A stretch of DNA of 64,000 bases. Source: Halothece sp. PCC 7418 (GTDB lineage Bacteria; Cyanobacteriota; Cyanobacteriia; Cyanobacteriales; Rubidibacteraceae). The stretch lies in NCBI RefSeq assembly GCF_000317635.1, contig NC_019779.1, positions 2,666,001-2,730,000 of the forward strand. The letters are read 5' to 3'. The translations under genes were made by a program, and so were the position numbers. Below, in pieces: positions 1 to 64,000 of the stretch; within the stretch, counting starts at the first letter, position 1; each line of letters begins with the position of its first letter. The notes beneath the pieces were generated by a model. The model had not been told where the DNA came from. It saw only the letters and a list, made by a program, of their open reading frames with translations, and made no database searches.

Positions 1-282
1 GGGATCACTGGCTTTATCACTTAACAAGGGTGAAAGCAAGCGGACAACCGCTCCTGTTGCCATCACAAAAATGATTCCTCGATACTGTGACCAAATCTTA
101 GCTAGATGAACACTAAGTTGATCACTATATGAAACAGCCTCCGAAGCATCTGTGTCTAAATCACTGGGCACAAATAAAGTGATTCCCTGTTGCTGACACA
201 ACGGTTGTAAGGTTCGGACAGCGTTGGGCGTAGGCGCGATCGCGCACAGTGGAGAAAACGACTCTAACAATAATTCACTCAT
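1..282 (-). CDS. cobJ: CbiG-type cobalamin biosynthesis protein, N-terminal part (possibly a CbiG-CobJ fusion), partial
   Basis: The 94 visible codons run off the left edge of the window, so only the N-terminus is seen. From an ATG at 282 the protein begins MSELLLESFSPLCAIAPTPN and reaches a block reading ATGAVVRLLSPLLSDKASDP, which is the signature of the CbiG N-terminal domain (opening of the cobalt-precorrin-5A lactone in the anaerobic B12 pathway). In cyanobacteria this domain is often fused to the CobJ/CbiH C17-methyltransferase. The fusion and the symbol are therefore inference from family knowledge, because the rest lies outside the window. It is downstream of rpsU on the same strand and separated from it by a hairpin. 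Confidence 0.6.
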   Translation of the reverse strand, partial: MSELLLESFSPLCAIAPTPNAVRTLQPLCQQQGITLFVPSDLDTDASEAVSYSDQLSVHLAKIWSQYRGIIFVMATGAVVRLLSPLLSDKASDP

Positions 283-301
283 CCCTTAAACCAATAAATA
301 T

Positions 302-319
302 CCCCGCCACCAAGCGGGG
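302..319 (-). terminator. Hairpin between rpsU and the cobalamin gene
   Basis: CCCCGC (302-307) and GCGGGG (314-319) form a six-pair GC stem with a 6-nt loop. On the minus strand it is followed by ATATTTATT, a weak U-rich tail. It probably ends rpsU transcription. Confidence 0.45.
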
Positions 320-344
320 GAAATCATCATGACGACTCGCCAAG

Positions 345-524
345 TTAAGCGCGAAAACGTTTTTTCCGTCGCGCTACTTCTTTCCGTTTCTTTTTCTCAA
401 TGGGGGTTTCGTGGAAGCGAGTGCGTTTAATATCGGCAAAAATCCCTGCTTTCGAGACTTGACGCTTAAAACGACGTAATGCCGATTCTATATTTTCATT
501 TTGACCAACGGTCACTTGGGTCAT
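345..524 (-). CDS. rpsU: 30S ribosomal protein S21
   Basis: This 59-residue basic protein starts [20 protein letters not shown] and ends [15 protein letters not shown]. That matches bacterial S21 in length and in the conserved ESALRRFKR block. S21 joins the 30S subunit late, near the anti-Shine-Dalgarno region of 16S rRNA. A good ribosome-binding site (AGGAGG on the minus strand) lies just upstream of the ATG at 524. It is the downstream partner of the RNA-binding-protein gene at 748, an rbp-rpsU arrangement known from cyanobacteria. Its transcription may therefore be affected by the mobile element sitting in that upstream gene. Confidence 0.93.
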
Positions 525-582
525 AGATGCTATCCTCCTTTATATTAAACAGTCTGATCCATATAAAATTCTCCATCAACTT

Positions 583-607
583 CAAGCACAAACGATTCGG
601 TTGTGCT
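583..607 (-). promoter_or_regulatory. Stem-loop in the rbp-rpsU spacer
   Basis: AAGCACAA (583-590) pairs with TTGTGCTT (600-607) around a 9-nt loop, in the spacer between the RRM gene and rpsU. Weaker pairing (CATC / GATG) may extend the stem outward. There is no strong U-run on either side, so it fits an mRNA processing or leader structure better than a terminator. Confidence 0.35.
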
Positions 608-1029
608 TATAGAATTTGTCGATGAAGACACTTGAATATTCTACAAAATCCCACGCTGATATCTAAGCAATACTTCAGCTTTCGTTCCGATCCTAGCATA
701 GAACTTGTATGCAGGAGATTCTGGGCTTTGAAAATTCCTCCCGAGGTTTAAAATCGGTTTTCTCGACTTCTTCCCCCTCGATTGCGATTATTATTTTCTT
801 GGCGTGGGCGAGCCTTATTCACTCGCAACTGGCGACCCATCCATTCTGCACCATCGAGGGCTTCAATCGCTGGGGCTTCATCAGATTCAGTTTCCATTTC
901 TACGAAACCAAAACCGCGAACTTTTCCAGTTTCCCGATCCACTGGGATGGTCACACGCTTAACTGTACCGTATTCGGAAAAGACTTCATTAACTTCTTGC
1001 TCTGTCACTTCGTAAGGCAAGTTACCAAC

Positions 1030-1170
1030 TTGACACTCTCCCGCTAAACCCTTCGGGCTATAACGGGAGATTCTTTCTTCTACGATTCGACTTGCTTTGA
1101 CTGAATTGCTTCAACCAAAGTAGCGGTCAAATCTCCGAAAGCGTTTTCGCGCCTCAAGGTTAGCCGTTTC
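1030..1170 (-). ncRNA. Predicted omega RNA (reRNA) of TnpB copy 1
   Basis: In studied TnpB systems the guide RNA is made from the 3' end of tnpB and the right end of the element, and its last nucleotides come from the flanking DNA. By that rule the scaffold here ends at 1030 and the guide is the minus-strand flank starting GTTGGTAACTTGCCTT (1029 downward). The right-end hairpin is visible, but the 5' boundary given is a guess. Confidence 0.45.
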
Positions 1171-2283
1171 CCTCTGCCCGAAGGTACGGAGTCCGTCATT
1201 CAAAATATTGATGGCTGCGTTTTCGTCTCTGTCTAAACAACTTCCGCATTTACATTTGTGGGTTCTTGTCGATAGAGACTTTTTAACAATTGAGCCACAA
1301 TTAGAACATTTTTGACTGGTATATTTAGGATTCACAGGAATTGTTATTTTCCCAAACTTTTGTGCAAAATATTCTAACCAAACTCTAAATTGATACCAAG
1401 CAACATCATTGATTGATTTAGCTAAATTATGATTTTTGACTAAATTTTGAATTTGAAGATTCTCGTAGGCAATCAAATCGTTAGATTGACAGACGCAACG
1501 CGCAATTCTCAATGCGTGTTCTTTACGTTGCCTACTTATTTTCAAATGATGTTTAGCCAATTTTTGTCTAGCTTTTTTTCGATTATTAGAGCCTTTCTGT
1601 TTTTTAGAAAGAGAACGTTGTAACTTTTTGAGTTTTTCTTCTCCCTTTCTAAGAAAATTCAAATTAGGTTCTTTATATCCATTGCTGTCGGTATAGAAAC
1701 TTTCAATCCCAACGTCTAACCCAATTGTGTTACCCGATGGAGTAATGTTTTCTTTGACATCAATATTAATTAAAAATTGAACGTAGTACCCATCAGTACG
1801 TTTGACAATCCTAACTCTTTGAATCTCGTCAGGAGAATAGAAATGTAAATCTCTAGTTCCAATTAGTTTAATTCTACCAATCTTATTTTTATCAGTGAAT
1901 GTAATATGCTTTCTAGTATTACAATCAAGTTTCCACCCAGATTTTTTATATTCAACAGAACGATTATTCTTTTGATATTGAGGATATCCTTTTTTACCAG
2001 AAATTTTTTTCTTACAATTGCTGTAAAAACGACTGATGGAAGCCCATGCTCTTTCAGCAGCACTTTGTCTTGCGCTAGAGTTTAGTTTATTAGCAAAAGG
2101 AAATTCTTTGGCGAGTTTCGCACAATTTTTATTCAAATCATATTTATTAACTCCCTCGTTGTCTTCCCAATATCGAACTGATTTATTACGGATGAATTGA
2201 ACTGTACGAATTGCTTCATCCATAGCTCTATATTGAGATTTCTTCCCTTTGGCTTTGAATTCTAGGACAAACATTTTATGCAA
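1111..2283 (-). CDS. tnpB: TnpB RNA-guided endonuclease (IS605 OrfB family), copy 1
   Basis: The 390-residue TnpB has an N-terminal helix-turn-helix-like region and a split RuvC domain. RuvC-I reads NTIGLDVGIESF with its Asp, RuvC-II reads LIAYENLQIQ with its Glu, and RuvC-III reads LDRDENAAINI with its Asp. Between II and III is a zinc ribbon (KCSNCGS ... HKCKCGSC). All three catalytic acids and the zinc ligands are present, so the nuclease looks intact. Family knowledge: TnpB cuts DNA next to a TAM, directed by RNA from the element's right end. It shares only moderate similarity with the copy at 43028, so the two are different lineages with similar ends. Confidence 0.93.
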   Translation of the reverse strand: MHKMFVLEFKAKGKKSQYRAMDEAIRTVQFIRNKSVRYWEDNEGVNKYDLNKNCAKLAKEFPFANKLNSSARQSAAERAWASISRFYSNCKKKISGKKGYPQYQKNNRSVEYKKSGWKLDCNTRKHITFTDKNKIGRIKLIGTRDLHFYSPDEIQRVRIVKRTDGYYVQFLINIDVKENITPSGNTIGLDVGIESFYTDSNGYKEPNLNFLRKGEEKLKKLQRSLSKKQKGSNNRKKARQKLAKHHLKISRQRKEHALRIARCVCQSNDLIAYENLQIQNLVKNHNLAKSINDVAWYQFRVWLEYFAQKFGKITIPVNPKYTSQKCSNCGSIVKKSLSTRTHKCKCGSCLDRDENAAINILNDGLRTFGQRETANLEARKRFRRFDRYFG

Positions 2284-2533
2284 AACTTACAAGCACAAAA
2301 TTAGTGTAGCAGAAACTTGTAAGAATGACAACTAATGTCCTGATTCATCTGCCCGATAAGCTAACGCTATATCGGGAGTCTTCTCAGGACGAGAGATAAA
2401 TCGACATGAAACAAACAGGCTCCCTAAGCGAAAATAACTTTATAGTAGTGCTGGTTTACTTTGATTGAGAAACTCCGTACCCCAAGTTATACAATTAATC
2501 ATAACTTGACGTTCTCCCATATAGAAAGTCTTT

Positions 2534-3253
2534 TTAAGGAAATTGCCATTGGGTTAAAATTCCGACTCGACTCTCTTTAGCTTGACGGGCGTTTTGTTTT
2601 TCAATTTCCACATTCAACCGAAGCTGTTTCGTCAGGCTATAACCGATCGCGAGATTAGTTAAACCCACTTCAGTTTCTGTGGTTGGAGAAATAAAACTTT
2701 GGGTGAGGCGAATGTCTGCTGCACCAGTACGAGATAAAATTAAACGAACTTGTAACCCTAAGTTCAGTCCATCTTCCTGATAGTCTTCTGTTTCTAGAGC
2801 ATGATAACCCATGACGGGAGCAACATTAAAATAATTGCCCAGGGGCAATAAGGAGTAAGAAAAATCACTCTTAAAATGAGCGCGATCGTGATTAAAACTT
2901 TCGCTATAACCAACACTTACCGTGACCCCATTTCTGCCTAAGAAAATATCTTCAACACCAATTATCCAACCACTAATCTGATCACCAGACGGGTATTGCA
3001 CATAGCCAACTTGAAAGCGCGTATCAAAGCTCGGATCAGAGGACATTTCTGCGGACAAATCAGGAATTTCTTGTCCCCAACGTTGCAAAACAGGACTATT
3101 TTCAATTAAAGTCGGATCTAAATCTAACTCTTCTGCTAATGTCGGATTGGCACTTGCTTGATTGACACAACATAAATTCAAAAAAAGACTAACTGTTCCA
3201 CTTAAAAGCAGTAGTAAATTAATTCTTTTTCCCCATAATCTTTCCTGAATCAT
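2534..3253 (-). CDS. Secreted or outer-membrane beta-rich protein, unknown function
   Basis: The longest frame opens at 3361, but the ATG at 3253 is preferred because it gives a clean signal peptide: MIQERLWGKR, then a hydrophobic stretch (INLLLLLSGTVSLFL) and a cleavage-like QASA-NPTL. The mature part has alternating beta-strand patterns ending in TQWQF, like an outer-membrane barrel whose last strand ends in an aromatic residue. No catalytic motif is visible. Similar proteins are annotated as hypothetical in cyanobacteria. It is transcribed away from the tautomerase gene and separated from it by a GC-rich hairpin. Function is not known. Confidence 0.6.
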   Translation of the reverse strand: MIQERLWGKRINLLLLLSGTVSLFLNLCCVNQASANPTLAEELDLDPTLIENSPVLQRWGQEIPDLSAEMSSDPSFDTRFQVGYVQYPSGDQISGWIIGVEDIFLGRNGVTVSVGYSESFNHDRAHFKSDFSYSLLPLGNYFNVAPVMGYHALETEDYQEDGLNLGLQVRLILSRTGAADIRLTQSFISPTTETEVGLTNLAIGYSLTKQLRLNVEIEKQNARQAKESRVGILTQWQFP

Positions 3254-3432
3254 TACATTAAATATAGCAATTCTTGGACTTGCGAGATACATTTTTATTT
3301 TTTTTGTGTTATTTATGTGGAGATGGGAGAGATGTAAGAAAAAAGCATCGATTGCCCTCAAAACGCTTGCAGGACTTGTCCTGTCAATTTAAGGGGAAAA
3401 ATGAAACAGCCCTGCCTTAAAAACGAGTCGTC

Positions 3433-3451
3433 GGGTGGGCATTGCCCACCG
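3433..3451. repeat. GGTGGGC-ATT-GCCCACC palindrome
   Basis: A short perfect GC hairpin (GGTGGGCATTGCCCACC) sits in the spacer between the beta-rich protein gene and the tautomerase gene. Such palindromes recur in cyanobacterial spacers. A TTTTT follows some nucleotides later on the minus strand, so it may help terminate the tautomerase transcript. Confidence 0.5.
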
Positions 3452-3516
3452 TACAATGTAGTCCTTCTTTGTTAAAAGTGGTATAACATCACCGACGAAG
3501 ATAAATCAGAATTATT

Positions 3517-3870
3517 TTAGCCTAATGTTGAGCCATTCCAACCCCACATCGAACCTTTTGCTTCTGCAAATTCAATATAAGTGCGATTGGCGGGAACTCC
3601 TAAATGATTCTCAACTTCTTGACAAAAGTCCTGAGTCATGGCACTGGTTTTATCAGCACTAATACTGCCAACATTTTTGATCTCGATGTAGCAAACTGGA
3701 TCAGTTGTACCCGAAAATGTCATGGCAATTTCTGGCTGAAAAGCAGTCATCACAAAAGATTCTGGCTTTCCTAGATGCTTGGATAATTTACTGGATAAGG
3801 TTTTGAGTAAACCATCCACTTGAGTTGAATCAGGCTTAGCCACAGAAGTATGAACGTTAATTAAAGGCAT
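3517..3870 (-). CDS. Phenylpyruvate tautomerase / MIF-related protein
   Basis: The 117-residue protein starts MPLINVHTSV. Pro2, the catalytic base of the tautomerase superfamily, is in place after removal of Met1. Length and the C-terminal stretch YIEFAEAKGSMWGWNGST match MIF-like tautomerases, which form trimers and interconvert keto and enol forms of phenylpyruvate-like substrates. The natural substrate in cyanobacteria is not known. It lies 23 bp downstream of the flavin-reductase gene on the same strand, with AGGAGG in that gap, so the two probably share a transcript. Confidence 0.88.
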   Translation of the reverse strand: MPLINVHTSVAKPDSTQVDGLLKTLSSKLSKHLGKPESFVMTAFQPEIAMTFSGTTDPVCYIEIKNVGSISADKTSAMTQDFCQEVENHLGVPANRTYIEFAEAKGSMWGWNGSTLG

Positions 3871-3893
3871 AATTAATCCTCCCCGTTAAGAGT

Positions 3894-4376
3894 TCACCCT
3901 CCATATTGCCAGCCTGTGCTTTCTAATAAAAGTCCTTCTCCCTCTCGATGAACACCAGCCCCAATGACTTCCCCGACAAAGATGGTGTGGTCGCCTTTTT
4001 CTATAGCATCCACCACCTGACATTCCACATAGCCAAGGGTATCTTTAATAATGGGACAACCCGTTTCTTCTCCTGGATAAAACTCCACATCAGCCAGTTT
4101 ATTTCCCACTCGCCGTTGCGGTTTGAAAAATTGTGCAGCTAAGTCTTTTTGGCTACTATCGAGAAAACTCAGTGCAAAAACTCCACTCTTTTTAACCATG
4201 GCATGAGAACCAGAGTCTTGGCGAACACAATTAATAATTAAAGGGGGTTGGAAAGAGGTTTGCATTACCCAACTTGCAGTAAAACCGTTGATTTCCTCAC
4301 CATCTTTCACCCCACAAATGTAAAGTCCATGAGGAATTTTGCGAAGGATGGTTTTTTTGGCTTTCTCGTCTAGCAA
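3894..4376 (-). CDS. Flavin reductase-like FMN-binding protein
   Basis: The protein (LDEKAKKTILRKIPHGLYIC onward, with NGFTASWVMQTSFQPPLI and GDHTIFVGEVIGA) matches the flavin-reductase-like split-barrel domain, which binds FMN and supplies reduced flavin or acts as a diaphorase. The frame is open up to an ATG at 4439, but the TTG at 4376 is preferred. It has GGAG about 9 nt upstream, and family members begin at (M)LDEKAKK. The C-terminus ends GWQYGG. In some cyanobacterial flavodiiron proteins a similar domain is fused C-terminally; here it stands alone. Probably co-transcribed with the tautomerase gene downstream. Confidence 0.82.
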   Translation of the reverse strand: MLDEKAKKTILRKIPHGLYICGVKDGEEINGFTASWVMQTSFQPPLIINCVRQDSGSHAMVKKSGVFALSFLDSSQKDLAAQFFKPQRRVGNKLADVEFYPGEETGCPIIKDTLGYVECQVVDAIEKGDHTIFVGEVIGAGVHREGEGLLLESTGWQYGG

Positions 4377-4491
4377 GATAATTCTCCTGTTAATGGCATG
4401 ATTCGGTCTTACTTTAGTGTAGCTTAACTGAGTGATCAAGCCCCTCTATAGTGATATAAGACACGATCATTTTCTAGTTGAAAACTCCTGA

Positions 4492-7368
4492 TTGGCAAGA
4501 TTGAGATTGAAAAAATATGTTATTTTTACAGTATCTTCGCCCTTAAAAGAATTAATTAAACGTCAGGTTGTGAAACGCAGATCTTCATTCCAATCCCTCG
4601 GGATAAAAGTAACATTAGCTTACGCATTTTGGAGTAGTTTATGGATTCTATTATCGGATCAGGCTTTAAAGGTTCTATTTTCAGGAAACCCTGATTTATT
4701 GATTCAAATTAGTACGATTAAAGGTTGGCTTTTTACATTCATTACATCAATTTTACTCTATGGATTAATTCGGAAGGGAGAAAAAGCACGGTCAGAGACT
4801 TTGCAATTACTTCAAGATGTCATTGAAGGAACAAGTGATGCCATTTTTGTTAAAGATCGCGAAAGCAAATATATTTTAATTAATGGCAGTGGGGCAAATT
4901 TTGTCGGAAAACCCATCTCAGAAATTATTGGTCAAGATGATTCTGCTTTATTTTCAGCAGAAGATGTCCCAAAAATTCGACAATTCGATCAAGAGATTAT
5001 GAATTCAGGTTGTAGTCAACAAGTGGAAGAAACGATTACTGCGAATGGACAAACGTTAACTTATATTTCAAGTAAGTTTCCACGGTTTGATGTTCAGGGA
5101 AATGTCATTGGTTTAATTGGAATTTCTCGTAACATCACAGAACGAAAACAACTCGAACAAGAAAGAGAACAACTTTTAAAAGATTTAGAAGCTCGTAATG
5201 AAGAACTGAATGCACTGAATTTGATTACAGCGAATGCTATTAGTACACTGGAACTTGATCCCCTATTAAGTGTCTTGTTAGATCGCATTGTTAATGTTGT
5301 TGAAGCGGATGCTGCTCTGATTTTTTTAGAAGATCAGGGTACACTTCCTTTAAAAGCCCAGATGGGTAAAATTAGAGCAAAAAATGGCGAGAATACCCTC
5401 TATCAAGAAATTGCTCGTGTCACCCTAACGACTAAACAAATTATTAATATCGAAGATATTCAACAAGATCCTCGCTTTAGCCAGTACGCCTCCCAAAATG
5501 AGAATAAACGGCACATTATTGGGATTCCCTTGCAGCGACAAAAGCAGCAAGTTGGTGTCTTAGAAGTTGTCTGGAATTCTCCTCACGGCATAACAGAACG
5601 TGAGATTCATCTCTTGGAAGTAACAGCAGAACGCTGTACCATGGCAATTTTGAACGCGCAACTTTTTGAGCAAACAAAATCCTTACAAGAATATCTACAA
5701 TTACAATTTGAACGTGCTCCGATTGGTTATATCCTTCATGATTTCCAAGGCTATTTTACAGATTGGAACCCCGCAGCAGAAAACATTTTTGGTTATCAGA
5801 AATCAGAGGTAATCGGAAAACATCCTTATGAGTTAATTGTCCCAGCAACAGAAAGGTCTTACGTTGAAGATATTATCCAGCGATTGAGTACAGGAGAAAT
5901 GAATGCTCATGGCTTGAATCAAAATGTAACAAAGTCGGGAAAAACCATTACTTGTCAGTGGCATAATACGCCACTATTTGGAAATGATGGGGAATTTTTG
6001 GGAATTCTTTGTATGGTCGAGGATGTTACTGAACGGATTAGTTTACAACAACAGTTAAGAGAGTATGCCTATTATGATGCAATCACGAAACTTCCTACTC
6101 GCACCTACTTAAAAGAACAATTGATAACCAAATTAGAAACAGCAACAACCCTTCCCAAGTTTGCTTTATTACATTTGGATTTAGTCCGTTTTAAGACGAT
6201 TAAATATACACTCGGATATCAAATTGCTGAGGAATTATTAGTCCAAATTAAGCAACGCTTTCAATCACAATTACCCAATAATAGTATTTTGGCAAAGATT
6301 GGTAGTGATGAGTTTGCAATTTTGTTAGAAGATGTTGAAACTTTGGATCAAGCAACTCATTGGGTAGAACATTTACTGCAATGTTTTAGTTCTCCTTTTG
6401 AAATTAATGAACAGAGACTATTTACCACGATGAAAGTCGGGTTAGTGTTGACAGGACAATGGTATGGTTCTGCAGAAGAATTATTACAAGCAGCAGAGAC
6501 AGCGATGCACCAAGCGAAGTTCTCTAATACACAGGACTATGCTGTATTTGATCCAAAAATGCAAGAAAGCGCGATCGCGCGGTTACAACTCGATAGCGAA
6601 ATGCGTAAAGCATTAGAACAAGGAGAATTTGAACTGCATTACCAGCCGATTATTGATTTGCAAACACAAGCCCTCACTGGGTTAGAAGCCTTGTTACGCT
6701 GGCAAAAAGACGGAAAATGGGTTTCTCCTGCAGAGTTTATTCCTGTTGCAGAAGACACAGGATTTATTATTCCTCTTGATGAATGGGTTTTACGACAAGC
6801 CTGCTGGCAAATGCAGCAATGGTGTTTAAGGTGGAATCACTCTTCACAACTATGGATGAGTGTCAATGTTTCAGTTATTGAATTAGTGCAACCTGATTTT
6901 CTGGATCGGGTTGATGCTATCCTCCAAGAAACTAATTTAGCAGCGCAACAATTAAAACTAGAAATCACAGAAACTGCGGTTATGGAAAATGCAGAAAAAG
7001 TAAGTTCTGTTTTACAGAAGTTGAAAGAGAGGAATATTCTTCTTTGTCTGGATGATTTTGGTACAGGTTATTCCTCTTTGAGTTATTTGCGCGAATTTCC
7101 CTTTGATGTCATGAAAGTCGATCGCGCTTTTATTTCTAACCTCGAACCCAATTCTAAACATTTCAACTTAATTCGTACCATGATGCTACTTGCGAATGAT
7201 TTAGAGATGGGAATTATTGTCGAGGGGATTGAAACCCAACAGCAACTGGAACAATTGAAACAACTGGGCTGTCAAGAAGGACAAGGTTATCTCTTTACCC
7301 ATCCTCTCCCCGCCACAGGCGTAGAAGCCCTCCTAGCACAAGATAATTGGATTATTCCGTCTGCTTAG
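4492..7368 (+). CDS. Membrane-bound PAS-GAF-PAS-GGDEF-EAL cyclic-di-GMP signalling protein
   Basis: This 958-residue protein starts at a TTG. Order: two membrane helices (about 38-95), PAS (about 100-215), coiled coil, GAF (about 240-395), PAS (about 400-520), GGDEF (about 530-690), EAL (about 700-950). The GGDEF half is degenerate: the signature reads GSDEF near residue 604 and the substrate-binding GD pair is missing (LGYQIAEELL). The EAL half keeps its catalytic set: EALLRW near 731, NVSVIE, EITETAV, DDFGTGYSS, KVDRAFI, VEGIET and GQGYLF. The likely activity is therefore c-di-GMP phosphodiesterase, tuned by whatever PAS and GAF sense. Its 3' end overlaps the convergent rfaE2 gene by 17 bp. 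Confidence 0.88.
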   Translation: MARLRLKKYVIFTVSSPLKELIKRQVVKRRSSFQSLGIKVTLAYAFWSSLWILLSDQALKVLFSGNPDLLIQISTIKGWLFTFITSILLYGLIRKGEKARSETLQLLQDVIEGTSDAIFVKDRESKYILINGSGANFVGKPISEIIGQDDSALFSAEDVPKIRQFDQEIMNSGCSQQVEETITANGQTLTYISSKFPRFDVQGNVIGLIGISRNITERKQLEQEREQLLKDLEARNEELNALNLITANAISTLELDPLLSVLLDRIVNVVEADAALIFLEDQGTLPLKAQMGKIRAKNGENTLYQEIARVTLTTKQIINIEDIQQDPRFSQYASQNENKRHIIGIPLQRQKQQVGVLEVVWNSPHGITEREIHLLEVTAERCTMAILNAQLFEQTKSLQEYLQLQFERAPIGYILHDFQGYFTDWNPAAENIFGYQKSEVIGKHPYELIVPATERSYVEDIIQRLSTGEMNAHGLNQNVTKSGKTITCQWHNTPLFGNDGEFLGILCMVEDVTERISLQQQLREYAYYDAITKLPTRTYLKEQLITKLETATTLPKFALLHLDLVRFKTIKYTLGYQIAEELLVQIKQRFQSQLPNNSILAKIGSDEFAILLEDVETLDQATHWVEHLLQCFSSPFEINEQRLFTTMKVGLVLTGQWYGSAEELLQAAETAMHQAKFSNTQDYAVFDPKMQESAIARLQLDSEMRKALEQGEFELHYQPIIDLQTQALTGLEALLRWQKDGKWVSPAEFIPVAEDTGFIIPLDEWVLRQACWQMQQWCLRWNHSSQLWMSVNVSVIELVQPDFLDRVDAILQETNLAAQQLKLEITETAVMENAEKVSSVLQKLKERNILLCLDDFGTGYSSLSYLREFPFDVMKVDRAFISNLEPNSKHFNLIRTMMLLANDLEMGIIVEGIETQQQLEQLKQLGCQEGQGYLFTHPLPATGVEALLAQDNWIIPSA

Positions 7369-7840
7369 AAATCTTTCCAATAATTTCACTGGTTGACGTG
7401 GGAACTTCCACTGCAATCAATTGAATCTCACCCCCGTAACTTTGTATCGTTTTCGCTTCGGGTAAGGTATCAAGGGTATAATCTCCCCCTTTCGCGTAGA
7501 TATCCGGTTGTAACGCTTCAATCAAGGCTTCAGCAGTCGTTTCCGAAAAGAGTACCACTGCATCCACCGCAGCCAATGCAGATAATACTTCCGCCCTTTG
7601 TTCTTCAGGAATAATCGGACGCGGGGGACAGCCAGTTTTTTGGGGTTTAATGCTGCGGACTGACTCATCGCTATTCAAGCCCACCACTAAAGTTTTCCCG
7701 AGAGATTTTGCGGTTTGTAAGTATCGCACATGACCCACGTGCAATAAATCAAAACAACCATTGGTCAAAACTAACGGTCGCCACTGTCCGGGATTCATTT
7801 TAATCTGATCTTGCAATTCCTCAAGCGTAAAATTCACCAT
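7352..7840 (-). CDS. rfaE2: D-glycero-beta-D-manno-heptose 1-phosphate adenylyltransferase
   Basis: The 162-residue protein carries the nucleotidyltransferase fold signature TNGCFDLLHVGHVRYL (HxGH at about 35-38), followed by VVGLNSDESVRSIKP and the EEQRAEVLSAL motif. It corresponds to the C-terminal half of bifunctional HldE as a stand-alone protein. The reaction transfers AMP from ATP to heptose 1-phosphate, making ADP-heptose for lipopolysaccharide or other glycans. The kinase partner is not in this window. It ends 17 bp inside the EAL gene and starts just beside a large heptamer repeat array. Confidence 0.9.
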   Translation of the reverse strand: MVNFTLEELQDQIKMNPGQWRPLVLTNGCFDLLHVGHVRYLQTAKSLGKTLVVGLNSDESVRSIKPQKTGCPPRPIIPEEQRAEVLSALAAVDAVVLFSETTAEALIEALQPDIYAKGGDYTLDTLPEAKTIQSYGGEIQLIAVEVPTSTSEIIGKISKQTE

Positions 7841-7863
7841 TAGTTATTAGTTATTAGTTATTT

Positions 7864-8017
7864 GTTCTTGGTTCTTGGTTCTTGGTTCTTGGTTCTTGGT
7901 TCTTGGTTCTTGGTTCTTGGTTCTTGGTTCTTGGTTCTTGGTTCTTGGTTCTTGGTTCTTGGTTCTTGGTTCTTGGTTCTTGGTTCTTGGTTCTTGGTTC
8001 TTGGTTCTTGGTTCTTG
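7864..8017. repeat. Heptanucleotide tandem array GTTCTTG, 22 perfect copies
   Basis: Twenty-two uninterrupted copies of GTTCTTG (reverse complement CAAGAAC) follow each other, with an imperfect 23rd (GTTCTTT). Seven is not a multiple of three, so each strand reads as a repeating seven-residue peptide in every frame that lacks stops, which creates spurious ORFs on both strands. This is a short tandemly repeated repetitive sequence of the heptamer class known from cyanobacteria. Confidence 0.97.
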
Positions 8018-8026
8018 GTTCTTTGG

Positions 8027-8152
8027 TCACTGGTAACTGGTAACTGGTAACTGGTAACTGATCACTGGTCACTGGCAACTGGTAACTGATCACTGGTCAC
8101 TGGCAACTGGTAACTGATCACTGGTCACTGGTCACTGGTCACTGATCACTGG
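8027..8152. repeat. Second heptamer array, TMACTGR, 18 copies
   Basis: Eighteen variant heptamers (TAACTGG, TCACTGG, CAACTGG, TAACTGA, TCACTGA) run without gaps, two bases out of phase with the preceding GTTCTTG array. A higher-order 28-nt pattern is visible near 8055-8117 (TAACTGA TCACTGG TCACTGG CAACTGG repeated). The rest of 7841-8255 holds only an AT-rich TTAGTTA run and the short leader of the next gene. Confidence 0.95.
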
Positions 8153-8255
8153 TCTCTCCCACATCTTTCTTGGTGAAGACGACAGTTAACATAACTTAAT
8201 ATAATATAGAAATGTCGCCATGAACTGATTGCAGAATATAAGGAATTCAATCATT

Positions 8256-9005
8256 ATGCTGTTTTCATTAGCAACGCAAGACTTAGGACAACATACCCTG
8301 AACCGCATTGCTGAATTTGCCCTTTCCACTCAGTTAGATGAATCAGAACGCCTGAATGTTGATATTAAAACCGATCCCAGTTTACTCGCGCAAGGGAAAC
8401 TGGCTTCGCTAACCATAGATGGTCAAGGCTTGGTAATGCAAAAAGACTTGCGGATGCAGCAGATGTTGATTAATCTGGAAAACATTGCTGTCAGTCCGAT
8501 TAAAGCCTTAACTGGAAATATTGAGTTAACCGAAACCAGCCGTGGGAAAGCGGATATTCTCCTCCATGATCGCGATCTTAATCGGGCGTTTAATTCGGAA
8601 ATCTTGCGCCATCAGATGCAAAACTTAAAGATGCAGGTGGATCAGCAACCCGTGACGCTGGATGTTTTAGCAGTAGAATGTCATCTCTTACCGCAAGGAA
8701 CAATTGGCATTGATGCTAAAATTAAAGTTCAGGAAACAGGAGAAATTCAACAGACCTATTTCACCAGTATTCCTCGCATTAAAGATGGCGGTAGAGGCGT
8801 TGCACTCGATAATGTCAGTTATGCGGAAGGAAAAGAATTATCTCCTGAGTTAACGGAAGCCTTGTTGGAAGAAGCGAGAAAAATCCTCAACTTAAATAAC
8901 TTTGAGATGGATGGGATTAGTCTAGAAATTAACGAATTAGAAGTGAGAAAAGGAGAATTAAAATTAAGCGCGATCGCGCAAATTACGAAATTTCCTAAAC
9001 CGTAG
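8256..9005 (+). CDS. DUF2993 (LmeA-like) family protein
   Basis: The frame is open from a TTG at 8229, but the ATG at 8256 (MLFSLATQDLGQHTLNRIAE) has AAGGA in front and fits the family. The 249-residue protein has the DUF2993 pattern: LNVDIKTDPSLLAQGKLASL near the N-terminus, a middle beta-rich section and a C-terminal GISLEINELEVRKGELKLSA. DUF2993 proteins are probably lipid-binding; the actinobacterial member LmeA takes part in lipoglycan assembly. The cyanobacterial role is not established. It is flanked on both sides by heptamer repeats, so it is probably transcribed alone. Confidence 0.75.
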   Translation: MLFSLATQDLGQHTLNRIAEFALSTQLDESERLNVDIKTDPSLLAQGKLASLTIDGQGLVMQKDLRMQQMLINLENIAVSPIKALTGNIELTETSRGKADILLHDRDLNRAFNSEILRHQMQNLKMQVDQQPVTLDVLAVECHLLPQGTIGIDAKIKVQETGEIQQTYFTSIPRIKDGGRGVALDNVSYAEGKELSPELTEALLEEARKILNLNNFEMDGISLEINELEVRKGELKLSAIAQITKFPKP

Positions 9006-9012
9006 TTTTTAT

Positions 9013-9095
9013 CATTCGTCATTTGTCATCGGTCATTCATTATTCGTTTTTTGGTCACTGATCACTGGTCACTGGTCACTGATAACTGATCACTC
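9013..9095. repeat. Degenerate heptamer repeats (CATTYGT and TCACTGR)
   Basis: Five copies of a CATTCGT-like heptamer (9013-9047) are followed by TCACTGA/TCACTGG/TAACTGA units (9055-9095). They belong to the same families as the array at 8027. They fill the spacer between the DUF2993 gene and the DUF790 gene. Confidence 0.8.
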
Positions 9096-9133
9096 GTTTA
9101 CTTCAACAGCCTAAGAAACGCTAGGATCAATGA

Positions 9134-10360
9134 ATGTTAAAAAGTGAACACTTAATTCATCGTCAAAATGGGGAAAGTATTATTCCCAAACAGTTGCTTG
9201 TTGAAGATAATAAGGGTGCGGTTAATCTGGCTGGAGAATTGATTAATTGCTTTGAAAAAGCCGTTGGAAACCCCCAAAAAGAGCTCGATCGCGCTTTATT
9301 TGAATTAGAAGGAGACAGCACCGATTATCGCATTCAACGAGGATTAGCCCATCTGTTGAAAAATCATTTTTCGACCTTTGAAATCATCAGTCCCCTGGAA
9401 CCGCAAGCCCTAAGAGAACGAGTGTTTACTCAATCCGCGCACACAACACCCACGCCTCACAATCGTCAAATGACCCTCGAATTATTAGCGGATCAATTGA
9501 GTGCAGAATTAAACCGAACCGTCGTGGTTTCAGAAATTCAACAAGGGCTTTACGCAGACTTACAAGAAAATCGTATTCTCACGCAATTTGAAACTCCTGC
9601 ACCCGAAACCTTAATTCACCGCTATAATCTCGCGCAAGTCCAAGGAATTCTTTATCGCGCCACCTATATTGAAATTAACGCCTATCGTAATGTTCCAGGA
9701 CAATATAAACTTTTATTCCGCTATTTAAAACTCTTTCAATTACTCGCCTATATTGAAGGGGATGCCGATCATGGCTTTACCATTACCATTGATGGTCCTG
9801 CCAGTGTATTTAGATCAAGTACCCGCTATGGGTTAGCCTTAGCGAAACTCCTTCCCGCCTTATTGCACGTGAGTCGCTGGGAATTGAAAGTTATTTTAGA
9901 AACGCGCGATCCCTACAGTAAAGCCATCAAAAAAGGACGCTTTAGCCTCGATAGTAACTGTGGGTTAGTCAGTCACTACGCCGAAGGAAAACCCTATGAC
10001 AGTTTGCTAGAAGAATCTTTTGCGAAACGCTGGGAGAAAGCAAAAACCGAGTGGAGACTAGAGAGAGAAGTTGATCTCATTCCCATTCCAGGAAGCGTTA
10101 TGATTCCAGACTTTCGCCTTGTTCATCCCAGTGGAGAAGAGTTCCTTTTAGAAATTGTCGGTTATTGGCGACCCGAATATCTCAGAAAGAAATTTTATCA
10201 AGTCCGCAAAGCGCAAGTAGATAATTTAGTTTTAGCCATCTCCGAACGCTTGAACTTAGACAAAGCAGGAGTCAACTTCCAGAATGTCCCCGCAAAACTA
10301 GTCTGGTTCAAAGATAAATTATCCCCCAAAGCAGTCTTAGCGGTTTTAGCGGAAGATTAA
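9134..10360 (+). CDS. DUF790 / Bax1-like nuclease
   Basis: The 408-residue protein matches DUF790, the family of archaeal Bax1, a structure-specific nuclease that partners the XPB helicase. The N-terminus (MLKSEHLIHRQNGESIIPKQ) and a long helical middle lead to a PD-(D/E)XK-like core near residues 325-350: IPDFRLVHPSGEEFLLEIVGYW, with the Asp of PDF and the Glu of LEIVGYW, and a later Lys-rich helix. By family knowledge it should cut branched or bubble DNA. No XPB helicase is adjacent here, so pairing would have to be with a distant gene. The start ATG at 9134 lies right after repeat DNA and has no strong Shine-Dalgarno. Confidence 0.72.
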   Translation: MLKSEHLIHRQNGESIIPKQLLVEDNKGAVNLAGELINCFEKAVGNPQKELDRALFELEGDSTDYRIQRGLAHLLKNHFSTFEIISPLEPQALRERVFTQSAHTTPTPHNRQMTLELLADQLSAELNRTVVVSEIQQGLYADLQENRILTQFETPAPETLIHRYNLAQVQGILYRATYIEINAYRNVPGQYKLLFRYLKLFQLLAYIEGDADHGFTITIDGPASVFRSSTRYGLALAKLLPALLHVSRWELKVILETRDPYSKAIKKGRFSLDSNCGLVSHYAEGKPYDSLLEESFAKRWEKAKTEWRLEREVDLIPIPGSVMIPDFRLVHPSGEEFLLEIVGYWRPEYLRKKFYQVRKAQVDNLVLAISERLNLDKAGVNFQNVPAKLVWFKDKLSPKAVLAVLAED

Positions 10361-10422
10361 TATAATAGGGAGTTGTTACAATCCTTAACGTTAGTAATTA
10401 CGAGACGAGAGAGAGGACAATC

Positions 10423-10899
10423 ATGGATTTACCAGAATCAGTTAAAGTTTGGTCGCAATTTTTCCATCCCGCTTTTATGTGGATTTTATTCGGAGTCGCC
10501 GTTTACGCACTCGTTTCCGGAATCAAAAGTAAAAAAGCTCGCACCGCAGAAGATACAGCATTAAAAAAAGAATATAACCCAAAAAAAGAGAAACATCATC
10601 TTATTGGTTCAATTTTGCTTTCTCTTGTAGTCTTAGGTAATCTGGGTGGTATGGCTGCCACTTATATCAACAATGGAAAACTATTTGTTGGTCCCCACCT
10701 GTTAGTTGGTTTAGGAATGCTTGCAATTGTAGCCACTTCTGCTGCTTTAGTTCCTGCCATGAAAACAAGTAATATTGCTCGCAATGCCCATATTAGCTTG
10801 AATCTTGTTCTGTTGGGATTATTCAGTTGGCAAGCCTTAACTGGAATGCAAATTCTCTTCAAAATTATTGGCAGCTTAGGCGGGAGTGATGCTGCTTAA
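10423..10899 (+). CDS. DUF4079 integral membrane protein
   Basis: The 158-residue protein has about four membrane helices: WILFGVAVYALVSG, LIGSILLSLVVLGNLGG, GPHLLVGLGMLAIVATSAAL and ISLNLVLLGLFSWQALTG. A histidine lies at or near a helix end in most of them (FFHPAF, KHHLIG, GPHLL, NAHISL), a layout that recalls cytochrome b561-like quinol oxidoreductases. This matches DUF4079, which is common in cyanobacteria, chloroplasts and proteobacteria. Haem binding is inference. The ATG at 10423 is preceded by GAGAGAGGACAATC, which includes a GAGG ribosome-binding site. It is followed by a strong hairpin facing the convergent PIN gene. Confidence 0.75.
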   Translation: MDLPESVKVWSQFFHPAFMWILFGVAVYALVSGIKSKKARTAEDTALKKEYNPKKEKHHLIGSILLSLVVLGNLGGMAATYINNGKLFVGPHLLVGLGMLAIVATSAALVPAMKTSNIARNAHISLNLVLLGLFSWQALTGMQILFKIIGSLGGSDAA

Positions 10900-10932
10900 T
10901 TCTTAACTCAAATCAAAATTGAGATTAGGTAT

Positions 10933-10966
10933 CAGTAGTAGGGTGGGTATTACTCATCCTACTACT
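10933..10966. terminator. Long hairpin between convergent genes
   Basis: A 17-bp stem (CAGTAGTAGGGTGGGTA / TACTCATCCTACTACTG, with two G-U pairs) leaves almost no loop. It lies between the DUF4079 gene and the convergent PIN toxin gene and probably acts in both directions. No long U-run is present. Confidence 0.6.
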
Positions 10967-10983
10967 GAATATTAATAAAAGCA

Positions 10984-11406
10984 CTAAACATCATCTGGAA
11001 TTACAAGATTAATCATCTGCTTTTTATTTTTTCGATAAACTCTAAAGTCGCTATCTAGGGTAAGAATAATACTATTAGAATGAATTTCACTCATTCTGAC
11101 TAGGGAAGCATCAGCTAAAGACATCGGGACGGAACGATACGTTTCCATAAGTTGTCTCACCGACTCTAACTCTTGATCTAATCGAAAAGGAATCTTGATT
11201 TTGTTTTGAGTGAGTAACTTGAAAACCATGTCTTCCCCTCTATGAATTTTGCGTAATAAAAATAAAGTTTCAGTGATCACTGGTTCACAAGTTAGTAGAG
11301 GTGAGGGAATATTGTTTAATTGCCCTTTCACCCATGGATGATATTGCTCAGTAGAATTAAGAAAAGCGACTAAAAAACCTGTATCAATGATCCCTATTTG
11401 TCTCAT
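10984..11406 (-). CDS. PIN-domain ribonuclease (VapC-like toxin)
   Basis: The 140-residue protein shows the four acidic residues of PIN domains: Asp in GIIDTGFLVAF (residue 8), Glu in PVITETLFLL, Asp in SLADASLVRMSE and Asp in LTLDSDFRVYR. It should be a metal-dependent RNase. Its ATG overlaps the stop codon of the upstream antitoxin gene by four bases (ATGA at 11403-11406), the usual toxin-antitoxin arrangement with translational coupling. Pairs of this kind are abundant in cyanobacterial chromosomes. The RNA target cannot be told from sequence. Confidence 0.88.
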   Translation of the reverse strand: MRQIGIIDTGFLVAFLNSTEQYHPWVKGQLNNIPSPLLTCEPVITETLFLLRKIHRGEDMVFKLLTQNKIKIPFRLDQELESVRQLMETYRSVPMSLADASLVRMSEIHSNSIILTLDSDFRVYRKNKKQMINLVIPDDV

Positions 11407-11636
11407 TTTTTCCCTAACCCTTCTAAATATTTCTTATTAGTTGCAAGATCACCCGGTCCTCCTTCCACGCATCCAGCAAACTCAGCAGCATCTTCTAAAA
11501 ATGAGGTTCTTTTCTCTTGCTCAACTAGCCCTTCTCTGTAACGTTTTTTTAGAATTTGGATAAAATCAATAAGTAAGTCTTGGGCTTCTTCAGGGAGTTC
11601 TTGAATTTCTTGGTTCAATTGTTCTAGTTTAGTCAT
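11403..11636 (-). CDS. Antitoxin of the PIN toxin pair
   Basis: The 77-residue protein opens MTKLEQLNQEIQELPEEAQD, a helical DUF2281-like dimerisation region, and ends EFAGCVEGGPGDLATNKKYL. The latter is a tail seen in many cyanobacterial antitoxins next to PIN toxins, where the C-terminus wraps the toxin active site. It is the first gene of the pair and overlaps the toxin start by four bases. It probably represses its own promoter together with the toxin, but no clear operator is visible upstream. Confidence 0.8.
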   Translation of the reverse strand: MTKLEQLNQEIQELPEEAQDLLIDFIQILKKRYREGLVEQEKRTSFLEDAAEFAGCVEGGPGDLATNKKYLEGLGKK

Positions 11637-11916
11637 GATGGTTAGCTTTTTATATAATTACAACAGCATTTAAGTTCATTATAAAAAGTATCTTCAATAT
11701 ATTGTTATTTGTTGAGACGTTCCATTTAGTCAGACTCTCTCCCTCTTCCCCCTCTCTCCGCCTCTCCTTTTACATTCTTTCTCCAGTACGTAGCACTATG
11801 CCTCAACAGATTAAGAAACACTAAAGTAACTTTTTTAAAAGAAACCGATCGCGCGAACAAAGTCAACCCCCAAAACTCCCTGCAATCAGCACCACTCAAG
11901 GGATAGGCAGTTAAGT

Positions 11917-11922
11917 TATAAT
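11917..11922 (+). promoter_or_regulatory. Likely -10 box of the gyrA promoter
   Basis: TATAAT stands alone in the 387-bp spacer before gyrA. No good -35 is seen 17 bp upstream (ACTCAA). If used, transcription would start near 11930 and the leader would be about 95 nt long. The rest of the spacer holds a C/T-rich stretch (about 11735-11775) and a copy of a small dispersed motif (11803-11822). Confidence 0.5.
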
Positions 11923-11960
11923 GGGAAGGTAAATTGCATGAATCAACAGCATTGATCAGA

Positions 11961-11986
11961 AAAAATTGGGGAAATTCCCCTTTTTT
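11961..11986 (+). terminator. Terminator-like hairpin inside the gyrA leader
   Basis: GGGGAAATTCCCC is followed directly by TTTTTT and preceded by AAAAATT, giving a compact intrinsic-terminator shape. It lies between the TATAAT at 11917 and the gyrA ATG at 12024. Just upstream, TGAATCAA and TTGATCA can pair with each other. This suggests either attenuation of gyrA or the end of a short upstream RNA. Confidence 0.6.
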
Positions 11987-12023
11987 GTCTTGAATTCTGA
12001 TTAGAACGGAGTTTTTTAAAGTT

Positions 12024-14570
12024 ATGGCCCCTTCCCAAGAGCGGATTATCCCGACCGAACTGCGAAACGAAATGTCTCAATGTTACCTAGAATACGCGAT
12101 GAGCGTCATTGTCGGTCGGGCGTTACCTGATGCGCGGGATGGTTTGAAACCCGTCCATCGACGCATTTTGTATGCAATGTATGAATTGGGACTGACGGCG
12201 GATCGTCCCTTTCGCAAATGCGCCCGTGTGGTAGGGGAGGTGTTAGGGAAATATCATCCCCATGGAGACACCGCAGTTTATGAGGCACTAGTACGGATGG
12301 CGCAACTCTTTTCCATGCGCGATCCATTGATTAATGGTCATGGGAACTTTGGATCAATTGACAATGACCCGCCTGCAGCCATGCGTTACACGGAATGTCG
12401 GTTGCAAGCCCTCTCCACAGATGCGCTGCTACAAGATATTGAATCCGATACCGTTGATTTTATTGATAACTTTGATGGGTCGCAACAAGAACCGATGGTT
12501 CTCCCATCTCGCGTTCCACAGTTGTTACTCAATGGATCATCAGGGATTGCAGTGGGAATGGCGACGAATATTCCTCCCCATAACTTAGGAGAATTAGTTG
12601 ATGGCGCGATCGCGCTGATTCACAATCCTGAACTGACCACAACCGAGTTAATGCAATATATCCCAGGTCCAGACTTCCCCACTGGGGGACAAATTTTAGG
12701 ACGCAGTGGCATTAAATCAGCTTATGCAGAAGGACGCGGATCTATTACGATGCGTGGGGTCGCCGAGATTGAAACCCTCTCGCAAGCGGGAAGACAAGAT
12801 AAAGAAGCAATTATTGTCACCGAACTGCCTTATCAAAGTAATAAAGCAGCGATTATCGAAAAGATTGCGGAACTGGTCAACGACAAGAAAATTGAAGGGA
12901 TTTCGGATATTCGGGATGAAAGTGACCGTACAGGAATGCGGATTGTTATTGAACTCCGCCGAGATGCTTACCCGCGAGTGGTGCTGAATAATCTTTATAA
13001 ACAAACGCCCTTACAAATGAACTTTGGGGCGAATATGTTGGCATTAGTCAACGGAGAACCGCAACACCTGAACTTAAAGAAATTTTTGGAAGTCTTCATT
13101 GAGTTTCGTGTTGAAACCATTACCCGTCGCACCAGATATCTCTTACAAAAAGCACAAGAACGGGATCATCTTTTACAAGGTTTATTAATCGCTCTGCAAG
13201 ATATTGAAGCCGTCATTCGCATCATTCGGGGGGCTGCGGACACACCAACGGCAAAAGCAAGTCTGGTTGAGCATTTTGGACTCTCGGAAGTGCAAACCGA
13301 TGCCATTTTGCAAATGCAACTGCGACGGTTAACCGCACTCGAAGCCGAAAAAATTGAAGCCGAACACCAAGATTTACTCGCAAAAATCAGCGACTATCAA
13401 GATATTCTGGCGCGACGGGAACGCATTGAAGAGATTATTCAAACTGAACTGACTCAAATTAAAGAAAAATATGCAACCCCACGGCGCACCATCATTGAAA
13501 GTGCAGAAGGAGAAATTGTTGATCTTGATTTAATTGCCAATGAACAGGCGATTATTCTCGTCACTGAACAAGGCTACATCAAACGGATGCCTGTCAATAC
13601 CTTTGGCTCACAAAATCGGGCAACGCGAGGGAAGTCAGCAACGAAAATGAAAGAGGATGATGAGATTGAACACTTTATTAGCTGTTGCGATCATGATCAT
13701 CTGCTCTTTTTCAGCGATCGCGGTGTGGTTTACGCCTTGAGCGCCTATCAAGTGCCAATTGGTTCTCGCACCGCCCGAGGTACTCCTCTACTGCAAATGT
13801 TACCCATCAGCCAAGAAGAAAAGATCACCACTGTCTTAGCGGTGCGTGAGTTTACAGAAGAAGACTATCTGATTATGCTCACTCGTCAGGGGAACATCAA
13901 GAAAACCTCTCTCTCGGCGTTTAGTAATATTCGCACTAATGGCTTAATTGCCATTTCTCTGGCGGATGAAGACCAACTGCGCTGGGTCCGTCTTGCCAAA
14001 GAAAGCGATAGTATTATTATCGGATCGCGCAAAGGGATGGCGATTCATTTTCGGGCGAGTCATGAACAACTGCGACCCCTTGGACGGGCGACGCGGGGGG
14101 TGAAAGCGATGAAACTCAAACCCGATGATGAGTTGATCAGCATGGATATTCTACCCGCGCAAGTGATTGCAGAAATGAAGGAAGAGAATAGTGAAGAAGA
14201 AGAAGCCACTCAAGAGTTTACCCAACCCGAAACCTTATGGATTTTAGCAATTACGAAAGGGGGTTATGGAAAACGAGTCCCGATTACTCAATTCCGCCTG
14301 CAAAATCGGGCGGGTAAGGGCTTAAGTGCCATGAAGTTCCGCAAACAAGACTGTTTAGCAGCCCTGAAAGTGGTGCATGAAGGGGAAGAATTAATGCTTG
14401 TGACCAATCGCGGGATTATTATTCGCCAAGGTAGTGATGCGATTCCCAGACAGTCTCGACAAGCGACAGGAGTGCGGGTGCAACGGTTAGATGATGACGA
14501 CGCGATCGCTGCGGTGGCTTTAGTGCCCCCAGCCGAAGAAGATGAGGAGGAAGAAGGAGAATCGGAATAA
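12024..14570 (+). CDS. gyrA: DNA gyrase subunit A
   Basis: The 848-residue type IIA topoisomerase subunit has the N-terminal breakage-reunion domain with AMRYTE (catalytic Tyr at about 122) and the [18 protein letters not shown] motif. A coiled-coil tower follows, then a C-terminal beta-pinwheel of repeated blades. The canonical GyrA box (QRRGGKG) is replaced by relatives such as QNRATRGKS and QNRAGKGLS. The tail is strongly acidic ([11 protein letters not shown]), a feature that in other gyrases tunes supercoiling. The relaxed GyrA box leaves some doubt between GyrA and a ParC-like paralogue, but overall similarity to cyanobacterial GyrA is high. Confidence 0.88.
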
Positions 14571-14610
14571 GATTTAATACCATTTCGATCAACTAGCACT
14601 ACATAACGAT

Positions 14611-14697
14611 CCCCCCAAGGGTTCTCCCCTTGCGAAGCCGGAGCCAAGCGTGAGGAGGTTAGGGGGGATTCCCTTAACAAGGGGGGCTAAGGGGGGG
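14611..14697. repeat. Dispersed C/G-rich palindromic repeat, copy A
   Basis: The segment holds CCCCCCAAGGG...CCCTTGCG and GGGGGGATTCCCTTAACAAG-type palindromes around a core GCCGGAGCCAAGCGTGAGGA (14634-14653). The reverse complement of this core recurs at about 23650-23681 with about two differences in 30. The spacer also contains two short inverted AGAAACGGTATA / TACCATTTC copies on either side. Confidence 0.8.
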
Positions 14698-14744
14698 ATT
14701 AACTGTAACTTAACTTTTTAGAAACGGTATAACTCCTGATTGAC

Positions 14745-15140
14745 TGACAAAAGAGCCCATCGGTGTGGTTGGGGAAACCCTCGTGAACAAGAACTTGCGA
14801 AATCAGGCTGATACGCAAGGGTCAAAATAAGACCAAATTGACTGGTTTCATAATTATAAGGTATGAAACGCACATCAAACGTCAGTCGGTGGAGAGTAAG
14901 GGACTAAGGTCACTAACAATCAAGATCAGGAACGAATTAACCCTCAGATTATCTCTTGATGAGGTCGGTCATCAAGTAGTCAGCCTAAGACGTAAACTCT
15001 AGCACCCGCTAGGAAACCTGAGGGAGAGATTGATTCAGAAGCAAAAGCCTGTTGTAATAAACAGGATAAGCGGTTCGACATAGCTCACCGCAAGCTGACG
15101 GAATCACTGGTCGGTGGTTAATTATCCCATCGCGCCAAGA
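14745..15140 (+). ncRNA. Group II intron remnant (5' domains, no reverse transcriptase ORF)
   Basis: The stretch has no ORF but resembles domains I-III of cyanobacterial group II introns. It shows CGGTGTGGTTGGGGAAACCC and GAACAAGAACTTGCGAAATC followed by GGCTGATACGCAAGGGTCAA. Further on come a GTCAGTCGGTGG segment, ATCAGGAACGAATTAACCCT, CCTAAGACGTAAACTC and CGCTAGGAAACCTGAGGGAG. The tail AAAAGCCTGTTGTAATAAACAGG looks like the run-in to domain IV. The 5' GUGYG boundary, the intron-encoded protein and domain V (the conserved AGC/GAAA hairpin) are all missing, so it cannot splice. The match is from memory of the family, not from an alignment. The rest of 14571-15507 shows only the C-rich repeat and AT-rich DNA. 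Confidence 0.5.
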
Positions 15141-15507
15141 GTCACGATTTCTCAGAATTCTGAAAAAATCTGAACTATACTATTAACTTTTGTAAATAAA
15201 TTAAAGACTGCTTTCCCTCGGGATGATTCCGCTCAACTTCTCTTCTGATCTAGTAAAGCTCGGATTTTAACTTGGTTAAGCTTTTAAGCTCTGTTAAGAA
15301 AAAGGCTCTATGTTACCCATTCCCTCGCGATTAATCTGAAAATATTGGGAATAATCTATGGTTTTGGTAAAGTTATATTACTATTTCCTCATTTTCAAGA
15401 TAATCATGACTATACTGAATTGTTATCAGGTGAAGCTAAGAGAATAGCCAAACTGCATAAAAAAATAAAGTTATAGTTCTGTGATAAAAAAATTGGAGGT
15501 CAAGCTA

Positions 15508-15885
15508 ATGCAATTAAGTCAGAATCAAACCCTAACTCAAAATCAATTTGTTGCGGTTATTAAGAGTTTTTTAATTTGGTCTTTTACCCTAACTGTCTGC
15601 TTTTTAGTAGTTGGATTTCCAGTGGTTGCTGTGATTACAGCGATTACTTCTGTTTTCGCGATCGCGCTGCAATCAATCTTGCCTGTCAGTGCTGTTTTAC
15701 TCGTGGCAAGTAGCGTGATTGGTATGAATGTTTTAGCGATTTTATTAATTTCTGCTGGCTTAACCTTAAAAGGAATTCATCCCCAACAAGTCAGTTGGTT
15801 ACGGTGGTTACATGGCAAAGGCAGCCTCAAACAAACTGCTCGATTTGCATCTTGTCCCATTACTTGCAGCTTAGTTAAAGAATAA
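15508..15885 (+). CDS. Small hydrophobic membrane protein, unknown
   Basis: The frame opens at a GTG at 15481, but the ATG at 15508 is preferred because GGAGG lies 7 nt before it (TTGGAGGTCAAGCTAATG). The 125-residue product begins MQLSQNQTLTQNQFVAVIKS and has two to three hydrophobic helices (SFTLTVCFLVVGFPVVAVIT, SILPVSAVLLVASSVIG, VLAILLISAGLTL). A basic tail follows (WLRWLHGKGSLKQTARFA). I do not recognise the family. It stands alone between intron debris and psbI, with a TATACT-type box about 80 bp upstream. Confidence 0.6.
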   Translation: MQLSQNQTLTQNQFVAVIKSFLIWSFTLTVCFLVVGFPVVAVITAITSVFAIALQSILPVSAVLLVASSVIGMNVLAILLISAGLTLKGIHPQQVSWLRWLHGKGSLKQTARFASCPITCSLVKE

Positions 15886-15955
15886 ATCTATGATTTGTTG
15901 TTTGTTCTTTGTTCCTAGTTCTTCGGAATACCCGTTACCTAACACCACTCAGAAA

Positions 15956-16062
15956 GCCTTCGATTGGAAATCAAAGGACGGGGCTGACCAACGCTCAGAG
16001 ATTACGCCTTCCTAAACGGAAATCTCTGACTTCCAGTTTAACTTCTTGCTAGAAGCGACTTG
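15956..16062 (+). ncRNA. Three consecutive stem-loops upstream of psbI (leader or small RNA)
   Basis: CCTTCGATT/AATCAAAGG (15956-15976), CAGAGATT/AATCTCTG (15996-16028) and a weaker ACTTCTTGC/AGAAGCGACT (about 16040-16059) form three hairpins in a row about 100-200 nt before psbI. The region has no ORF. It may be a structured 5' UTR or a separate small RNA; nothing more specific can be said. Confidence 0.35.
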
Positions 16063-16164
16063 GGTTAAGTATCATGAAGATGTTACTCTCAATATTTAAC
16101 AAAATCCAAGCCGTTGGGCTGGGATGTGTCAACCCTTAGTTAACTTAAAACCCGCTAATTAATT

Positions 16165-16284
16165 ATGCTCACACTGAAAATTGCTGTTTATCTCGTTGTT
16201 GGTTTCTTCGTTAGTTTATTTGTCTTTGGTTTCTTATCTAACGACCCTGCTCGTAACCCCAACCGTCAAGACTTAGATAACTAA
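16165..16284 (+). CDS. psbI: Photosystem II reaction centre protein I
   Basis: The 39-residue protein [20 protein letters not shown] followed by [19 protein letters not shown] is PsbI. It has a single membrane helix and then the conserved [10 protein letters not shown] stroma-facing tail. PsbI binds near D1 and CP43 and helps early PSII assembly. It is too short for routine ORF calling. It stands as a single gene with its own terminator hairpin at 16306. Structured RNA lies upstream, suggesting post-transcriptional control, but that is inference. Confidence 0.97.
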
Positions 16285-16305
16285 ATATCTGCGATCGCAT
16301 GATGG

Positions 16306-16338
16306 ATCGGGCGGGAAGTTCTCGCTCGATTTTTAATT
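16306..16338 (+). terminator. psbI terminator
   Basis: ATCGGGCGGGA and TCTCGCTCGAT pair (with G-U pairs) over a short AGT loop and are followed by TTTTAATTTT. It lies 22 bp after the psbI stop codon. Confidence 0.8.
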
Positions 16339-16488
16339 TTCCTGAGCAATAAGCTAAAGTAGGAATGAGTATGAGTAATATAGGCTAACTCTAGCTATAT
16401 TATTTAAACATTATTCCCTAGCGAGAAGTTTATCTTTTCTGAAAAGCTGGGGTGTCCCTGTAGCAAGAACGACAACCCGCTTGATCTT

Positions 16489-16968
16489 ATGATTAGAATT
16501 GAAAACGAACGTCATTCTGCAACGCCCAAAGCCTCAAACCCAAAAATGACAACAGCCTCATTAGAAGACGCTTTAGCACAATGTCAAAAACAAGGGATGC
16601 GCCTGAGTCGTCAACGGCGTTCAATTTTGGAACTGTTGTGGCGATGTGAGGAACATCTCTCGGCGAGAGAAATTTATGATCGCTTAAATCAAGAAGGAAA
16701 AGACATCGGACACACCTCAGTCTATCAAAACTTAGAAGCCCTCTCTAGTCATGGCATCATTGAATGTGTGGAACGGTGTGAAGGACGCTTGTATGGTCAT
16801 ATCAGCGAAGCCCACAGCCACATTAACTGCGTCGATAGCGGTAAAATTATAGATATCTATGTGGAATTGCCAGAGGACTTAATCCAAGAAATTGAAGACC
16901 GCACTGGCATCGAAATTACCGATTATCGTATTAATTTCTACGGTCGCCAGAAGTCCCTTAGTGAGTAA
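16489..16968 (+). CDS. Fur-family transcriptional regulator, PerR/FurC-like
   Basis: The 159-residue protein has the Fur winged helix (MRLSRQRRSILELLWRCEEH, then AREIYDRL and HTSVYQNLEALSSHG) and a dimerisation domain. The usual CxxC zinc site is reduced to one Cys (HINCVDSGKI). The C-terminus ITDYRINFYGRQ matches the cyanobacterial FurC type, which in Anabaena behaves as the peroxide sensor PerR. Histidine-rich HISEAHSHIN fits the regulatory metal site. The start at 16489 gives a 19-residue extension; an internal ATG at 16546 (MTTASLEDAL) is also possible. It is followed after about 110 bp by the helicase gene. Confidence 0.75.
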   Translation: MIRIENERHSATPKASNPKMTTASLEDALAQCQKQGMRLSRQRRSILELLWRCEEHLSAREIYDRLNQEGKDIGHTSVYQNLEALSSHGIIECVERCEGRLYGHISEAHSHINCVDSGKIIDIYVELPEDLIQEIEDRTGIEITDYRINFYGRQKSLSE

Positions 16969-17081
16969 TAATTAACATGAGGGAGGGAGAACGGTTGATT
17001 CCCTACGGCTCAATCTAACTAACATTAAGATGTTCCAAGGAACGAATAACAAAAAACAAAGAACAAAGAACCAAAATATCA

Positions 17082-19736
17082 GTGAGTGTTTTTCCCGCCG
17101 AATTAGATTTAAAAACGCTGTTTCCCTTTGAACTGGATAACTTTCAAATCCGCGCGATCGCTGCTTTAGAGGCGAAAAAATCCGTAGTCGTTTCTGTGCC
17201 CACAGGCTCTGGAAAAACTTTAGTCGGAGAATATGCCATTCATCGCGCCCTTGCTAGAGGGAAACGGGTGTTTTATACGACCCCACTGAAAGCACTTTCT
17301 AACCAAAAACTCCGTGACTTTCAAGAAACTTTTGGTTCGGATCAGGTGGGACTGCTAACAGGGGATATTTCTGTCAATCGCAATGCAGGAGTTGTAGTAA
17401 TGACGACAGAAATTTTCCGCAATATGCTCTACGGAACATCCATTGGAGAAGTGGGAACCTCTCTGGAAAATGTGGAAGCAGTGGTTTTAGACGAATGTCA
17501 CTACATGAATGATCCCAATCGGGGAACGGTTTGGGAAGAATCAATTATTTATTGTCCGAAAAGTGTGCAGTTGGTTGCCCTTTCTGCAACCATTGCCAAT
17601 GCGGGACAACTCACAGACTGGATTAATAACATTCATGGCCCCACAGAATTGGTTAAGTCTGATCACCGTCCGATTCCGCTCGAATTTTATTTTAGTAATC
17701 CTAAAGGATTGTTTCCCCTCCTCAACGACCAACAAACCAAAATTAATCCGCGTCTCAAACCGAAGAAAAAAAGCAATAAAACCCGCGTCAGTAAATCCGA
17801 TTGTCCGAGTTTAAAAGCGGTGGTCGAACAGTTAGCCCAACGGGAGATGCTCCCTGCCATTTATTTTATTTTTAGCCGTCGTGGCTGTGACCAATCCGTA
17901 CAGCAACTGAATGGGGTTTCTTTAGTCACTGCTGAAGAAAGTCAACACATTCAGCAGCATCTGCAAAACTTTTTAGAACGACATCCTGAAGGGGCGAGGG
18001 CAGGTCAAATTGAACCTTTAACTCGTGGTATTGCAGCGCATCACGCGGGGGTTTTACCCGCTTGGAAAGGCTTAGTAGAAGAACTGTTTACTCATGGCTT
18101 AGTCAAGGTTGTTTTTGCCACAGAAACCCTCGCTGCGGGGGTAAATATGCCTGCGCGAACGACAGTGATTTCTTCCCTCTCGAAACGAACAGATCAAGGA
18201 CATCGCTTATTACGGGCTTCGGAATTTCTGCAAATGTCAGGACGTGCGGGACGACGAGGTATGGATGAACGGGGAAACGTGGTTTGTGTGCAGACGCGGT
18301 TTGAAGGGGCAAAAGAAGCTGCTTATTTAGCTACCCAAAAGTCTGATCCCTTGGTCAGTCAGTTTACCCCCACTTATGGCATGGTACTGAACTTACTGCA
18401 ACGCCAGACGATTCAAGAAGCAAAATCCTTATTAGAGCGCAGTTTTGCGGAATATTTAGCCAATCAGAAATTGATTCCCGAACAAAAAGCGATCGCGCAG
18501 TTAACTCAAGAAATCACCCGCATTGATTTTGAAATTGCCTCCATTCCTCGGGAATACTTCCAGCAATACCAAAAACTGCAAGGACAACTGAAAGAAGAAC
18601 GCAGAATTCTTAAATATTTAGACCGTCAAGCTCAGCGCGATCGCGCTCCTGCTCTTGCTGCTGCTGTTTCAGAAGTGCGAGCCGGGGATTTACTCTATCT
18701 CAAGGGCAAATATGTCACGGTGTCTTCTCCTTTACCCGCCGTGTTAATCGATAAAGTTGCCACTGCTGGACAACCGCCTTTGTTAATCACCCTTGCTGCG
18801 GATAATCGCTGGTATATTGCCACGCAAGGAGATGTTTGCGCGATCGGAGAAGTGTTATTACCCGAATCGGCGCTCACTAACATCCGACCCCCAGCAGACT
18901 TAGAACTTAAACCTGGAAAACGGCGTAAAGGCGACGAAACCACTGCTGAAATTGCCCAACGGATGGAAAATGTCACTCCCCCTGCAGTTGATCCGCCAGA
19001 AGTGGAAGCGCAAAAAGCCAAAATTAAGGATCTGCAAAAGCGATTGAACGAGCATCCGTTGCAACAATGGGGACAACCGAAAGAAGTGATTAAAACCTAT
19101 AACCGTCGTCAACAACTGCAAGAAGAACTAGAACAACATCACAGCAATACCCGAGAAAATCAATCGCAACATTGGCGAGAGTTCATCGAGATTTGTGAAG
19201 TCTTAGAAACTTTTGGCGGGTTAGAGAATTACAAACCCACCTCCCTCGGGGAAACGGCTGCTGCCATTCGGGGGGATAATGAATTATGGTTAGGGCTTGC
19301 TCTGCGGTCTGGAGAATTTGATGAACTCAGTCCCGCCTATCTCGCTGCTGCAAGTTGTGCCTTAATTACTGAAACCCCTCGCCCTGATAGTGAAAGTTAT
19401 TTCCCCCCACCGATGCCCGTGATTCATGCTCTCAGCGAATTGCGTGGTGTACGGCGAGAATTATTTCAAGTCCAACGACGACATCGGGTTGCGATTCCCC
19501 TCTGGTTAGAACCCGATTTAATTGGTTTGGTGGAACAATGGGTGGAAGGAATTGATTGGAATGAACTTTGTGAAGCGACAACCTTAGATGAAGGCGACTT
19601 AGTGCGGATTTTACGGCGGACACGAGATTTCCTCTCCCAAATCCCCCATGTTCCTCATCTTGCTGCTTCTCTCCGAACCAATGCTCGACTGGCGGTGGAA
19701 CAGATGGAACGCTTCCCTGTTTTAGAATTTGAATAA
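17082..19736 (+). CDS. Ski2/Mtr4-like DExH-box RNA helicase
   Basis: The 884-residue helicase starts at a GTG. Motif I PTGSGKT is near residue 39, motif Ia YTTPLKALSNQK, DECH box (VVLDECHYM) near 137, SAT motif LVALSATIAN, and motif VI QMSGRAGRRG. The C-terminus holds the Ski2-like DSHCT-type domain (ATLDEGDLVRILRRTRDFLS). Such proteins in cyanobacteria and chloroplasts (ISE2-like) act on RNA maturation or decay; the precise substrate is unknown. CAAAGAAC-type heptamers lie immediately upstream (about 17050-17075), so no clear ribosome-binding site precedes the GTG. Confidence 0.85.
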   Translation: MSVFPAELDLKTLFPFELDNFQIRAIAALEAKKSVVVSVPTGSGKTLVGEYAIHRALARGKRVFYTTPLKALSNQKLRDFQETFGSDQVGLLTGDISVNRNAGVVVMTTEIFRNMLYGTSIGEVGTSLENVEAVVLDECHYMNDPNRGTVWEESIIYCPKSVQLVALSATIANAGQLTDWINNIHGPTELVKSDHRPIPLEFYFSNPKGLFPLLNDQQTKINPRLKPKKKSNKTRVSKSDCPSLKAVVEQLAQREMLPAIYFIFSRRGCDQSVQQLNGVSLVTAEESQHIQQHLQNFLERHPEGARAGQIEPLTRGIAAHHAGVLPAWKGLVEELFTHGLVKVVFATETLAAGVNMPARTTVISSLSKRTDQGHRLLRASEFLQMSGRAGRRGMDERGNVVCVQTRFEGAKEAAYLATQKSDPLVSQFTPTYGMVLNLLQRQTIQEAKSLLERSFAEYLANQKLIPEQKAIAQLTQEITRIDFEIASIPREYFQQYQKLQGQLKEERRILKYLDRQAQRDRAPALAAAVSEVRAGDLLYLKGKYVTVSSPLPAVLIDKVATAGQPPLLITLAADNRWYIATQGDVCAIGEVLLPESALTNIRPPADLELKPGKRRKGDETTAEIAQRMENVTPPAVDPPEVEAQKAKIKDLQKRLNEHPLQQWGQPKEVIKTYNRRQQLQEELEQHHSNTRENQSQHWREFIEICEVLETFGGLENYKPTSLGETAAAIRGDNELWLGLALRSGEFDELSPAYLAAASCALITETPRPDSESYFPPPMPVIHALSELRGVRRELFQVQRRHRVAIPLWLEPDLIGLVEQWVEGIDWNELCEATTLDEGDLVRILRRTRDFLSQIPHVPHLAASLRTNARLAVEQMERFPVLEFE

Positions 19737-19817
19737 AACTATAGCGCTACGCGCTAGGCAAGAGGCAAGAGTAAGGTATATAGCACTTCCCAATCTCATG
19801 AGGTACATTCTAAATTT

Positions 19818-19898
19818 TGGTTCTTTGTTCTTTGTTCTTCGTTCTTTGTTGGTTTTTAATCAATGAACCACGAACCATGAACCATGAACCATGAACAT
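19818..19898. repeat. Heptamer repeats GTTCTTT and CATGAAC
   Basis: Four GTTCTTT-like heptamers (19819-19850) are followed by GAACCACGAACCATGAACC-type heptamers (about 19862-19897). In the remaining DNA of 19737-20348 I see a TAGCGCTACGCGCTA palindrome just after the helicase stop, a copy of the AGGAAACGCTATA motif (19929-19941), a 43-nt hairpin at 20069, and no convincing gene. Confidence 0.85.
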
Positions 19899-20068
19899 CC
19901 ACCGACTCGCATTACGTACCTCAACCAACTAGGAAACGCTATAGGTGAGTTTCAACATTTTGGAATGTCCTAACCTGATTTTGTAGCGCTATATTTAAGT
20001 TATGGGTTATTTGTGATAGAGAGAGGTTTTATCAGTAACAAGAAACACATTAAAAACACTGACCAACG

Positions 20069-20111
20069 GTCATCCGCAGGCTCCGTCGTCTCACGGCGGA
20101 GTACGGATGAC
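20069..20111. repeat. Imperfect long inverted repeat upstream of the Crp-family gene
   Basis: GTCATCCGCAGGCTCCGTCG and CGGCGGAGTACGGATGAC form an imperfect stem of about 18 bp with a small loop. It lies about 240 bp before the start of the Crp-family gene. There is no U-run. It could be a terminator-like structure or a remnant of a palindromic mobile repeat. Confidence 0.5.
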
Positions 20112-20348
20112 TCGCTTTGTCTCTCAATCGACTCAGAAACACGATACTTAAGTGTGGTCACACAACTCTCAAGGTTACAAAGGATTAATCATTTGCTTAC
20201 TCAGGATTAAACTAACCTTAACAAAGGGAATTGAAAGTTATGTTAAGTTATGACTAGTCGGGAAGCGAGAATTAGTTAATAATTATAAATTAGAGAAAAT
20301 ACTGAAAAAACTTATATTCCTCTAACACCCAGCAAGAGACTCGTTGAG

Positions 20349-20915
20349 ATGGCTTTAACTACAGAATTCCCCAGTATCCCTAAACAACTGACGCGCCTCC
20401 CCTTTAGTCGCAATGATTGTATTCCCGCCCGCCCCGATTTATTGTGGTCATTGGATTGGGGAATTGTACGGACTTTGACCTGGAACGAAGAAGGAACGAG
20501 TATTATATTAGGTTACTGGGGAGCAGGTGATGTGGTGGGTCAGCCCTTATCTGGGGTCTATCCCTACCAGATTGAATGTTTGACCAGTGTAGAAGCAACC
20601 TCTGTTCCTGCCGATCAATGGTATCGCTTTATGGATGGGATTATGGCTCATTCCCAAGCCACAGAAGAATTGTTTAGTATTGTCCGTAGTGAGCGCGTTT
20701 ACAATCGTTTAGACAAACTGCTGATTTGGTTAGGGAATAAGTTTGGTCGCAGCGTGAGTCAAGGCATTTTAATTGAGTTACGTTTAACTCATCAGAATAT
20801 TGCAGAATTAATTGGGACAACCCGAGTCACCGTTACCAAGTTATTAAAAGAACTGGAAGCGGAAGGAAAAATTCTCCGACAGCAGCGACACTATATTATC
20901 CTTCGTCGGGGATAA
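20349..20915 (+). CDS. Crp/Fnr-family transcriptional regulator
   Basis: The 188-residue protein has a shortened cyclic-nucleotide-binding-like beta barrel (GIVRTLTWNEEGTSIILGYW, GDVVGQPLSG) and a C-terminal winged helix (RLTHQNIAELIGTTRVTVTK, LLKELEAEGKI). The arginine-containing phosphate-binding cassette of cAMP receptors is not seen, so cAMP binding is doubtful. The closest relatives are small cyanobacterial Crp-like regulators of unknown ligand. Its ATG follows CAAGAGACTCGTTGAG, and 30 bp after its stop comes the DUF1517 gene on the same strand, so the three genes 20349-22420 may form one transcript. Confidence 0.82.
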   Translation: MALTTEFPSIPKQLTRLPFSRNDCIPARPDLLWSLDWGIVRTLTWNEEGTSIILGYWGAGDVVGQPLSGVYPYQIECLTSVEATSVPADQWYRFMDGIMAHSQATEELFSIVRSERVYNRLDKLLIWLGNKFGRSVSQGILIELRLTHQNIAELIGTTRVTVTKLLKELEAEGKILRQQRHYIILRRG

Positions 20916-20945
20916 TAAGAAAAAGACTGAATTGGAAAACCGATT

Positions 20946-21548
20946 ATGGCTGGATGGCGCGATCGCGTAGAAAAATTAAGAGGTCGGACTCGCTTTGTTG
21001 TCTTAAGAATCATGTTACACCTGTCTGGAGAGGAAGCCCCGCCCCAACTGGGTGTTTTGAACCGAGTGGCTCAACGCGCGATCGAAGAAGAAGGTGATTT
21101 AGATGTGATGGGAGAGGGATTAGTCGAAATTTGTGAATCCCTCTTGCGTATTCCCAGCAGTTGGCAAGCGGTTGCCAATGAAGGGGATGTCTTTTGGGAT
21201 GAAGGAGAAGCAGGAGACTACGTTAACGAACTATTTACAGATTCGGCTCAACGTTATCTCAGTGATGTCATTGCTGATGATAATGGAGAAGAGGAGGATA
21301 CCTTATCACTTCCCATTAGCCGTAACGTTGTCCTCATGCTGACAGTGGCTTACACCGGAGAAATGGAATCCCTTGAAACCGACTTATCTGATTTTGAAGC
21401 CCTGCAAGACGCTCTGAAAGACTTAATCAATCTCCATCACAACACCCGTTTTCGCGCTATTCAAATTCATTTCTCACCCGCTCATTTTGGTGATGAACTC
21501 ACCAACGACCAAGTCATTGAAAATTTTCCGGAGTTAATTCCCTTATGA
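20946..21548 (+). CDS. DUF1517 family protein
   Basis: The 200-residue protein lacks a membrane anchor. Its C-terminal half, VVLMLTVAYTGEMESLETDL through AIQIHFSPAHFGDELTNDQV to FPELIPL, matches the DUF1517 pattern of cyanobacterial and plastid proteins. Function is unknown. The N-terminal half is helical and acidic. It contains a HIP1 site within its first codons. The stop codon overlaps the start of the next gene by four bases (ATGA at 21545-21548), so translation of the pair is probably coupled. Confidence 0.75.
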   Translation: MAGWRDRVEKLRGRTRFVVLRIMLHLSGEEAPPQLGVLNRVAQRAIEEEGDLDVMGEGLVEICESLLRIPSSWQAVANEGDVFWDEGEAGDYVNELFTDSAQRYLSDVIADDNGEEEDTLSLPISRNVVLMLTVAYTGEMESLETDLSDFEALQDALKDLINLHHNTRFRAIQIHFSPAHFGDELTNDQVIENFPELIPL

Positions 21549-22420
21549 ACTCTTTATTTAGGCGTACTCTGATTACAATTATGGTTGTCTCTCTCACTTG
21601 GACAACCGTTGCCTGTGGCGGTAATCAACCTCAACAACGCTCGGAACAAGCCATTAACAACACAACAAATAATACTCAACGCAGTCTTCCTGATGGTAAA
21701 TATGAACTGCAACAAGCCAGTTACGATGATGTCAGTGGCGATTATCGGTTGTTCCTCTTTAATGCCAATCCCCCTGTTTTAGAACGAGACAATATCAAAA
21801 TGGCGCGATTGACCCCAGAAGAGGTAGAAAATGGGCAAAATAGCTATCTTCTAGTGGAAAATGGAGAATACTCTCTACACTTAGCGGAAGACTTTCGCAT
21901 TGAGTACATTCATGGTGTCGCTGAAACCCGTACCGATCCCAATACTGGACAAGAAGAACGAGTGATTGTCCGTCGAGAATCGAACTTCTGGACACCGTTT
22001 GCTGGTGCTTTAGCGGGTCAAGCGATCGGAAGTCTGCTGTTTCAACCGCAATATTATGTTCCCCCAGCTTATCAATCGGGGACAAGTGTTCTGACTGGTT
22101 ATGGTGGGTATGGCTCAACTTATTCCGAAGCGGTGGATCGTTACCAAGACCGCTATCAATCTCCTCCACCCTCGGTTCAAAACAAACGAGCACAAGTGAG
22201 AACCACAGGTAATATCAACCGTTCCCCATCAACCAATACCAATACACGCACTCGAACGAATAATTCAGGGCGTAGCACAGGTTCTGGAGTCGGTACGAAT
22301 ACTCTGAGAAGTAATGATAGTGGCAAGTCCTCGAAAACGCGAACTCGTAAATCCCGAGGGAGTAGTTTTGGTTCCGGAACGCGATCGCGCAGTCGCTCTC
22401 GGGGTCGTAGAAGACGCTAG
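21545..22420 (+). CDS. Putative lipoprotein with low-complexity basic tail
   Basis: The 291-residue protein begins with a signal peptide ending in a lipobox-like TTVACGG (Cys at about 24), so it is probably a lipoprotein. Residues about 50-130 form a compact beta-rich region (LPDGKYELQQASYDDVSGDY). A glycine-rich patch (FAGALAGQAIGSLLF) follows. The tail from about 220 is low complexity, rich in S, T, N, G and R, ending SRSRSRGRRRR. I do not recognise a family for it. It is coupled to the DUF1517 gene. A clear terminator hairpin follows at 22456. Confidence 0.65.
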   Translation: MNSLFRRTLITIMVVSLTWTTVACGGNQPQQRSEQAINNTTNNTQRSLPDGKYELQQASYDDVSGDYRLFLFNANPPVLERDNIKMARLTPEEVENGQNSYLLVENGEYSLHLAEDFRIEYIHGVAETRTDPNTGQEERVIVRRESNFWTPFAGALAGQAIGSLLFQPQYYVPPAYQSGTSVLTGYGGYGSTYSEAVDRYQDRYQSPPPSVQNKRAQVRTTGNINRSPSTNTNTRTRTNNSGRSTGSGVGTNTLRSNDSGKSSKTRTRKSRGSSFGSGTRSRSRSRGRRRR

Positions 22421-22455
22421 AGGTAAAACCAGATCATTCACAATAAGGAGCTGAC

Positions 22456-22490
22456 AGGGGGATCGCTCTCGATTAAACATCCCCCTCTTT
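22456..22490 (+). terminator. Terminator after the lipoprotein gene
   Basis: AGGGGGAT (22456-22463) pairs with ATCCCCCT (22479-22486) and is followed by CTTTCTC. The remaining spacer to 22794 shows no gene, tRNA or repeat that I can recognise. Confidence 0.75.
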
Positions 22491-22794
22491 CTCGCCATCA
22501 ATAAATTGATCGCGTGGAGAAGTCAATTTCCGTTATGAGGAACTTACTCAAACTTGACCATAGCTTCTAAAAGCCTGATAGAGTCTGATGTCCACTTCCT
22601 GCTTCCTTTCCATTGGATCTTTCCTAGCAACGTCGGCGTTATCTAGTCCACAGGCTAACACGATGTAACTCACCGCTAAAAATGACTTATCCTTTAACTG
22701 TCTTGGTTATCGATCAGTTAAACTCAGCCACCCCACGATTATAGTATTTAATTTGACCAACTAAGTTAAGAAATGGTTAACTTTTAACTTTCTG

Positions 22795-23484
22795 TTAAAA
22801 GCCCTCTAGACGGCGAGAGACTTCATCTTCCAAGGTCATATTATCCATTTTCTCATCTAAACTTTCTGATGGACTTTTAGACATTTCATACAAGGCTTGG
22901 ACTTCTGCTTGTCGGTCACTGACTGCTTCCTTCGCTGCTTCAAACTGAGACTTTGCCGAATCAATATTGTAATTATTATTAACTGCTGCCATTTGCGATA
23001 AGGCCTGATTGACTTCTTGAATCGCTTGCATATTAGCAAGTTCACTTTTATAAGTTTCTAACTTTTCTTTTTCTCGGGTCAGTTGTTCCTTTGCTGCTTG
23101 CACAAATTTCTCTGCATTTTCAACATTTTCCTTGAGTTGAGGTAAAATCTTTTCTAACTGGATCGCTTGGATCATCGTTAGACGAGCAGCTTCTGTATTC
23201 CCCTGAGCCTTTAAGGTTTTCGCTTTGGTTTCTAAGTCTTTGAACTCTTGAACTTTAGCGCTATAGCGTTCTTCCGCTTGTTGATAATTATTCACTTGTA
23301 CTGTCACTGCTTGGGTGAGTTGTTCCACTGAGTTTTGCATTTCCTGCAATGAGGCTTGCGCGGTACTGACTGCTTCTTCTTGTTGCGAAGGTTCAGAAAT
23401 GCCGAAAAGCCAGTTCCAAGTGACAATAATAAGCCTCCCTGCTCTTTCGCCAAAGAAACCATAAATAAACTTTTTCATACCCAT
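22795..23484 (-). CDS. PspA/IM30-like coiled-coil protein with hydrophobic N-terminus
   Basis: The 229-residue protein is almost entirely helical and coiled coil (residues about 38-205), with the long antiparallel hairpin pattern of PspA/Vipp1 (LTMIQAIQLEKILPQLKENV and neighbours). The N-terminus MGMKKFIYGFFGERAGRLII is hydrophobic and unlike the amphipathic helix of standard Vipp1, so it may anchor or insert in a membrane. The C-terminus ends DEVSRRLEGF. Assignment to PspA/IM30 is moderate. By family knowledge a role in membrane maintenance is plausible. An alternative start is the Met at residue 3. Confidence 0.6.
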   Translation of the reverse strand: MGMKKFIYGFFGERAGRLIIVTWNWLFGISEPSQQEEAVSTAQASLQEMQNSVEQLTQAVTVQVNNYQQAEERYSAKVQEFKDLETKAKTLKAQGNTEAARLTMIQAIQLEKILPQLKENVENAEKFVQAAKEQLTREKEKLETYKSELANMQAIQEVNQALSQMAAVNNNYNIDSAKSQFEAAKEAVSDRQAEVQALYEMSKSPSESLDEKMDNMTLEDEVSRRLEGF

Positions 23485-23596
23485 TGTTCGTTCTTGTTGT
23501 TGTGATGTGTTTATGCCAAAAATTCAGAAGTGTTTCTTTGCAGTGTATCGAATTTTGGGCTGACATTGACCTCTAAATCAATTGTAAATCATCCCC

Positions 23597-23727
23597 CCTT
23601 CACCCCCACCCCCCTTACATCCCCGCTATTAGGGGAGAGAGAGGGGGTTTCCCCTAACCTCCTCACCCTTGGCTCTGGCTTCAATAAGGGGAATCCCCCT
23701 AGCTGCCCTTTGTCAGGGGGGAAAATC
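23597..23727. repeat. Dispersed C/G-rich palindromic repeat, copy B
   Basis: Two modules lie side by side. Module 1 (23607-23647) reads CACCCCCCTTACATCCCCG, then a palindromic arm, then GGGGAGAGAGAGGGGG. Module 2 (23650-23727) contains CCCCTAACCTCCTCACCC and TTGGCTCTGGCTTC. Module 2 matches copy A at 14634 in inverse orientation. Module 1 matches a segment inside the tnpB gene at 43694. The spacer 23485-23769 holds nothing else that I can identify. Confidence 0.8.
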
Positions 23728-23769
23728 AAGTTGTTACATAAGAATTAGGACTGCTATATCAACTCTAAT

Positions 23770-24954
23770 TTAGCCAAGACCCATCCTTTCAGGAGTTTTT
23801 TGGAGGACGAAGAAAAAGCCTAAAAACAGGGCTGGTAAAACTAGAAAAAATGTAACCAGATATCCTAACGCAGCCAACTTATATCGGGTTGCCATATCCG
23901 CTAAAAAACGCGCTCCCTTAATTGGAATATCCCGGATCATCGGTGTGGAATAAATGATTAAAACCCCCAAAGAATTATAAAGGAAGTGAACAAGAGCAAT
24001 TTCTAATCCTGGTAAAGCTGCATTCCCTGTAAAAGCAGTTGCTGCAAGGAGGGCGGTTAAACAAGTGCCAATATTTGCCCCTAAAGTAAATGGATAAATT
24101 TGTTCTAAAGTAAATACACCATTACCCGCTAGAGGAATCATTAAACTGGTGGTTGCAGAAGAGGATTGAATTAAACAAGTGATTCCCGTTCCTGCTAAAA
24201 TACTAATAACAGGATGAGTGCCGATCGCGCTGTTTAAAATCAGTCTTGCTTTTCCAATTAATAAGTATTTTAAGAGTTTACTGAGATAAAAAATACTGCC
24301 AAAAATCAAAACAAGACCAAAAACAGCTAAAGCAATCCCATCTAGTTTCGGCGGTAAGGATTGAGTGAATCTCAAGACTTGATTCAAAAGTGGATTAATA
24401 AACCAATCTAAAATATTGAAATCAAATAAATTCCAGCTTGAACCGAAATTGATTAATAAATTTCCTAGATATTTAGCACTATTTTCCAAGCCATGAAACA
24501 TAATTTCTAAGGGAAAAAATAATACTAAACAGCAGAAATTAAAGCAATCATGAATGGTTGCTGCTGCAAACGCTCGTTTGAACTCTTCTGAAGCGTTGAG
24601 ATGTCCTAAACTAACAATGGTATTGGTGATGGTTGTACCCACATTTGCGCCCATAATGATGGGAACGGCTGTTGAAACTGGTAAACCCCCTGCTACTAAA
24701 CTCACCGCGATCGCGCTAACCGTACTCGACGATTGAATCAAAGCAGTGGCTAAAATACCAATCATTAACCCTAAAAACGGATTGCTTGCAAAGGCAAATA
24801 AGCCTTCTGCTTCTGAGCCAAATGCAAACTCAAAGCCTGTACTAATCAGACGAACACCAACTAAGAGAAAATATAAAAGTCCACTAACAGCAATCCAGTT
24901 TAAGACGGAATGATTGCGCCATTCTTTTAAAGAATTAAGAAAAAAATGATTCAC
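23770..24954 (-). CDS. Na+/phosphate cotransporter family protein
   Basis: The 394-residue membrane protein has the two inverted QSSS repeats of the Na/Pi (NptA, PF02690) family: LATALIQSSSTVSAIAVSLV near 70-90 and GITCLIQSSSATTSLMIPLA near 255-275, each followed by a GANVGTT or GANIGTC motif. About nine helices are visible. It lacks the C-terminal PhoU-like domain of some bacterial members. It should import phosphate with sodium, which would suit a sodium-rich habitat. Its start overlaps the stop of the upstream Uma2 gene by four bases (ATGA), so the two are translationally coupled. Confidence 0.88.
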   Translation of the reverse strand: MNHFFLNSLKEWRNHSVLNWIAVSGLLYFLLVGVRLISTGFEFAFGSEAEGLFAFASNPFLGLMIGILATALIQSSSTVSAIAVSLVAGGLPVSTAVPIIMGANVGTTITNTIVSLGHLNASEEFKRAFAAATIHDCFNFCCLVLFFPLEIMFHGLENSAKYLGNLLINFGSSWNLFDFNILDWFINPLLNQVLRFTQSLPPKLDGIALAVFGLVLIFGSIFYLSKLLKYLLIGKARLILNSAIGTHPVISILAGTGITCLIQSSSATTSLMIPLAGNGVFTLEQIYPFTLGANIGTCLTALLAATAFTGNAALPGLEIALVHFLYNSLGVLIIYSTPMIRDIPIKGARFLADMATRYKLAALGYLVTFFLVLPALFLGFFFVLQKTPERMGLG

Positions 24955-25529
24955 TTGAATGTCACTTGATCATAAATATCAGCCCAAGAAATCGTCATTC
25001 CACCTCCCCCTAATGTCAAAATGGAATCTAACCCTTGATACTCCGTAAATAACCATTGGTTGGTATCAGTTTTACGGTAATGTTCAATTCGGGGAGAATA
25101 CTGATCAATTAAAACATATTCTTGGAAAGAAGGAATACTGCGATAGAACTTAAACTTCTCATTTTTATCATAATTTTCTGTTGAATGAGATAAAACTTCT
25201 GCAATTAAACAAGGATTGGTTATTGTATCTTTCCGTCCTGCTTGTAATTGTATTTCTCCTTGGATAACCATCACATCAGGGTAAGTATAGGTATTTTTTT
25301 CGGGAATCCAGAGTCGCTGATCTGTTACAAAAACACTATATCCTTTACCTTTGAAACCAAAATTCAAAATTGAACCAAAGTTGAGGACAATTCTACCGTG
25401 ATTCGGTGTTGAGCCTACCATCTTTCTGATTTCACCATCAATATATTCATGACGTTCTTCTGAAGTTACTTCAAAATCAAGATATTCTTGACGGGTATAT
25501 TGTTTTTGTTCAATCGGTTGAGAAATCAT
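24951..25529 (-). CDS. Uma2-family (DUF820) putative endonuclease
   Basis: The 192-residue protein has the Uma2/DUF820 PD-(D/E)XK-like core: YIDGEIRKMVGSTPNHGRIV, then TYPDVMVIQGE (PD), NPCLIAEVLSHSTENYDKNE (ExK-like) and FYRSIPSFQEYVLIDQY. Uma2 genes are greatly expanded in cyanobacteria and their substrate is unknown. Four bases overlap the downstream Na/Pi transporter gene, and only four bases separate it from the end of the upstream UPF0182 gene. All three probably share a transcript. Confidence 0.88.
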   Translation of the reverse strand: MISQPIEQKQYTRQEYLDFEVTSEERHEYIDGEIRKMVGSTPNHGRIVLNFGSILNFGFKGKGYSVFVTDQRLWIPEKNTYTYPDVMVIQGEIQLQAGRKDTITNPCLIAEVLSHSTENYDKNEKFKFYRSIPSFQEYVLIDQYSPRIEHYRKTDTNQWLFTEYQGLDSILTLGGGGMTISWADIYDQVTFK

Positions 25530-25533
25530 GAAA

Positions 25534-28290
25534 TTACTCCTGATTCAGTTGTTCTAAAATCCCTTCTAACTCTTCAAGTTTATCGCCATATTCTCCCCAA
25601 TTTCCCGCTTGGGCTGCTTGTTGTGCTTCTCGGTAAATATCGATCGCGCGTTGGGTTAAATCATCAGCGAGGGGAGTTTCTACAGTCGGTTCATCTACAG
25701 AAGGTTGAGGAGGAATCGTTTTTTCTCCAAAAACAGCAGAAATGGCTGATTCTAATGTGGGGCGCATGACTAAATTATCTCCATGGGCGACCACTACTCG
25801 TTTGAGTTGGGGTAATTCTCCTTGTTCAGCGCGTAAATAAATCGGTTCCACATAAAGAATCGATTCTTCAATGGGAATCACTAATAAATTCCCTCGAATC
25901 ACTCTTGAACCTTGTTGATCCCAAAGACTCAGTTGTTGCGAAATTTCTGGCGTTTGATCAATTCTTGCTTCGATTTGACTGGGCCCGTAAATTAACTCTT
26001 GCTTCGGAAATTCATATAACAATAATTTCCCATAATTCTCGGCATCCGATCGCGCTGCCATCCAAGCAATCATATTATCTTTATTGATCGGTGTAAATGG
26101 CAAAATTAAAACAAACTCTGCACTTTCCGCTTGGGGTAAGCGCATAATTGTGTAATAGGGTTCGACTAATTGCTGATTCCCTTCATAGGTTTCTGTCGCA
26201 AATCGCCATAAGTCTTCCTGATTGTAAAAGACCTCAGGGTTACTCATGTGATACGCCAAATACATCTGGGTTTGAATTTTGAATAAATCTAGGGGATAGC
26301 GGAAATGAGATTTGACTTCTGGGGAAACTTCACTCAGGGAAGTGAATAAACTGGGAAAGATTTTTTGATAAGTTTGAATCAGGGGATCGGATTCATCCGT
26401 AACAACAAATTGCAACGTTCCATCATAGGCATCCACAATGACTTTCACCGAATTCCGAACATAATTAAACCCCCCTGCAAGCAGTTGTGTATTTTGTCCC
26501 CGTCGTAAAATTGCACCCGCATTATTAATCGCTGAAACGGGTTCTGAATAAGGATAATAATCGCTCACCGTGTAGCCTTCAACAATCCATTTCATGCGAC
26601 CCTCAATTAAGGTCATATAGGGGTCAGCATCTAACCGTAAAAATGGGGCAACATGATTAATTCTTTGTCGAATATTCCGATAATAATGAATGCGAGATTC
26701 TGGTTGAAACTGAGTGGAAATGAGAACTTTAAAGCTGCCTAAATCGTAAGCATAAAATAAGCGTTGCCAAAACGAACCCAGATCAACACCTCCCCCCCCA
26801 TCATAACGATTGCTCGCATTATCTTCACCTAAGGGATAATCAAACTCATCTTCCACCATCCCTGTAAAAATATAATTATTGGTTTCTTCACCGTAATAAA
26901 TGCGCGGTTGTTCCACTTCTAAATCAATACTAGAAGCGGGGGGAATATCTTTAATTAATAATTCGGGTAAGCCTTGGGAGGTCACTTGATTGACGGGACT
27001 CATGACCAAACCATAGCCATGGGTATATTTCAACCGTTGACTGACCCAGCGATCTTGCGGGGCGCGAGATAACTCCCGTGGCGACAACATGACTTGACGA
27101 TAGGTATCATTTATGGTATAGCGATCAATATCTACATCCAGAAAATCGTAGTAGGGACGGATTTCTTGCAGTTGTCCATAAGTGGTCAGCAGCGGACGAT
27201 AATCCCAGAGACGAATATTGCGAACTGTTCCTGCATTTTGTTCAATAACCGCGCGATCAAGCGTTCCTTGGGCGGGATAATTATCTCGTTCCACCTGACT
27301 CAGATTATACGCATCTCGGGTGAGGGAAATATTATTTTCAATGTAGGGTCTTTCTTTGGCCAGTTCGTTGGGTTCAACAATAAATTGTTGTTGAAATCCA
27401 GGATAAGCCTGATACAGCAGAATATAAATCAGCAGATACAAGCCAATTCCTGTTAAAGGAAGGTTGAGGCTATTTTGTCCCGCAGAGGCGATAAAAACCA
27501 CCGCCAGGGCTAACCCCATAAATCCCATTCCCGTTAGTGCCGTCAGACGAGCGTGGGTATCGGTAAACCCTGCACCAGAAACAACACCCTCCCCAGAATA
27601 GAGTAAATCATACCGTTGTAGCCAAAACTGAAAGGCCATTAAAAAGGCTAATCCCGCTAAGAGTAAACAAATGTGGGCTTTGGCTTCCCCATAAATTAAA
27701 TATTGCCACCCGCGATTGAGATTAACCGTTCCTTTCAAAATATAAACTGTCCCTGCAACTAGTAATCCCGTGAGAAACAGTGCAAATAACCAATCTTGTA
27801 GCCCCTCGTAAAACGGAAGCTGGAACAGATAGAAGCCAAGATCTCGTTCGTAGATGGGATCAGTGCGGTTAAACTCGCTGGCGTTGAGAAATTTGAGTAG
27901 CGTATCCCAAGCAGTAATACTCGCCCCAGCAGCCGAAAGGGACATAAAAAAGATAATGACTGGGGCAATATATTTGGGAGCGCGATCGGCATAAAATGAA
28001 AGGTCACTCCCTTCTAACAGTCGAATCGTGGAATAGCGAGTGACTCGCATTGCAAACCAGTAATTGAGCCCTAAAAAGAGAGCAAAAATCACAAAACTGC
28101 CCACCCAAGTAATTCCTCGCCAAGTGAGCAGAGTCCAAAATACATCTTGAAATCCGATCGCGCTGAACCACCAAGATTCTGTGGTTAAATGGACTAACGT
28201 TCCTGAAAAGACTAAAATCAGGATTAGAGCAACCAGAGGCGGAATCAGCCACCGCCAGTTGGGAGTTGCATTCGGTCGTTTCGCTACCAT
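25534..28290 (-). CDS. UPF0182 family large membrane protein
   Basis: The 918-residue protein has about seven N-terminal membrane helices (from LIPPLVALILILVFSGTL to about residue 300) and a large soluble C-terminal part with repeated tyrosine- and aspartate-rich segments. The layout and the blocks TTESWWFSAIGFQDVFWTLL and DLGFYLFQLPFYEGLQDWLF match UPF0182, which is widespread in cyanobacteria and actinobacteria. Function is unknown. The C-terminus ends in a helical acidic region (NWGEYGDKLEELEGILEQL), as family members often do. It sits upstream of the Uma2 and Na/Pi genes. Confidence 0.9.
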   Translation of the reverse strand: MVAKRPNATPNWRWLIPPLVALILILVFSGTLVHLTTESWWFSAIGFQDVFWTLLTWRGITWVGSFVIFALFLGLNYWFAMRVTRYSTIRLLEGSDLSFYADRAPKYIAPVIIFFMSLSAAGASITAWDTLLKFLNASEFNRTDPIYERDLGFYLFQLPFYEGLQDWLFALFLTGLLVAGTVYILKGTVNLNRGWQYLIYGEAKAHICLLLAGLAFLMAFQFWLQRYDLLYSGEGVVSGAGFTDTHARLTALTGMGFMGLALAVVFIASAGQNSLNLPLTGIGLYLLIYILLYQAYPGFQQQFIVEPNELAKERPYIENNISLTRDAYNLSQVERDNYPAQGTLDRAVIEQNAGTVRNIRLWDYRPLLTTYGQLQEIRPYYDFLDVDIDRYTINDTYRQVMLSPRELSRAPQDRWVSQRLKYTHGYGLVMSPVNQVTSQGLPELLIKDIPPASSIDLEVEQPRIYYGEETNNYIFTGMVEDEFDYPLGEDNASNRYDGGGGVDLGSFWQRLFYAYDLGSFKVLISTQFQPESRIHYYRNIRQRINHVAPFLRLDADPYMTLIEGRMKWIVEGYTVSDYYPYSEPVSAINNAGAILRRGQNTQLLAGGFNYVRNSVKVIVDAYDGTLQFVVTDESDPLIQTYQKIFPSLFTSLSEVSPEVKSHFRYPLDLFKIQTQMYLAYHMSNPEVFYNQEDLWRFATETYEGNQQLVEPYYTIMRLPQAESAEFVLILPFTPINKDNMIAWMAARSDAENYGKLLLYEFPKQELIYGPSQIEARIDQTPEISQQLSLWDQQGSRVIRGNLLVIPIEESILYVEPIYLRAEQGELPQLKRVVVAHGDNLVMRPTLESAISAVFGEKTIPPQPSVDEPTVETPLADDLTQRAIDIYREAQQAAQAGNWGEYGDKLEELEGILEQLNQE

Positions 28291-28316
28291 AAATTCCAGT
28301 TCGGGCTACGAATTCT

Positions 28317-28365
28317 ATTTTAGGTGTGTTTTTTCTGAAAGTGTTCAATTTTAGGTGTGTTTTTT
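28317..28365. repeat. Direct repeat ATTTTAGGTGTGTTTTTT, two copies
   Basis: Two exact 18-bp copies lie at 28317-28334 and 28348-28365, 31 bp apart from start to start, in the 84-bp spacer before the UPF0182 gene. On the minus strand they read AAAAAACACACCTAAAAT. They could be a regulator site or a local duplication. Confidence 0.7.
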
Positions 28366-28374
28366 GAACGTTAA

Positions 28375-28800
28375 TTAACGATAACTTGCCACTCTCACAT
28401 TTAATTCCCCTTCGCGAGGATCATGAGTGAAGACAAAGTAACCACTTTTCTTTTCTCCAGCAGCCAGAAACGAAATTTCTTGTTCTCCCACTTCTAAATC
28501 GTCAGGGGGATGGAGGCTCAAGGAAGCAATCACTTGTACCGATTCCGCAAAACTTCCCCCCACATTTTCTAAAACAAAGGGTTGATAGAACTGTCCTTCT
28601 CGAATTTCCACGACCGATTCCGTTTTTACCTGCAAAATAGGGGGAGACTGTTGACTCAAAAGCCAATCATAAAGAATTAACCCAACCAGTGCTAACAGAA
28701 TGCAACTACTAATCATAAAAGTAATCCATTCTGCACAATTTCGTTTTTGAGAAGTCGAAGAGGCTGCATTGTCTTCAGATTGCTCTTGTGCTTGATTCAT
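28375..28800 (-). CDS. TIGR02588 family protein
   Basis: The 141-residue protein has one N-terminal membrane helix (WITFMISSCILLALVGLILY) and an extracytoplasmic beta domain (VVEIREGQFYQPFVLENVGG, FLAAGEKKSGYFVFTHDPRE). This is the small partner that occurs next to the TIGR02587 membrane protein, and here too its start overlaps that gene's stop by four bases. The function of the pair is unknown. The downstream spacer carries an 18-bp direct repeat. Confidence 0.78.
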   Translation of the reverse strand: MNQAQEQSEDNAASSTSQKRNCAEWITFMISSCILLALVGLILYDWLLSQQSPPILQVKTESVVEIREGQFYQPFVLENVGGSFAESVQVIASLSLHPPDDLEVGEQEISFLAAGEKKSGYFVFTHDPREGELNVRVASYR

Positions 28801-29666
28801 ATCACTAATCGACCAGCTGCGCCACCAATTGTTGCTGGCAATCCTAAAATCAGGGTATCACTTAGCCATTCTTGCCATGGGTCATCCCAACTTAACTGTT
28901 GGAAAAACCATAACATCAGTGCTGAAGCTAACAGACACACCAGATAACAAATTAAGGTTTCATTGATGGGGCGTTGTAAAAACCCTTGTTGTTGGCGACG
29001 TTCCTTTTGATTGGTTAACCCTGCGACGAAAACAATACAATAAGAAATGACCAGAGACGAAAGAATAATTAAGATTAACCAGAGAGGAGAAATAGAAGCC
29101 GAGAGTAGAGAAACTTCTTCGGTCGGCGCAATACTAAAAGCAACAATCAGTGAACCAATGAGGGTCGCATCTAAATCCGCAAGCAGCGCTTGGAAAATGC
29201 TGTTTCGCGGGCGAGGACGAGCTTTTTTGACGGTTCGGGGAGCGCGATCGCCGCGTAGGGTAGAACGGGCTAAAGCCACGCCAATGGCAAAGGGAATACA
29301 TTCAAAGACTAACTTCCCCAACGCTTCATTCAGGGGGGTATCCAGCGTAATCCGACACAAGAGAATCAAAGAAAACAAAGCGCAAACAATGCCAATGCTC
29401 ATCGATTCTACCGTTTCCATTAAAGCATCAATCGGTTGAATATCAAGAGAACTGCGGAAACCCTCACTTTGATTCAGTAAATACACAACAAAAAAGGTAA
29501 TGCCTAACGCCAATAACATCCAAGCGGGGGTGGTACTCGATCCAATCCACCACACTTCAACCGTGTAGAGTAAGGGTAAGCCAAAGAGAAAGCCTCCAGA
29601 CGCACCTCGTAAGAGATTGAGGATTTCTGCTTGCCAAACCGAGGAAGAATCAGAAGATGGAATCAT
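28797..29666 (-). CDS. TIGR02587 (DUF2391) family integral membrane protein
   Basis: The 289-residue protein has about seven or eight membrane helices, starting with RGASGGFLFGLPLLYTVEVW. A basic cytoplasmic loop (RGDRAPRTVKKARPRPRN) follows, then further helices. Together with the overlapping gene at 28375 this matches the conserved TIGR02587-TIGR02588 pair. Its biochemical role is not known. The divergent DUF3134 gene starts 60 bp away on the other strand, so the spacer at 29667-29728 holds both promoters. Confidence 0.78.
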   Translation of the reverse strand: MIPSSDSSSVWQAEILNLLRGASGGFLFGLPLLYTVEVWWIGSSTTPAWMLLALGITFFVVYLLNQSEGFRSSLDIQPIDALMETVESMSIGIVCALFSLILLCRITLDTPLNEALGKLVFECIPFAIGVALARSTLRGDRAPRTVKKARPRPRNSIFQALLADLDATLIGSLIVAFSIAPTEEVSLLSASISPLWLILIILSSLVISYCIVFVAGLTNQKERRQQQGFLQRPINETLICYLVCLLASALMLWFFQQLSWDDPWQEWLSDTLILGLPATIGGAAGRLVI

Positions 29667-29728
29667 AGAGAGGGAAAAGCCTTTAGGTTACACTATACTA
29701 TGGTGTACTCGATGCAACTGCAACAAAT

Positions 29729-29962
29729 ATGAATAATCCGTCTCTTCGTCAAGAACCCCGTTACGAACCTGCAACCGTGATTCCGCTTAAACAAGATACC
29801 TCTCTGTTGGACTGGCTAGACCAGAATAATCGGCTGATGCCCAGAGAAAGTCTAGAAAGTGAAAATGAGAAATACCTAGAAGAAGATGAAGAAATTGCCC
29901 AATTAATGGGAGAAGATTATCGCGGTAGCAACGACGCGATCGCGGACAATGATCTAGGCTAA
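29729..29962 (+). CDS. DUF3134 family small protein
   Basis: The 77-residue acidic protein begins MNNPSLRQEPRYEPATVIPL and continues DTSLLDWLDQNNRLMPRE, the signature of DUF3134, a small soluble family confined to cyanobacteria. The C-terminal third is strongly acidic (EEDEEIAQLMGEDYRG). Function unknown. It is transcribed toward glgP, about 110 bp downstream, but no shared regulation can be shown. Confidence 0.82.
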   Translation: MNNPSLRQEPRYEPATVIPLKQDTSLLDWLDQNNRLMPRESLESENEKYLEEDEEIAQLMGEDYRGSNDAIADNDLG

Positions 29963-30071
29963 GCCTCGAAAGCATAATGAACTATTAAGAAATCGGGGTG
30001 AGGGGCATAATTGCTTGCAAAATAGTTAGGCGAAAAGTCGGAATTCTATAACACGCCAGCAGAAGAAATCT

Positions 30072-32648
30072 ATGAAGCCAATTCGTACCTTTAACGTTTC
30101 GCCGTCCCTCCCCCCAAAACTAGAGCCCTTGAAAAAGCTGGCTTATAATATTCACTGGGATTGGGATATCGAAGCCAAAGACCTGTTTCGACGGTTAGAT
30201 CAACAATTATGGGAGTCCTGCCGTCATAACCCTGTCTCCTTACTCGGAAATATCAGTCAAGAACGTCTCGCGGAAGTTGCCGAAGATGAAGGCTTTCTTG
30301 CCCAAATGGAACGGGCGGAACAACAGTTAGACCTCTATCTCCAAGAACGAACCTGGTTTCGGAAAAATCGCGGTCAAATTGCACAAAAAGAGTGCTATGC
30401 GTATTTTTGTGCTGAATACGGTTTAACCGACTGCTTACCCCTTTACTCGGGCGGTTTGGGGGTTTTAGCGGGTGACCATCTCAAATCAGCCAGTGACTTA
30501 GGCTTACCCTTGGTTGCAGTCGGGTTACTTTATCAAGAAGGATATTTCTCCCAATACTTAAACGCCGATGGCTGGCAACAAGAAGCCTATCCCATCAACG
30601 ATTTCAGCAATATGCCCTTGCACTTAGAACACAATCCCGATGGTTCTGAGTTGCGGGTGGAGGTGGACTACCCAGGACGCACGGTTCACGCTCGTGTCTG
30701 GCGCATTGATGTGGGGATTGTTCGTCTCTATCTCCTTGATACCAATATTGAAGGGAACTCTGAATACGACCATAACATCACTGATCGGTTGTATGGTGGT
30801 GATCTCGATATGCGGATTCACCAAGAAATGATGCTCGGAATTGGGGGTTTCCGCGCCTTAAAAGCCCTTGGTTATACCCCCACCGTTTTCCACCTCAATG
30901 AAGGTCACAGCGCGTTCTTGGTGTTAGAACGGATGCGTCGCTTGATTGAAGATGATGGCTTGACCTTTGACGAAGCGAAACAAATGGTACAAGCAAGCCA
31001 AATGTTCACCACCCATACCCCCGTTTCCGCAGGGTTTGATATGTTTAACCCCGATCAAACCATGTACTATGTGGGACATTATGCTGATATCTTTGACTTA
31101 TCCCGAGAAGAATTTTTAGCCATGGGACGGGAAAACACAGGTGATTTATCCTCTCCCTTCAGTATGGCAGCACTCGCCCTCCGCACCAGTTCTTTCCTCA
31201 ATGGGGTGAGTAAACTCCACGGCGAAGTCTCTCGGGAGATGTTTAAGGGAATGTGGAAAGGACTTCCTGTGGAAGAAGTTCCCATTACCTCGATTACTAA
31301 TGGTGTTCACGCTCGCAGCGTTGTTACCAAATCCAAACAACAACTTTATGATCGCTACTTGGGCCCAAGCTGGTCAGAAAAAGGACCCGAAAACCCCCTC
31401 TGGGAAAAAGTCGATTCTATCCCTGATGAGGAATTGTGGCGTAACCATGAACGCGCTCGTGCGGATATGGTCGTCATGGTGCGAGACTGGTTAGGGAAGA
31501 AACTCCGCCAACGCGGTGCAAGTCAAGCGGAGTTAGATAAAGCAACCGAAGTCCTTGATCCTGATGTCTTAACCATTGGTTTTGCCCGTCGTTTTGCCAC
31601 TTATAAACGGGCGACTCTCTTTCTGCGGGATATTGAGCGCATTAAGAAAATTATCATGGGTAACCCCAATCGCCGTTTACAATTTGTGATTGCCGGGAAA
31701 GCTCACCCGAAAGATATGCCAGGGAAAGACTTGATTCGTCAACTGATTCATACCGCGCGAGAGGAAGGGATTGAAGATTATTTAGTCTTTGTTCCCGATT
31801 ATGATACTCATGTGGCGCGATCCATGGTTTCGGGCTGTGATATTTGGCTCAATACCCCTCGTCGTCCTCGTGAGGCTTCAGGGACTTCTGGCATGAAAGC
31901 AGCAATGAATGGACTGCCTAATCTCAGTATTCCCGATGGCTGGTGGGATGAAGCCGACTACACCGCAACGGGTTGGGCGATTGGTCAAGGCGAAATGTAC
32001 GAAGACCAAGAATATCAAGATGAGGTGGAAGCCAATGCCCTCTACGACCTCTTGGAACAAGAGATTATGCCCTTGTTCTATAATCGCGATGCCAATGGTG
32101 TCCCTCGCGGTTGGGTGAAGAAGATGAAAAATGCGATTCGTCTCAATACGCCCCAGTTTAATACGGCGCGGATGTTGCGAGATTATAGTGTTTATGGCTA
32201 TTTCCCCAGCAGCGATCGTTATTTCGCCATGACCGAGAACAAATATGCCAATGCCAAAGCCGTTGCACAATGGAAAAAACAACTCTTTGAACGGTGGTAT
32301 GACATCCGCATTGAAAGCATTGATGTTTCCGAAGGAACAGATATTGTTGTCAATGAAACCATTGAGGTGAAAGCGGTTTTAGACTTGGCGGGCTTAAAAC
32401 CCGATGATGTCAGTGTGGAACTCTATCTGGGCAACCTCAACAGTGATGGCGAAATCGTCAAAGGCACACCGATTCCGATGGAATACACGGGTGAGTCTTC
32501 TGCAGCAGGAACAATCTATAAGGGCTCTCTGGTTTATCGCTCCAGTGGCTTACAAGGGTTGTCCTTGCGAGTGCTACCGAAAAACCAATACATGGCCCAT
32601 CCTCATGAGTTAGGGTTAATCCTTTGGGCTGATGATTGTCAACAGTAA
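30072..32648 (+). CDS. glgP: Alpha-glucan (glycogen) phosphorylase
   Basis: The 858-residue enzyme belongs to the shorter alpha-glucan phosphorylase group (GT35, TIGR02094 type). Visible blocks are NIHWDWDIEAKDLFRRLD at the N-terminus, YFCAEYGLTDCLPLYSGGLG, HLNEGHSAFL, TIGFARRFATYKRATLFLRD and EASGTSGMKAAMNG near 603, the last being the pyridoxal-phosphate and phosphate-binding region. It releases glucose 1-phosphate from glycogen. The C-terminal 110 residues form a beta-rich domain of the kind found in this subgroup. It is flanked by independent promoters. A long imperfect hairpin at 32687-32741 follows the gene. Confidence 0.93.
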   Translation: MKPIRTFNVSPSLPPKLEPLKKLAYNIHWDWDIEAKDLFRRLDQQLWESCRHNPVSLLGNISQERLAEVAEDEGFLAQMERAEQQLDLYLQERTWFRKNRGQIAQKECYAYFCAEYGLTDCLPLYSGGLGVLAGDHLKSASDLGLPLVAVGLLYQEGYFSQYLNADGWQQEAYPINDFSNMPLHLEHNPDGSELRVEVDYPGRTVHARVWRIDVGIVRLYLLDTNIEGNSEYDHNITDRLYGGDLDMRIHQEMMLGIGGFRALKALGYTPTVFHLNEGHSAFLVLERMRRLIEDDGLTFDEAKQMVQASQMFTTHTPVSAGFDMFNPDQTMYYVGHYADIFDLSREEFLAMGRENTGDLSSPFSMAALALRTSSFLNGVSKLHGEVSREMFKGMWKGLPVEEVPITSITNGVHARSVVTKSKQQLYDRYLGPSWSEKGPENPLWEKVDSIPDEELWRNHERARADMVVMVRDWLGKKLRQRGASQAELDKATEVLDPDVLTIGFARRFATYKRATLFLRDIERIKKIIMGNPNRRLQFVIAGKAHPKDMPGKDLIRQLIHTAREEGIEDYLVFVPDYDTHVARSMVSGCDIWLNTPRRPREASGTSGMKAAMNGLPNLSIPDGWWDEADYTATGWAIGQGEMYEDQEYQDEVEANALYDLLEQEIMPLFYNRDANGVPRGWVKKMKNAIRLNTPQFNTARMLRDYSVYGYFPSSDRYFAMTENKYANAKAVAQWKKQLFERWYDIRIESIDVSEGTDIVVNETIEVKAVLDLAGLKPDDVSVELYLGNLNSDGEIVKGTPIPMEYTGESSAAGTIYKGSLVYRSSGLQGLSLRVLPKNQYMAHPHELGLILWADDCQQ

Positions 32649-32686
32649 TCAATCGTTACTCGGATCTGACTCATGGCGTAATTAAC

Positions 32687-32741
32687 AATCGGGACTTGGG
32701 AACTGGAACAAGACATTTCCAACTCCCTGTTCCCGATCGCG
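32687..32741 (+). terminator. Imperfect hairpin after glgP
   Basis: ATCGGGACTTGGGAACTGG and CCAACTCCCTGTTCCCGAT pair at about 15 of 19 positions around a 17-nt loop. There is no U-run, so it may be a weak terminator or a mRNA 3'-end stabiliser. The short GCGCATGATA is repeated twice just after it (32739-32760). Confidence 0.45.
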
Positions 32742-32945
32742 CATGATACGCGCATGATAGTCATTTCCAGTAATTTCTGTAGTGCGACCGCATATTTTTA
32801 ACTGGGAATCACTCTAATTGGGTTAGAGCAATGACTGCACTCTTACCGAAAAAATTAAATAAACCTTGATAATAATTTGATTTTGTGATACAGATGTGGT
32901 ACTCTAGCAGATGAATATACGTATTGATTGGAGTGATAATCACAT

Positions 32946-33452
32946 ATGAAACTTCTTAAGTGTTTAACAGCGTTTTCGCTCGCTGGCGCTGCCCTTAACG
33001 CTGCACTACCTGCCAATGCAGCTACTTTTAAATATGAATTAAACAATATACAGTTTAGTAGTGATAACACGTTTGTTACTGGTTCTTTCTTTTATGATGA
33101 TGTAGCTGTCGATTACTTTAATGTTAAGATTAGCACACAAACTGGTAGCGGTTTAACTGGAGCTACTTACACTGATTCTGATATTCAGGGTGAACAGAGT
33201 GACACTCTGTCTCTGTTAGATAGCACTACTAATAACCAAATTACTTTAAGTTTTGACAGCGATTTAATAGTAGGTGTAAATACCCTTAATACGTTTGAAT
33301 TTAATAGCACAAGCGGTTTTGTGTCTAGAAATACTTCAAGTGGAACTGTTGAAGCAGTCCCCTTTGAAGCAGAAGGAGCAATGGGTTTAGTTGCGTTAGG
33401 TGGATACTTCGGGTATCGTCGCTTAAGAAAACAGAAACAAACCGTTGCTTAA
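32946..33452 (+). CDS. Secreted protein with PEP-CTERM-like (PFE variant) sorting tail
   Basis: The 168-residue protein starts with a signal peptide (MKLLKCLTAFSLAGAALNAA, cleavage near PANAA). The mature part is rich in T, S, N and D and predicted as beta. The C-terminus has a tripartite sorting tail: VPFEAEGAMG, hydrophobic LVALGGYFGY, then basic RRLRKQK. This corresponds to exosortase-dependent PEP-CTERM signals, in the cyanobacterial form with PFE in place of PEP. It should be exported and cut by an exosortase elsewhere in the genome. GGAGTGA before the ATG is the ribosome-binding site, and a terminator follows at 33471. Confidence 0.78.
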   Translation: MKLLKCLTAFSLAGAALNAALPANAATFKYELNNIQFSSDNTFVTGSFFYDDVAVDYFNVKISTQTGSGLTGATYTDSDIQGEQSDTLSLLDSTTNNQITLSFDSDLIVGVNTLNTFEFNSTSGFVSRNTSSGTVEAVPFEAEGAMGLVALGGYFGYRRLRKQKQTVA

Positions 33453-33470
33453 AAATAGAGTGTTATTTCG

Positions 33471-33499
33471 GGGATAGTTGCGCGTGCTATTCCTTTTTT
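33471..33499 (+). terminator. Terminator after the sorting-tail protein gene
   Basis: GGGATAG (33471-33477) pairs with CTATTCC (33487-33493, one G-U pair) and runs straight into TTTTTT. Good intrinsic terminator. Confidence 0.75.
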
Positions 33500-33569
33500 A
33501 TGTCTAAACATTATCTCTAACCCTCCTGATTATTCAAATGAAAAAAATTCAGGTTTCCCGAGTTGGTTA

Positions 33570-34700
33570 ATGTCCGTTTTAATTAGCGGTGTTGTTGTTC
33601 AAGGATGTTTCCTCAAACCTCCAGCGAGTCACTACTACGATGTCGCAGCAGCTAAAGAAGAGCAGGGGAATTATGCGGGAGCGATTGAAGTTTACAATCT
33701 GGTAGTGCGTAATCATCCTGATGATCCTACTGCTTACTATAAACGAGGCATCACCCGCAAAAAGCAAGGACAGTTAAAACTTGCTATTCAAGATTTCAAT
33801 AAAGCAATCAGTCTCGATTCTGAATACGAGCGTGCTTATTATCAACGTGGTGTAACCTACAAACGACAAGGTAATTTAGGGAAAGCCTTTGCAGATATCC
33901 AGAACGCGATCGCGCTCAATGATCGGTATCTTCAACCCAATCAAGCCCTAGCTTACCAAAAATTGCACCGTCAGCTAAGAGTCGGATTTGCTTATAAGCA
34001 ACAGGGGCTAAATCATGTCAGACAAGGCAACCTAGAAGGGGCAATTGAAGATTTTAATCAAGCTCTCGATCTTCTGGGAAATGATGCTGCTACGCATAAC
34101 AAACGAGGAATTATTTATGCTCAGCAAGGTAAGTTAGACCAAGCCCTTGAAGACTTCAATCAAGCTATTAATGTAGCAAAAGATTCTGCATCTGCTTACG
34201 AAAACCGAGGCATTACTTACTTTGAACAAGGAAAGCTCAACGCAGCCATTGAAGACTTTCAACGCGCGATCGCGCTGAATCCTGAGGATGCAAGTCTCTA
34301 CTTTAAAAAAGGAGTGGTGCATCAGCAAAAAGAAGAATGGAAGCAGGCGATCTCGCTTTACGAAGAAGCCTTAAATCGGAAAAAGGATTTTTGGCAAGCA
34401 ACCAACAACATCGGCTTGATTCGATATGAACAAGGCAACACAGAAGCAGCGATCGCGCACTGGCGTAAGGCAACAGAGATGTCAGAAAACGCTGCTGAAC
34501 CGAAACTTGCCCTAGCGGTTGCTCTCTATCAGCAAGGAAAACGAGACTCTGCTTATGATTTACAAAATGCTGCTTTTGGTTTAGATTCTCAATGGTCGCA
34601 AATGAATGTTCTCGCTGACAATCACTGGGGAAAACAACTCCTATCTGATACAGCAGAGTTTTTTGCTGCCACGGGAGTTGCAGTGAAGCAAGAATCCTGA
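33570..34700 (+). CDS. TPR-repeat lipoprotein
   Basis: The 376-residue protein consists of about eight tetratricopeptide repeats, for example AYYKRGITRKKQGQLKLAIQ, AYENRGITYFEQGKLNAAIE and ASLYFKKGVVHQQKEEWKQA, so it should be a protein-binding scaffold. The N-terminus SVLISGVVVQGCFLKPP carries a lipobox-like VVQGC, but the n-region is too short and uncharged. A separate ATG at 33538 reads MKKIQVSRVG and stops at a TAATG overlapping this start. The true start may have been split by a frameshift, or the two may be translationally coupled. HIP1 sites occur inside the TPR repeats. Confidence 0.78.
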   Translation: MSVLISGVVVQGCFLKPPASHYYDVAAAKEEQGNYAGAIEVYNLVVRNHPDDPTAYYKRGITRKKQGQLKLAIQDFNKAISLDSEYERAYYQRGVTYKRQGNLGKAFADIQNAIALNDRYLQPNQALAYQKLHRQLRVGFAYKQQGLNHVRQGNLEGAIEDFNQALDLLGNDAATHNKRGIIYAQQGKLDQALEDFNQAINVAKDSASAYENRGITYFEQGKLNAAIEDFQRAIALNPEDASLYFKKGVVHQQKEEWKQAISLYEEALNRKKDFWQATNNIGLIRYEQGNTEAAIAHWRKATEMSENAAEPKLALAVALYQQGKRDSAYDLQNAAFGLDSQWSQMNVLADNHWGKQLLSDTAEFFAATGVAVKQES

Positions 34701-34754
34701 TGATTGGTTTTGATAATAATCAGGAGCGCGATCGCAACACATTGAGAAGATAAC

Positions 34755-35393
34755 TTACTCTTTGCTAGCAGCAATTTCTTCTCGTCCTCGCACATTTTCA
34801 ATAGCAGCTTTTACAGCATAAGAAGCAGCAATAATATCTTTTTCTTCTCCCCCTAAATACAAGCGTCCAAAACTCCCCACAGCAGAGACTTGTAAAATAT
34901 TAATGTTCGCTGCTTTTTCCGCCTCATTAGCAGCCAAGGCAGCAAAGGCTGCTGGTTCTACTTCAAAAACGTATAGACTTTCTCCCTTCAGCAGCATATG
35001 ACCCCGACGAGTGCGGTTAACCATTTGCGCTTGGTGGGCATCAACATTACGAATAATTTGACTGGAAACGACTCGCGGTTTTAAGCCATCTTGTTCAGAA
35101 ACACCAAGAGCATCTAAAATCGCTGTTCCTGCAATTTTGACATCTCCTTTCTGAGAAGAATGAATTTCTAAGAGTCCATACAACCTTTCCACCACTTGCA
35201 CCCCAGGACGAACATTAGTTGCTTTCAGGGCAACATCGGTAATACGATTAATTTCAATGCCAGGAGAAATTTCGATCCAAAGAGAAGTATCACCGGGTAA
35301 GGGTAAGAACCCTAATGATACTGTTCCCATATAGGCAGCGTGCTGCGCTTGTAGGCTATCTAAATAAACGTAACTCCGAAGGTCGATACCCAA
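34755..35393 (-). CDS. ccmP: Carboxysome shell protein CcmP (tandem BMC domains)
   Basis: The 212-residue protein opens [20 protein letters not shown] and contains two BMC domains (about 5-100 and 110-205). Length and sequence ([39 protein letters not shown]) fit CcmP of beta-carboxysomes, a BMC-T trimer that stacks into a double layer with a gated pore and is thought to pass larger metabolites. CcmP is a satellite gene, and here too it is away from any ccmKLMNO operon. It is transcribed on its own; the DNA upstream contains relics of mobile elements. Confidence 0.88.
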
Positions 35394-35439
35394 AAGATGT
35401 TCTCCTGTTCAGGGTCAAAGTGTCATCATAACTTTATCA

Positions 35440-35577
35440 AATTATCTTAAGGCAACGATATTCCCACTATAAGAAAATCGGGGAAACCCTAAAACTTAAG
35501 AAAAGTGCGACCCAAGAAGAAGTCATTAAAACCCTACATCCGCTTCTCGGAGGTTTTGCCAACTACTTTTAACAGCT
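35440..35577 (+). pseudogene. Possible remnant of a group II intron maturase C-terminal region
   Basis: An open stretch without a start codon encodes YSHYKKIGETLKLKKSATQE, followed by EVIKTLHPLLGGFANYF and a stop. This resembles the maturase X-domain pattern of group II intron proteins (QEALIxxLNPxIRGWANYY). No other part of such a protein is present. The spacing to the relic at 35601 and to the intron-like RNA at 14745 fits decayed intron debris, but the call rests on a short match from memory. Confidence 0.35.
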
Positions 35578-35600
35578 TAGGAAGTTTTTTTAACAAAATG

Positions 35601-35655
35601 AGTGACCCATTCCCCCACCTCACGGAACGTCGGTGGGGAGAGCTTCCTAGGGGGG
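35601..35655. repeat. Solo right-end relic of a TnpB-type element
   Basis: GTGACCCATTCCCCCACC is followed by a hairpin and then GGTGGGGAG and GCTTCCTAG. The intact element at 42986 starts GTGACATCC, has a CCCCCGC/GCGGGGG hairpin and then GCTTCCTAG in the same order. No tnpB is left. The copy lies between ccmP and the M16 gene. Confidence 0.6.
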
Positions 35656-35671
35656 AATATAGCGACACCGC

Positions 35672-37168
35672 TTATTTTGGCTTGCTAGAAATCGGCTGAG
35701 GAATCGAAATATCAACTGCTGTCACTTGCTCATCTAACTGACTCAATGCCGGATTAATTGCGTCTGAGTTTCCTACCACCATTTTTACCATTTTTTCGGG
35801 TTTTAAATAAGTCTTAGCAACGCGCTGCACATCTGCTTTTGTGGTTTGTTTAACTCCCTCTTGGAATTCAAAAATAAAGTCAGATGGATAGCCATAATAG
35901 TCATAGCGCATTAACCGAGAAAGAGTTTGTGAGGGTTGTTGAAAATTGAAGATAAATGAGTTGAGAATGGATGCTTTGGCGTATTCAAGTTGATCATCAG
36001 AGAGAGGGGTTTCTCTGACTTTTTGAATCTCATCGAGAATAGATTGGATAAAGGGAACAGTTGCTTCAGATCTCGTTTGTCCCCCTGCGATAAAATAACC
36101 TGGATAATCATAACGCGCACTCCATACCCCATAGACAGAATAGGCTAATCCTTCCCGCGATCGCACATCATTCATTAAGATTCCCCCTAAGCCATTTAAG
36201 GCCCCATTTAAGACTCTTAAAGTAGGATAATCAGGATTATCTAATCTTCCCCCCAAATGTCCTAATTCTACATAAGATTGACTCAGTTGCGGTTGTTGGA
36301 CAAAATAAATCCCATCCGTTTTCGCTGGTTCGGTTTCGGGTAGATTATAGTTAGGTTTGGGAGTAGAAACTTGCCAACTTGCAAACGCTTTCTCCACGCG
36401 ATCGCGCATTTCTTTCGCATCAAAATCCCCAACAATCCCTAACAACGCCTCCTCAGGACGAATGTAACTGTTGTAAAATTCAATGACATCCCCACGAGAA
36501 ATATTCCTTAAGGTTTCATATTCTGGTGTTCTTGCGTAAGGGCTATTTTCCCCATAAATCACTTTCTTAAACTCGCGATCGGCAATATCTCCAGGATCAT
36601 CATTACGCCGAGAAATATTTCCTTTCACTTGTTGTTTAGCTAAAGCTAATTTATCTTCAGCAAAAGCAGGGGTTTGAATCACTTCTGCAAATAAATCAAA
36701 AACCGTATCTAAATCTTGAGTTAAACAATCAAAATTTGCACTCCCAGAAGTCGTGTTAATTCCTGTTTCAATAGAAGCAGCCCGTTGTTCTAAAATTTGA
36801 TTGAGTTCATCCGCAGAATGTTGTTTTGTTCCCCCACTACGCATGACATTTCCAGTCAGAGAAGCGAGCCCAACTTTCTCCGCTGCTTCAAAACGAGATC
36901 CAGTGCGAAAAATTGCTCGTCCACTCACTAACGGAAACTCATGATCTTCAATTAAATAAATTGTCAGTCCATTTTCTAACTGATACTTTTCATAGTCAGG
37001 AAGAGTCACTTCTGGCGGTTCAGAAAATTCTAACTCTGTGTAATGTTTTGCTTCTGGAGGGGCTGCTTTGGCAAATAAATTACTATTACCAAGAATAACC
37101 AAGAGAGAAACAAAAAGAGCGAGTCCGAACCATTGAATCGGTTTCATCTTGAACTTAAATTTGATCAT
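35672..37168 (-). CDS. M16-family peptidase, non-catalytic partner
   Basis: The frame extends to 37306, but that overlaps the upstream M16 gene. The ATG at 37168 (MIKFKFKMKPIQWFGLALFV) gives a signal peptide or membrane anchor and is preferred. The 498-residue protein has the two-domain M16 fold (YEKYQLENGLTIYLIEDHEF), but at the HxxEH position reads VGLASLTGNVM, so the zinc site is absent. The C-terminal half keeps the R/Y pair (LSRLMRYDYYGYP). It probably pairs with the catalytic protein from the next gene, like alpha and beta subunits of mitochondrial processing peptidase. It begins 9 bp after that gene ends. Confidence 0.87.
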   Translation of the reverse strand: MIKFKFKMKPIQWFGLALFVSLLVILGNSNLFAKAAPPEAKHYTELEFSEPPEVTLPDYEKYQLENGLTIYLIEDHEFPLVSGRAIFRTGSRFEAAEKVGLASLTGNVMRSGGTKQHSADELNQILEQRAASIETGINTTSGSANFDCLTQDLDTVFDLFAEVIQTPAFAEDKLALAKQQVKGNISRRNDDPGDIADREFKKVIYGENSPYARTPEYETLRNISRGDVIEFYNSYIRPEEALLGIVGDFDAKEMRDRVEKAFASWQVSTPKPNYNLPETEPAKTDGIYFVQQPQLSQSYVELGHLGGRLDNPDYPTLRVLNGALNGLGGILMNDVRSREGLAYSVYGVWSARYDYPGYFIAGGQTRSEATVPFIQSILDEIQKVRETPLSDDQLEYAKASILNSFIFNFQQPSQTLSRLMRYDYYGYPSDFIFEFQEGVKQTTKADVQRVAKTYLKPEKMVKMVVGNSDAINPALSQLDEQVTAVDISIPQPISSKPK

Positions 37169-37176
37169 AATGTTTG

Positions 37177-38697
37177 CTATGAATTCTCTGAAATAATGCG
37201 ACCAATTGTACGATTCTCTTCGGTAAATGTGTTTTTCGCCACACGCTGAATATCCTCGGCGGTGACGGCTGTAATCGCTTCTAATTCCGTAAATAAATTT
37301 TCCCAACTTCCTGTTTTGGCTTCATATTCTGCTAGCCGTCTCGCCATCCCTTTTGTTGAGTCTAAACTCCGTAATAAACTGGCTTGCATTTGCGTTTTTA
37401 CTCGTTCTAATTCTGCATCAGAAACCCGTTCAGTTTTTAATTTTTCAATTTCTAACGTTAACGCTTCCGAAACATCTTCTAAGCTATGATTAGGGGCAGT
37501 TAACGCATAAAATAAAACTAAATTGGGAAACTTATCTCCTGGAAAACTACTTAACCCTCTTGCAGATAAAGCAACTTGTTGATCTTGGACTAAAGATTGA
37601 TATAAGCGAGAAGTGCGACCGCTACTGAGTAAGCGAGAAATCACTTCATAAACCACATGATCTTCATCGTTAATACTCGGACGGTGATAGCCTTCAAAAT
37701 ACCAGGGTTGAGAATTTAGCTTGAGATTAACTTCTTTGGTTTCCGTTTGTGGCGGTTCAACCGCTTCTACTTTTGGCGGATCAATCTGAGGGGAAAAGCG
37801 ACCAAAATAAGTATCTGCTAATCGTTTTACCTCTTGAGGATCAACATCTCCTACAACCGCCATCGTTAGCTTTTCTGGAACATAATAAGTTTCAAAAAAA
37901 TCACGAATATCATTTCGGGTCAGATTCCGAATGTCCTCTTCATAGCCAATCACAGGACGTTGATAGGGATGACTCGTAAACGCCGTTCCTAAAAATTCCT
38001 CGATCATTTTTCCCACAGGAGAATTATCCGTGCGGAGTCGTCTTTCTTCTAAAATGACTTGTTGTTCTTTATAAAACTCTCGGAACACTGGATCTAAAAA
38101 ACGTTCCGATTCTAAAGACATCCAAAGTTCTAGTTTATTCGCAGGGAAACTATAAAAGTAAATCGTATAATCCGCAGAAGTCGCTGCATTTAATCCCACA
38201 CCACCTTCGGTTTGAACAATTGTTGCATATTCATTTTGTTCAACATATTGGGAGGCTTGAGATTGTAATTTTTCAAACTTAGCTTGTAGCTGCTTAACTT
38301 GTTCTGAGTTCCCTTTTTCTTGAGCCGTTTCCAATTGATAATGAACTTGGTCTAAATGGTCTAATAAATCTTTCTCTTTCTGATAATTTTTTGTCCCGAT
38401 TTCAGTGGTTCCCTTAAACGCGAGATGTTCTAAAAAATGAGCAGCACCCGTTTTTCCTTCTTCTTCATTGGCCCCACCGACATCTGCATAAGTGACAAAA
38501 GAAATGACAGGGGCTTCTTGGTCTGGAAGGATGATAAATTTCATCCCATTATCGAGTTTATATTCTATCACTCGATCTTTGACCCGTTCCAGATAGGGTT
38601 GAATTTCTGATACATTCTCAATCGCTGTTGCAGAAGAAACGAAAGCATTTCCCCAAAACAGAAAGAGACAGCTAATGGTAATGATAATTCGTAACAC
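37177..38697 (-). CDS. M16-family zinc peptidase, catalytic partner
   Basis: The 506-residue protein has a signal peptide (MLRIIITISCLFLFWGNAFV) and the inverted zinc motif HFLEH in AAHFLEHLAFKG, with a downstream Glu-rich helix. A long coiled-coil insertion lies at about 108-150 (LDQVHYQLETAQEKGNSEQV). It should be an active periplasmic or membrane-linked metallopeptidase that degrades peptides. It is followed by its inactive homologue at 35672; active/inactive M16 pairs are common in bacteria. The start at 38697 is 140 bp from the divergent TetR gene. Confidence 0.9.
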   Translation of the reverse strand: MLRIIITISCLFLFWGNAFVSSATAIENVSEIQPYLERVKDRVIEYKLDNGMKFIILPDQEAPVISFVTYADVGGANEEEGKTGAAHFLEHLAFKGTTEIGTKNYQKEKDLLDHLDQVHYQLETAQEKGNSEQVKQLQAKFEKLQSQASQYVEQNEYATIVQTEGGVGLNAATSADYTIYFYSFPANKLELWMSLESERFLDPVFREFYKEQQVILEERRLRTDNSPVGKMIEEFLGTAFTSHPYQRPVIGYEEDIRNLTRNDIRDFFETYYVPEKLTMAVVGDVDPQEVKRLADTYFGRFSPQIDPPKVEAVEPPQTETKEVNLKLNSQPWYFEGYHRPSINDEDHVVYEVISRLLSSGRTSRLYQSLVQDQQVALSARGLSSFPGDKFPNLVLFYALTAPNHSLEDVSEALTLEIEKLKTERVSDAELERVKTQMQASLLRSLDSTKGMARRLAEYEAKTGSWENLFTELEAITAVTAEDIQRVAKNTFTEENRTIGRIISENS

Positions 38698-38838
38698 AAT
38701 TTTCCTCTAAAATTTACTTGGTTTGACTCAGCCCAGACAGACAATAATGCAAAGTTCTGTTACAGATTGTTGAAAATGGTCAACTTTCTTGTTGGATCAA
38801 AGCTACCCTATCAATGATAAGCTACAGATGAGAGTCTT

Positions 38839-39492
38839 ATGCAAGTGTTCCGTTCACAAGCTCCCCCTTCTATGTCTCAAAAATCGTCGTCGGAAGTGCG
38901 TGATCGCGTCCTCAAGACGGCACAACGCCTCTTCGCGAATCGAGGGTATGATGCAACCACAACGAAAGAATTAGCAGCAGACGCGGGGATTGCAGAAGGA
39001 ACTTTATTTCGCTACTTCGAGAATAAAAAAGCCATCTTAGTGGAAGTCGCAACGGAAGGCTGGGTAGAAATTTTAACCGATCTCCTCACCGAGTTAAGCG
39101 AAATGGGAAGTTATAAAGCAGTAGCACAGGTGATGAGACGACGAATGTTCCGACTTCATGAAAATGGCGAATTATTGCGAGTTTGCTTTTTTGAAGCCCA
39201 ATTTCATCCTGAACTAAGAGAACGTATCCAGTCGGAAGTCATTTCTAAAATGACCGATGTGACAGAAGCCTTCTTTGAAACTGCAATGGAACGCGGAATT
39301 TATCGTCAGATGAACCCCCGCGTGGTCGCGCAAGTCTTTTTAGGAATGTTTACAATTGCAGGCTTTTCTAGTGATACGATTATTGAATCAGATGCCCCAC
39401 CCCATGCGATGAAAGAAATGGCTGAAGGCATTGCTGATATTTTTCTCAATGGTGTCTTAGCCCACCCAGAAGAAACGAATGCAGCTACTTAG
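38839..39492 (+). CDS. TetR/AcrR-family transcriptional regulator
   Basis: The 217-residue protein has the TetR N-terminal helix-turn-helix (RDRVLKTAQRLFANRGYDAT, then TTKELAADAGIAEGTLFRYF) and a ligand-binding C-terminal half (VAQVFLGMFTIAGFSSDTII). The ligand is unknown. Alternative starts exist (Met12, MSQKSSSEVR). The stop codon TAG is followed with no gap by the ATG of the cpcE-like gene, so the two are co-transcribed and possibly coupled. The divergent M16 gene shares the upstream spacer, which makes it a candidate target. Confidence 0.87.
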   Translation: MQVFRSQAPPSMSQKSSSEVRDRVLKTAQRLFANRGYDATTTKELAADAGIAEGTLFRYFENKKAILVEVATEGWVEILTDLLTELSEMGSYKAVAQVMRRRMFRLHENGELLRVCFFEAQFHPELRERIQSEVISKMTDVTEAFFETAMERGIYRQMNPRVVAQVFLGMFTIAGFSSDTIIESDAPPHAMKEMAEGIADIFLNGVLAHPEETNAAT

Positions 39493-40284
39493 ATGACAAC
39501 CTACACGACTGAAACCGCGATCGCGCACTTGCAACAAACAGACGATTTAAGTCTTCGTTATTACGCAGCCTGGTGGTTAGGAAAATTCCGAGTGACTGAC
39601 CCCACTGCGATTACTGCTTTGTTGACCGCTTTAGAAGACGAATCAGATCGCTCTCCTGATGGGGGATATCCTCTACGACGCAACGCAGCCCGAGCGTTAG
39701 GAAAACTCCAAGATTCCCAAGCGGTTTCTCTCCTCATTCAAAATTTAAATTGTACTGATTATTATGTCCGAGAAGCCTGCGCTCAAGCACTAGAGGAAAT
39801 TGGCGATCCACAAGCGATTCCTCATTTAAGAAACTTACTCGCAGGGGGAGTGGAAGCAGCGCAACCAGTTCCAGGAAAACCCCATCTCGTACAGCCCTAC
39901 GAAGCGGTCATTGAAGCGTTGGGAACTCTCGGCGCAACCGACACCACATCAGAACTTGCACCCTTTTTAGACCATCCCGTGGCAAAAGTTCAGCTAGCCA
40001 CCGCTCGTGCTCTCTATCAATTGACAAAAGAAGATATTTATGGTAAGCGATTAGTAGAAGGGCTAAAAGCAGAAAAATTGCCCTTACGACGCTCCGCTTT
40101 GATGGATTTAGGCGCGACCGATTATTTGAAAGCAGCCAGCGCGATCGCGCAAACCCCAGCCGAAAACAGCTTAAAATTAATTTCCTTAAAAGGACTCTTA
40201 GAAAATCATCTCCAGCATCAGAATCATTCGGAATTATCTGAGGATGCGATCAATTTATTAACCTTGATGGATTCTCTTTTATAG
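39493..40284 (+). CDS. cpcE: CpcE-type phycocyanobilin lyase subunit (HEAT repeats)
   Basis: The 263-residue protein has HEAT repeats with the CpcE blocks ETAIAHLQQTDDLSLRYYAA, WWLGKFRV, GGYPLRRNAARALGKL, YYVREACAQALEEIGD and PVPGKPHLVQPYEAVIEALG. CpcE forms a heterodimer with CpcF and attaches phycocyanobilin to Cys84 of the phycocyanin alpha subunit. No cpcF or cpcBA is in the window, so it is separated from the phycobilisome operon. It starts directly after the TetR stop codon. A relative acting in another E/F-type lyase pair cannot be fully excluded. Confidence 0.82.
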   Translation: MTTYTTETAIAHLQQTDDLSLRYYAAWWLGKFRVTDPTAITALLTALEDESDRSPDGGYPLRRNAARALGKLQDSQAVSLLIQNLNCTDYYVREACAQALEEIGDPQAIPHLRNLLAGGVEAAQPVPGKPHLVQPYEAVIEALGTLGATDTTSELAPFLDHPVAKVQLATARALYQLTKEDIYGKRLVEGLKAEKLPLRRSALMDLGATDYLKAASAIAQTPAENSLKLISLKGLLENHLQHQNHSELSEDAINLLTLMDSLL

Positions 40285-40352
40285 GGTCATTTGTCATTCG
40301 TCATTGGTTAATCGAACGGATAACAAAGGACAAATGACCAAGGATTAAACCT

Positions 40353-41549
40353 ATGCTCGATATTACTAAACTTAGTGGACAACTCCCAGCCATTAGTGAA
40401 CACCTCCACCAAGAAGCATCCGCAAGTAACGAACGGTTGCAGCGAGGACAACAGCTACTGCTTGAAAGTGTCACTCAACAAGAAGAATTAGTCAAAAAAC
40501 AAGAAGATTGGCGCGATCGCGCTCTGTTTAAAGCAGCACAACCCATCGAACCCATCGACACCTGTCAAGAAATTTCCGTTCCCCCTTACGCTCACAGTGT
40601 TTTTGCTACCGATGGCTCACAAATTGCCCCCTCTCATCACGAAATTGCCTACTGTTATCTCATTAATATTGGGCGGGTGATGCTGCACTATGGACAAAGT
40701 TTATTTCCCGTTCTCGATAGTCTCCCTGAAGTCTTCTACACCCGCGAAGACTTATATGAATCTCGTCAGTGGGGAATCCCGACTGAAGAATGGATGGGCT
40801 ATCGGCGCACCGTTTCTGAGATTGAAGCCCTTTCCGAGATGGCGTGTCGCTGGGTCAACCCTCCAGGAGCCCATTATGAACCCAATCTCGCGTTAGTGGA
40901 TGGTTCTTTAATCTATTGGTTTTTAGATACCCTACCCCCTCCCGCCCGTGAACAACTCCTCCCCCGTATTTTTGAAGCATGGCGACAACTCGCATCCGCA
41001 GGAGTGCCTTTAATGGGGTATCTTAGTGCTAACCGTCATACAGAAGCCGTGCGATTTCTTCGGTATGCCACCTGTGCTTATAACACCCCCGACTGTCAAA
41101 CCCATTGTGGTAACCTGCAAACGAATCAACTCCCTTGTCAAGTTTGTGAACCCCTACGGGATACCACCTTATGGCAAACCTTACTCTCCCCTGGGCAGCG
41201 ATCAGGTTTGTGGCGGAGTCAGAGTCCGATTTTAGACCTCTATCCCCAAGAATTTGCCATTTATTTCTGTTATCTCAATGTGGGAACAGAAATTGCCCGA
41301 GTTGAGTTCCCCGCATGGGTCGCGGAAGATTTAACCTTATTAGACCAATCTTTGAGCCTTTTACTGGCGCAAGTGTATAAAGGGTATGGTTATCCTGTCG
41401 CGATCGCGGAATCTCATAATCAAGCTGTGGTTAGAAGCAGCGATCGCGCTCGCTTTTTTGCCCTCTTAGAACGGGAAATGATTAAAGCAGGCTTACCCAA
41501 TGTCGGCGTTTCTTACAAGGAAAGTAATAAACGCGGTAGTATTGCCTGA
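40353..41549 (+). CDS. nurA: NurA-domain nuclease
   Basis: The 398-residue protein carries the NurA RNase H-like core: HSVFATDGSQIAPSHHEIAY (Asp near 86), LALVDGSLIYWFLDTL, a Cys-rich segment (CAYNTPDCQTHCGNLQTNQL) and C-terminal VAIAESHNQAVVRSSDR. In archaea NurA works with the HerA translocase in double-strand-break end resection. Cyanobacterial homologues usually stand alone, as here, and their partner is not known. Heptamer-like CATTTGT/CATTCGT repeats precede the gene. The cysteine cluster could bind zinc; that is inference. Confidence 0.82.
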   Translation: MLDITKLSGQLPAISEHLHQEASASNERLQRGQQLLLESVTQQEELVKKQEDWRDRALFKAAQPIEPIDTCQEISVPPYAHSVFATDGSQIAPSHHEIAYCYLINIGRVMLHYGQSLFPVLDSLPEVFYTREDLYESRQWGIPTEEWMGYRRTVSEIEALSEMACRWVNPPGAHYEPNLALVDGSLIYWFLDTLPPPAREQLLPRIFEAWRQLASAGVPLMGYLSANRHTEAVRFLRYATCAYNTPDCQTHCGNLQTNQLPCQVCEPLRDTTLWQTLLSPGQRSGLWRSQSPILDLYPQEFAIYFCYLNVGTEIARVEFPAWVAEDLTLLDQSLSLLLAQVYKGYGYPVAIAESHNQAVVRSSDRARFFALLEREMIKAGLPNVGVSYKESNKRGSIA

Positions 41550-41571
41550 TTTCTTCTCCACCATCATAACC

Positions 41572-42162
41572 TTAAGACTGAGCAAGAACAAAAACACTGC
41601 CTCGATTCCCTCGGGAAATCCTTAAGTCTTCGTCAAGATAAGTAATATCTAACCAAGGTTGTTGATTTGAGTTTCTTCGATTAATCGGAAAATCAAGCGG
41701 AGGAAATTTTTTGCCCTCTTCAATCGCTTGGATATAATGAGATGGATTTTGATAATTGAAAAGGCGCTGTAATCCAACAATTGATCTTTGAAAGTCAACG
41801 TTAACCCGTTTTTCGGAAACAGGTGTCATTTCAGCAACCACAGAAATAATCCCCTCTAAAAACGGTACACCAATAATTTCAGCAATATTATAAACTCGAT
41901 TTTTCTCGGGGTGAACACACTGGTAAATGTCTCCCGTTTGTAAAATTGGAAATCGATCCAAACCGAGTAAATCTTGGCTCGTTGTATAAAGCAAACGCCA
42001 ATTTCCACCCAGTAAATCAGCACACTCAACTGGATTCGGGGTTGGGTTTTCTTCTTCTAATTGCGCGATCGCGCTCAATAATGAAACTTTTTCCTCTTCT
42101 TTTACTAATTGTCCTCGATTTTTCCCCGCGATCGCGTTGAGTAATTGCGTTTTGTTACTCAT
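41572..42162 (-). CDS. PAP/fibrillin family protein (plastoglobulin-like)
   Basis: The 196-residue protein matches the plastid-lipid-associated protein/fibrillin family. It has an N-terminal helix (KTQLLNAIAGKNRGQLVKEE), then LLGGNWRLLYTTSQDLLGLD, GDIYQCVHPEKNRVYNIAEI and a C-terminal LDITYLDEDLRISRGNRGSV. These lipocalin-like proteins bind lipids in thylakoids and plastoglobules and respond to light stress. Two HIP1 sites lie in its first 40 codons. It converges on nurA with a short spacer. Confidence 0.87.
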   Translation of the reverse strand: MSNKTQLLNAIAGKNRGQLVKEEEKVSLLSAIAQLEEENPTPNPVECADLLGGNWRLLYTTSQDLLGLDRFPILQTGDIYQCVHPEKNRVYNIAEIIGVPFLEGIISVVAEMTPVSEKRVNVDFQRSIVGLQRLFNYQNPSHYIQAIEEGKKFPPLDFPINRRNSNQQPWLDITYLDEDLRISRGNRGSVFVLAQS

Positions 42163-42295
42163 CTTCCTCTTCCTTTCTTAAAAGAGCCTAACTTATTCTA
42201 TCAATTCCTTCCCCTTGACAAGGCTGGGCAGACCATGAACAATAGACGGTGGTTGGTCACCCCATTTGTCCCTATCTTCCTGCTCAACGAACCCA

Positions 42296-42772
42296 ATGGC
42301 GATTTATTTTTATAAAGCCGATCAGCCCTATGGTTGCTTTTCTAACTTTTCTCCTCATCCAGTGACCATCGACGGTAAACAATGGCCCACCGTAGAACAT
42401 TATTATCAAGCTCATAAACTACTGGGAACTCCTGACCAACCTCTCATGGAAATGATCCGTCAGGTTGCTACCCCTGAAGAAGCAGCAGCAATTGGGCGCG
42501 ATCGCGCTCGCACCATCCGTGCTGATTGGAAGACAGCCAAACGATCCGTCATGTGGCGGGGGGTTTTAACGAAGTTTCTCACTCATCTCGATCTTCAACA
42601 AACCTTACTCAAGACTGGCGAAGAATGGTTGATCGAAGATTCTCCCCGAGATTATTATTGGGGATGTGGCAAAGATGGCAGCGGACAAAATGAGTTGGGA
42701 AAAATGCTGATGCAGGTTCGCACTCAGATCCGAAACGAAATTTCCCAGACGCAACGCGATCGAATCGATTAA
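42296..42772 (+). CDS. NADAR-family protein
   Basis: The ATG at 42296 (MAIYFYKADQPYGCFSNFSP) is preferred over a TTG at 42266. The 158-residue protein has the NADAR/YbiA signature: YGCFSNFSPHPVTIDGKQWP, VEHYYQAHK, then SVMWRGVLTKF and a C-terminal YYWGCGKDGSGQNELGKMLM. Family knowledge: NADAR enzymes are N-glycosidases acting on ADP-ribose derivatives. Some remove ADP-ribose from DNA guanine, and YbiA acts in riboflavin-intermediate damage control. Which applies here is unknown. It is followed by rpmF 46 bp later. Confidence 0.83.
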   Translation: MAIYFYKADQPYGCFSNFSPHPVTIDGKQWPTVEHYYQAHKLLGTPDQPLMEMIRQVATPEEAAAIGRDRARTIRADWKTAKRSVMWRGVLTKFLTHLDLQQTLLKTGEEWLIEDSPRDYYWGCGKDGSGQNELGKMLMQVRTQIRNEISQTQRDRID

Positions 42773-42818
42773 AATAGAAAGGTTGTCAAAATAGCATTGA
42801 ACATCTATTTTTTGAAAT

Positions 42819-42989
42819 ATGGCAGTTCCTAAGAAAAAACGATCTAAAGCCAAAAAACGCACTCACAAGTCACTCTGGAAGCGCAAAGCCTCCTTTGAAG
42901 CACAAAAAGCCTTATCCCTAGGCAAATCGGTTCTCAGTGGTCGCTCTACCTTCGTTTATCCTACTGATGAGGAGGACGACGAGGAGTGA
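42819..42989 (+). CDS. rpmF: 50S ribosomal protein L32; stop codon supplied by a mobile element
   Basis: The 56-residue protein [20 protein letters not shown] onward, ending [12 protein letters not shown], is cyanobacterial L32 of normal length and sequence. The last two codons and stop read GAG GAG TGA. The final G and the TGA belong to the inserted TnpB element (42986 onward). Removing the element restores GAG GAA TAA with the DNA at 44498. The protein is thus unchanged while stop codon and 3' UTR are replaced. The original terminator now lies at 44518. Confidence 0.95.
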
Positions 42990-43130
42990 CATCCTCCCCC
43001 GCTAAACTTCGTTATAGCGGGGGCTTCCTAGTTATTCCCATGGATGGGATTGCACCACTGATCTAAGACTGGAATCCCAGTCTCCCGACAGCCCGATTGC
43101 CTAGGCGTTTTGCTTCCCGCCTGTCCGACG
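42986..43130 (-). ncRNA. Predicted omega RNA (reRNA) of TnpB copy 2
   Basis: By the rule for known TnpB systems, the scaffold spans the end of tnpB and the right-end hairpin. The guide begins in the flank, here TCCTCGTCGTCCTCCT (42985 downward, antisense to the end of rpmF). The upstream boundary is a guess. Confidence 0.42.
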
Positions 43131-44302
43131 GTACTATTTATCTTTTCGATTCCTCGATTTCGTAGCACACAAGCAGCAGCCACATCCCGATCCGCGACTA
43201 AGTTGCACTGAGGACATTCATGAATCCTCACACTGAGATCTTTCCCAACATGAGTGCTACATCTTGGACAAGTTTGGGTGCTTCCTTTTGCATCCACTTC
43301 TGAGAAATACTTTCCCCGCTTCCAACACACTTCTTTTAGAATTTGTCGGAATTGTCCAAACCCTGCATCTAGCATATCTTTGCCAAACATCCCTTTGGCG
43401 GTCATGCGAAAATCTAAGTCTTCGACAAAAATCAGGTCTGCTTGATTGCACAGTTGGTGTGCGGTTTGGTGGTGGAAGTTTTTTCTGGCGTTATCAATTT
43501 TGTGGTGCAGTCGTGCTACTTTAAGTCTCTGCTTATGGTAGTTTTTAGACCCTCTCTTTTTTCGACTCAATCTGCGTTGGAGCAATCCCAGCTTCCTTTG
43601 CATGGTCTGGAAAAAGCGAGGCGGTTTCACGAAGAAACCGTCACTGGTCGCTAAAAACTCCTTTAAGCCAATATCCACACCGATTGCATAGCCACCCCCT
43701 CTTACATCTCCCCCAGTGGGGGAGAAAGAGAGGGGGGGAACATCCACGTTGCACTGAATGCAGACTATGGCGTACCAGCGATCCGCTTTCCTCACAACAC
43801 GCACTTGTTTCAAAGAGAATCCTGTGGGGATTTCTCGGTGCATTCTAATTCGGATTTCTCCGATTTTAGGCAACCTTAACTTATTTCCACTAATTGGGTA
43901 TTTCTCAAATTGTGGAAATAGGATTGATTTGAATTGCCCGTATTTCTTAAATCTGGGAAAGCCATATCCCCTTGAACGAAAATAGTCCCACGCCCTATGT
44001 AGCTGCTTGATTGTTTGCTGCAAGACTTGAGATGGGACTTTCTTTAATTTTGGGAATTGTTTCTTCGCTTTGGGAAGCGCGTTGAGTTGCTTTAACTCAC
44101 TGGGAAATTTTTCATCGGCGGGAATGATATATTCTGAGACTAAGCTGCATCGGTCAATACTACATTTTCGACTACCACACCAATCTTTAATCTCCCGCAA
44201 AGCATAGTTATACGCACTACGGCAGATTTCAAGAATCTCCGTGAGAGTTTCTTCCTGCTGTTTGTTGGGATAGATACGGTATCGGTAGTTGAGTGTGAGC
44301 AC
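43028..44302 (-). CDS. tnpB: TnpB RNA-guided endonuclease (IS605 OrfB family), copy 2
   Basis: The 424-residue TnpB starts at a GTG (MLTLNYRYRIYPNKQQEETL). RuvC-I is YAIGVDIGLKEFLATSDG, RuvC-II IFVEDLDFRMTAKG, the zinc ribbon CPRCSTHVG...HECPQCNL and RuvC-III VADRDVAAACVL, with all key residues present. Before RuvC-I there is an in-frame extra stretch (SPTGGDVRGG) encoded by a copy of the C/G-rich palindromic repeat (43694-43738). That explains part of the length difference from copy 1 (390 residues). Whether the protein is still active with this insert is unknown. Confidence 0.92.
   Translation of the reverse strand: MLTLNYRYRIYPNKQQEETLTEILEICRSAYNYALREIKDWCGSRKCSIDRCSLVSEYIIPADEKFPSELKQLNALPKAKKQFPKLKKVPSQVLQQTIKQLHRAWDYFRSRGYGFPRFKKYGQFKSILFPQFEKYPISGNKLRLPKIGEIRIRMHREIPTGFSLKQVRVVRKADRWYAIVCIQCNVDVPPLSFSPTGGDVRGGGYAIGVDIGLKEFLATSDGFFVKPPRFFQTMQRKLGLLQRRLSRKKRGSKNYHKQRLKVARLHHKIDNARKNFHHQTAHQLCNQADLIFVEDLDFRMTAKGMFGKDMLDAGFGQFRQILKEVCWKRGKYFSEVDAKGSTQTCPRCSTHVGKDLSVRIHECPQCNLVADRDVAAACVLRNRGIEKINSTVGQAGSKTPRQSGCRETGIPVLDQWCNPIHGNN
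43694..43738. repeat. C/G-rich palindromic repeat inside tnpB copy 2
   Basis: CACCCCCTCTTACATCTCCC, a short arm and GGGGGAGAAAGAGAGGGG repeat the layout of 23607-23647. The copy is in frame and encodes about 11 extra residues just before RuvC-I. Confidence 0.75.
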
Positions 44303-44517
44303 TGACCAAGTTGTTCAAGCATAGCTTTATTATAGGTTGCTTAGTAGAATGTGACAAGGTGCTAAGTTATGGACGCGCTTTCGCGCTTTTTTAATTTGGC
44401 TACGATTCATGAGGGGCTGTCATCTGAGGTCTCCTCAGATGTTTATACGCCTTCCCGTTAACCTCTGGTATAACGGGGGTCTTCTCGTCGCACTGAGATA
44501 AAATGCGCGATCGCATA

Positions 44518-44544
44518 AGTAGGGGCAACACGCCCTTACTTTTT
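44518..44544 (+). terminator. Displaced rpmF terminator
   Basis: AGTAGGGGC (44518-44526) pairs with GCCCTTACT (44532-44540), followed by TTTT. Removing the TnpB element would place this hairpin 20-30 nt after the original rpmF stop codon. The rest of the spacer to 44783 holds AT-rich DNA and no gene that I can support. Confidence 0.7.
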
Positions 44545-44783
44545 CCGTTTCCGTTTTACTTCCGAGACAAGATGTTTCCCGCATTTTGTGTTACAATTAA
44601 AGCACATAGGCGACCAGCCGACGGTTTTCAAAACTTTATTTTTTTTGAAAGTTGTTCAGGGGTCAGTCCAGAGTTTTATTTTTAGACTGGGTGGACAAGC
44701 ATTTATCCTGCAAAAAAATAATTTACAAAAATCAGGCTTTGTGATAGGCTGAGAAAGGGAACAAATAGAACAACAAAACTGCA

Positions 44784-45062
44784 ATGAATGCTGCTACCTT
44801 AAAGCAAAAACTTGATCAATATAGTGAATTTTATCGCGGTTACAACGAAGATCCAGCAACTTGGGAAGCCCAGCATGGATCTTGGGTTGAATATGAACAC
44901 TTAGAAAAAGCCAAAATGCTGCAAGAAATGGGAAAAATTATGTCCTTGCTCCATGAAAAAACAGCCAATGAAACCAGTTTAGCCACTAATGGCGATTTAG
45001 AATATTACTCAACAGTAAAAGAAATACTGGCTGAATTACGCCAGTTTTTAGAAGAATCTTAA
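44784..45062 (+). CDS. Hypothetical small helical protein
   Basis: The 92-residue protein starts MNAATLKQKLDQYSEFYRGY. It is mostly helical and acidic, with no signal peptide or membrane segment and a C-terminal amphipathic helix (STVKEILAELRQFLEES). I do not recognise the family. It has its own promoter region downstream of the rpmF terminator and its own intrinsic terminator at 45082, so it is expressed as a single gene. Codon use matches its neighbours. Confidence 0.65.
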   Translation: MNAATLKQKLDQYSEFYRGYNEDPATWEAQHGSWVEYEHLEKAKMLQEMGKIMSLLHEKTANETSLATNGDLEYYSTVKEILAELRQFLEES

Positions 45063-45081
45063 AAATTAATCCTGTTAACTG

Positions 45082-45109
45082 AGCCTGCTGTTGAAAGTAG
45101 GCTATTTTT
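45082..45109 (+). terminator. Terminator after the 92-residue protein gene
   Basis: AGCCT (45082-45086) pairs with AGGCT (45099-45103), extended by GC/GT pairs inside, and is followed by ATTTTTC. Confidence 0.7.
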
Positions 45110-45124
45110 CCTTAGGTTCTAATT

Positions 45125-45460
45125 TTATTTGAAGTATTGAACTAGAGTATTTTGGGCTTCTTTGATTGTGCTTTCCGTGCCAAAACTCCAAGATACAATT
45201 AACATAAACGCAAAAAAAGCCAAAAACTGTAAACCAATGCGCGGGCTACTTTGCTCTCTCAAATCAATTAAAAAATATCGGGGTTCTTCCAAAAACAAAA
45301 CTGGTTTTAGTTCTCCTAGAATGCCAAAATATAAAACGAGCATATAACCATATAGAATCCCAATCAATCTGCCATCTGTGTTGATAATAAACGCACTTAA
45401 GCCAATCAAATTAAATAGGAAGCAAAAGATCAGGAGAAAGACAAACTTTACCCCAATCAC
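45125..45460 (-). CDS. Membrane protein, C-terminal part of a probably frameshifted gene
   Basis: The 111-residue open frame starts at a GTG and has about four membrane helices (FVFLLIFCFLFNLIGLSAFI, LIGILYGYMLVLYFGILGEL, IGLQFLAFFAFMLIVSWSFG). The same frame stays open upstream of that GTG and reads FLYGLWGRILNFFITAYILL, then PIIFDTLNRKLDQNTLK, which looks like genuine protein. The true N-terminus therefore seems to lie in the neighbouring frame (45463-45759). One base lost in the T-rich run near 45565-45573 would explain the split. I do not recognise the family. Confidence 0.5.
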   Translation of the reverse strand: MIGVKFVFLLIFCFLFNLIGLSAFIINTDGRLIGILYGYMLVLYFGILGELKPVLFLEEPRYFLIDLREQSSPRIGLQFLAFFAFMLIVSWSFGTESTIKEAQNTLVQYFK

Positions 45461-45462
45461 CT

Positions 45463-45759
45463 TTAAGGTATTTTGATCAAGTTTTCTATTAAGCGTATCA
45501 AAGATAATTGGTAATAGAATATAAGCGGTAATAAAAAAATTAAGAATTCTTCCCCAAAGACCATAAAGAAATGAGTGGAAGGATCTCTTAAGATTGCTTG
45601 ATATCCTTGATTTATAAAACTAGCAACTGGGTCCAAGCGAACGAAAATCTTCAGTGTCAAAATCCCCAATAATAAACGTAACGTTAGAACAATAAAACCA
45701 GTCATTACTTTGACTCCATTTCTTCTCGATATCATTAAAATAAGATGGAATTGATTCAT
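45463..45759 (-). CDS. Membrane protein, N-terminal part of a probably frameshifted gene
   Basis: The 98-residue frame starts MNQFHLILMISRRNGVKVMT and has a hydrophobic helix (GFIVLTLRLLLGILTLKIFV), then LDPVASFINQGYQAILRDPS. After THF the frame continues to a stop in a less natural sequence, while the alternative frame carries on smoothly into the next entry. Joined, they would give a protein of about 195 residues with four or five helices. Either the gene is a recent pseudogene or the sequence has a single-base error here. Confidence 0.5.
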   Translation of the reverse strand: MNQFHLILMISRRNGVKVMTGFIVLTLRLLLGILTLKIFVRLDPVASFINQGYQAILRDPSTHFFMVFGEEFLIFLLPLIFYYQLSLIRLIENLIKIP

Positions 45760-45939
45760 TCATGCTACACATAGCCTGGAAGTATTTCTCCCCTCCATCC
45801 TTACCTAGCAAACATTTATCAAGACAGATATAAGCCACCCCAACTCAAGTCTGCTAATTATTTCTCTATTTTAAGAAGACAATCATCTTCTCAATCAATC
45901 GTTGTGTTAGAGTAGATCACTTATAGGGATGAAATGGAT

Positions 45940-46230
45940 TTAGCTTTTGTAAGGATCATGTTCCGCTAATAACCGCTCTAACTTCGCTTCATCAACGCGG
46001 TTAATAATGCGTTTGGAATCTTCCATATCTCGCACGGTTTTCGATAAACTAATCGTCGAACCAACAGAGAAAAATAAGCCCATTCCTAAATATCCTTTAA
46101 TCCAATTATTAACAGGTAAATAAATAATTCCTAGTGACGTTAAACTAATCGCGAGTAGAAAAGAAATCCAAGTTTGCGCGATCCAAGCCTTTGTGTGGGA
46201 AATTGGTGCTTGATAGTTTTGATTATCCAT
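45940..46230 (-). CDS. YiaA/YiaB-like two-helix membrane protein
   Basis: The frame opens at 46302, but the ATG at 46230 (MDNQNYQAPISHTKAWIAQT) is preferred: GAGGAAG lies about 7 nt before it. The 96-residue protein has two membrane helices (WISFLLAISLTSLGIIYLPV and GYLGMGLFFSVGSTISLSKT) and the C-terminal VRDMEDSKRIINRVDEAKLE of the YiaAB family. Function unknown. It is divergent from the gene at 46381. The spacer contains short GGTGAAGTAA direct repeats. Confidence 0.8.
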   Translation of the reverse strand: MDNQNYQAPISHTKAWIAQTWISFLLAISLTSLGIIYLPVNNWIKGYLGMGLFFSVGSTISLSKTVRDMEDSKRIINRVDEAKLERLLAEHDPYKS

Positions 46231-46380
46231 AATCACTTCCTCTTCATTCATCTTGATTTCTATTCTCACAAGCCCTGTGATGAAACCACAATGAGAATTC
46301 ACAACCGAAGAGTAGGAAGTTGTAATTTAGTGAAGGAGGGTGAAGTAAGGTGAAGTAAAATTAGGAGAAAAAGCAAAGTG

Positions 46381-47397
46381 ATGGATACTACAGAATTAGA
46401 AGCGTGGCTGTGTGAGGAAGAACAAGAAGCGTTAATTAATCACTTGGGAAGGCGAGTGGGATTAACTCGGGTTCGTGCAGAATGTTTTGTTCGTTTGTGG
46501 ATTTATTTAACTGTAAAAGATAAACAGAAACATCATCCTAACTTGCAACCCCCTTTAAGGGAATTACTGGATACTTCGACAACAGTTAGTTGTACTCATC
46601 GTGAAGCAGCGACACTGTTTTATAGCGATAAAGAAAAAGGCAGCGATCGCGCAGCAGGGATGATGTTAGACCAGTTAGCTGCTTTAGGTTTAATTGAAAA
46701 ATCCTTTGATGGGAATACCACCAACCTAAAACTTAAAGTGACCCCCGAACTCACCCCACAAAAGCAGACCGTTGCGCCACAACCGTTAATCATTGATCAA
46801 TTTGATCCCCGCAGTGACGCGATTCCCGTTGCAACCTTACTCGCCCAAAACTACAACTGGATGAATCGCAATTGTGAAACCCTTCCCCATCGCATCAGCC
46901 GTTTATTACGCCAATGGAGTCGTCAATACCCAAAAGGTTTACGAGTCTTACGACGCAGCGATAACGGTCATCCTGTGGGGTTTTATCTTCTTTATCCTAC
47001 CGCTAGCGTTTCCGAACCGATGTTTTTCGGCGCACCCAGTAAAGGGTTACATCTCAGTAGTATGCAAGCGGTTGATCCCTTTCAAATTGCGATTCCTGGG
47101 GATAAAGACTGTTTTGCGGTTTTCGTCCGCAGTTGGATGATTGAAGCCCAATATCAACCCAACTATCAAATTCCGTTTCTTCAAGATGCCCAAAAAACTC
47201 TGATCCGAATGCAACAAGAAGATTTTCCGAATCTGTGCGACCTATACACACTCATTATTCATCCCAATTATGAAAAACTAGCTGATTCTCTAGGCTTTCA
47301 TCGCATGAGTAGCGATCCTCAACTTTCAATTTATTGGATGTATCAGGCACTTGATCGCTTTGTTGCGTTAGATTTGAGTGATCATTTTCTAGACTAG
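46381..47397 (+). CDS. Conserved hypothetical protein with GNAT-like C-terminus
   Basis: A GTG at 46378 directly precedes the ATG at 46381; TAGGAGAA lies about 12 nt before them. The 338-residue protein has a helical N-terminal part (AWLCEEEQEALINHLGRRVG) with a possible winged-helix region (REAATLFYSDKEKGSDRAAG). The C-terminal domain (LRVLRRSDNGHPVGFYLLYP, ending LYTLIIHPNYEKLADSLGFH) has the look of an N-acetyltransferase fold. I do not recognise a named family, and the GNAT similarity is inference. The last 143 bp overlap the convergent phosphopantetheinyl transferase gene. Confidence 0.65.
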   Translation: MDTTELEAWLCEEEQEALINHLGRRVGLTRVRAECFVRLWIYLTVKDKQKHHPNLQPPLRELLDTSTTVSCTHREAATLFYSDKEKGSDRAAGMMLDQLAALGLIEKSFDGNTTNLKLKVTPELTPQKQTVAPQPLIIDQFDPRSDAIPVATLLAQNYNWMNRNCETLPHRISRLLRQWSRQYPKGLRVLRRSDNGHPVGFYLLYPTASVSEPMFFGAPSKGLHLSSMQAVDPFQIAIPGDKDCFAVFVRSWMIEAQYQPNYQIPFLQDAQKTLIRMQQEDFPNLCDLYTLIIHPNYEKLADSLGFHRMSSDPQLSIYWMYQALDRFVALDLSDHFLD

Positions 47398-48031
47398 CAA
47401 CAGTGGCAATAAAATCACTGGTTGGCGTAAAAGAGTATAAACTAACCTTTGCTTGACTCCTTCTTACCTCAAACTGCTGAGAATCTTGATCCATCTTGAT
47501 TTCTATCGTTTGCAATCCCTTTAAGCCTTCTCCTGTTGCTTTGAGATAAGCCTCTTTGGCTGTCCAAAGTTGAAAAAACGTTCTTTCTTGCTGCTTAGAA
47601 GGAAGTGAGACCAAATCAGCAAACTCTTGTTCCGTAAAAAAACGACGGGCTAAGGATAAGACTTGCGGAAAGGGACGAATCCATTCTAAATCAATCCCCA
47701 CCTGCTGATATTCTGTAGAAATGGCATATAAAGCTAAATCCTGAGAATGGGAAACATTAAACTGTAAATTGGAAAAGCTGTGTTTTTTTCCTAAAATCGG
47801 CTTTCCTTGGGGAAGATAGTCAAACTCAATCTGTTCGGGTGGTAAATTCAAATATTGTCCCAGCAGCGATCGCAGTATTCCTCGCCCTGCAATAAAGCGT
47901 GTTTGATGCTCCCCCCTTACAAAGCGATTGGCTCGTTTTTGTTCCTCAGCATTAAGAACAGCCCAATATTTTTGTCCCAACTGAGGAGAAATATCTAAAC
48001 GGGCTTGCCAAACCTCAATTGTAGCAAACAT
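47255..48031 (-). CDS. 4'-phosphopantetheinyl transferase, Sfp type
   Basis: The 258-residue enzyme has the Sfp-type motifs: FNVSHSQDLALYAIS, VGIDLEWIRPF (metal-binding Asp/Glu), RRFFTEQEF and FQLWTAKEAYLKATGEGLKG. It attaches phosphopantetheine to acyl or peptidyl carrier proteins and is probably the main such enzyme of the cell. The last 45 residues or so are polar and not family-like, and this tail is encoded within the 143-bp overlap with the convergent gene at 46381. It may be a recent extension through loss of an earlier stop codon. Confidence 0.87.
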   Translation of the reverse strand: MFATIEVWQARLDISPQLGQKYWAVLNAEEQKRANRFVRGEHQTRFIAGRGILRSLLGQYLNLPPEQIEFDYLPQGKPILGKKHSFSNLQFNVSHSQDLALYAISTEYQQVGIDLEWIRPFPQVLSLARRFFTEQEFADLVSLPSKQQERTFFQLWTAKEAYLKATGEGLKGLQTIEIKMDQDSQQFEVRRSQAKVSLYSFTPTSDFIATVASLENDHSNLTQQSDQVPDTSNKLKVEDRYSCDESLENQLVFHNWDE

Positions 48032-48080
48032 TTAGGCATTTCATATAATTTTGTCGTTAGTTAATAACTCACTTTCTAAA

Positions 48081-48575
48081 ATGCTGCGTTTAAGTTGGAT
48101 CATCTTATCTTGTTTATTACTCATTGGTTGTACTCCCAGTGATCGCTCAATAGCGAACTCCGAAAGACCTGCAACGGAGTCGCTGGCGCAAGAACTCCCG
48201 ATTACCGCAGAAGTGGAAATTGGTGGGGAAACAATTAAATTAGAAGTTGCGAACACCCCAAAACAACAAGCGATTGGGCTAATGTATCGAGAAGAAATGC
48301 CAAAAAACAGAGGAATGCTGTTTCCCATGGATCCGCCACGAGTCCCTCGATTTTGGATGAAGAATGTTGAGGTTACCCTCGATATGATTTTTGTCCGCAA
48401 TGGAAAAGTCAGCGCGATCGCGCATCAAGTTCCTCCTTGTGAAGAAGATCCTTGTCCTACTTATAGCCCTGACGTTGTGATTGATCAAGTGATTGAACTC
48501 CAAGGCGGACGCGCTCAAGAATTGGGATTAGAAATTGGCGATTCGATCTCAGTCCAGTTTGAACAAAATGAGTGA
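48081..48575 (+). CDS. DUF192 lipoprotein
   Basis: The ATG at 48081 (MLRLSWIILSCLLLIGCTPS) is preferred over a TTG at 48051, as it gives a lipoprotein signal with lipobox LIGC. The 164-residue protein has the DUF192 core: ANTPKQQAIGLMYREEMPKN, RGMLFPMDPPRVPRFWMKNV, DMIFVRNGKVSAI and IELQGGRAQELGLEIGD. Function unknown. The 3' end (EQNE and TGA) lies in a sequence shared with a mobile-element relic at 35590, so the last codons and the stop may come from an insertion. Confidence 0.85.
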   Translation: MLRLSWIILSCLLLIGCTPSDRSIANSERPATESLAQELPITAEVEIGGETIKLEVANTPKQQAIGLMYREEMPKNRGMLFPMDPPRVPRFWMKNVEVTLDMIFVRNGKVSAIAHQVPPCEEDPCPTYSPDVVIDQVIELQGGRAQELGLEIGDSISVQFEQNE

Positions 48576-48600
48576 CGCATCCCCCCAAGTGGGGGAGGTT
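48571..48600. repeat. Second solo right-end-like relic at the DUF192 stop codon
   Basis: GTGACGCATCCCCCCAAGTG, then GGGGGAGG, forms a short hairpin and begins like the right ends at 42986 and 35601. Together with the flank AACAAAATGA just before it, 15 identical bases are shared with 35592-35606. It also overlaps the presumed end of valS transcription from the other strand. Confidence 0.55.
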
Positions 48601-48607
48601 TCATGCT

Positions 48608-51600
48608 TTACAGAAGTCTTGCTAGTCTCTCCCTTAAAATCGACTGTTGTTTTTCTGCTTCAGCAAGGGCATCTTTTGCCCCTTGTACCACTTCTGCTGG
48701 GGCTTTACTAACGAACTTTTCGTTATTCAAGCGACCTTGTAAGGATTTGACTTCTCCTTCCACTTTGCTGAGATTTTTCTCTAACTTACTGCGTAAGACT
48801 TCCACATCCACAACACCAGCCAGAGGAATTAACACTTGAATTGTTCCCACAACCCCTGCAATCACCTGCTGTTGATCTTCAGTTAAAGCAGACGTAACAG
48901 TTAATTCTTCGACTTTGGCTAAATCACGGATATATTTCTGCGCTTTACTCAAAATCTCTCGTTCTTTTTCACTCTCACTTTGCAGAATGACATTCACTTT
49001 CAGACCTGGCTTAATGCCCGCTTCCGCCCGTAAATTACGGATGGTGCGAATCGTCGCAAAGGTTAACGCAAACTCTTGTTCCAGTTGCGGATTAATCAGC
49101 GTATTGTGAGGACTAATCGCACTGGTTTCACCAAAAGTTTCACCCAAAAGTTCCTCTTTTGTCTCCCGCACTAACTTCCCAAACGCCTCTCGTTTTTGTT
49201 GAGTCAGTAGATAGCGATAGATAAACCATCCGCTATAGCCCACCCCAACTAATTTCAAGAAACTGGGAATGAGAGGGAACTGTTCTAAGGTGAGAATAAA
49301 AGCAAAAACCAGAGTAAAGATAAACACTCCGAAAATACCAATTCCGACTCGGGTTAAGAGACGCTGATTTAACTGTTTCGGGAAGGTATTAATCTGATTT
49401 TGAATGTCTTCCCAAAGATTCTTACTCTCTCCTGCTGTCAATTCTGGGCGACCTCCCACTAACTCATCAACTTCGGGATAAGCTTGTAAAGCCAGAGTAT
49501 CCTCAGATAATTCAGTGAGGGTATGCCAGATTTCTTCCGTAACGTGAGGCATAAAGGGATGCAAAAGTTTTAAAATCCCTTCCAGAACATAACCAAGCGT
49601 TTGTTGGGCAACTAAGCGCGATTCAGGGTTATTTTGATCATTCAGGCGTGATTTAACCAGTTCAATATACCAGTCGCAGAAATCCCCCCAAATAAAGTCA
49701 TATAAGCCTTGGGCTGCTTCCCCTAAACCATAACTTTCGATTTGCTGGCGCGTTGTTTTAGTAATTTGATTAAACCGAGATAGCATCCAGCGATCGCTGC
49801 TTTCTAATTTTTCCAGATCAGGCGTTCCCAACTGTTGCGGGGTTTTCCCATCTAGATTCATAAACACAAAGCGCGACGCATTCCACAGTTTATTGGCAAA
49901 ATTGCGGGAGGCTTCCACAGAACTCGACTCATCCGTTTCGCGGTTGTATTGCAGACTAATATCTTGTCCTGCACCCGTCACTTCTCGAATTAACGTATAA
50001 CGGAGGGCATCCGCGCCGTATTTGCGAATGAGGAATAGCGGATCAATGCCATTTCCTGCTGATTTCGACATTTTCTTCCCATTTTCATCCCGCACTAAGC
50101 CATGAATATAAACATCGCGGAAAGGCATCTGATCGGTAAAATGTCCCGACATCATCGTCATCCTGGCGACCCAGAAGAAGATAATATCAAAGCCAGTGAC
50201 GAGGGTAGTATTGGGGAAGTAAGTCTTGAAATCGTCTGTTGCTTCGGGCCATCCTAATGTGGAGAAGGGCCATAACCCAGAGGAAAACCAAGTATCAAGG
50301 GCATCCGCATCTTGTTGTAATTCGATATCATTACCATATTGCGCGATCGCGCGGTCTTTGGCTTCTTCTTCACTATGGGCGACAATAAACGGCGTTTCAT
50401 CCGTAATTTGTCCATTCGTCTCGCTAATAACATACCATGCAGGAATCTGATGTCCCCACCACAGTTGTCGGGAAATACACCAGTCTCTTAGCTTCACCAG
50501 CCAATCGCGATAGACTTTCTTCCAGCGTTGGGGAACAAAATAAGGGGAGTTTTCCTGATCGAGACAGTCAAGGGCTTTTTTCGCAAGGGGATCAATCTTG
50601 ACAAACCATTGCGTCGAAATTAATGGTTCAATGGGAACTTTACCGCGATCGCTATAAGGAAGAGTCGAAACATAATCTTCCACCTTCACCAAACAGCCTT
50701 CTTCCTCTAACCGCTTCACCACATTTTTTCGCGCTTCAAAGCGGTCTTGACCCACAAACTCACCGCCATTGTCATTAATCGTCCCATCTTCATTCATCAC
50801 CGTAATAAACGGCAAATTATGACGTTCTCCCATTGCAAAGTCATTAGGATCATGGGCAGGCGTAATCTTAACACAACCTGTACCAAAAGAAGAATCCACA
50901 TATTCATCTGCAATAATCGGAATTTCTCGTCCCATGAGAGGTAAAGTTAGGGTTTTCCCAATCATGTCTTGATACCGTTCATCATTGGGATTCACCGCCA
51001 CAGCCGTATCTCCTAACATCGTCTCAGGTCGGGTGGTCGCTACCTCGATCGCGCCAGTTCCATCTGTGAGAGGATAACGGAAATGCCACAGATTCCCGTT
51101 CACTTCCTTATTTTCTACTTCTAAATCAGAAATCGCGGAACGAGAGGCTGGACACCAGTTCACCATGTATTTTCCGCGATAAATCAAGCCTTCTTCATAT
51201 AACTTGACAAACGCAGTACGAACGGCTGCAGATAGCCCATCATCCATGGTGAAGCGTTCCCGCGACCAATCTGCGGATAAACCTAATCGTTCTAACTGAT
51301 TAACAATACTCCCGCCAGACTCTTCTCGCCACTGCCAAGCCCGTTCTAAAAACTTCTCCCGTCCAATATCGAAACGGCTTAACCCTTCTTCTTGAAGTTG
51401 TTTATCAATAATGGCTTGCACTGCAATACTGGCATGATCCGTTCCTGGAAGACAAAGCGTATTATCGCCACGCATCCGATGATATCGCACCAACACATCA
51501 ATCAACGCCGTATTAAAAGCGTGACCCATGTGCAGACTCCCCGTCACATTCGGCGGAGGAATCACAATACAAAACGGTTTTCCTCCCTTTTTAGGATCGG

Positions 51601-51691
51601 CCTTAAATACCTCTTGATCCGCCCAAAACTGTTGCCATTTCGCTTCGGTCGTTGAAGGATCATATTGACTTGCCAGTGTCGTCTCAGTCAT
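48608..51691 (-). CDS. valS: Valyl-tRNA synthetase with CAAD membrane domain
   Basis: The 1027-residue class I enzyme has [20 protein letters not shown] (HIGH motif at about 54) and [14 protein letters not shown] (KMSKS near 537). An anticodon-binding domain and the C-terminal coiled-coil arm ([20 protein letters not shown]) follow. Between them, at about 755-855, is an insertion with two membrane helices ([20 protein letters not shown] and [20 protein letters not shown]). This is the CAAD domain, which anchors some cyanobacterial aminoacyl-tRNA synthetases to thylakoid membranes. It charges tRNA-Val. It converges on the DUF192 gene. Confidence 0.95.
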
Positions 51692-51753
51692 TCTCGTTAT
51701 CTCCTCTTTTATGATTACTGATTAAGTTTAGGAAGCCGTTCACTGGTAACTGA

Positions 51754-52677
51754 TCACGGTTTAACGATATCAGCCAACGCAGGTTTAACCCTCGGATATT
51801 GATAAGTAAAGCCTTGTTCTTGCGTGCGTTTTGGAAGTACCTTTTGCCCTTCGAGAACCGCTTGCGCTGCTTCCCCTAAAAGTAATTTCAACGCCAATTC
51901 AGGAACGGGTAACCAAGATGGACGTTTCATCACCTCTCCCAAATTTTCACATAATTCTGACATTCGTACAGGGTTCGGTGCAGTCGCATTATAAATCCCC
52001 TGATAGTCTGGAGAATTGATCGCAGTTTCAATCAAGTTTACTAAATCATCAATATGAATCCAAGAAAACCACTGTTGTCCTGTTCCCAAAGGCCCCCCAG
52101 CAAACAATCGAAATGGGGTTAACATTTTTCCTAATGCCCCCCCTTCTCCTAAAACAATACCGAACCTAAGAATAACTAACCGAGTATCTGTTGTCTCCAC
52201 TTCTTTTGCAGCAGCTTCCCACTTCTGACACACCGAAGCCAGAAAATCATCTCCAGAATTGCTACTTTCATCAAAGGTTGCGGTTTCACTCGTGCCATAA
52301 TACCCGACAGCAGACGCATTGACGAGAACTGTCGGTTTGGTTTCCGCCTTTGGCATCGCTTCCACAATATATTGAGTGGTTTTGATTCGAGAATCGAGAA
52401 TTTCCTGTTTCCGTTCTGGAGTCCACGGTTCATCCGCAATTCCCGCACCCGCTAAATTAACCACTGCTTCTGAGTCTGCAATTTTCTCTTGCCATGCTCC
52501 CCCTTGCATCGGATCATACTGAACAATTTCCACTTTGGGAAAGACCTTCTTGGGAAATATGCGTTCTCCTCGTTGTTGATTGCGTGTGAAAACCAAGAGA
52601 CTATGCCCAAGATTTGCTAATTTTTGCACCAGCCGTGTTCCGACAAAGCCAGTTCCACCTGTAATTGCAATTTTCAT
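51754..52677 (-). CDS. TIGR01777 family NAD(P)-dependent epimerase-like protein
   Basis: The 307-residue protein has the Rossmann start MKIAITGGTGFVGTRLVQKL, the block GGAWQEKIADSEAVVNLAGA, then AGIADEPWTPERKQEILDSR, the active-site-like SAVGYYG, and a C-terminal DUF1731-like segment. This fits the TIGR01777 (YfcH/SulA-like) group of short-chain dehydrogenase-like proteins. The plastid and cyanobacterial relatives have been linked to thylakoid division or biogenesis, but the substrate is unknown. It lies downstream of nothing obvious and upstream of valS on the same strand, about 60 bp apart. Confidence 0.88.
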   Translation of the reverse strand: MKIAITGGTGFVGTRLVQKLANLGHSLLVFTRNQQRGERIFPKKVFPKVEIVQYDPMQGGAWQEKIADSEAVVNLAGAGIADEPWTPERKQEILDSRIKTTQYIVEAMPKAETKPTVLVNASAVGYYGTSETATFDESSNSGDDFLASVCQKWEAAAKEVETTDTRLVILRFGIVLGEGGALGKMLTPFRLFAGGPLGTGQQWFSWIHIDDLVNLIETAINSPDYQGIYNATAPNPVRMSELCENLGEVMKRPSWLPVPELALKLLLGEAAQAVLEGQKVLPKRTQEQGFTYQYPRVKPALADIVKP

Positions 52678-52907
52678 AAAAGCTAGTTTAGATTGATATT
52701 TTTAATTTACTCAAACCCATCATTATAGCGCGTCAAGGAAAGAAACTGAATTGGGAGATAGCAATTCTCTCCACTGGCGAGGTGCATGAGGACAGTTAGA
52801 TTTTGAAAAGGAAATATTACGCTTGGTGCAGCAGCTAGATCACGCTGATTGATCCGAACCTAGAAGTCCCATCTCAGGAGAGGAAAGAGTTGAGGCAAGC
52901 GGGAAAC

Positions 52908-53048
52908 TTACTCTACCGCATAAGCCACTTGTAACGCCCAAACAATTAAAGCAGCGATCGCGCCTAGGACAACAACCGAGGAAATCGCCACAACCACAGG
53001 TTTATCCGCCCCACTAAATTTCATAATTCCGCGATCAAGATCAGACAT
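52908..53048 (-). CDS. Small single-helix membrane protein (46 residues)
   Basis: A short gene runs from an ATG at 53048 with GGAG 9 nt upstream to TAA at 52908. It encodes MSDLDRGIMKFSGADKPVVV followed by one hydrophobic helix (AISSVVVLGAIAALIVWALQ) and VAYAVE. The soluble N-terminus plus one helix resembles small photosynthetic-complex subunits of cyanobacteria, but I cannot name it. It has a HIP1 site inside the helix-coding part. Upstream and downstream spacers (52678-52907, 53049-53268) show no other gene. Confidence 0.7.
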   Translation of the reverse strand: MSDLDRGIMKFSGADKPVVVAISSVVVLGAIAALIVWALQVAYAVE

Positions 53049-53268
53049 TGCTTTTTACTCCTTACATTCCGAAATAACTTTTAACACTCTAATTTTATCA
53101 AACCTTTTCCCCTTCACCCGAAGTTATGCCTAAACTAACCGACGCTTCCCCACGAACAGCTAACGATTCCAGAACACAGACAAGCCGATCAAATGAGAGT
53201 TGAGTTTCCAAGCATTTCTAGCTATAGTAAGCAATTAAGAGTTAAGTTTTTTCCCTGAGAAGTGAGCA

Positions 53269-53856
53269 ATGGAACTGGTAGAATGTTATCGGTTATTAGA
53301 ATTAAGTCCCAATGCAGGGATCGAAGAGATCAAAGCCTCCTATCGCCGTTTAGCCAGACGCTATCATCCTGACGTTAATCCCCATAATCGCGAACAAGCC
53401 CACACCCAATTTATTCGCGTGACCGAAGCCTATAAATATCTTCTCGAACGAGTTTCTCAAGGCGGAAGCCCCACTGACTTTTCCCATCAAGATAGTGCTT
53501 CATCGGTAAAAACAGAAGTTAAACACCAGACAAAAGCGACTTCTAAGCCCCCCTCAGAACTTGATCAAAAAGTCAAGTGGGATGCTTATAAAAAATTACA
53601 AGAGTTACTGAAAACGCAAAAATTTGCTCGGGCAACGACATTAGTAGAAAGTCTATCAAAACGCTTTCCCAATGATTCAGAAGTGCGTCAATGGCAAGCC
53701 ATTACCTATCAACAACGGGGACGACAATTAGTGAATCAGGGACAGTTTGAACTGGCCCGAAAGTTCTTAAAAAAAGCACTCAGTACCGATCCCCATAATC
53801 GTTCCCTTTGGTACGAAGTTGATCGGGATTTTCAACGAATCGAGCCTTTATTATAG
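53269..53856 (+). CDS. DnaJ-domain protein with C-terminal TPR-like region
   Basis: The 195-residue protein opens with a J domain (CYRLLELSPNAGIEEIKASY, then RRLARRYHPDVNPHNREQAH) with the HPD motif near 33-35 needed to stimulate Hsp70. A polar linker (about 70-105) follows, then a helical TPR-like region (LQELLKTQKFARATTLVESL, LVNQGQFELARKFLKKALST). It is not full DnaJ, as it lacks the zinc and substrate-binding domains. It probably recruits DnaK to a specific partner. It is a single gene, and its end faces the MidA-like methyltransferase gene. Confidence 0.87.
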   Translation: MELVECYRLLELSPNAGIEEIKASYRRLARRYHPDVNPHNREQAHTQFIRVTEAYKYLLERVSQGGSPTDFSHQDSASSVKTEVKHQTKATSKPPSELDQKVKWDAYKKLQELLKTQKFARATTLVESLSKRFPNDSEVRQWQAITYQQRGRQLVNQGQFELARKFLKKALSTDPHNRSLWYEVDRDFQRIEPLL

Positions 53857-53916
53857 GAATTTTTGGACGGCTGAGAACAGTGACCAGTTACCAAAGAATA
53901 AAGAACAAATAATCAA

Positions 53917-55107
53917 TTATCTATTTTGTCGAAAACCTAACAAGGGAGTGTTTTTTTCTGCTTGACTCATTCCCTTTCCTTGTAACAAAACCCCAAAGCC
54001 TCCTAACCCCATCGGATCGATTAACTGATGCAGTGCATCCCGTCGCTGCAAAATTTCCATCAGGTTGAATCCGCCTTGAGAGAGTTCATTGAGGCGATCG
54101 CCGAGACCTGAAGCCATTAAAAATAAGGCTTGCTGGGTAAAGTGATAAAACTCTAAGTTATACTGTTTGCCATAAGTTTCAAGCGCAGTAAAATCAACAT
54201 GGCTGGTTAGGTCTTGTTGACCAATTAAATAATAAGGATCGTTATGGCGTTGATGTTGAACGTAGCATTGCAGCGTTCCTTCATATCGTTGAGGATCGTA
54301 ATATTTCTCTGCGGAATAGCCATAGTCAATGGTTAATAAATAGCCTTGTTTTAAACAACGAGAAACTGTGGCTAGCCATGATTGAACCGCCAAGTTAACT
54401 TCTGTTTGAAAACCATCTGGATATTCAGAAGAAGGAAGGTTAATACCAACTGTTTGGAAGTATTTTTTAAGTTGAGGTGTCGAGAGATGATCCGTTACTT
54501 CTGTCAAGGGAGAGGGCTCTTTTTCTTCAGCAAGGGTGACATAAATTTCTTTGAGTGTTCCTGCTTCTATTTGTACTCGGTGTACGGGAAACGCATCCAC
54601 TAATTCATTAGAAAAACAGCAACCCACTAAAGAGGAATCAGAAATATTATCCCAAGTTTCCCATCGCAACGTCACTTCATTTTCCCAAGTTTTGAGTTTG
54701 GCTTGTTGCTGTTCTCTCAAAGTAGGAGATTGTTCAATAATGTGATAGTGTAACGCCTGTAAGCATTGCGGATAATGTTGGGATAAATAACGGAGAATAT
54801 CATCCGCTAATTCCCCTTTTCCCGCGCCCATTTCTACTAAATCAAAGGGATTCGGTTTCTCTAATTTCTCCCAGATTTCGACAAAATTTTCTGCTAATAA
54901 TTCACCGAAATCACTTCCCAAAGAAGCAGCGGTAAAAAAGTCTCCTGCTTTACCGATATCCACCTGACCTGATGTATAGTATCCTTCTTGGGGATGGTAT
55001 AGAACTAAGTCCATATAATCAGCAAAGGTAATTTTTTGCTCAGGAGAATTGGCAATTTTATTCTCAATAATAGAGATGAGTTGGTGATTAGACTGGGGTT
55101 GATTCAT
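53917..55107 (-). CDS. MidA/NDUFAF7-like (DUF185) SAM-dependent methyltransferase
   Basis: The 396-residue protein matches the DUF185 family: ITFADYMDLVLYHPQEGYYT, DFFTAASLGSDFGELLAENF, DLVEMGAGKGELADDILRYL (SAM-binding glycine motif), FSNELVDAFPVHRV and LLTIDYGYSAEKYYDPQRYE. In mitochondria NDUFAF7 methylates an arginine of complex I subunit NDUFS2 and is needed for complex assembly. A similar role on the NDH-1 complex is possible in cyanobacteria but not shown. It stands alone between the J-protein and the ribbon-helix-helix-like gene. Confidence 0.87.
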   Translation of the reverse strand: MNQPQSNHQLISIIENKIANSPEQKITFADYMDLVLYHPQEGYYTSGQVDIGKAGDFFTAASLGSDFGELLAENFVEIWEKLEKPNPFDLVEMGAGKGELADDILRYLSQHYPQCLQALHYHIIEQSPTLREQQQAKLKTWENEVTLRWETWDNISDSSLVGCCFSNELVDAFPVHRVQIEAGTLKEIYVTLAEEKEPSPLTEVTDHLSTPQLKKYFQTVGINLPSSEYPDGFQTEVNLAVQSWLATVSRCLKQGYLLTIDYGYSAEKYYDPQRYEGTLQCYVQHQRHNDPYYLIGQQDLTSHVDFTALETYGKQYNLEFYHFTQQALFLMASGLGDRLNELSQGGFNLMEILQRRDALHQLIDPMGLGGFGVLLQGKGMSQAEKNTPLLGFRQNR

Positions 55108-55268
55108 AAAGCTGAAAAGAGAGAAGGTCGAGAGTCTTACGGGCGTTAACAGCGTTCTAGCCCACCCATGTTATCTGAAATGGATGAATTCATGCTACAC
55201 ATAGATGACGTTTCTCTGTTTCTCACCCCTCAGCTTGATCAAGTTGATAGGAATTGCCATGATTGTCA

Positions 55269-55772
55269 TTAAGCTGGGTTGGTATCGACTTGAGTTTTGA
55301 TGGTTTCCCAAATGGACAACACTCCTTCTAGCCAACCTTGGGCAAAAATAATCCGACTTTCGGGATCCACTTCTAATAAATGAGCAAAATCAGGGTCATG
55401 CAGTCGGGCTTGTTCTGGATATTCTTTGAGGTCGAGAAAACTCCATAAGTAGTCTAATACGTCTTCATCCAGAGACTCCGCTAAAGGGCTAACTCGTTCA
55501 AAGTGACGGTAATCTTTGTAAGATAGTTTAGAACTAGAGCGAATTCCCAACTCAAAGCCTTCTTGACGCACTGTATGGAGAAGGACATTTTTTTCAGCCT
55601 GTAAGCGTTCTACCAGATTATCTTGTTCTTGTGCTTGTTGTTTGAGTTCTTGATGAGTAATAGCCATTTCTAAAGCCTCCTGACAAATTGAAGAAATGTT
55701 GAAGTTGTGTTTGACAGCTTGCAACCGTTCAAATAGCGCATCCGGAACGGCGATGGTAACTCTGTGGCTCAC
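55269..55772 (-). CDS. Ribbon-helix-helix-like protein with C-terminal extension
   Basis: The frame opens at 55829, but the GTG at 55772 is preferred because GGAGG lies 5 nt before it. The 167-residue product starts (V)SHRVTIAVPDALFERLQAVK, a ribbon-helix-helix pattern, and continues through ICQEALEMAITHQELKQQAQ. A coiled coil (about 40-70) and an acidic C-terminal domain (EDVLDYLWSFLDLKEYPEQA) follow. I do not recognise the C-terminal part. No toxin gene is adjacent, so it may be an orphan regulator. Confidence 0.65.
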   Translation of the reverse strand: MSHRVTIAVPDALFERLQAVKHNFNISSICQEALEMAITHQELKQQAQEQDNLVERLQAEKNVLLHTVRQEGFELGIRSSSKLSYKDYRHFERVSPLAESLDEDVLDYLWSFLDLKEYPEQARLHDPDFAHLLEVDPESRIIFAQGWLEGVLSIWETIKTQVDTNPA

Positions 55773-55908
55773 AACTTCCTCCTTTTTTTTGTGTACTCTT
55801 ATACAATAACTCAGAAAATTGCATAACAACTGACAATTACATATTTTGTTACGTAATTTACAGAAATTAAAAATTGGTTATGTATCTCCATTGAAAATTC
55901 ACAAGCCA

Positions 55909-57066
55909 CTAGACTTTGGCTTTCTGTAAGGATTCAATGGTTGTTTTGGTATGCGCGATCGCGCTGTCTATCTCTTCTTCTGTGGTAAATCGTCCCATCC
56001 CAAACCGAATCGAAGCATTTGCCAGTGCTTTGCCTCTCCCTAAAGCGGTGATGACATGAGAGGGGGCTGTCGATTGTGAGGAACAAGCAGACCCTGAAGA
56101 AACTGCAATCACAGGTTGCAACCCTAAAATAAGCGCTGTCCCATCGACACCCGCCACACTGATGTTGAGGTTGCCTGGCAGCCGTTGCGTGGGATGACCG
56201 TTAAGATAAACCCCTTCCAGTTGCGATAATTCTTCCCAAGCGCGATCGCGCAGTTTAGATTGTCGTTCCCCTTCTGCATCCATTTCTGCAAGTCCTAATT
56301 CGACCGCTTTACCAAACCCCACAATTTGCGGGGGGTACAGCGTCCCTGAACGAAAATTCCGTTCTTGTCCACCGCCTTGGATTTGCGACGCGAGACGAAC
56401 TTTTGGTTGACGACGGCGGACATATAACGCCCCAATCCCTTTCGGACCATAGAGTTTATGGGCTGTCAGCGACATCAAATCAATCTTCATCCCTTCCACA
56501 TCCAGAGGAATTTTAGCCAGTGCTTGTGCTGCATCGGTATGAAATAAAACCCCTCTTTCCCGACAGATTTCACCAATGTCCGCGATCGGTTGTAAGACAC
56601 CAATTTCGTTATTCGCAGCCATCACCGAAACCAGAATGGTGTCCTCCCGAATCGTTTCCTTCAAGGTTTCTAAATCAATCAATCCATCCTCTCCCACAGG
56701 GAGATAGGTCACTTCAAAGCCTAAACTTTCTAAATACTGACAGGGATCAAGTACCGCCCGATGTTCGGTTGCGACAGTAATAATATGTTGTCCCTGACTG
56801 AAATACGCCTCCGCCACCCCTTTAATGGCTAAATTATTCGCTTCCGTTGCACCACTGGTAAAAATGATTTCTTCGGGTGAAGCATTAATAGCTTGGGCGA
56901 TCATCTCTCGGGCTTGTTTCACCCCTGCTTCAGCTTCCCAACCATAAGCATGAGAAACACTAGAGGGATTACCAAAATGTTCCGTGAAATAGGGCAACAT
57001 CGCCTCTAACACTTGCGGATCAACAGGCGTGGTCGCGTGACAGTCAAGATAAATCGGGCGTTGCAT
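55909..57066 (-). CDS. iscS: Cysteine desulfurase, IscS/NifS type
   Basis: The ATG at 57066 (MQRPIYLDCHATTPVDPQVL) is preferred over the further upstream start at 57084. The 385-residue class V aminotransferase-fold enzyme has IIFTSGATEANNLAIKG, VATEHRAVLDPC and SLTAHKLYGPKGIGALYVRR with the pyridoxal-phosphate Lys. The active-site loop is SSGSACSSQSTAPSHV with the catalytic Cys. It removes sulfur from cysteine for iron-sulfur clusters and thiolated tRNA. It belongs to group I (IscS/NifS), distinct from SufS. It is alone and no iscU/nifU is near, so the symbol marks the type rather than an operon. Confidence 0.9.
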   Translation of the reverse strand: MQRPIYLDCHATTPVDPQVLEAMLPYFTEHFGNPSSVSHAYGWEAEAGVKQAREMIAQAINASPEEIIFTSGATEANNLAIKGVAEAYFSQGQHIITVATEHRAVLDPCQYLESLGFEVTYLPVGEDGLIDLETLKETIREDTILVSVMAANNEIGVLQPIADIGEICRERGVLFHTDAAQALAKIPLDVEGMKIDLMSLTAHKLYGPKGIGALYVRRRQPKVRLASQIQGGGQERNFRSGTLYPPQIVGFGKAVELGLAEMDAEGERQSKLRDRAWEELSQLEGVYLNGHPTQRLPGNLNISVAGVDGTALILGLQPVIAVSSGSACSSQSTAPSHVITALGRGKALANASIRFGMGRFTTEEEIDSAIAHTKTTIESLQKAKV

Positions 57067-57324
57067 AATAAACGAAGAAATCAACTTTATTTTTCATTTT
57101 TGCTTAAGGGGAGAGGGGGAGACAAGGTGAAGACAGCAAGGACAGTTGGTAACTGGTCACTGTTTAAAACTTTCCTAAGGAAGATTAATGCAATGAAGAG
57201 TCCTCTATTTCAATCTTAATGGGAAGGAGAGCAGTTTATTGTAAACAGTTTGCCTTGAGAGGGGGGGATATACTGACTAAGCAAAATTGAGAAAAATTAC
57301 TCATGAGCCGGAGGACAAGATACC

Positions 57325-58317
57325 ATGACACGAGTTGCGATTAATGGGTTTGGCAGAATTGGACGGGCGTTTATGCGGATCGCCCATGATCACCCCAAAG
57401 TCGAGGTTGTAGCCATTAATGATATTGCAATTAAAACTGACCAAGCAGCGTATATGTTGCAGTATGATTCGGTTTATCGTCGCTATCCAGGTGAAGTTTG
57501 TTGTGATGAGAAAGGTTTAGTCATTGATGGCAAAAGCGTTCCCATCTTAGCTGAAAAAGACCCTTCCGCTTTACCATGGAAAGAAATGGAGATTGATGTC
57601 GTAATTGAATCCACTGGTGTATTTCGGACGGCAGAAAAAGCAGGGCTTCATGTGGATGCAGGGGCAAAACGGGTGATTATTAGCGCCCCCGCCAAAGGCG
57701 ATGTGCCCACGGTTGTCCATGGGGTGAATGATGATACCATTGATTCCGAGCGCGATCGCGTGATTTCTGCTGCTTCTTGCACGACTAACTGTCTCGCTCC
57801 CATTGCCTCCATTTTGGATAAGGAGTTTGGCATTGACAAAGGCTGGATGACAACAGTTCACGCTTACACTGCCGATCAGCGTCTGGTGGATATGGCGCAT
57901 GACAGTTGGACTCGCGGACGCACCGCAGGGCAAAACATTGTCCCCACCAGCACTGGGGCTGCGGTTGCTGTGGGTTTAGTCTTACCGCAACTGAAAGGGA
58001 AACTCGACGGGATTGCGTTGCGCGTTCCCACTCCCACCGGATCAGTGGTTGACTTAAACGCAGTGTTAGGCAAAGAAGCCTCTGTAGAAGCCATTAATTC
58101 TGCCTTCAATAAATACGCAGAAGGAGAAATGAAACACATCCTAAAAACGAGCGAATGGCCCCTTGTTTCCTCTGATTGTGTGCAAGACCCCCATTCTTCT
58201 GTTGTTGACCTCAGTTCAACGAAAGTGATGGATGGGAATTTTGCGAAAATCCTTGCTTATTATGACAATGAGTGGGGTTATAGCAATCGTTTAGTTGATT
58301 TAGCAGAAGCGATGTAA
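57325..58317 (+). CDS. gap: Glyceraldehyde-3-phosphate dehydrogenase
   Basis: The 330-residue enzyme has the NAD(P)-binding start MTRVAINGFGRIGRAFMRIA, the catalytic SAASCTTNCLAP (Cys152), the His in TVHAYTADQRLVD and the phosphate-binding PTSTGAAVAV. The cofactor-specificity strand reads VVAINDIAIKTDQAAY. Cyanobacteria have several Gap enzymes: Gap1 (NAD, glycolysis), Gap2 (NADP, Calvin cycle) and a third type. The short N-terminus and AFMRIAH resemble the third type more than Gap2, but this is tentative. GGAGGACAAG before the ATG is the ribosome-binding site. The spacer upstream has heptamer-like repeats. Confidence 0.9.
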   Translation: MTRVAINGFGRIGRAFMRIAHDHPKVEVVAINDIAIKTDQAAYMLQYDSVYRRYPGEVCCDEKGLVIDGKSVPILAEKDPSALPWKEMEIDVVIESTGVFRTAEKAGLHVDAGAKRVIISAPAKGDVPTVVHGVNDDTIDSERDRVISAASCTTNCLAPIASILDKEFGIDKGWMTTVHAYTADQRLVDMAHDSWTRGRTAGQNIVPTSTGAAVAVGLVLPQLKGKLDGIALRVPTPTGSVVDLNAVLGKEASVEAINSAFNKYAEGEMKHILKTSEWPLVSSDCVQDPHSSVVDLSSTKVMDGNFAKILAYYDNEWGYSNRLVDLAEAM

Positions 58318-58353
58318 GTCCCGTCCCTCGATATTTCATCTTTATAAAGCAAA

Positions 58354-58391
58354 AGCAGCAGGTTTTGACGATTCTAGAAATCCCTGCTGCT
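58354..58391. terminator. Shared terminator hairpin between gap and glnA
   Basis: AGCAGCAGG (58354-58362) pairs with CCTGCTGCT (58383-58391). On the minus strand it is followed by TTTTGCTTTAT, so it suits the end of glnA. It may also stop gap transcription from the other side. Confidence 0.7.
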
Positions 58392-58417
58392 CAGCCATTT
58401 AAACCAATGTTGTGCTC

Positions 58418-59842
58418 TTAAGCGTCGTAGTAGAGAGAGAACTCGTAAGGATGGGGGCGCAAACGGAGAGGGTTCACTTCATTATCTAATTTGTACTCAA
58501 TCCAGTTATAAACGAATTCTTCCGTGAAAACACCACCCTCAATTAAGAATTGATGGTCATTTTCTAGACATTCTAATGCAGCTTCTAAAGAACCAGGTGT
58601 GGAAGGAATTTTGCTTAATTCTTCAGGGCTGAGATCATAAATATCCACATCTAAGGGGTCACCCGGTTCAATTTGGTTTTTAATGCCATCAATTCCTGCA
58701 CAAAGCATCGCAGCAAAAGCAAGATAAGGGTTACAAGTCGCATCAGGACAACGGAACTCTAAACGTTTTGCTTTCGGATTGCTTCCCGTCAAAGGAATAC
58801 GCACGGACGCAGACCGGTTTCCTTGCGAGTAAACTAAGTTTACAGGCGCTTCAAAACCAGGGACTAAGCGTTTGTAAGAGTTGGTGGAAGGATTGGTAAA
58901 GGCAAGTAAGGCGGGAGCGTGTCGCAGAATACCACCGATATAATGACGGGCAGTTTCGCTTAAGTTAGCGTAACCACTCTCTCCCCAGAAGGTGGGTTGT
59001 CCATCTTTCCAAATGGATTGGTGAACGTGCATTCCCGACCCATTATCGTTAAAGATGGGTTTGGGCATAAAGGTAACACTGCGACCATATTTTCTGGCCA
59101 CATTTTTAATGACATATTTATAGGTCATTAAATGGTCAGCAGCTTGAACTAATGTTCCAAAGCGGAAACCTAACTCATTCTGTCCACCGCTAGCAACTTC
59201 GTGGTGATGTTTTTCAATGGGAACCCCACAGTCCGCCATAGTCAACAGCATTTCCGTCCGCATATCTTGTAACGTATCCGTGGGAGGAACGGGGAAATAT
59301 CCTTCTTTGTAGCGAGGTTTATAGCCTAAGTTACCACCAGCTTCTTCTCTTCCTGAGTTCCAACGTCCTTCAACACTGTCAACATGATAATAGGCTTCAT
59401 TGTAGGTTTGGTTGAAGCGAACATCATCAAAAACGAAAAATTCTGCTTCTGGTCCGAAAAAGGCGGTGTCACCAATACCAGTGGAAATTAGATAATCAAT
59501 GGCTTTTTGAGCAATAGTACGGGGGTCACGATCATAAAATTCTCCTGTCCGAGGTTCTTTAATTGAGCAGACGAGACTGAGAGTTTTTTCCTTCATGAAG
59601 GGATCGATCCATGCTGTTTTCGGATCAGGGACCATCATCATGTCAGACTCGTTAATGGACTTCCAACCGCGAATACTGGAACCATCGAAGGGAATCCCAT
59701 CCGTAAAAGAATCCTCATCAATTTCGCTGCGATAAATAGAAAGGTGTTGCCAAATTCCAGGCAGGTCAATAAATTTGAGGTCGATGATTTTAATATCTTC
59801 ATCCTGAATCATCCGCAGGACTTCAGCACCGGTTTCGGGCAT
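58418..59842 (-). CDS. glnA: Glutamine synthetase type I
   Basis: The 474-residue enzyme shows [33 protein letters not shown], the ATP/glutamate-binding [34 protein letters not shown] and the adenylylation-loop region ([20 protein letters not shown]). It makes glutamine from glutamate, ammonia and ATP and is the main entry of nitrogen. In cyanobacteria control is through NtcA transcription and small inactivating factors rather than adenylylation. An NtcA-type promoter (GTA-N8-TAC plus TAGGAT) lies upstream at 59887-59929. GGAGTAAGCC precedes the ATG. Confidence 0.96.
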
Positions 59843-59886
59843 GGCTTACTCCTTAAATTTGATTTTTAAGCATACGGTCTCGCCTC

Positions 59887-59929
59887 ATCCTAGAGACTGA
59901 CTTGGGCGGTTGTTTGTATTTAATGTTAC
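59887..59929 (-). promoter_or_regulatory. NtcA-activated glnA promoter
   Basis: On the minus strand GTAACATTAAATAC (59929-59916) is a perfect GTA-N8-TAC NtcA box. After 23 bp comes TAGGAT (59892-59887), a TAN3T -10 box. This is the standard class II NtcA promoter layout. The start of transcription would fall near 59880, giving a leader of about 40 nt. Confidence 0.85.
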
Positions 59930-59960
59930 AGAATCATCACATTTTCAAGGGAATTTAAAA

Positions 59961-60884
59961 TTAGTCTTCGGGCTTGTAGGCGATAACTGTGCGATGGCGG
60001 GGACTGTTAGGAATAATCTTCGGTGCTGCAAATCCAGCATCGGTCAGGGCTTGGTGCAGATCAAGGGTAAAATATTCGTCGAGGTAAGGTTCGGTACTTT
60101 TGAGGAGGGTGAACACATAGGGGGGCATTTTTTGATAAACGGGGGATTGGGGATTCATATCCATGAGACAGAAATAGCCACCCGGTTTGACTAAGCGTTT
60201 GGCTTCTTGGAAAATGGCTTTTGCTGGCTGTTGAGGCAGTTCATGGAACATTAAAAACGCAGAGACCAGATCATAGCTGTGACTGGGTAACTCGGTTGCT
60301 TCGGCTGCTGCGTGTTGCCATTGGATGTTAAATTCTTTTTGACGGGCTTGATATTGCGCCACAGAGAGGAAGTAAGGGGAGAGATCGACCCCTGTTATCT
60401 TTGCTTCGGGATAACGCTCTTGGAGGGCAAAACTGCTCATCCCAACACTACAGCCTAAATCAACAATGGTTTCTGGTGTTGTTGGCAGTTGCTCTTGTAG
60501 AACTTCATGATAACTATCCCGTAACCGTTGGTCACCATCAGCACCGCTATCGTCCCACAGTTTGGCATGAACTGCATAGGCAGCCACTTCTACTTCTAGC
60601 GCTGCCTCCCAACTAAGATTCCCTTTTTCGTAGGCATGGAAAGAACAGGTGTAATAATCGGGATAGTTCAGGTTAGGATTTTGAATGGTTGCAAGTTCAC
60701 TGTCCCAATCATGTTGTTTTAATTGTGCCACGCGATCGCGCCAAGGAACACCAATCTCCTCGGCTCGTTTAATCATCATATTTCGCGCCCGAGATTTCGC
60801 CATCTGATAAATCGGTTTAATCCCTAAAATGCCATTAACTAAACGCGATCTAAAGTCCGATTGAGTGACGGTGGTTGTTGTCAT
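59961..60884 (-). CDS. Class I SAM-dependent methyltransferase
   Basis: The 307-residue protein has the SAM motif ETIVDLGCSVGMSSFALQER, then AKITGVDLSPYFLSVAQYQA and LVKPGGYFCLMDMNPQSPVY. An N-terminal helical extension of about 130 residues (VNGILGIKPIYQMAKSRARN, HDWDSELATIQNPNLNYPDY) precedes the catalytic domain. The substrate cannot be told. Such cyanobacterial proteins with an SRARxMMIKRAE block are usually annotated just as methyltransferases. It is upstream of glnA on the same strand, but the NtcA promoter in between separates the two. Confidence 0.82.
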   Translation of the reverse strand: MTTTTVTQSDFRSRLVNGILGIKPIYQMAKSRARNMMIKRAEEIGVPWRDRVAQLKQHDWDSELATIQNPNLNYPDYYTCSFHAYEKGNLSWEAALEVEVAAYAVHAKLWDDSGADGDQRLRDSYHEVLQEQLPTTPETIVDLGCSVGMSSFALQERYPEAKITGVDLSPYFLSVAQYQARQKEFNIQWQHAAAEATELPSHSYDLVSAFLMFHELPQQPAKAIFQEAKRLVKPGGYFCLMDMNPQSPVYQKMPPYVFTLLKSTEPYLDEYFTLDLHQALTDAGFAAPKIIPNSPRHRTVIAYKPED

Positions 60885-60994
60885 TTGCAGTCCTCATTTT
60901 TCTCCTTCTCAAATAACGAGGATAGCAGAAAATGAAAGAGAGAGAGAACAGAGCGAGAAAGGGCTTTCAATTCTTGATTGACTTGTCAAGAGCT

Positions 60995-61309
60995 TTATAT
61001 CTTTTGTAATAAAAATTGAGCAAAATTTAAAATTTCTTCGCGTTTTTCTTCTGGCAAGTTGTTAACAATTGCCATCAGTTTATCCGTTGTACTTAACCAT
61101 TCTTCTGTTTCTGCTTGCCAAACCACAATAAACTGCTCTGTGGAAAGCACACAAGAGTCAGTGGCTTCCTCAACCCCCTCAATAAATTCAATTTCAAAAT
61201 GGGATTCATCTAAACTATCAATGATCCTTCCTTTATTACCAATCGCAAGATTATATTCGGGAAGATTGACAAGGAGTTCAACCAGATCATTGAGAGAGGG
61301 TTCAATCAT
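60995..61309 (-). CDS. DUF4926/DUF2281-like small protein (antitoxin-like, orphan)
   Basis: The 104-residue protein combines a small beta-barrel DUF4926-like part (LVELLVNLPEYNLAIGNKGR, FEIEFIEGVEEATDSCVLST) with a helical DUF2281-like tail (KLMAIVNNLPEEKREEILNF). Both are found in cyanobacterial antitoxin-type proteins. No toxin ORF is adjacent on either side, so it may be an orphan or have a different role. Its spacer to the next gene (61310-61439) contains AT-rich DNA only. Confidence 0.62.
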   Translation of the reverse strand: MIEPSLNDLVELLVNLPEYNLAIGNKGRIIDSLDESHFEIEFIEGVEEATDSCVLSTEQFIVVWQAETEEWLSTTDKLMAIVNNLPEEKREEILNFAQFLLQKI

Positions 61310-61439
61310 AATTGTTTCTTTATTTTGAACGATTTCATTTATTTTTCCCCTCTTCCTAACTTTTTCTCAAACCATTATAAATGAGGCTGGGGTTAACTGA
61401 GTTACTCCCAACCTATAGTCTTTAAATGATTTTGCAGGC

Positions 61440-61961
61440 TTAGTCAATATCAATAATCCAAGTGCCAATATAACGGCGAATGGCAACATCGTTAGGAACA
61501 TCAACCTGTGCATTAAAGTAGAATGTTCCCCCGAAACGAGGATTTTTAACATTAGAAAAAACGATTTCCACTTTGGTATCTGGTGCGATTGGTTCTTCTA
61601 AACTGAGAGACACCAACTGCTCTTCTTGATTCCACTCAATATTACTGAGTGGTTGTGGTTTCCCATCAATTCTTACTTCCATTTCGTCGGTATCAAATTT
61701 ACCTTCATAATAGTCGGGATAGGTAATATAAAATTGAGACGCACCAAAGGGCAATTTTTTACTAGGAATTCGGAGACGATAGCGATCCCAACGTCCCGAT
61801 TGTCCGTCAAAGTCGAGACGATAATCTAAGATATTTTCCCGCTTCACCCCACTAAAGATCGTTATCCCTGAGTTTCTGTTGCTTTGAGCGAGAGCCTCTA
61901 AAGTGGGGCTTAAGACAAGGAGACCCCCCCCTAAGATTAAAGCAGAGAATAATTTGTTCAT
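61440..61961 (-). CDS. DUF2808 family secreted protein
   Basis: Two Met codons in a row (61964 and 61961) follow an upstream in-frame Met at 61976; the ATG at 61961 gives MNKLFSALILGGGLLVLSPT and a signal peptide cleaved near ALAQS. The mature domain is beta-rich: FDGQSGRWDRYRLRIPSKKL, FYITYPDYYEGKFDTDEMEV, DTKVEIVFSNVKNPRFGGTF. This is DUF2808, common in cyanobacteria and of unknown function, probably periplasmic. Single gene between DUF4926 and lpxB. Confidence 0.82.
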   Translation of the reverse strand: MNKLFSALILGGGLLVLSPTLEALAQSNRNSGITIFSGVKRENILDYRLDFDGQSGRWDRYRLRIPSKKLPFGASQFYITYPDYYEGKFDTDEMEVRIDGKPQPLSNIEWNQEEQLVSLSLEEPIAPDTKVEIVFSNVKNPRFGGTFYFNAQVDVPNDVAIRRYIGTWIIDID

Positions 61962-62050
61962 CATAAAGAATAACACCTGAAAATATACTTTCTTTTCAAT
62001 TTATCAGACTCTTGTCGGTAACCGTTGCGCCTGATGTGACAGAAACCAAA

Positions 62051-63214
62051 TTAGCTCGGGAGAAGGGAGAGAATTTCTTTGGCAGCGCGATCGCGCACGC
62101 CAACTTCCCCTAAACCCGCTCTGACTTGTTGATAGCCTTTTAACATCGTATTTCGTTGCGAAGATTCTCTCAGAAGCGCGATCGCTTCTTGCACCACTCG
62201 CGAAACCGTTGCGTCCTCTTGCAATAATTCAGGAACAATAGGTTGGTTGACGACTAAATTAGTCGGTGAAATAAAGGGGACAGAAAAGTTTAAAAAGGTG
62301 CGTCCCAGCCAGATAGTCAAGGGATTAACGCGATATAACACCACTTGCGGAACATTGAGCAATGCTAATTCTAAATTGACCGTTCCCGACTTGGTAATCG
62401 CTAAATCCGCAGCAGCGATCGCGCTGAGGGTGTCTTCTACAACGTCCACAACAAGGGAATACTGATCAATTGCAGTTTCAATCGCCGACAAAAACTCAGG
62501 ATTAGAAAGCGGTAATAAAAACTTCACATCGGGACATTTTTCTTGTAACACCACCGCTGCTTCTAAAATCACAGGTAAGAGAAACTGAATTTCCTGCCGA
62601 CGAGAAGCGGGAATTAAGGCGACGATGGTTTCCTCGTCTGTGATGGCCAGTTGTTGACGGGCTTGGTCACGACTGGGGGCTGTTTCCATGCGATCTAACA
62701 AGGGATGTCCCACCCAAGTCACATTTACTCCTCGCGCTGCAAAAAAACGAGCTTCCTCTGGAAACACAGCCAGCAAGCGATCACTCACCCGAGCAATGGC
62801 GTTGGCATCTTCTGGAAACGGCGACCACACCCACGCTTGCGGGGCAATGTAATAAACAATGGGCAACTGGGGTAAATACTGACGTACATAATTCCCAATC
62901 GCCAAATTCGGCCCCATGTAATCAATTAAGACCAACACATCAGGAGGAGACTCCCGCAGAAACGCCTTTGCCCGTCGTTGTACCTTCAGCGTGGGGAGAA
63001 CAAAAGGCAAGGATTCCAAAATCCCCACTGACCCAATATTGGTAGTATTGCCTAATAAAGTTGCCCCAGCCTTTGCCATCCGTTCCCCTCCCAAAGCAAA
63101 TACCTCTAAAGGCAATTCCTCAGCTTGGGCTTGGCGATAGAGGGCTTCTACCAGCAACGCCCCTTGCAAATCCCCAGACACTTCTCCTGTACTGATAAAT
63201 ACCCTTGACATCAC
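62051..63214 (-). CDS. lpxB: Lipid-A-disaccharide synthase
   Basis: The 387-residue glycosyltransferase (GT19) starts M(M)SRVFISTGEVSGDLQGALL and has ALGGERMAKAGATLLGNTTN, IGSVGILESLPFVLPTLKVQ, YYIAPQAWVWSPFPEDANAI, VGHPLLDRM and SGTVNLELALLNVPQVVLYR. It joins UDP-2,3-diacylglucosamine and lipid X to make the lipid A disaccharide. It follows lpxA after a 5-bp gap, as in the usual lpxC-fabZ-lpxA-lpxB order of cyanobacteria, so the two share a transcript. Confidence 0.94.
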   Translation of the reverse strand: MMSRVFISTGEVSGDLQGALLVEALYRQAQAEELPLEVFALGGERMAKAGATLLGNTTNIGSVGILESLPFVLPTLKVQRRAKAFLRESPPDVLVLIDYMGPNLAIGNYVRQYLPQLPIVYYIAPQAWVWSPFPEDANAIARVSDRLLAVFPEEARFFAARGVNVTWVGHPLLDRMETAPSRDQARQQLAITDEETIVALIPASRRQEIQFLLPVILEAAVVLQEKCPDVKFLLPLSNPEFLSAIETAIDQYSLVVDVVEDTLSAIAAADLAITKSGTVNLELALLNVPQVVLYRVNPLTIWLGRTFLNFSVPFISPTNLVVNQPIVPELLQEDATVSRVVQEAIALLRESSQRNTMLKGYQQVRAGLGEVGVRDRAAKEILSLLPS

Positions 63215-63219
63215 CGATT

Positions 63220-64000
63220 CTACGATCCTCCCTGCGGAGTTAACCCACGACGGTCACCACTGCGAGAGGCTTGAAGAAAGTGGTGTAAATGTTGTAGGGG
63301 TTCGGAATCGGAGAGACATTCTAATTGCACCAAGGCCTCTTCCAAGCGATAGCGCGATCGATAAAGGAGACGAAAGGCTTTTTTGAGTTCAGTAATCTCT
63401 TCACTGGTGTAACCTCGTCGTTTCAAGCCAATCAGATTTAAAGAACGCACTCGCGCTGGATTGCCTGCCACTAGGGTATAAGGAGGAACATCGCGATCGA
63501 TGCGACTCATCCCTCCGACCATTGCCAACTTACCGATGTGAACAAACTGATGAATTCCCAAGACCCCACCAATGGTTGCTTTTTCTTCAATATGGACATG
63601 ACCAGCAAGGGCGACGTTATTTGCAATCACTACTCCATCTCCAATCACACAATTATGAGCTACATGGACACACGCCATAAGTAAGGTATGATTGCCGACT
63701 TCTGTAATTTCTCCTTCGCCCGTCGCGCGGTTAATGGTGACGTACTCACGGATGAGATTATCATCGCCAATTTTAACCCAACTGTTTGCCCCTTGATACT
63801 TCAAATCTTGGGGTTCTAAGCCAATAACCGCCCCTGGAAAAATCCGATTATTTGCCCCAATTTCTGTGGGTCCTTCAATCACAACATGAGAACCAATGGT
63901 CGTCTCCGCACCAATTTTGACGTTATCTCCAATGACGGCATAGGCCCCAATTTTGACGTTCGGGGCGATTTCGGCTCGATCAGAAATCACAGCAGTGGGA
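63220..64000 (-). CDS. lpxA: UDP-N-acetylglucosamine acyltransferase, partial (5' end outside window)
   Basis: The protein has the left-handed beta-helix hexapeptide repeats of LpxA (VKIGAYAVIGDNVKIGAETT), the catalytic-site region LLMACVHVAHNCVIGDGVVI, LGIHQFVHIG and a helical C-terminus. A GTG at 63990 could be read as a start, but the frame stays open upstream to the edge, reading PTAVISDRAEIAPN. That matches the HPTAVI start block of LpxA, so the true start lies beyond 64000. It transfers a hydroxyacyl chain to UDP-GlcNAc, the first step of lipid A synthesis. lpxB follows directly. Confidence 0.92.
   Translation of the reverse strand, partial: PTAVISDRAEIAPNVKIGAYAVIGDNVKIGAETTIGSHVVIEGPTEIGANNRIFPGAVIGLEPQDLKYQGANSWVKIGDDNLIREYVTINRATGEGEITEVGNHTLLMACVHVAHNCVIGDGVVIANNVALAGHVHIEEKATIGGVLGIHQFVHIGKLAMVGGMSRIDRDVPPYTLVAGNPARVRSLNLIGLKRRGYTSEEITELKKAFRLLYRSRYRLEEALVQLECLSDSEPLQHLHHFLQASRSGDRRGLTPQGGS

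What the first reader, a model, noticed from the sequence alone, without database searches (positions are those of the whole stretch)
42986..44544. Second TnpB element replaces the stop codon of rpmF and strands its terminator
rpmF ends GAG GA|G TGA, where everything from the bar is element DNA (right end read in reverse, GTGACA). Without the element the gene would read GAG GAA TAA, followed within about 30 bp by a good intrinsic terminator now at 44518-44544. The insertion leaves the L32 protein identical while swapping its stop codon and 3' UTR. That looks like a tolerated near-neutral landing in an essential gene.
Basis: partly seen in the sequence, partly recalled or inferred. Interest (0 to 1): 0.65.

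Follow-up and report, generated by a model that had tools for sequence, protein, structure and literature searches.

The report
Transposon that swaps host stop codons
A small jumping gene sits exactly at the stop signal of a ribosomal-protein gene and supplies a new stop signal from its own end, and the same trick recurs in many cyanobacterial genomes, which suggests a built-in way of landing in genes without breaking them.

Summary
A 1,512-bp tnpB-only IS200/IS605 element (42986-44497) sits tail-to-tail with rpmF; the last base of the last codon and the stop (G TGA) are element letters. The nearest relative has the empty site GAA TAA and the predicted hairpin. The target motif beside the left end is mostly TTA-N (24 junctions read by eye: 23 NTAA, 1 GTAG on the other strand) and the right end is TCAC. 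On the opposite strand these read N-TAA and G-TGA, so insertion opposite a stop codon exchanges stop for stop. Of 139 right ends from 44 genomes, 25 close an open frame of at least 100 codons exactly at the element's TGA, against 2 and 3 in the other frames; about 2 were expected. Swapped genes include rpsN. A second subfamily with a TCAA end repeats it (4, 0, 2 of 18), including hemB and dnaB. Purifying selection explains most of this; the excess over NTAA sites just downstream of genes (odds ratio 3.3) is unexplained. Eight searches of an open-access library showed no earlier report.

The parts
42819..42989 (+). rpmF (ribosomal protein L32), 56 codons plus stop; its last 4 bases (G TGA) belong to the element
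42986..44497 (-). tnpB-only IS200/IS605 (IS1341-like) element, 1512 bp, right end at 42986, left end at 44497
42986..42989 (+). GTGA, reverse complement of the right-end tetranucleotide TCAC: supplies the third base of the last codon and the TGA stop of rpmF
42996..43023 (.). subterminal right-end hairpin (CCCCCGC...GCGGGGG), 6 nt after the new stop; 42986-43040 folds at -18.8 kcal/mol, z -3.9
43028..44302 (-). tnpB, 424 aa, open; OrfB_IS605, Cas12f1-like TNB and HTH_OrfB domains; matches solved TnpB chains
44498..44501 (.). target motif kept beside the left end: ATAA on +, TTAT on the element strand; TAA at 44499-44501 is the stop stranded from rpmF (inferred)
42966..42985 (-). flank that would be the guide of the TnpB omega RNA (inferred); antisense to the last codons of rpmF
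   Evidence: role inferred from known TnpB biology
44517..44541 (+). intrinsic-terminator-like hairpin, the presumed former rpmF terminator, now about 1.5 kb downstream

Best explanation
This is an IS200/IS605 element that inserts 3' of TTA-N on single-stranded DNA (mechanism taken from the family, inferred) and whose own right end finishes in TCA-C. The two motifs resemble each other, presumably because the transposase reads both through guide bases. On the other strand they read N-TAA and G-TGA. When the target lies opposite a gene's stop codon, the gene therefore trades TAA for the element's TGA. Its last residue is kept when the old codon ended in A or G (ATA excepted) or lay in a four-fold box. 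Insertions inside genes are mostly purged; stop-phase insertions survive, even in ribosomal-protein, hemB and dnaB genes. Shown: the geometry, the recurrence, and orthologues that end at the same residue for rpmF, rpsN and a binding protein. Inferred: the role of selection, and that the right-end hairpin replaces the lost terminator.
For: Left-end junctions: 24 read by eye, 23 NTAA and 1 GTAG. Open frames of 100 codons or more reaching the junction: 25 / 2 / 3 of 139 in frames 0, +1, +2; at 60 codons 31 / 9 / 9. Null from 40 regions of 20 kb: 2.2 / 18.5 / 12.4 expected at NTAA sites; 1.9 / 19.8 / 4.8 at ATAA sites. Gene-called swaps: 24 of 139, plus rpmF, in 16 of 44 genomes; without G000 and G092 the frames are 19 / 2 / 3 of 113; one site per genome gives 8.3 / 1.1 / 1.6 of 44. 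Sites inside genes: 20 of 139, against 4,876 of 6,496 ATAA sites. Orthologues: rpmF; rpsN ends at the same Trp in all 7 relatives matched, TAG in 6 and TAA in 1; the binding protein ends WTIEK TAA in G005 and G003. Pfam families in 21 of 24 swapped genes. Second subfamily, predicted in a note before the search: 4 / 0 / 2 of 18, with HemB and DnaB complete to within two model positions of their ends.
Against: Some orthologues do not agree: the binding protein runs 4 residues longer in G002; the S49 peptidase (L226) ends in E where G005 and G003 have D; SurE (L230) varies in its last residues, so its empty site is not proven. The left-end readings are by eye, and I placed the cut before NTAA, so they are partly circular; 5 of the 15 elements printed were not read, and among the named loci one (L099) reads TGAT, not TTAT. 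Most of the 139 sites have no left end read, and none was read in the second subfamily. The sample was drawn by an exact right-end pattern, so it favours well-kept ends. The frame +2 deficit is weak under the ATAA null (3 seen, 4.8 expected). No transposition, termination or expression was measured.
Confidence: 0.85

Rival explanations
1. Selection alone: insertion is random among TTA-N sites and stop-phase sites are simply the least harmful, so the ends' stop-codon content is a lucky by-product.
For: Sites inside genes are strongly depleted (20 of 139 against 75% of ATAA sites; frame +1: 2 seen, 18-20 expected).
Against: Swaps also exceed NTAA sites up to 60 bp downstream of gene ends, which should be about as harmless: 24:18 against 292:729, odds ratio 3.3, p 2e-4. 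Unseen constraints on downstream sites (terminators, next promoters) could explain that.
Confidence: 0.5
2. Retention: elements at stop codons last longer because losing their right end would remove the host's stop codon, or because their TnpB guide matches conserved coding sequence and TAM, which favours homing back.
For: Swap guides lie in coding 3' ends by geometry (for rpmF).
Against: Intact tnpB is found at 8 of 25 swaps and 36 of 94 intergenic sites, no clear difference; some sites lie near contig ends, where tnpB could not be seen. Homing was not tested.
Confidence: 0.3
3. Only rpmF is special: a single chance landing.
For: One insertion at one gene, absent from the 5 same-genus relatives read.
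Against: 24 further swaps among 139 sites and a second subfamily.
Confidence: 0.02

Closest known systems
IS200/IS605 family, tnpB-only (IS1341-like) elements; IS608 as the studied model
   Same: TnpB domains, subterminal hairpins, insertion 3' of a short motif. IS608 has CL TTAC and CR TCAA (PMC5934647, passages read), which by my reading also gives GTAA to TTGA on the other strand.
   Different: No tnpA in this element. The stop-codon exchange is not mentioned in the passages I read.
Coxiella burnetii QMITE1/2 (PMC5896051, passages read)
   Same: MITEs that supply the stop codon, sometimes plus a few residues, to host genes such as ubiB and kdgK.
   Different: Inverted-repeat MITEs with direct repeats; 8 of the 11 listed genes gain extra residues, and no matched stop-for-stop rule is stated in the passages read.
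Borrelia IS605B stem-loops at lipoprotein genes (PMC2775950, passages read)
   Same: IS605-type end sequence overlaps the last 8 nt of a lipoprotein coding region and forms its 3' hairpin.
   Different: It is the left end with a TAA stop, without transposase remnants; no general rule was drawn in the passages read.
Integrases that rebuild tRNA or gene 3' ends (recalled)
   Same: Element restores the end of the gene it enters.
   Different: Those carry a copy of a specific gene end; here a 4-base end motif serves any gene with a suitable stop codon.

Membership tests
IS200/IS605 (IS1341 group) | TnpB protein with OrfB, TNB and HTH domains | tested here: met
   solved TnpB relatives including 8bf8/8exa
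IS200/IS605 (IS1341 group) | Subterminal imperfect palindromes at the ends | tested here: met
   Right-end hairpin folded. Across sites, 60 of 139 right ends have 6 or more unbroken pairs from the base by a strict count without bulges; 53 different 5' arms. Left-end hairpin seen by eye only.
IS200/IS605 (IS1341 group) | Conserved short target motif at the left end, no target duplication | tested here: met
   24 left ends read by eye: 23 NTAA, 1 GTAG; one named locus (L099) reads TGAT; junction letters; empty sites
IS200/IS605 (IS1341 group) | Y1 transposase TnpA in the element | tested here: not met
   None of the 9 Y1 matches of the genome lies in the element. Absence defines the tnpB-only group.
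IS200/IS605 (IS1341 group) | Mobilised in trans by TnpA; TnpB nuclease guided by omega RNA | not testable with these tools
   No experiment; no Rfam match in the window at gathering scores
Stop-codon-exchange class proposed here | Element TGA is the in-frame stop of a host gene whose orthologue ends at the same codon | tested here: met
   rpmF; rpsN and binding protein (with G002 4 residues longer); S49 peptidase differs in the last residue and SurE is inconclusive; other swapped genes not compared

The most novel reading that the evidence does not exclude
The target motif and the right end of many IS200/IS605 elements have been kept as a matched pair of antisense stop codons (TTA and TCA, that is TAA and TGA). 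This makes a built-in safe-harbour system: the element enters essential genes without changing the protein, and its TnpB guide then lies in conserved coding sequence with a stop codon as TAM, which would favour homing into empty alleles. IS608 (TTAC/TCAA) fits; ISDra2 (TTGAT) does not.
Probability: 0.3. Interest if true: 0.85.

Novelty: new variant of a known kind. Interest (0 to 1): 0.66.

Why it matters
Why TnpB elements are so abundant, and why their target motifs look as they do, is open. A stop-for-stop exchange explains how they can sit in dnaB, hemB or ribosomal-protein genes without truncating them. It predicts which TAMs should be common, and it warns annotators that a TGA stop followed by CATCCTCC-type sequence can be a transposon end.

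Tried and rejected
Not supported: that swap sites are mainly old relics. Not supported: that a longer motif (ATAAA) explains the excess; in the host flanks its swap share matched that of ATAA. That first null (host flanks) counted few TAA stops, which I put down to edge effects, so I replaced it with 40 fresh 20-kb regions. Two of these contain stretches of N. Null and observed sites were classed by the same simple ORF caller but with slightly different edges: 30 bases against 2 for 'inside a gene', and only the host flank plus 60 bases of element for real sites.

Led nowhere: an exact 17-mer of this right end is nearly confined to this genome (3 of 388 genomes). Rfam has no match in the window. 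End points could not be fixed by aligning the 20 G092 copies. A generic left-end motif search failed for most loci. Literature: eight completed searches gave no statement of this exchange in the listings and passages I saw; closed-access papers are not held.

Rows dropped: 11 of the 150 places listed were not fetched (3 without a stem, judged by eye; 3 at contig starts in G095; 5 of the 25 listed G092 copies), and itself did not list all matches. Left ends not read: 5 of 15. Of the 16 candidates printed I read 13 as left ends. The named loci overlap partly with the 139 and are not in any count. The 24 swaps need an 80-codon gene with a start codon; rpmF (56) is added by hand. The 25 frames are a slightly different set (stop-to-stop, at least 100 codons, rpmF not among them). 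Two further sites (L174, L190) have the host stop TA|G split by the junction and are not counted as swaps.

Full report
The observation. In the window rpmF runs 42819-42989 and ends GAC GAC GAG GA|G TGA. From 42986 the letters are the reversed right end of a tnpB element. The element ends at 44497 and is followed by ATAA. Its 424-aa TnpB has the OrfB_IS605, Cas12f1-like TNB and HTH_OrfB domains. It matches solved TnpB chains; the positions that I recognise from recall as the RuvC D-E-D residues are kept in the one alignment shown, which is to an AI-designed nuclease. The five same-genus relatives read have no element at rpmF and end in TAA. The terminator-like hairpin is at 44517-44541. The genome is a single contig of 4,179,170 bp; I recall that size for Halothece PCC 7418, but no call names it.

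Not a lone case. The right end occurs nine times in this genome. In four of the nine the element's TGA is the first in-frame stop after a long host frame or, at rpmF, after the gene itself. I then searched 156 genomes of the order with a right-end pattern: 48 had a match. I fetched 139 of the 150 places listed, from 44 genomes. The frame in which the element's TGA is the stop is open for 100 codons or more at 25 of 139 sites; the other two frames at 2 and 3. At 60 codons the counts are 31, 9 and 9.

Why the exchange works. I read 24 left-end junctions by eye from printed sequence: the four bases that follow are NTAA in 23 (15 ATAA, 7 TTAA, 1 CTAA) and GTAG in one. The cut was placed before NTAA, so the reading is partly circular; the cleanest cases are those confirmed by a relative, rpmF (ATAA) and rpsN (GTAG). 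Among the named loci printed most of those I could read show TTAT, and one (L099) shows TGAT. The target motif on the element strand is therefore usually TTA-N, and the right end is TCAC. On the other strand these read N-TAA and G-TGA. An insertion opposite a stop codon in the right phase replaces TAA by TGA and sets the last codon's third base to G. For a codon ending in A this is silent except for ATA.

Null. In 40 regions (800 kb) from genomes of the same sample, the frame-0 share at NTAA sites is 424 of 26,212, so 2.2 are expected of 139; frames +1 and +2 would give 18.5 and 12.4. With ATAA alone the expectations are 1.9, 19.8 and 4.8, so the frame +2 deficit is weak there. Using a simple longest-ORF gene caller, 24 of 119 non-interior sites are swaps, against 292 of 6,318 NTAA sites (odds ratio 5.2, p 2e-9). 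Against NTAA sites up to 60 bp downstream of a gene end the odds ratio is 3.3, p 2e-4. These p-values treat sites as independent. One site per genome keeps the pattern (8.3, 1.1 and 1.6 of 44), and so does leaving out the genomes G000 and G092 (19, 2, 3 of 113).

The genes are real. 21 of the 24 swapped genes match a Pfam family, among them ribosomal S14, TldD/PmbA-type peptidases in two genomes, SurE, ABC transporter parts, an alpha-amylase and an S49 peptidase; L169, L200 and L228 match none. The S14 matches its NCBI model to the last position. Orthologues were sought for four of them and read. rpsN ends at the same Trp in all 7 relatives matched (of 8 searched), with TAG in 6 and TAA in 1; in the same-genus G070 it is TGG TAG, and in G147, with the element, TGG TGA. 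The binding protein ends WTIEK TAA in G005 and G003, but runs four residues longer in G002. The S49 peptidase ends in E here and in D in G005 and G003. SurE is inconclusive because its last residues vary.

A second subfamily. Other TnpB groups in this genome end in TCAA, and one of them closes a 258-codon TrkA-domain frame with its TGA. I wrote the prediction down after seeing that case and then searched: 18 sites in 11 of 156 genomes. Frames of 100 codons or more: 4, 0 and 2; p 1.7e-4 for frame 0 against the NTAA null, although no left end was read in this subfamily. Two of the four are HemB (in this very genome) and DnaB, matching their models to within two positions of the end. One is a DUF5615 protein and one has no family.

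How it most likely works. Shown: the junction geometry, the phase excess, the preserved ends of three genes. From the literature: IS608 inserts 3' of TTAC, has CR TCAA, and recognises its target by base pairing with guide bases (PMC5934647, passages). Inferred: the resemblance of the two cut motifs makes stop-for-stop exchange automatic; selection removes insertions inside genes; the right-end hairpin six bases after the new stop stands in for the lost terminator. The remaining excess over nearby downstream sites is unexplained; targeting bias, hidden constraint on downstream sites, or better persistence of guides in coding sequence are possible. Decay state shows no clear difference (8 of 25 intact at swaps, 36 of 94 intergenic).

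What is known. MITEs that supply stop codons are described in Coxiella (PMC5896051, passages), and an IS605-type end overlapping a gene's last bases in Borrelia (PMC2775950, passages). In eight completed literature searches I saw no statement that IS200/IS605 target motifs and ends form a stop-codon pair; the library holds open-access papers only, and I saw listings and passages, not whole papers.

Noticed in passing
window about 1030-1890: The window's other TnpB element (TCAA-type right end near 1030) abuts an RNA-binding-protein-like frame: VGNLPYEVTEQEV runs straight out of the element, so it seems to sit at the 5' end of that gene (gene named by eye).
   Followed up: no
L174, L190 at the junction: Second phase of the exchange: the host stop is split by the junction, TA from the host and G from the element (TAG), after open frames of 832 and 589 codons.
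   Followed up: partly
G092 (loci L259-L278): 49 right-end copies in one genome; alignments among the 20 fetched copies stop at many different points, as if many were short or decayed.
   Followed up: partly
G000, 45 places: TnpB-like matches are very numerous in this genome (45 at E 0.001 or better) against 9 Y1 transposase matches.
   Followed up: no
L024 downstream of tnpB: A TCAA-type element with a divergent tnpA nearby (L319) lies, by eye, one base after the TAA of a 125-codon convergent frame.
   Followed up: no
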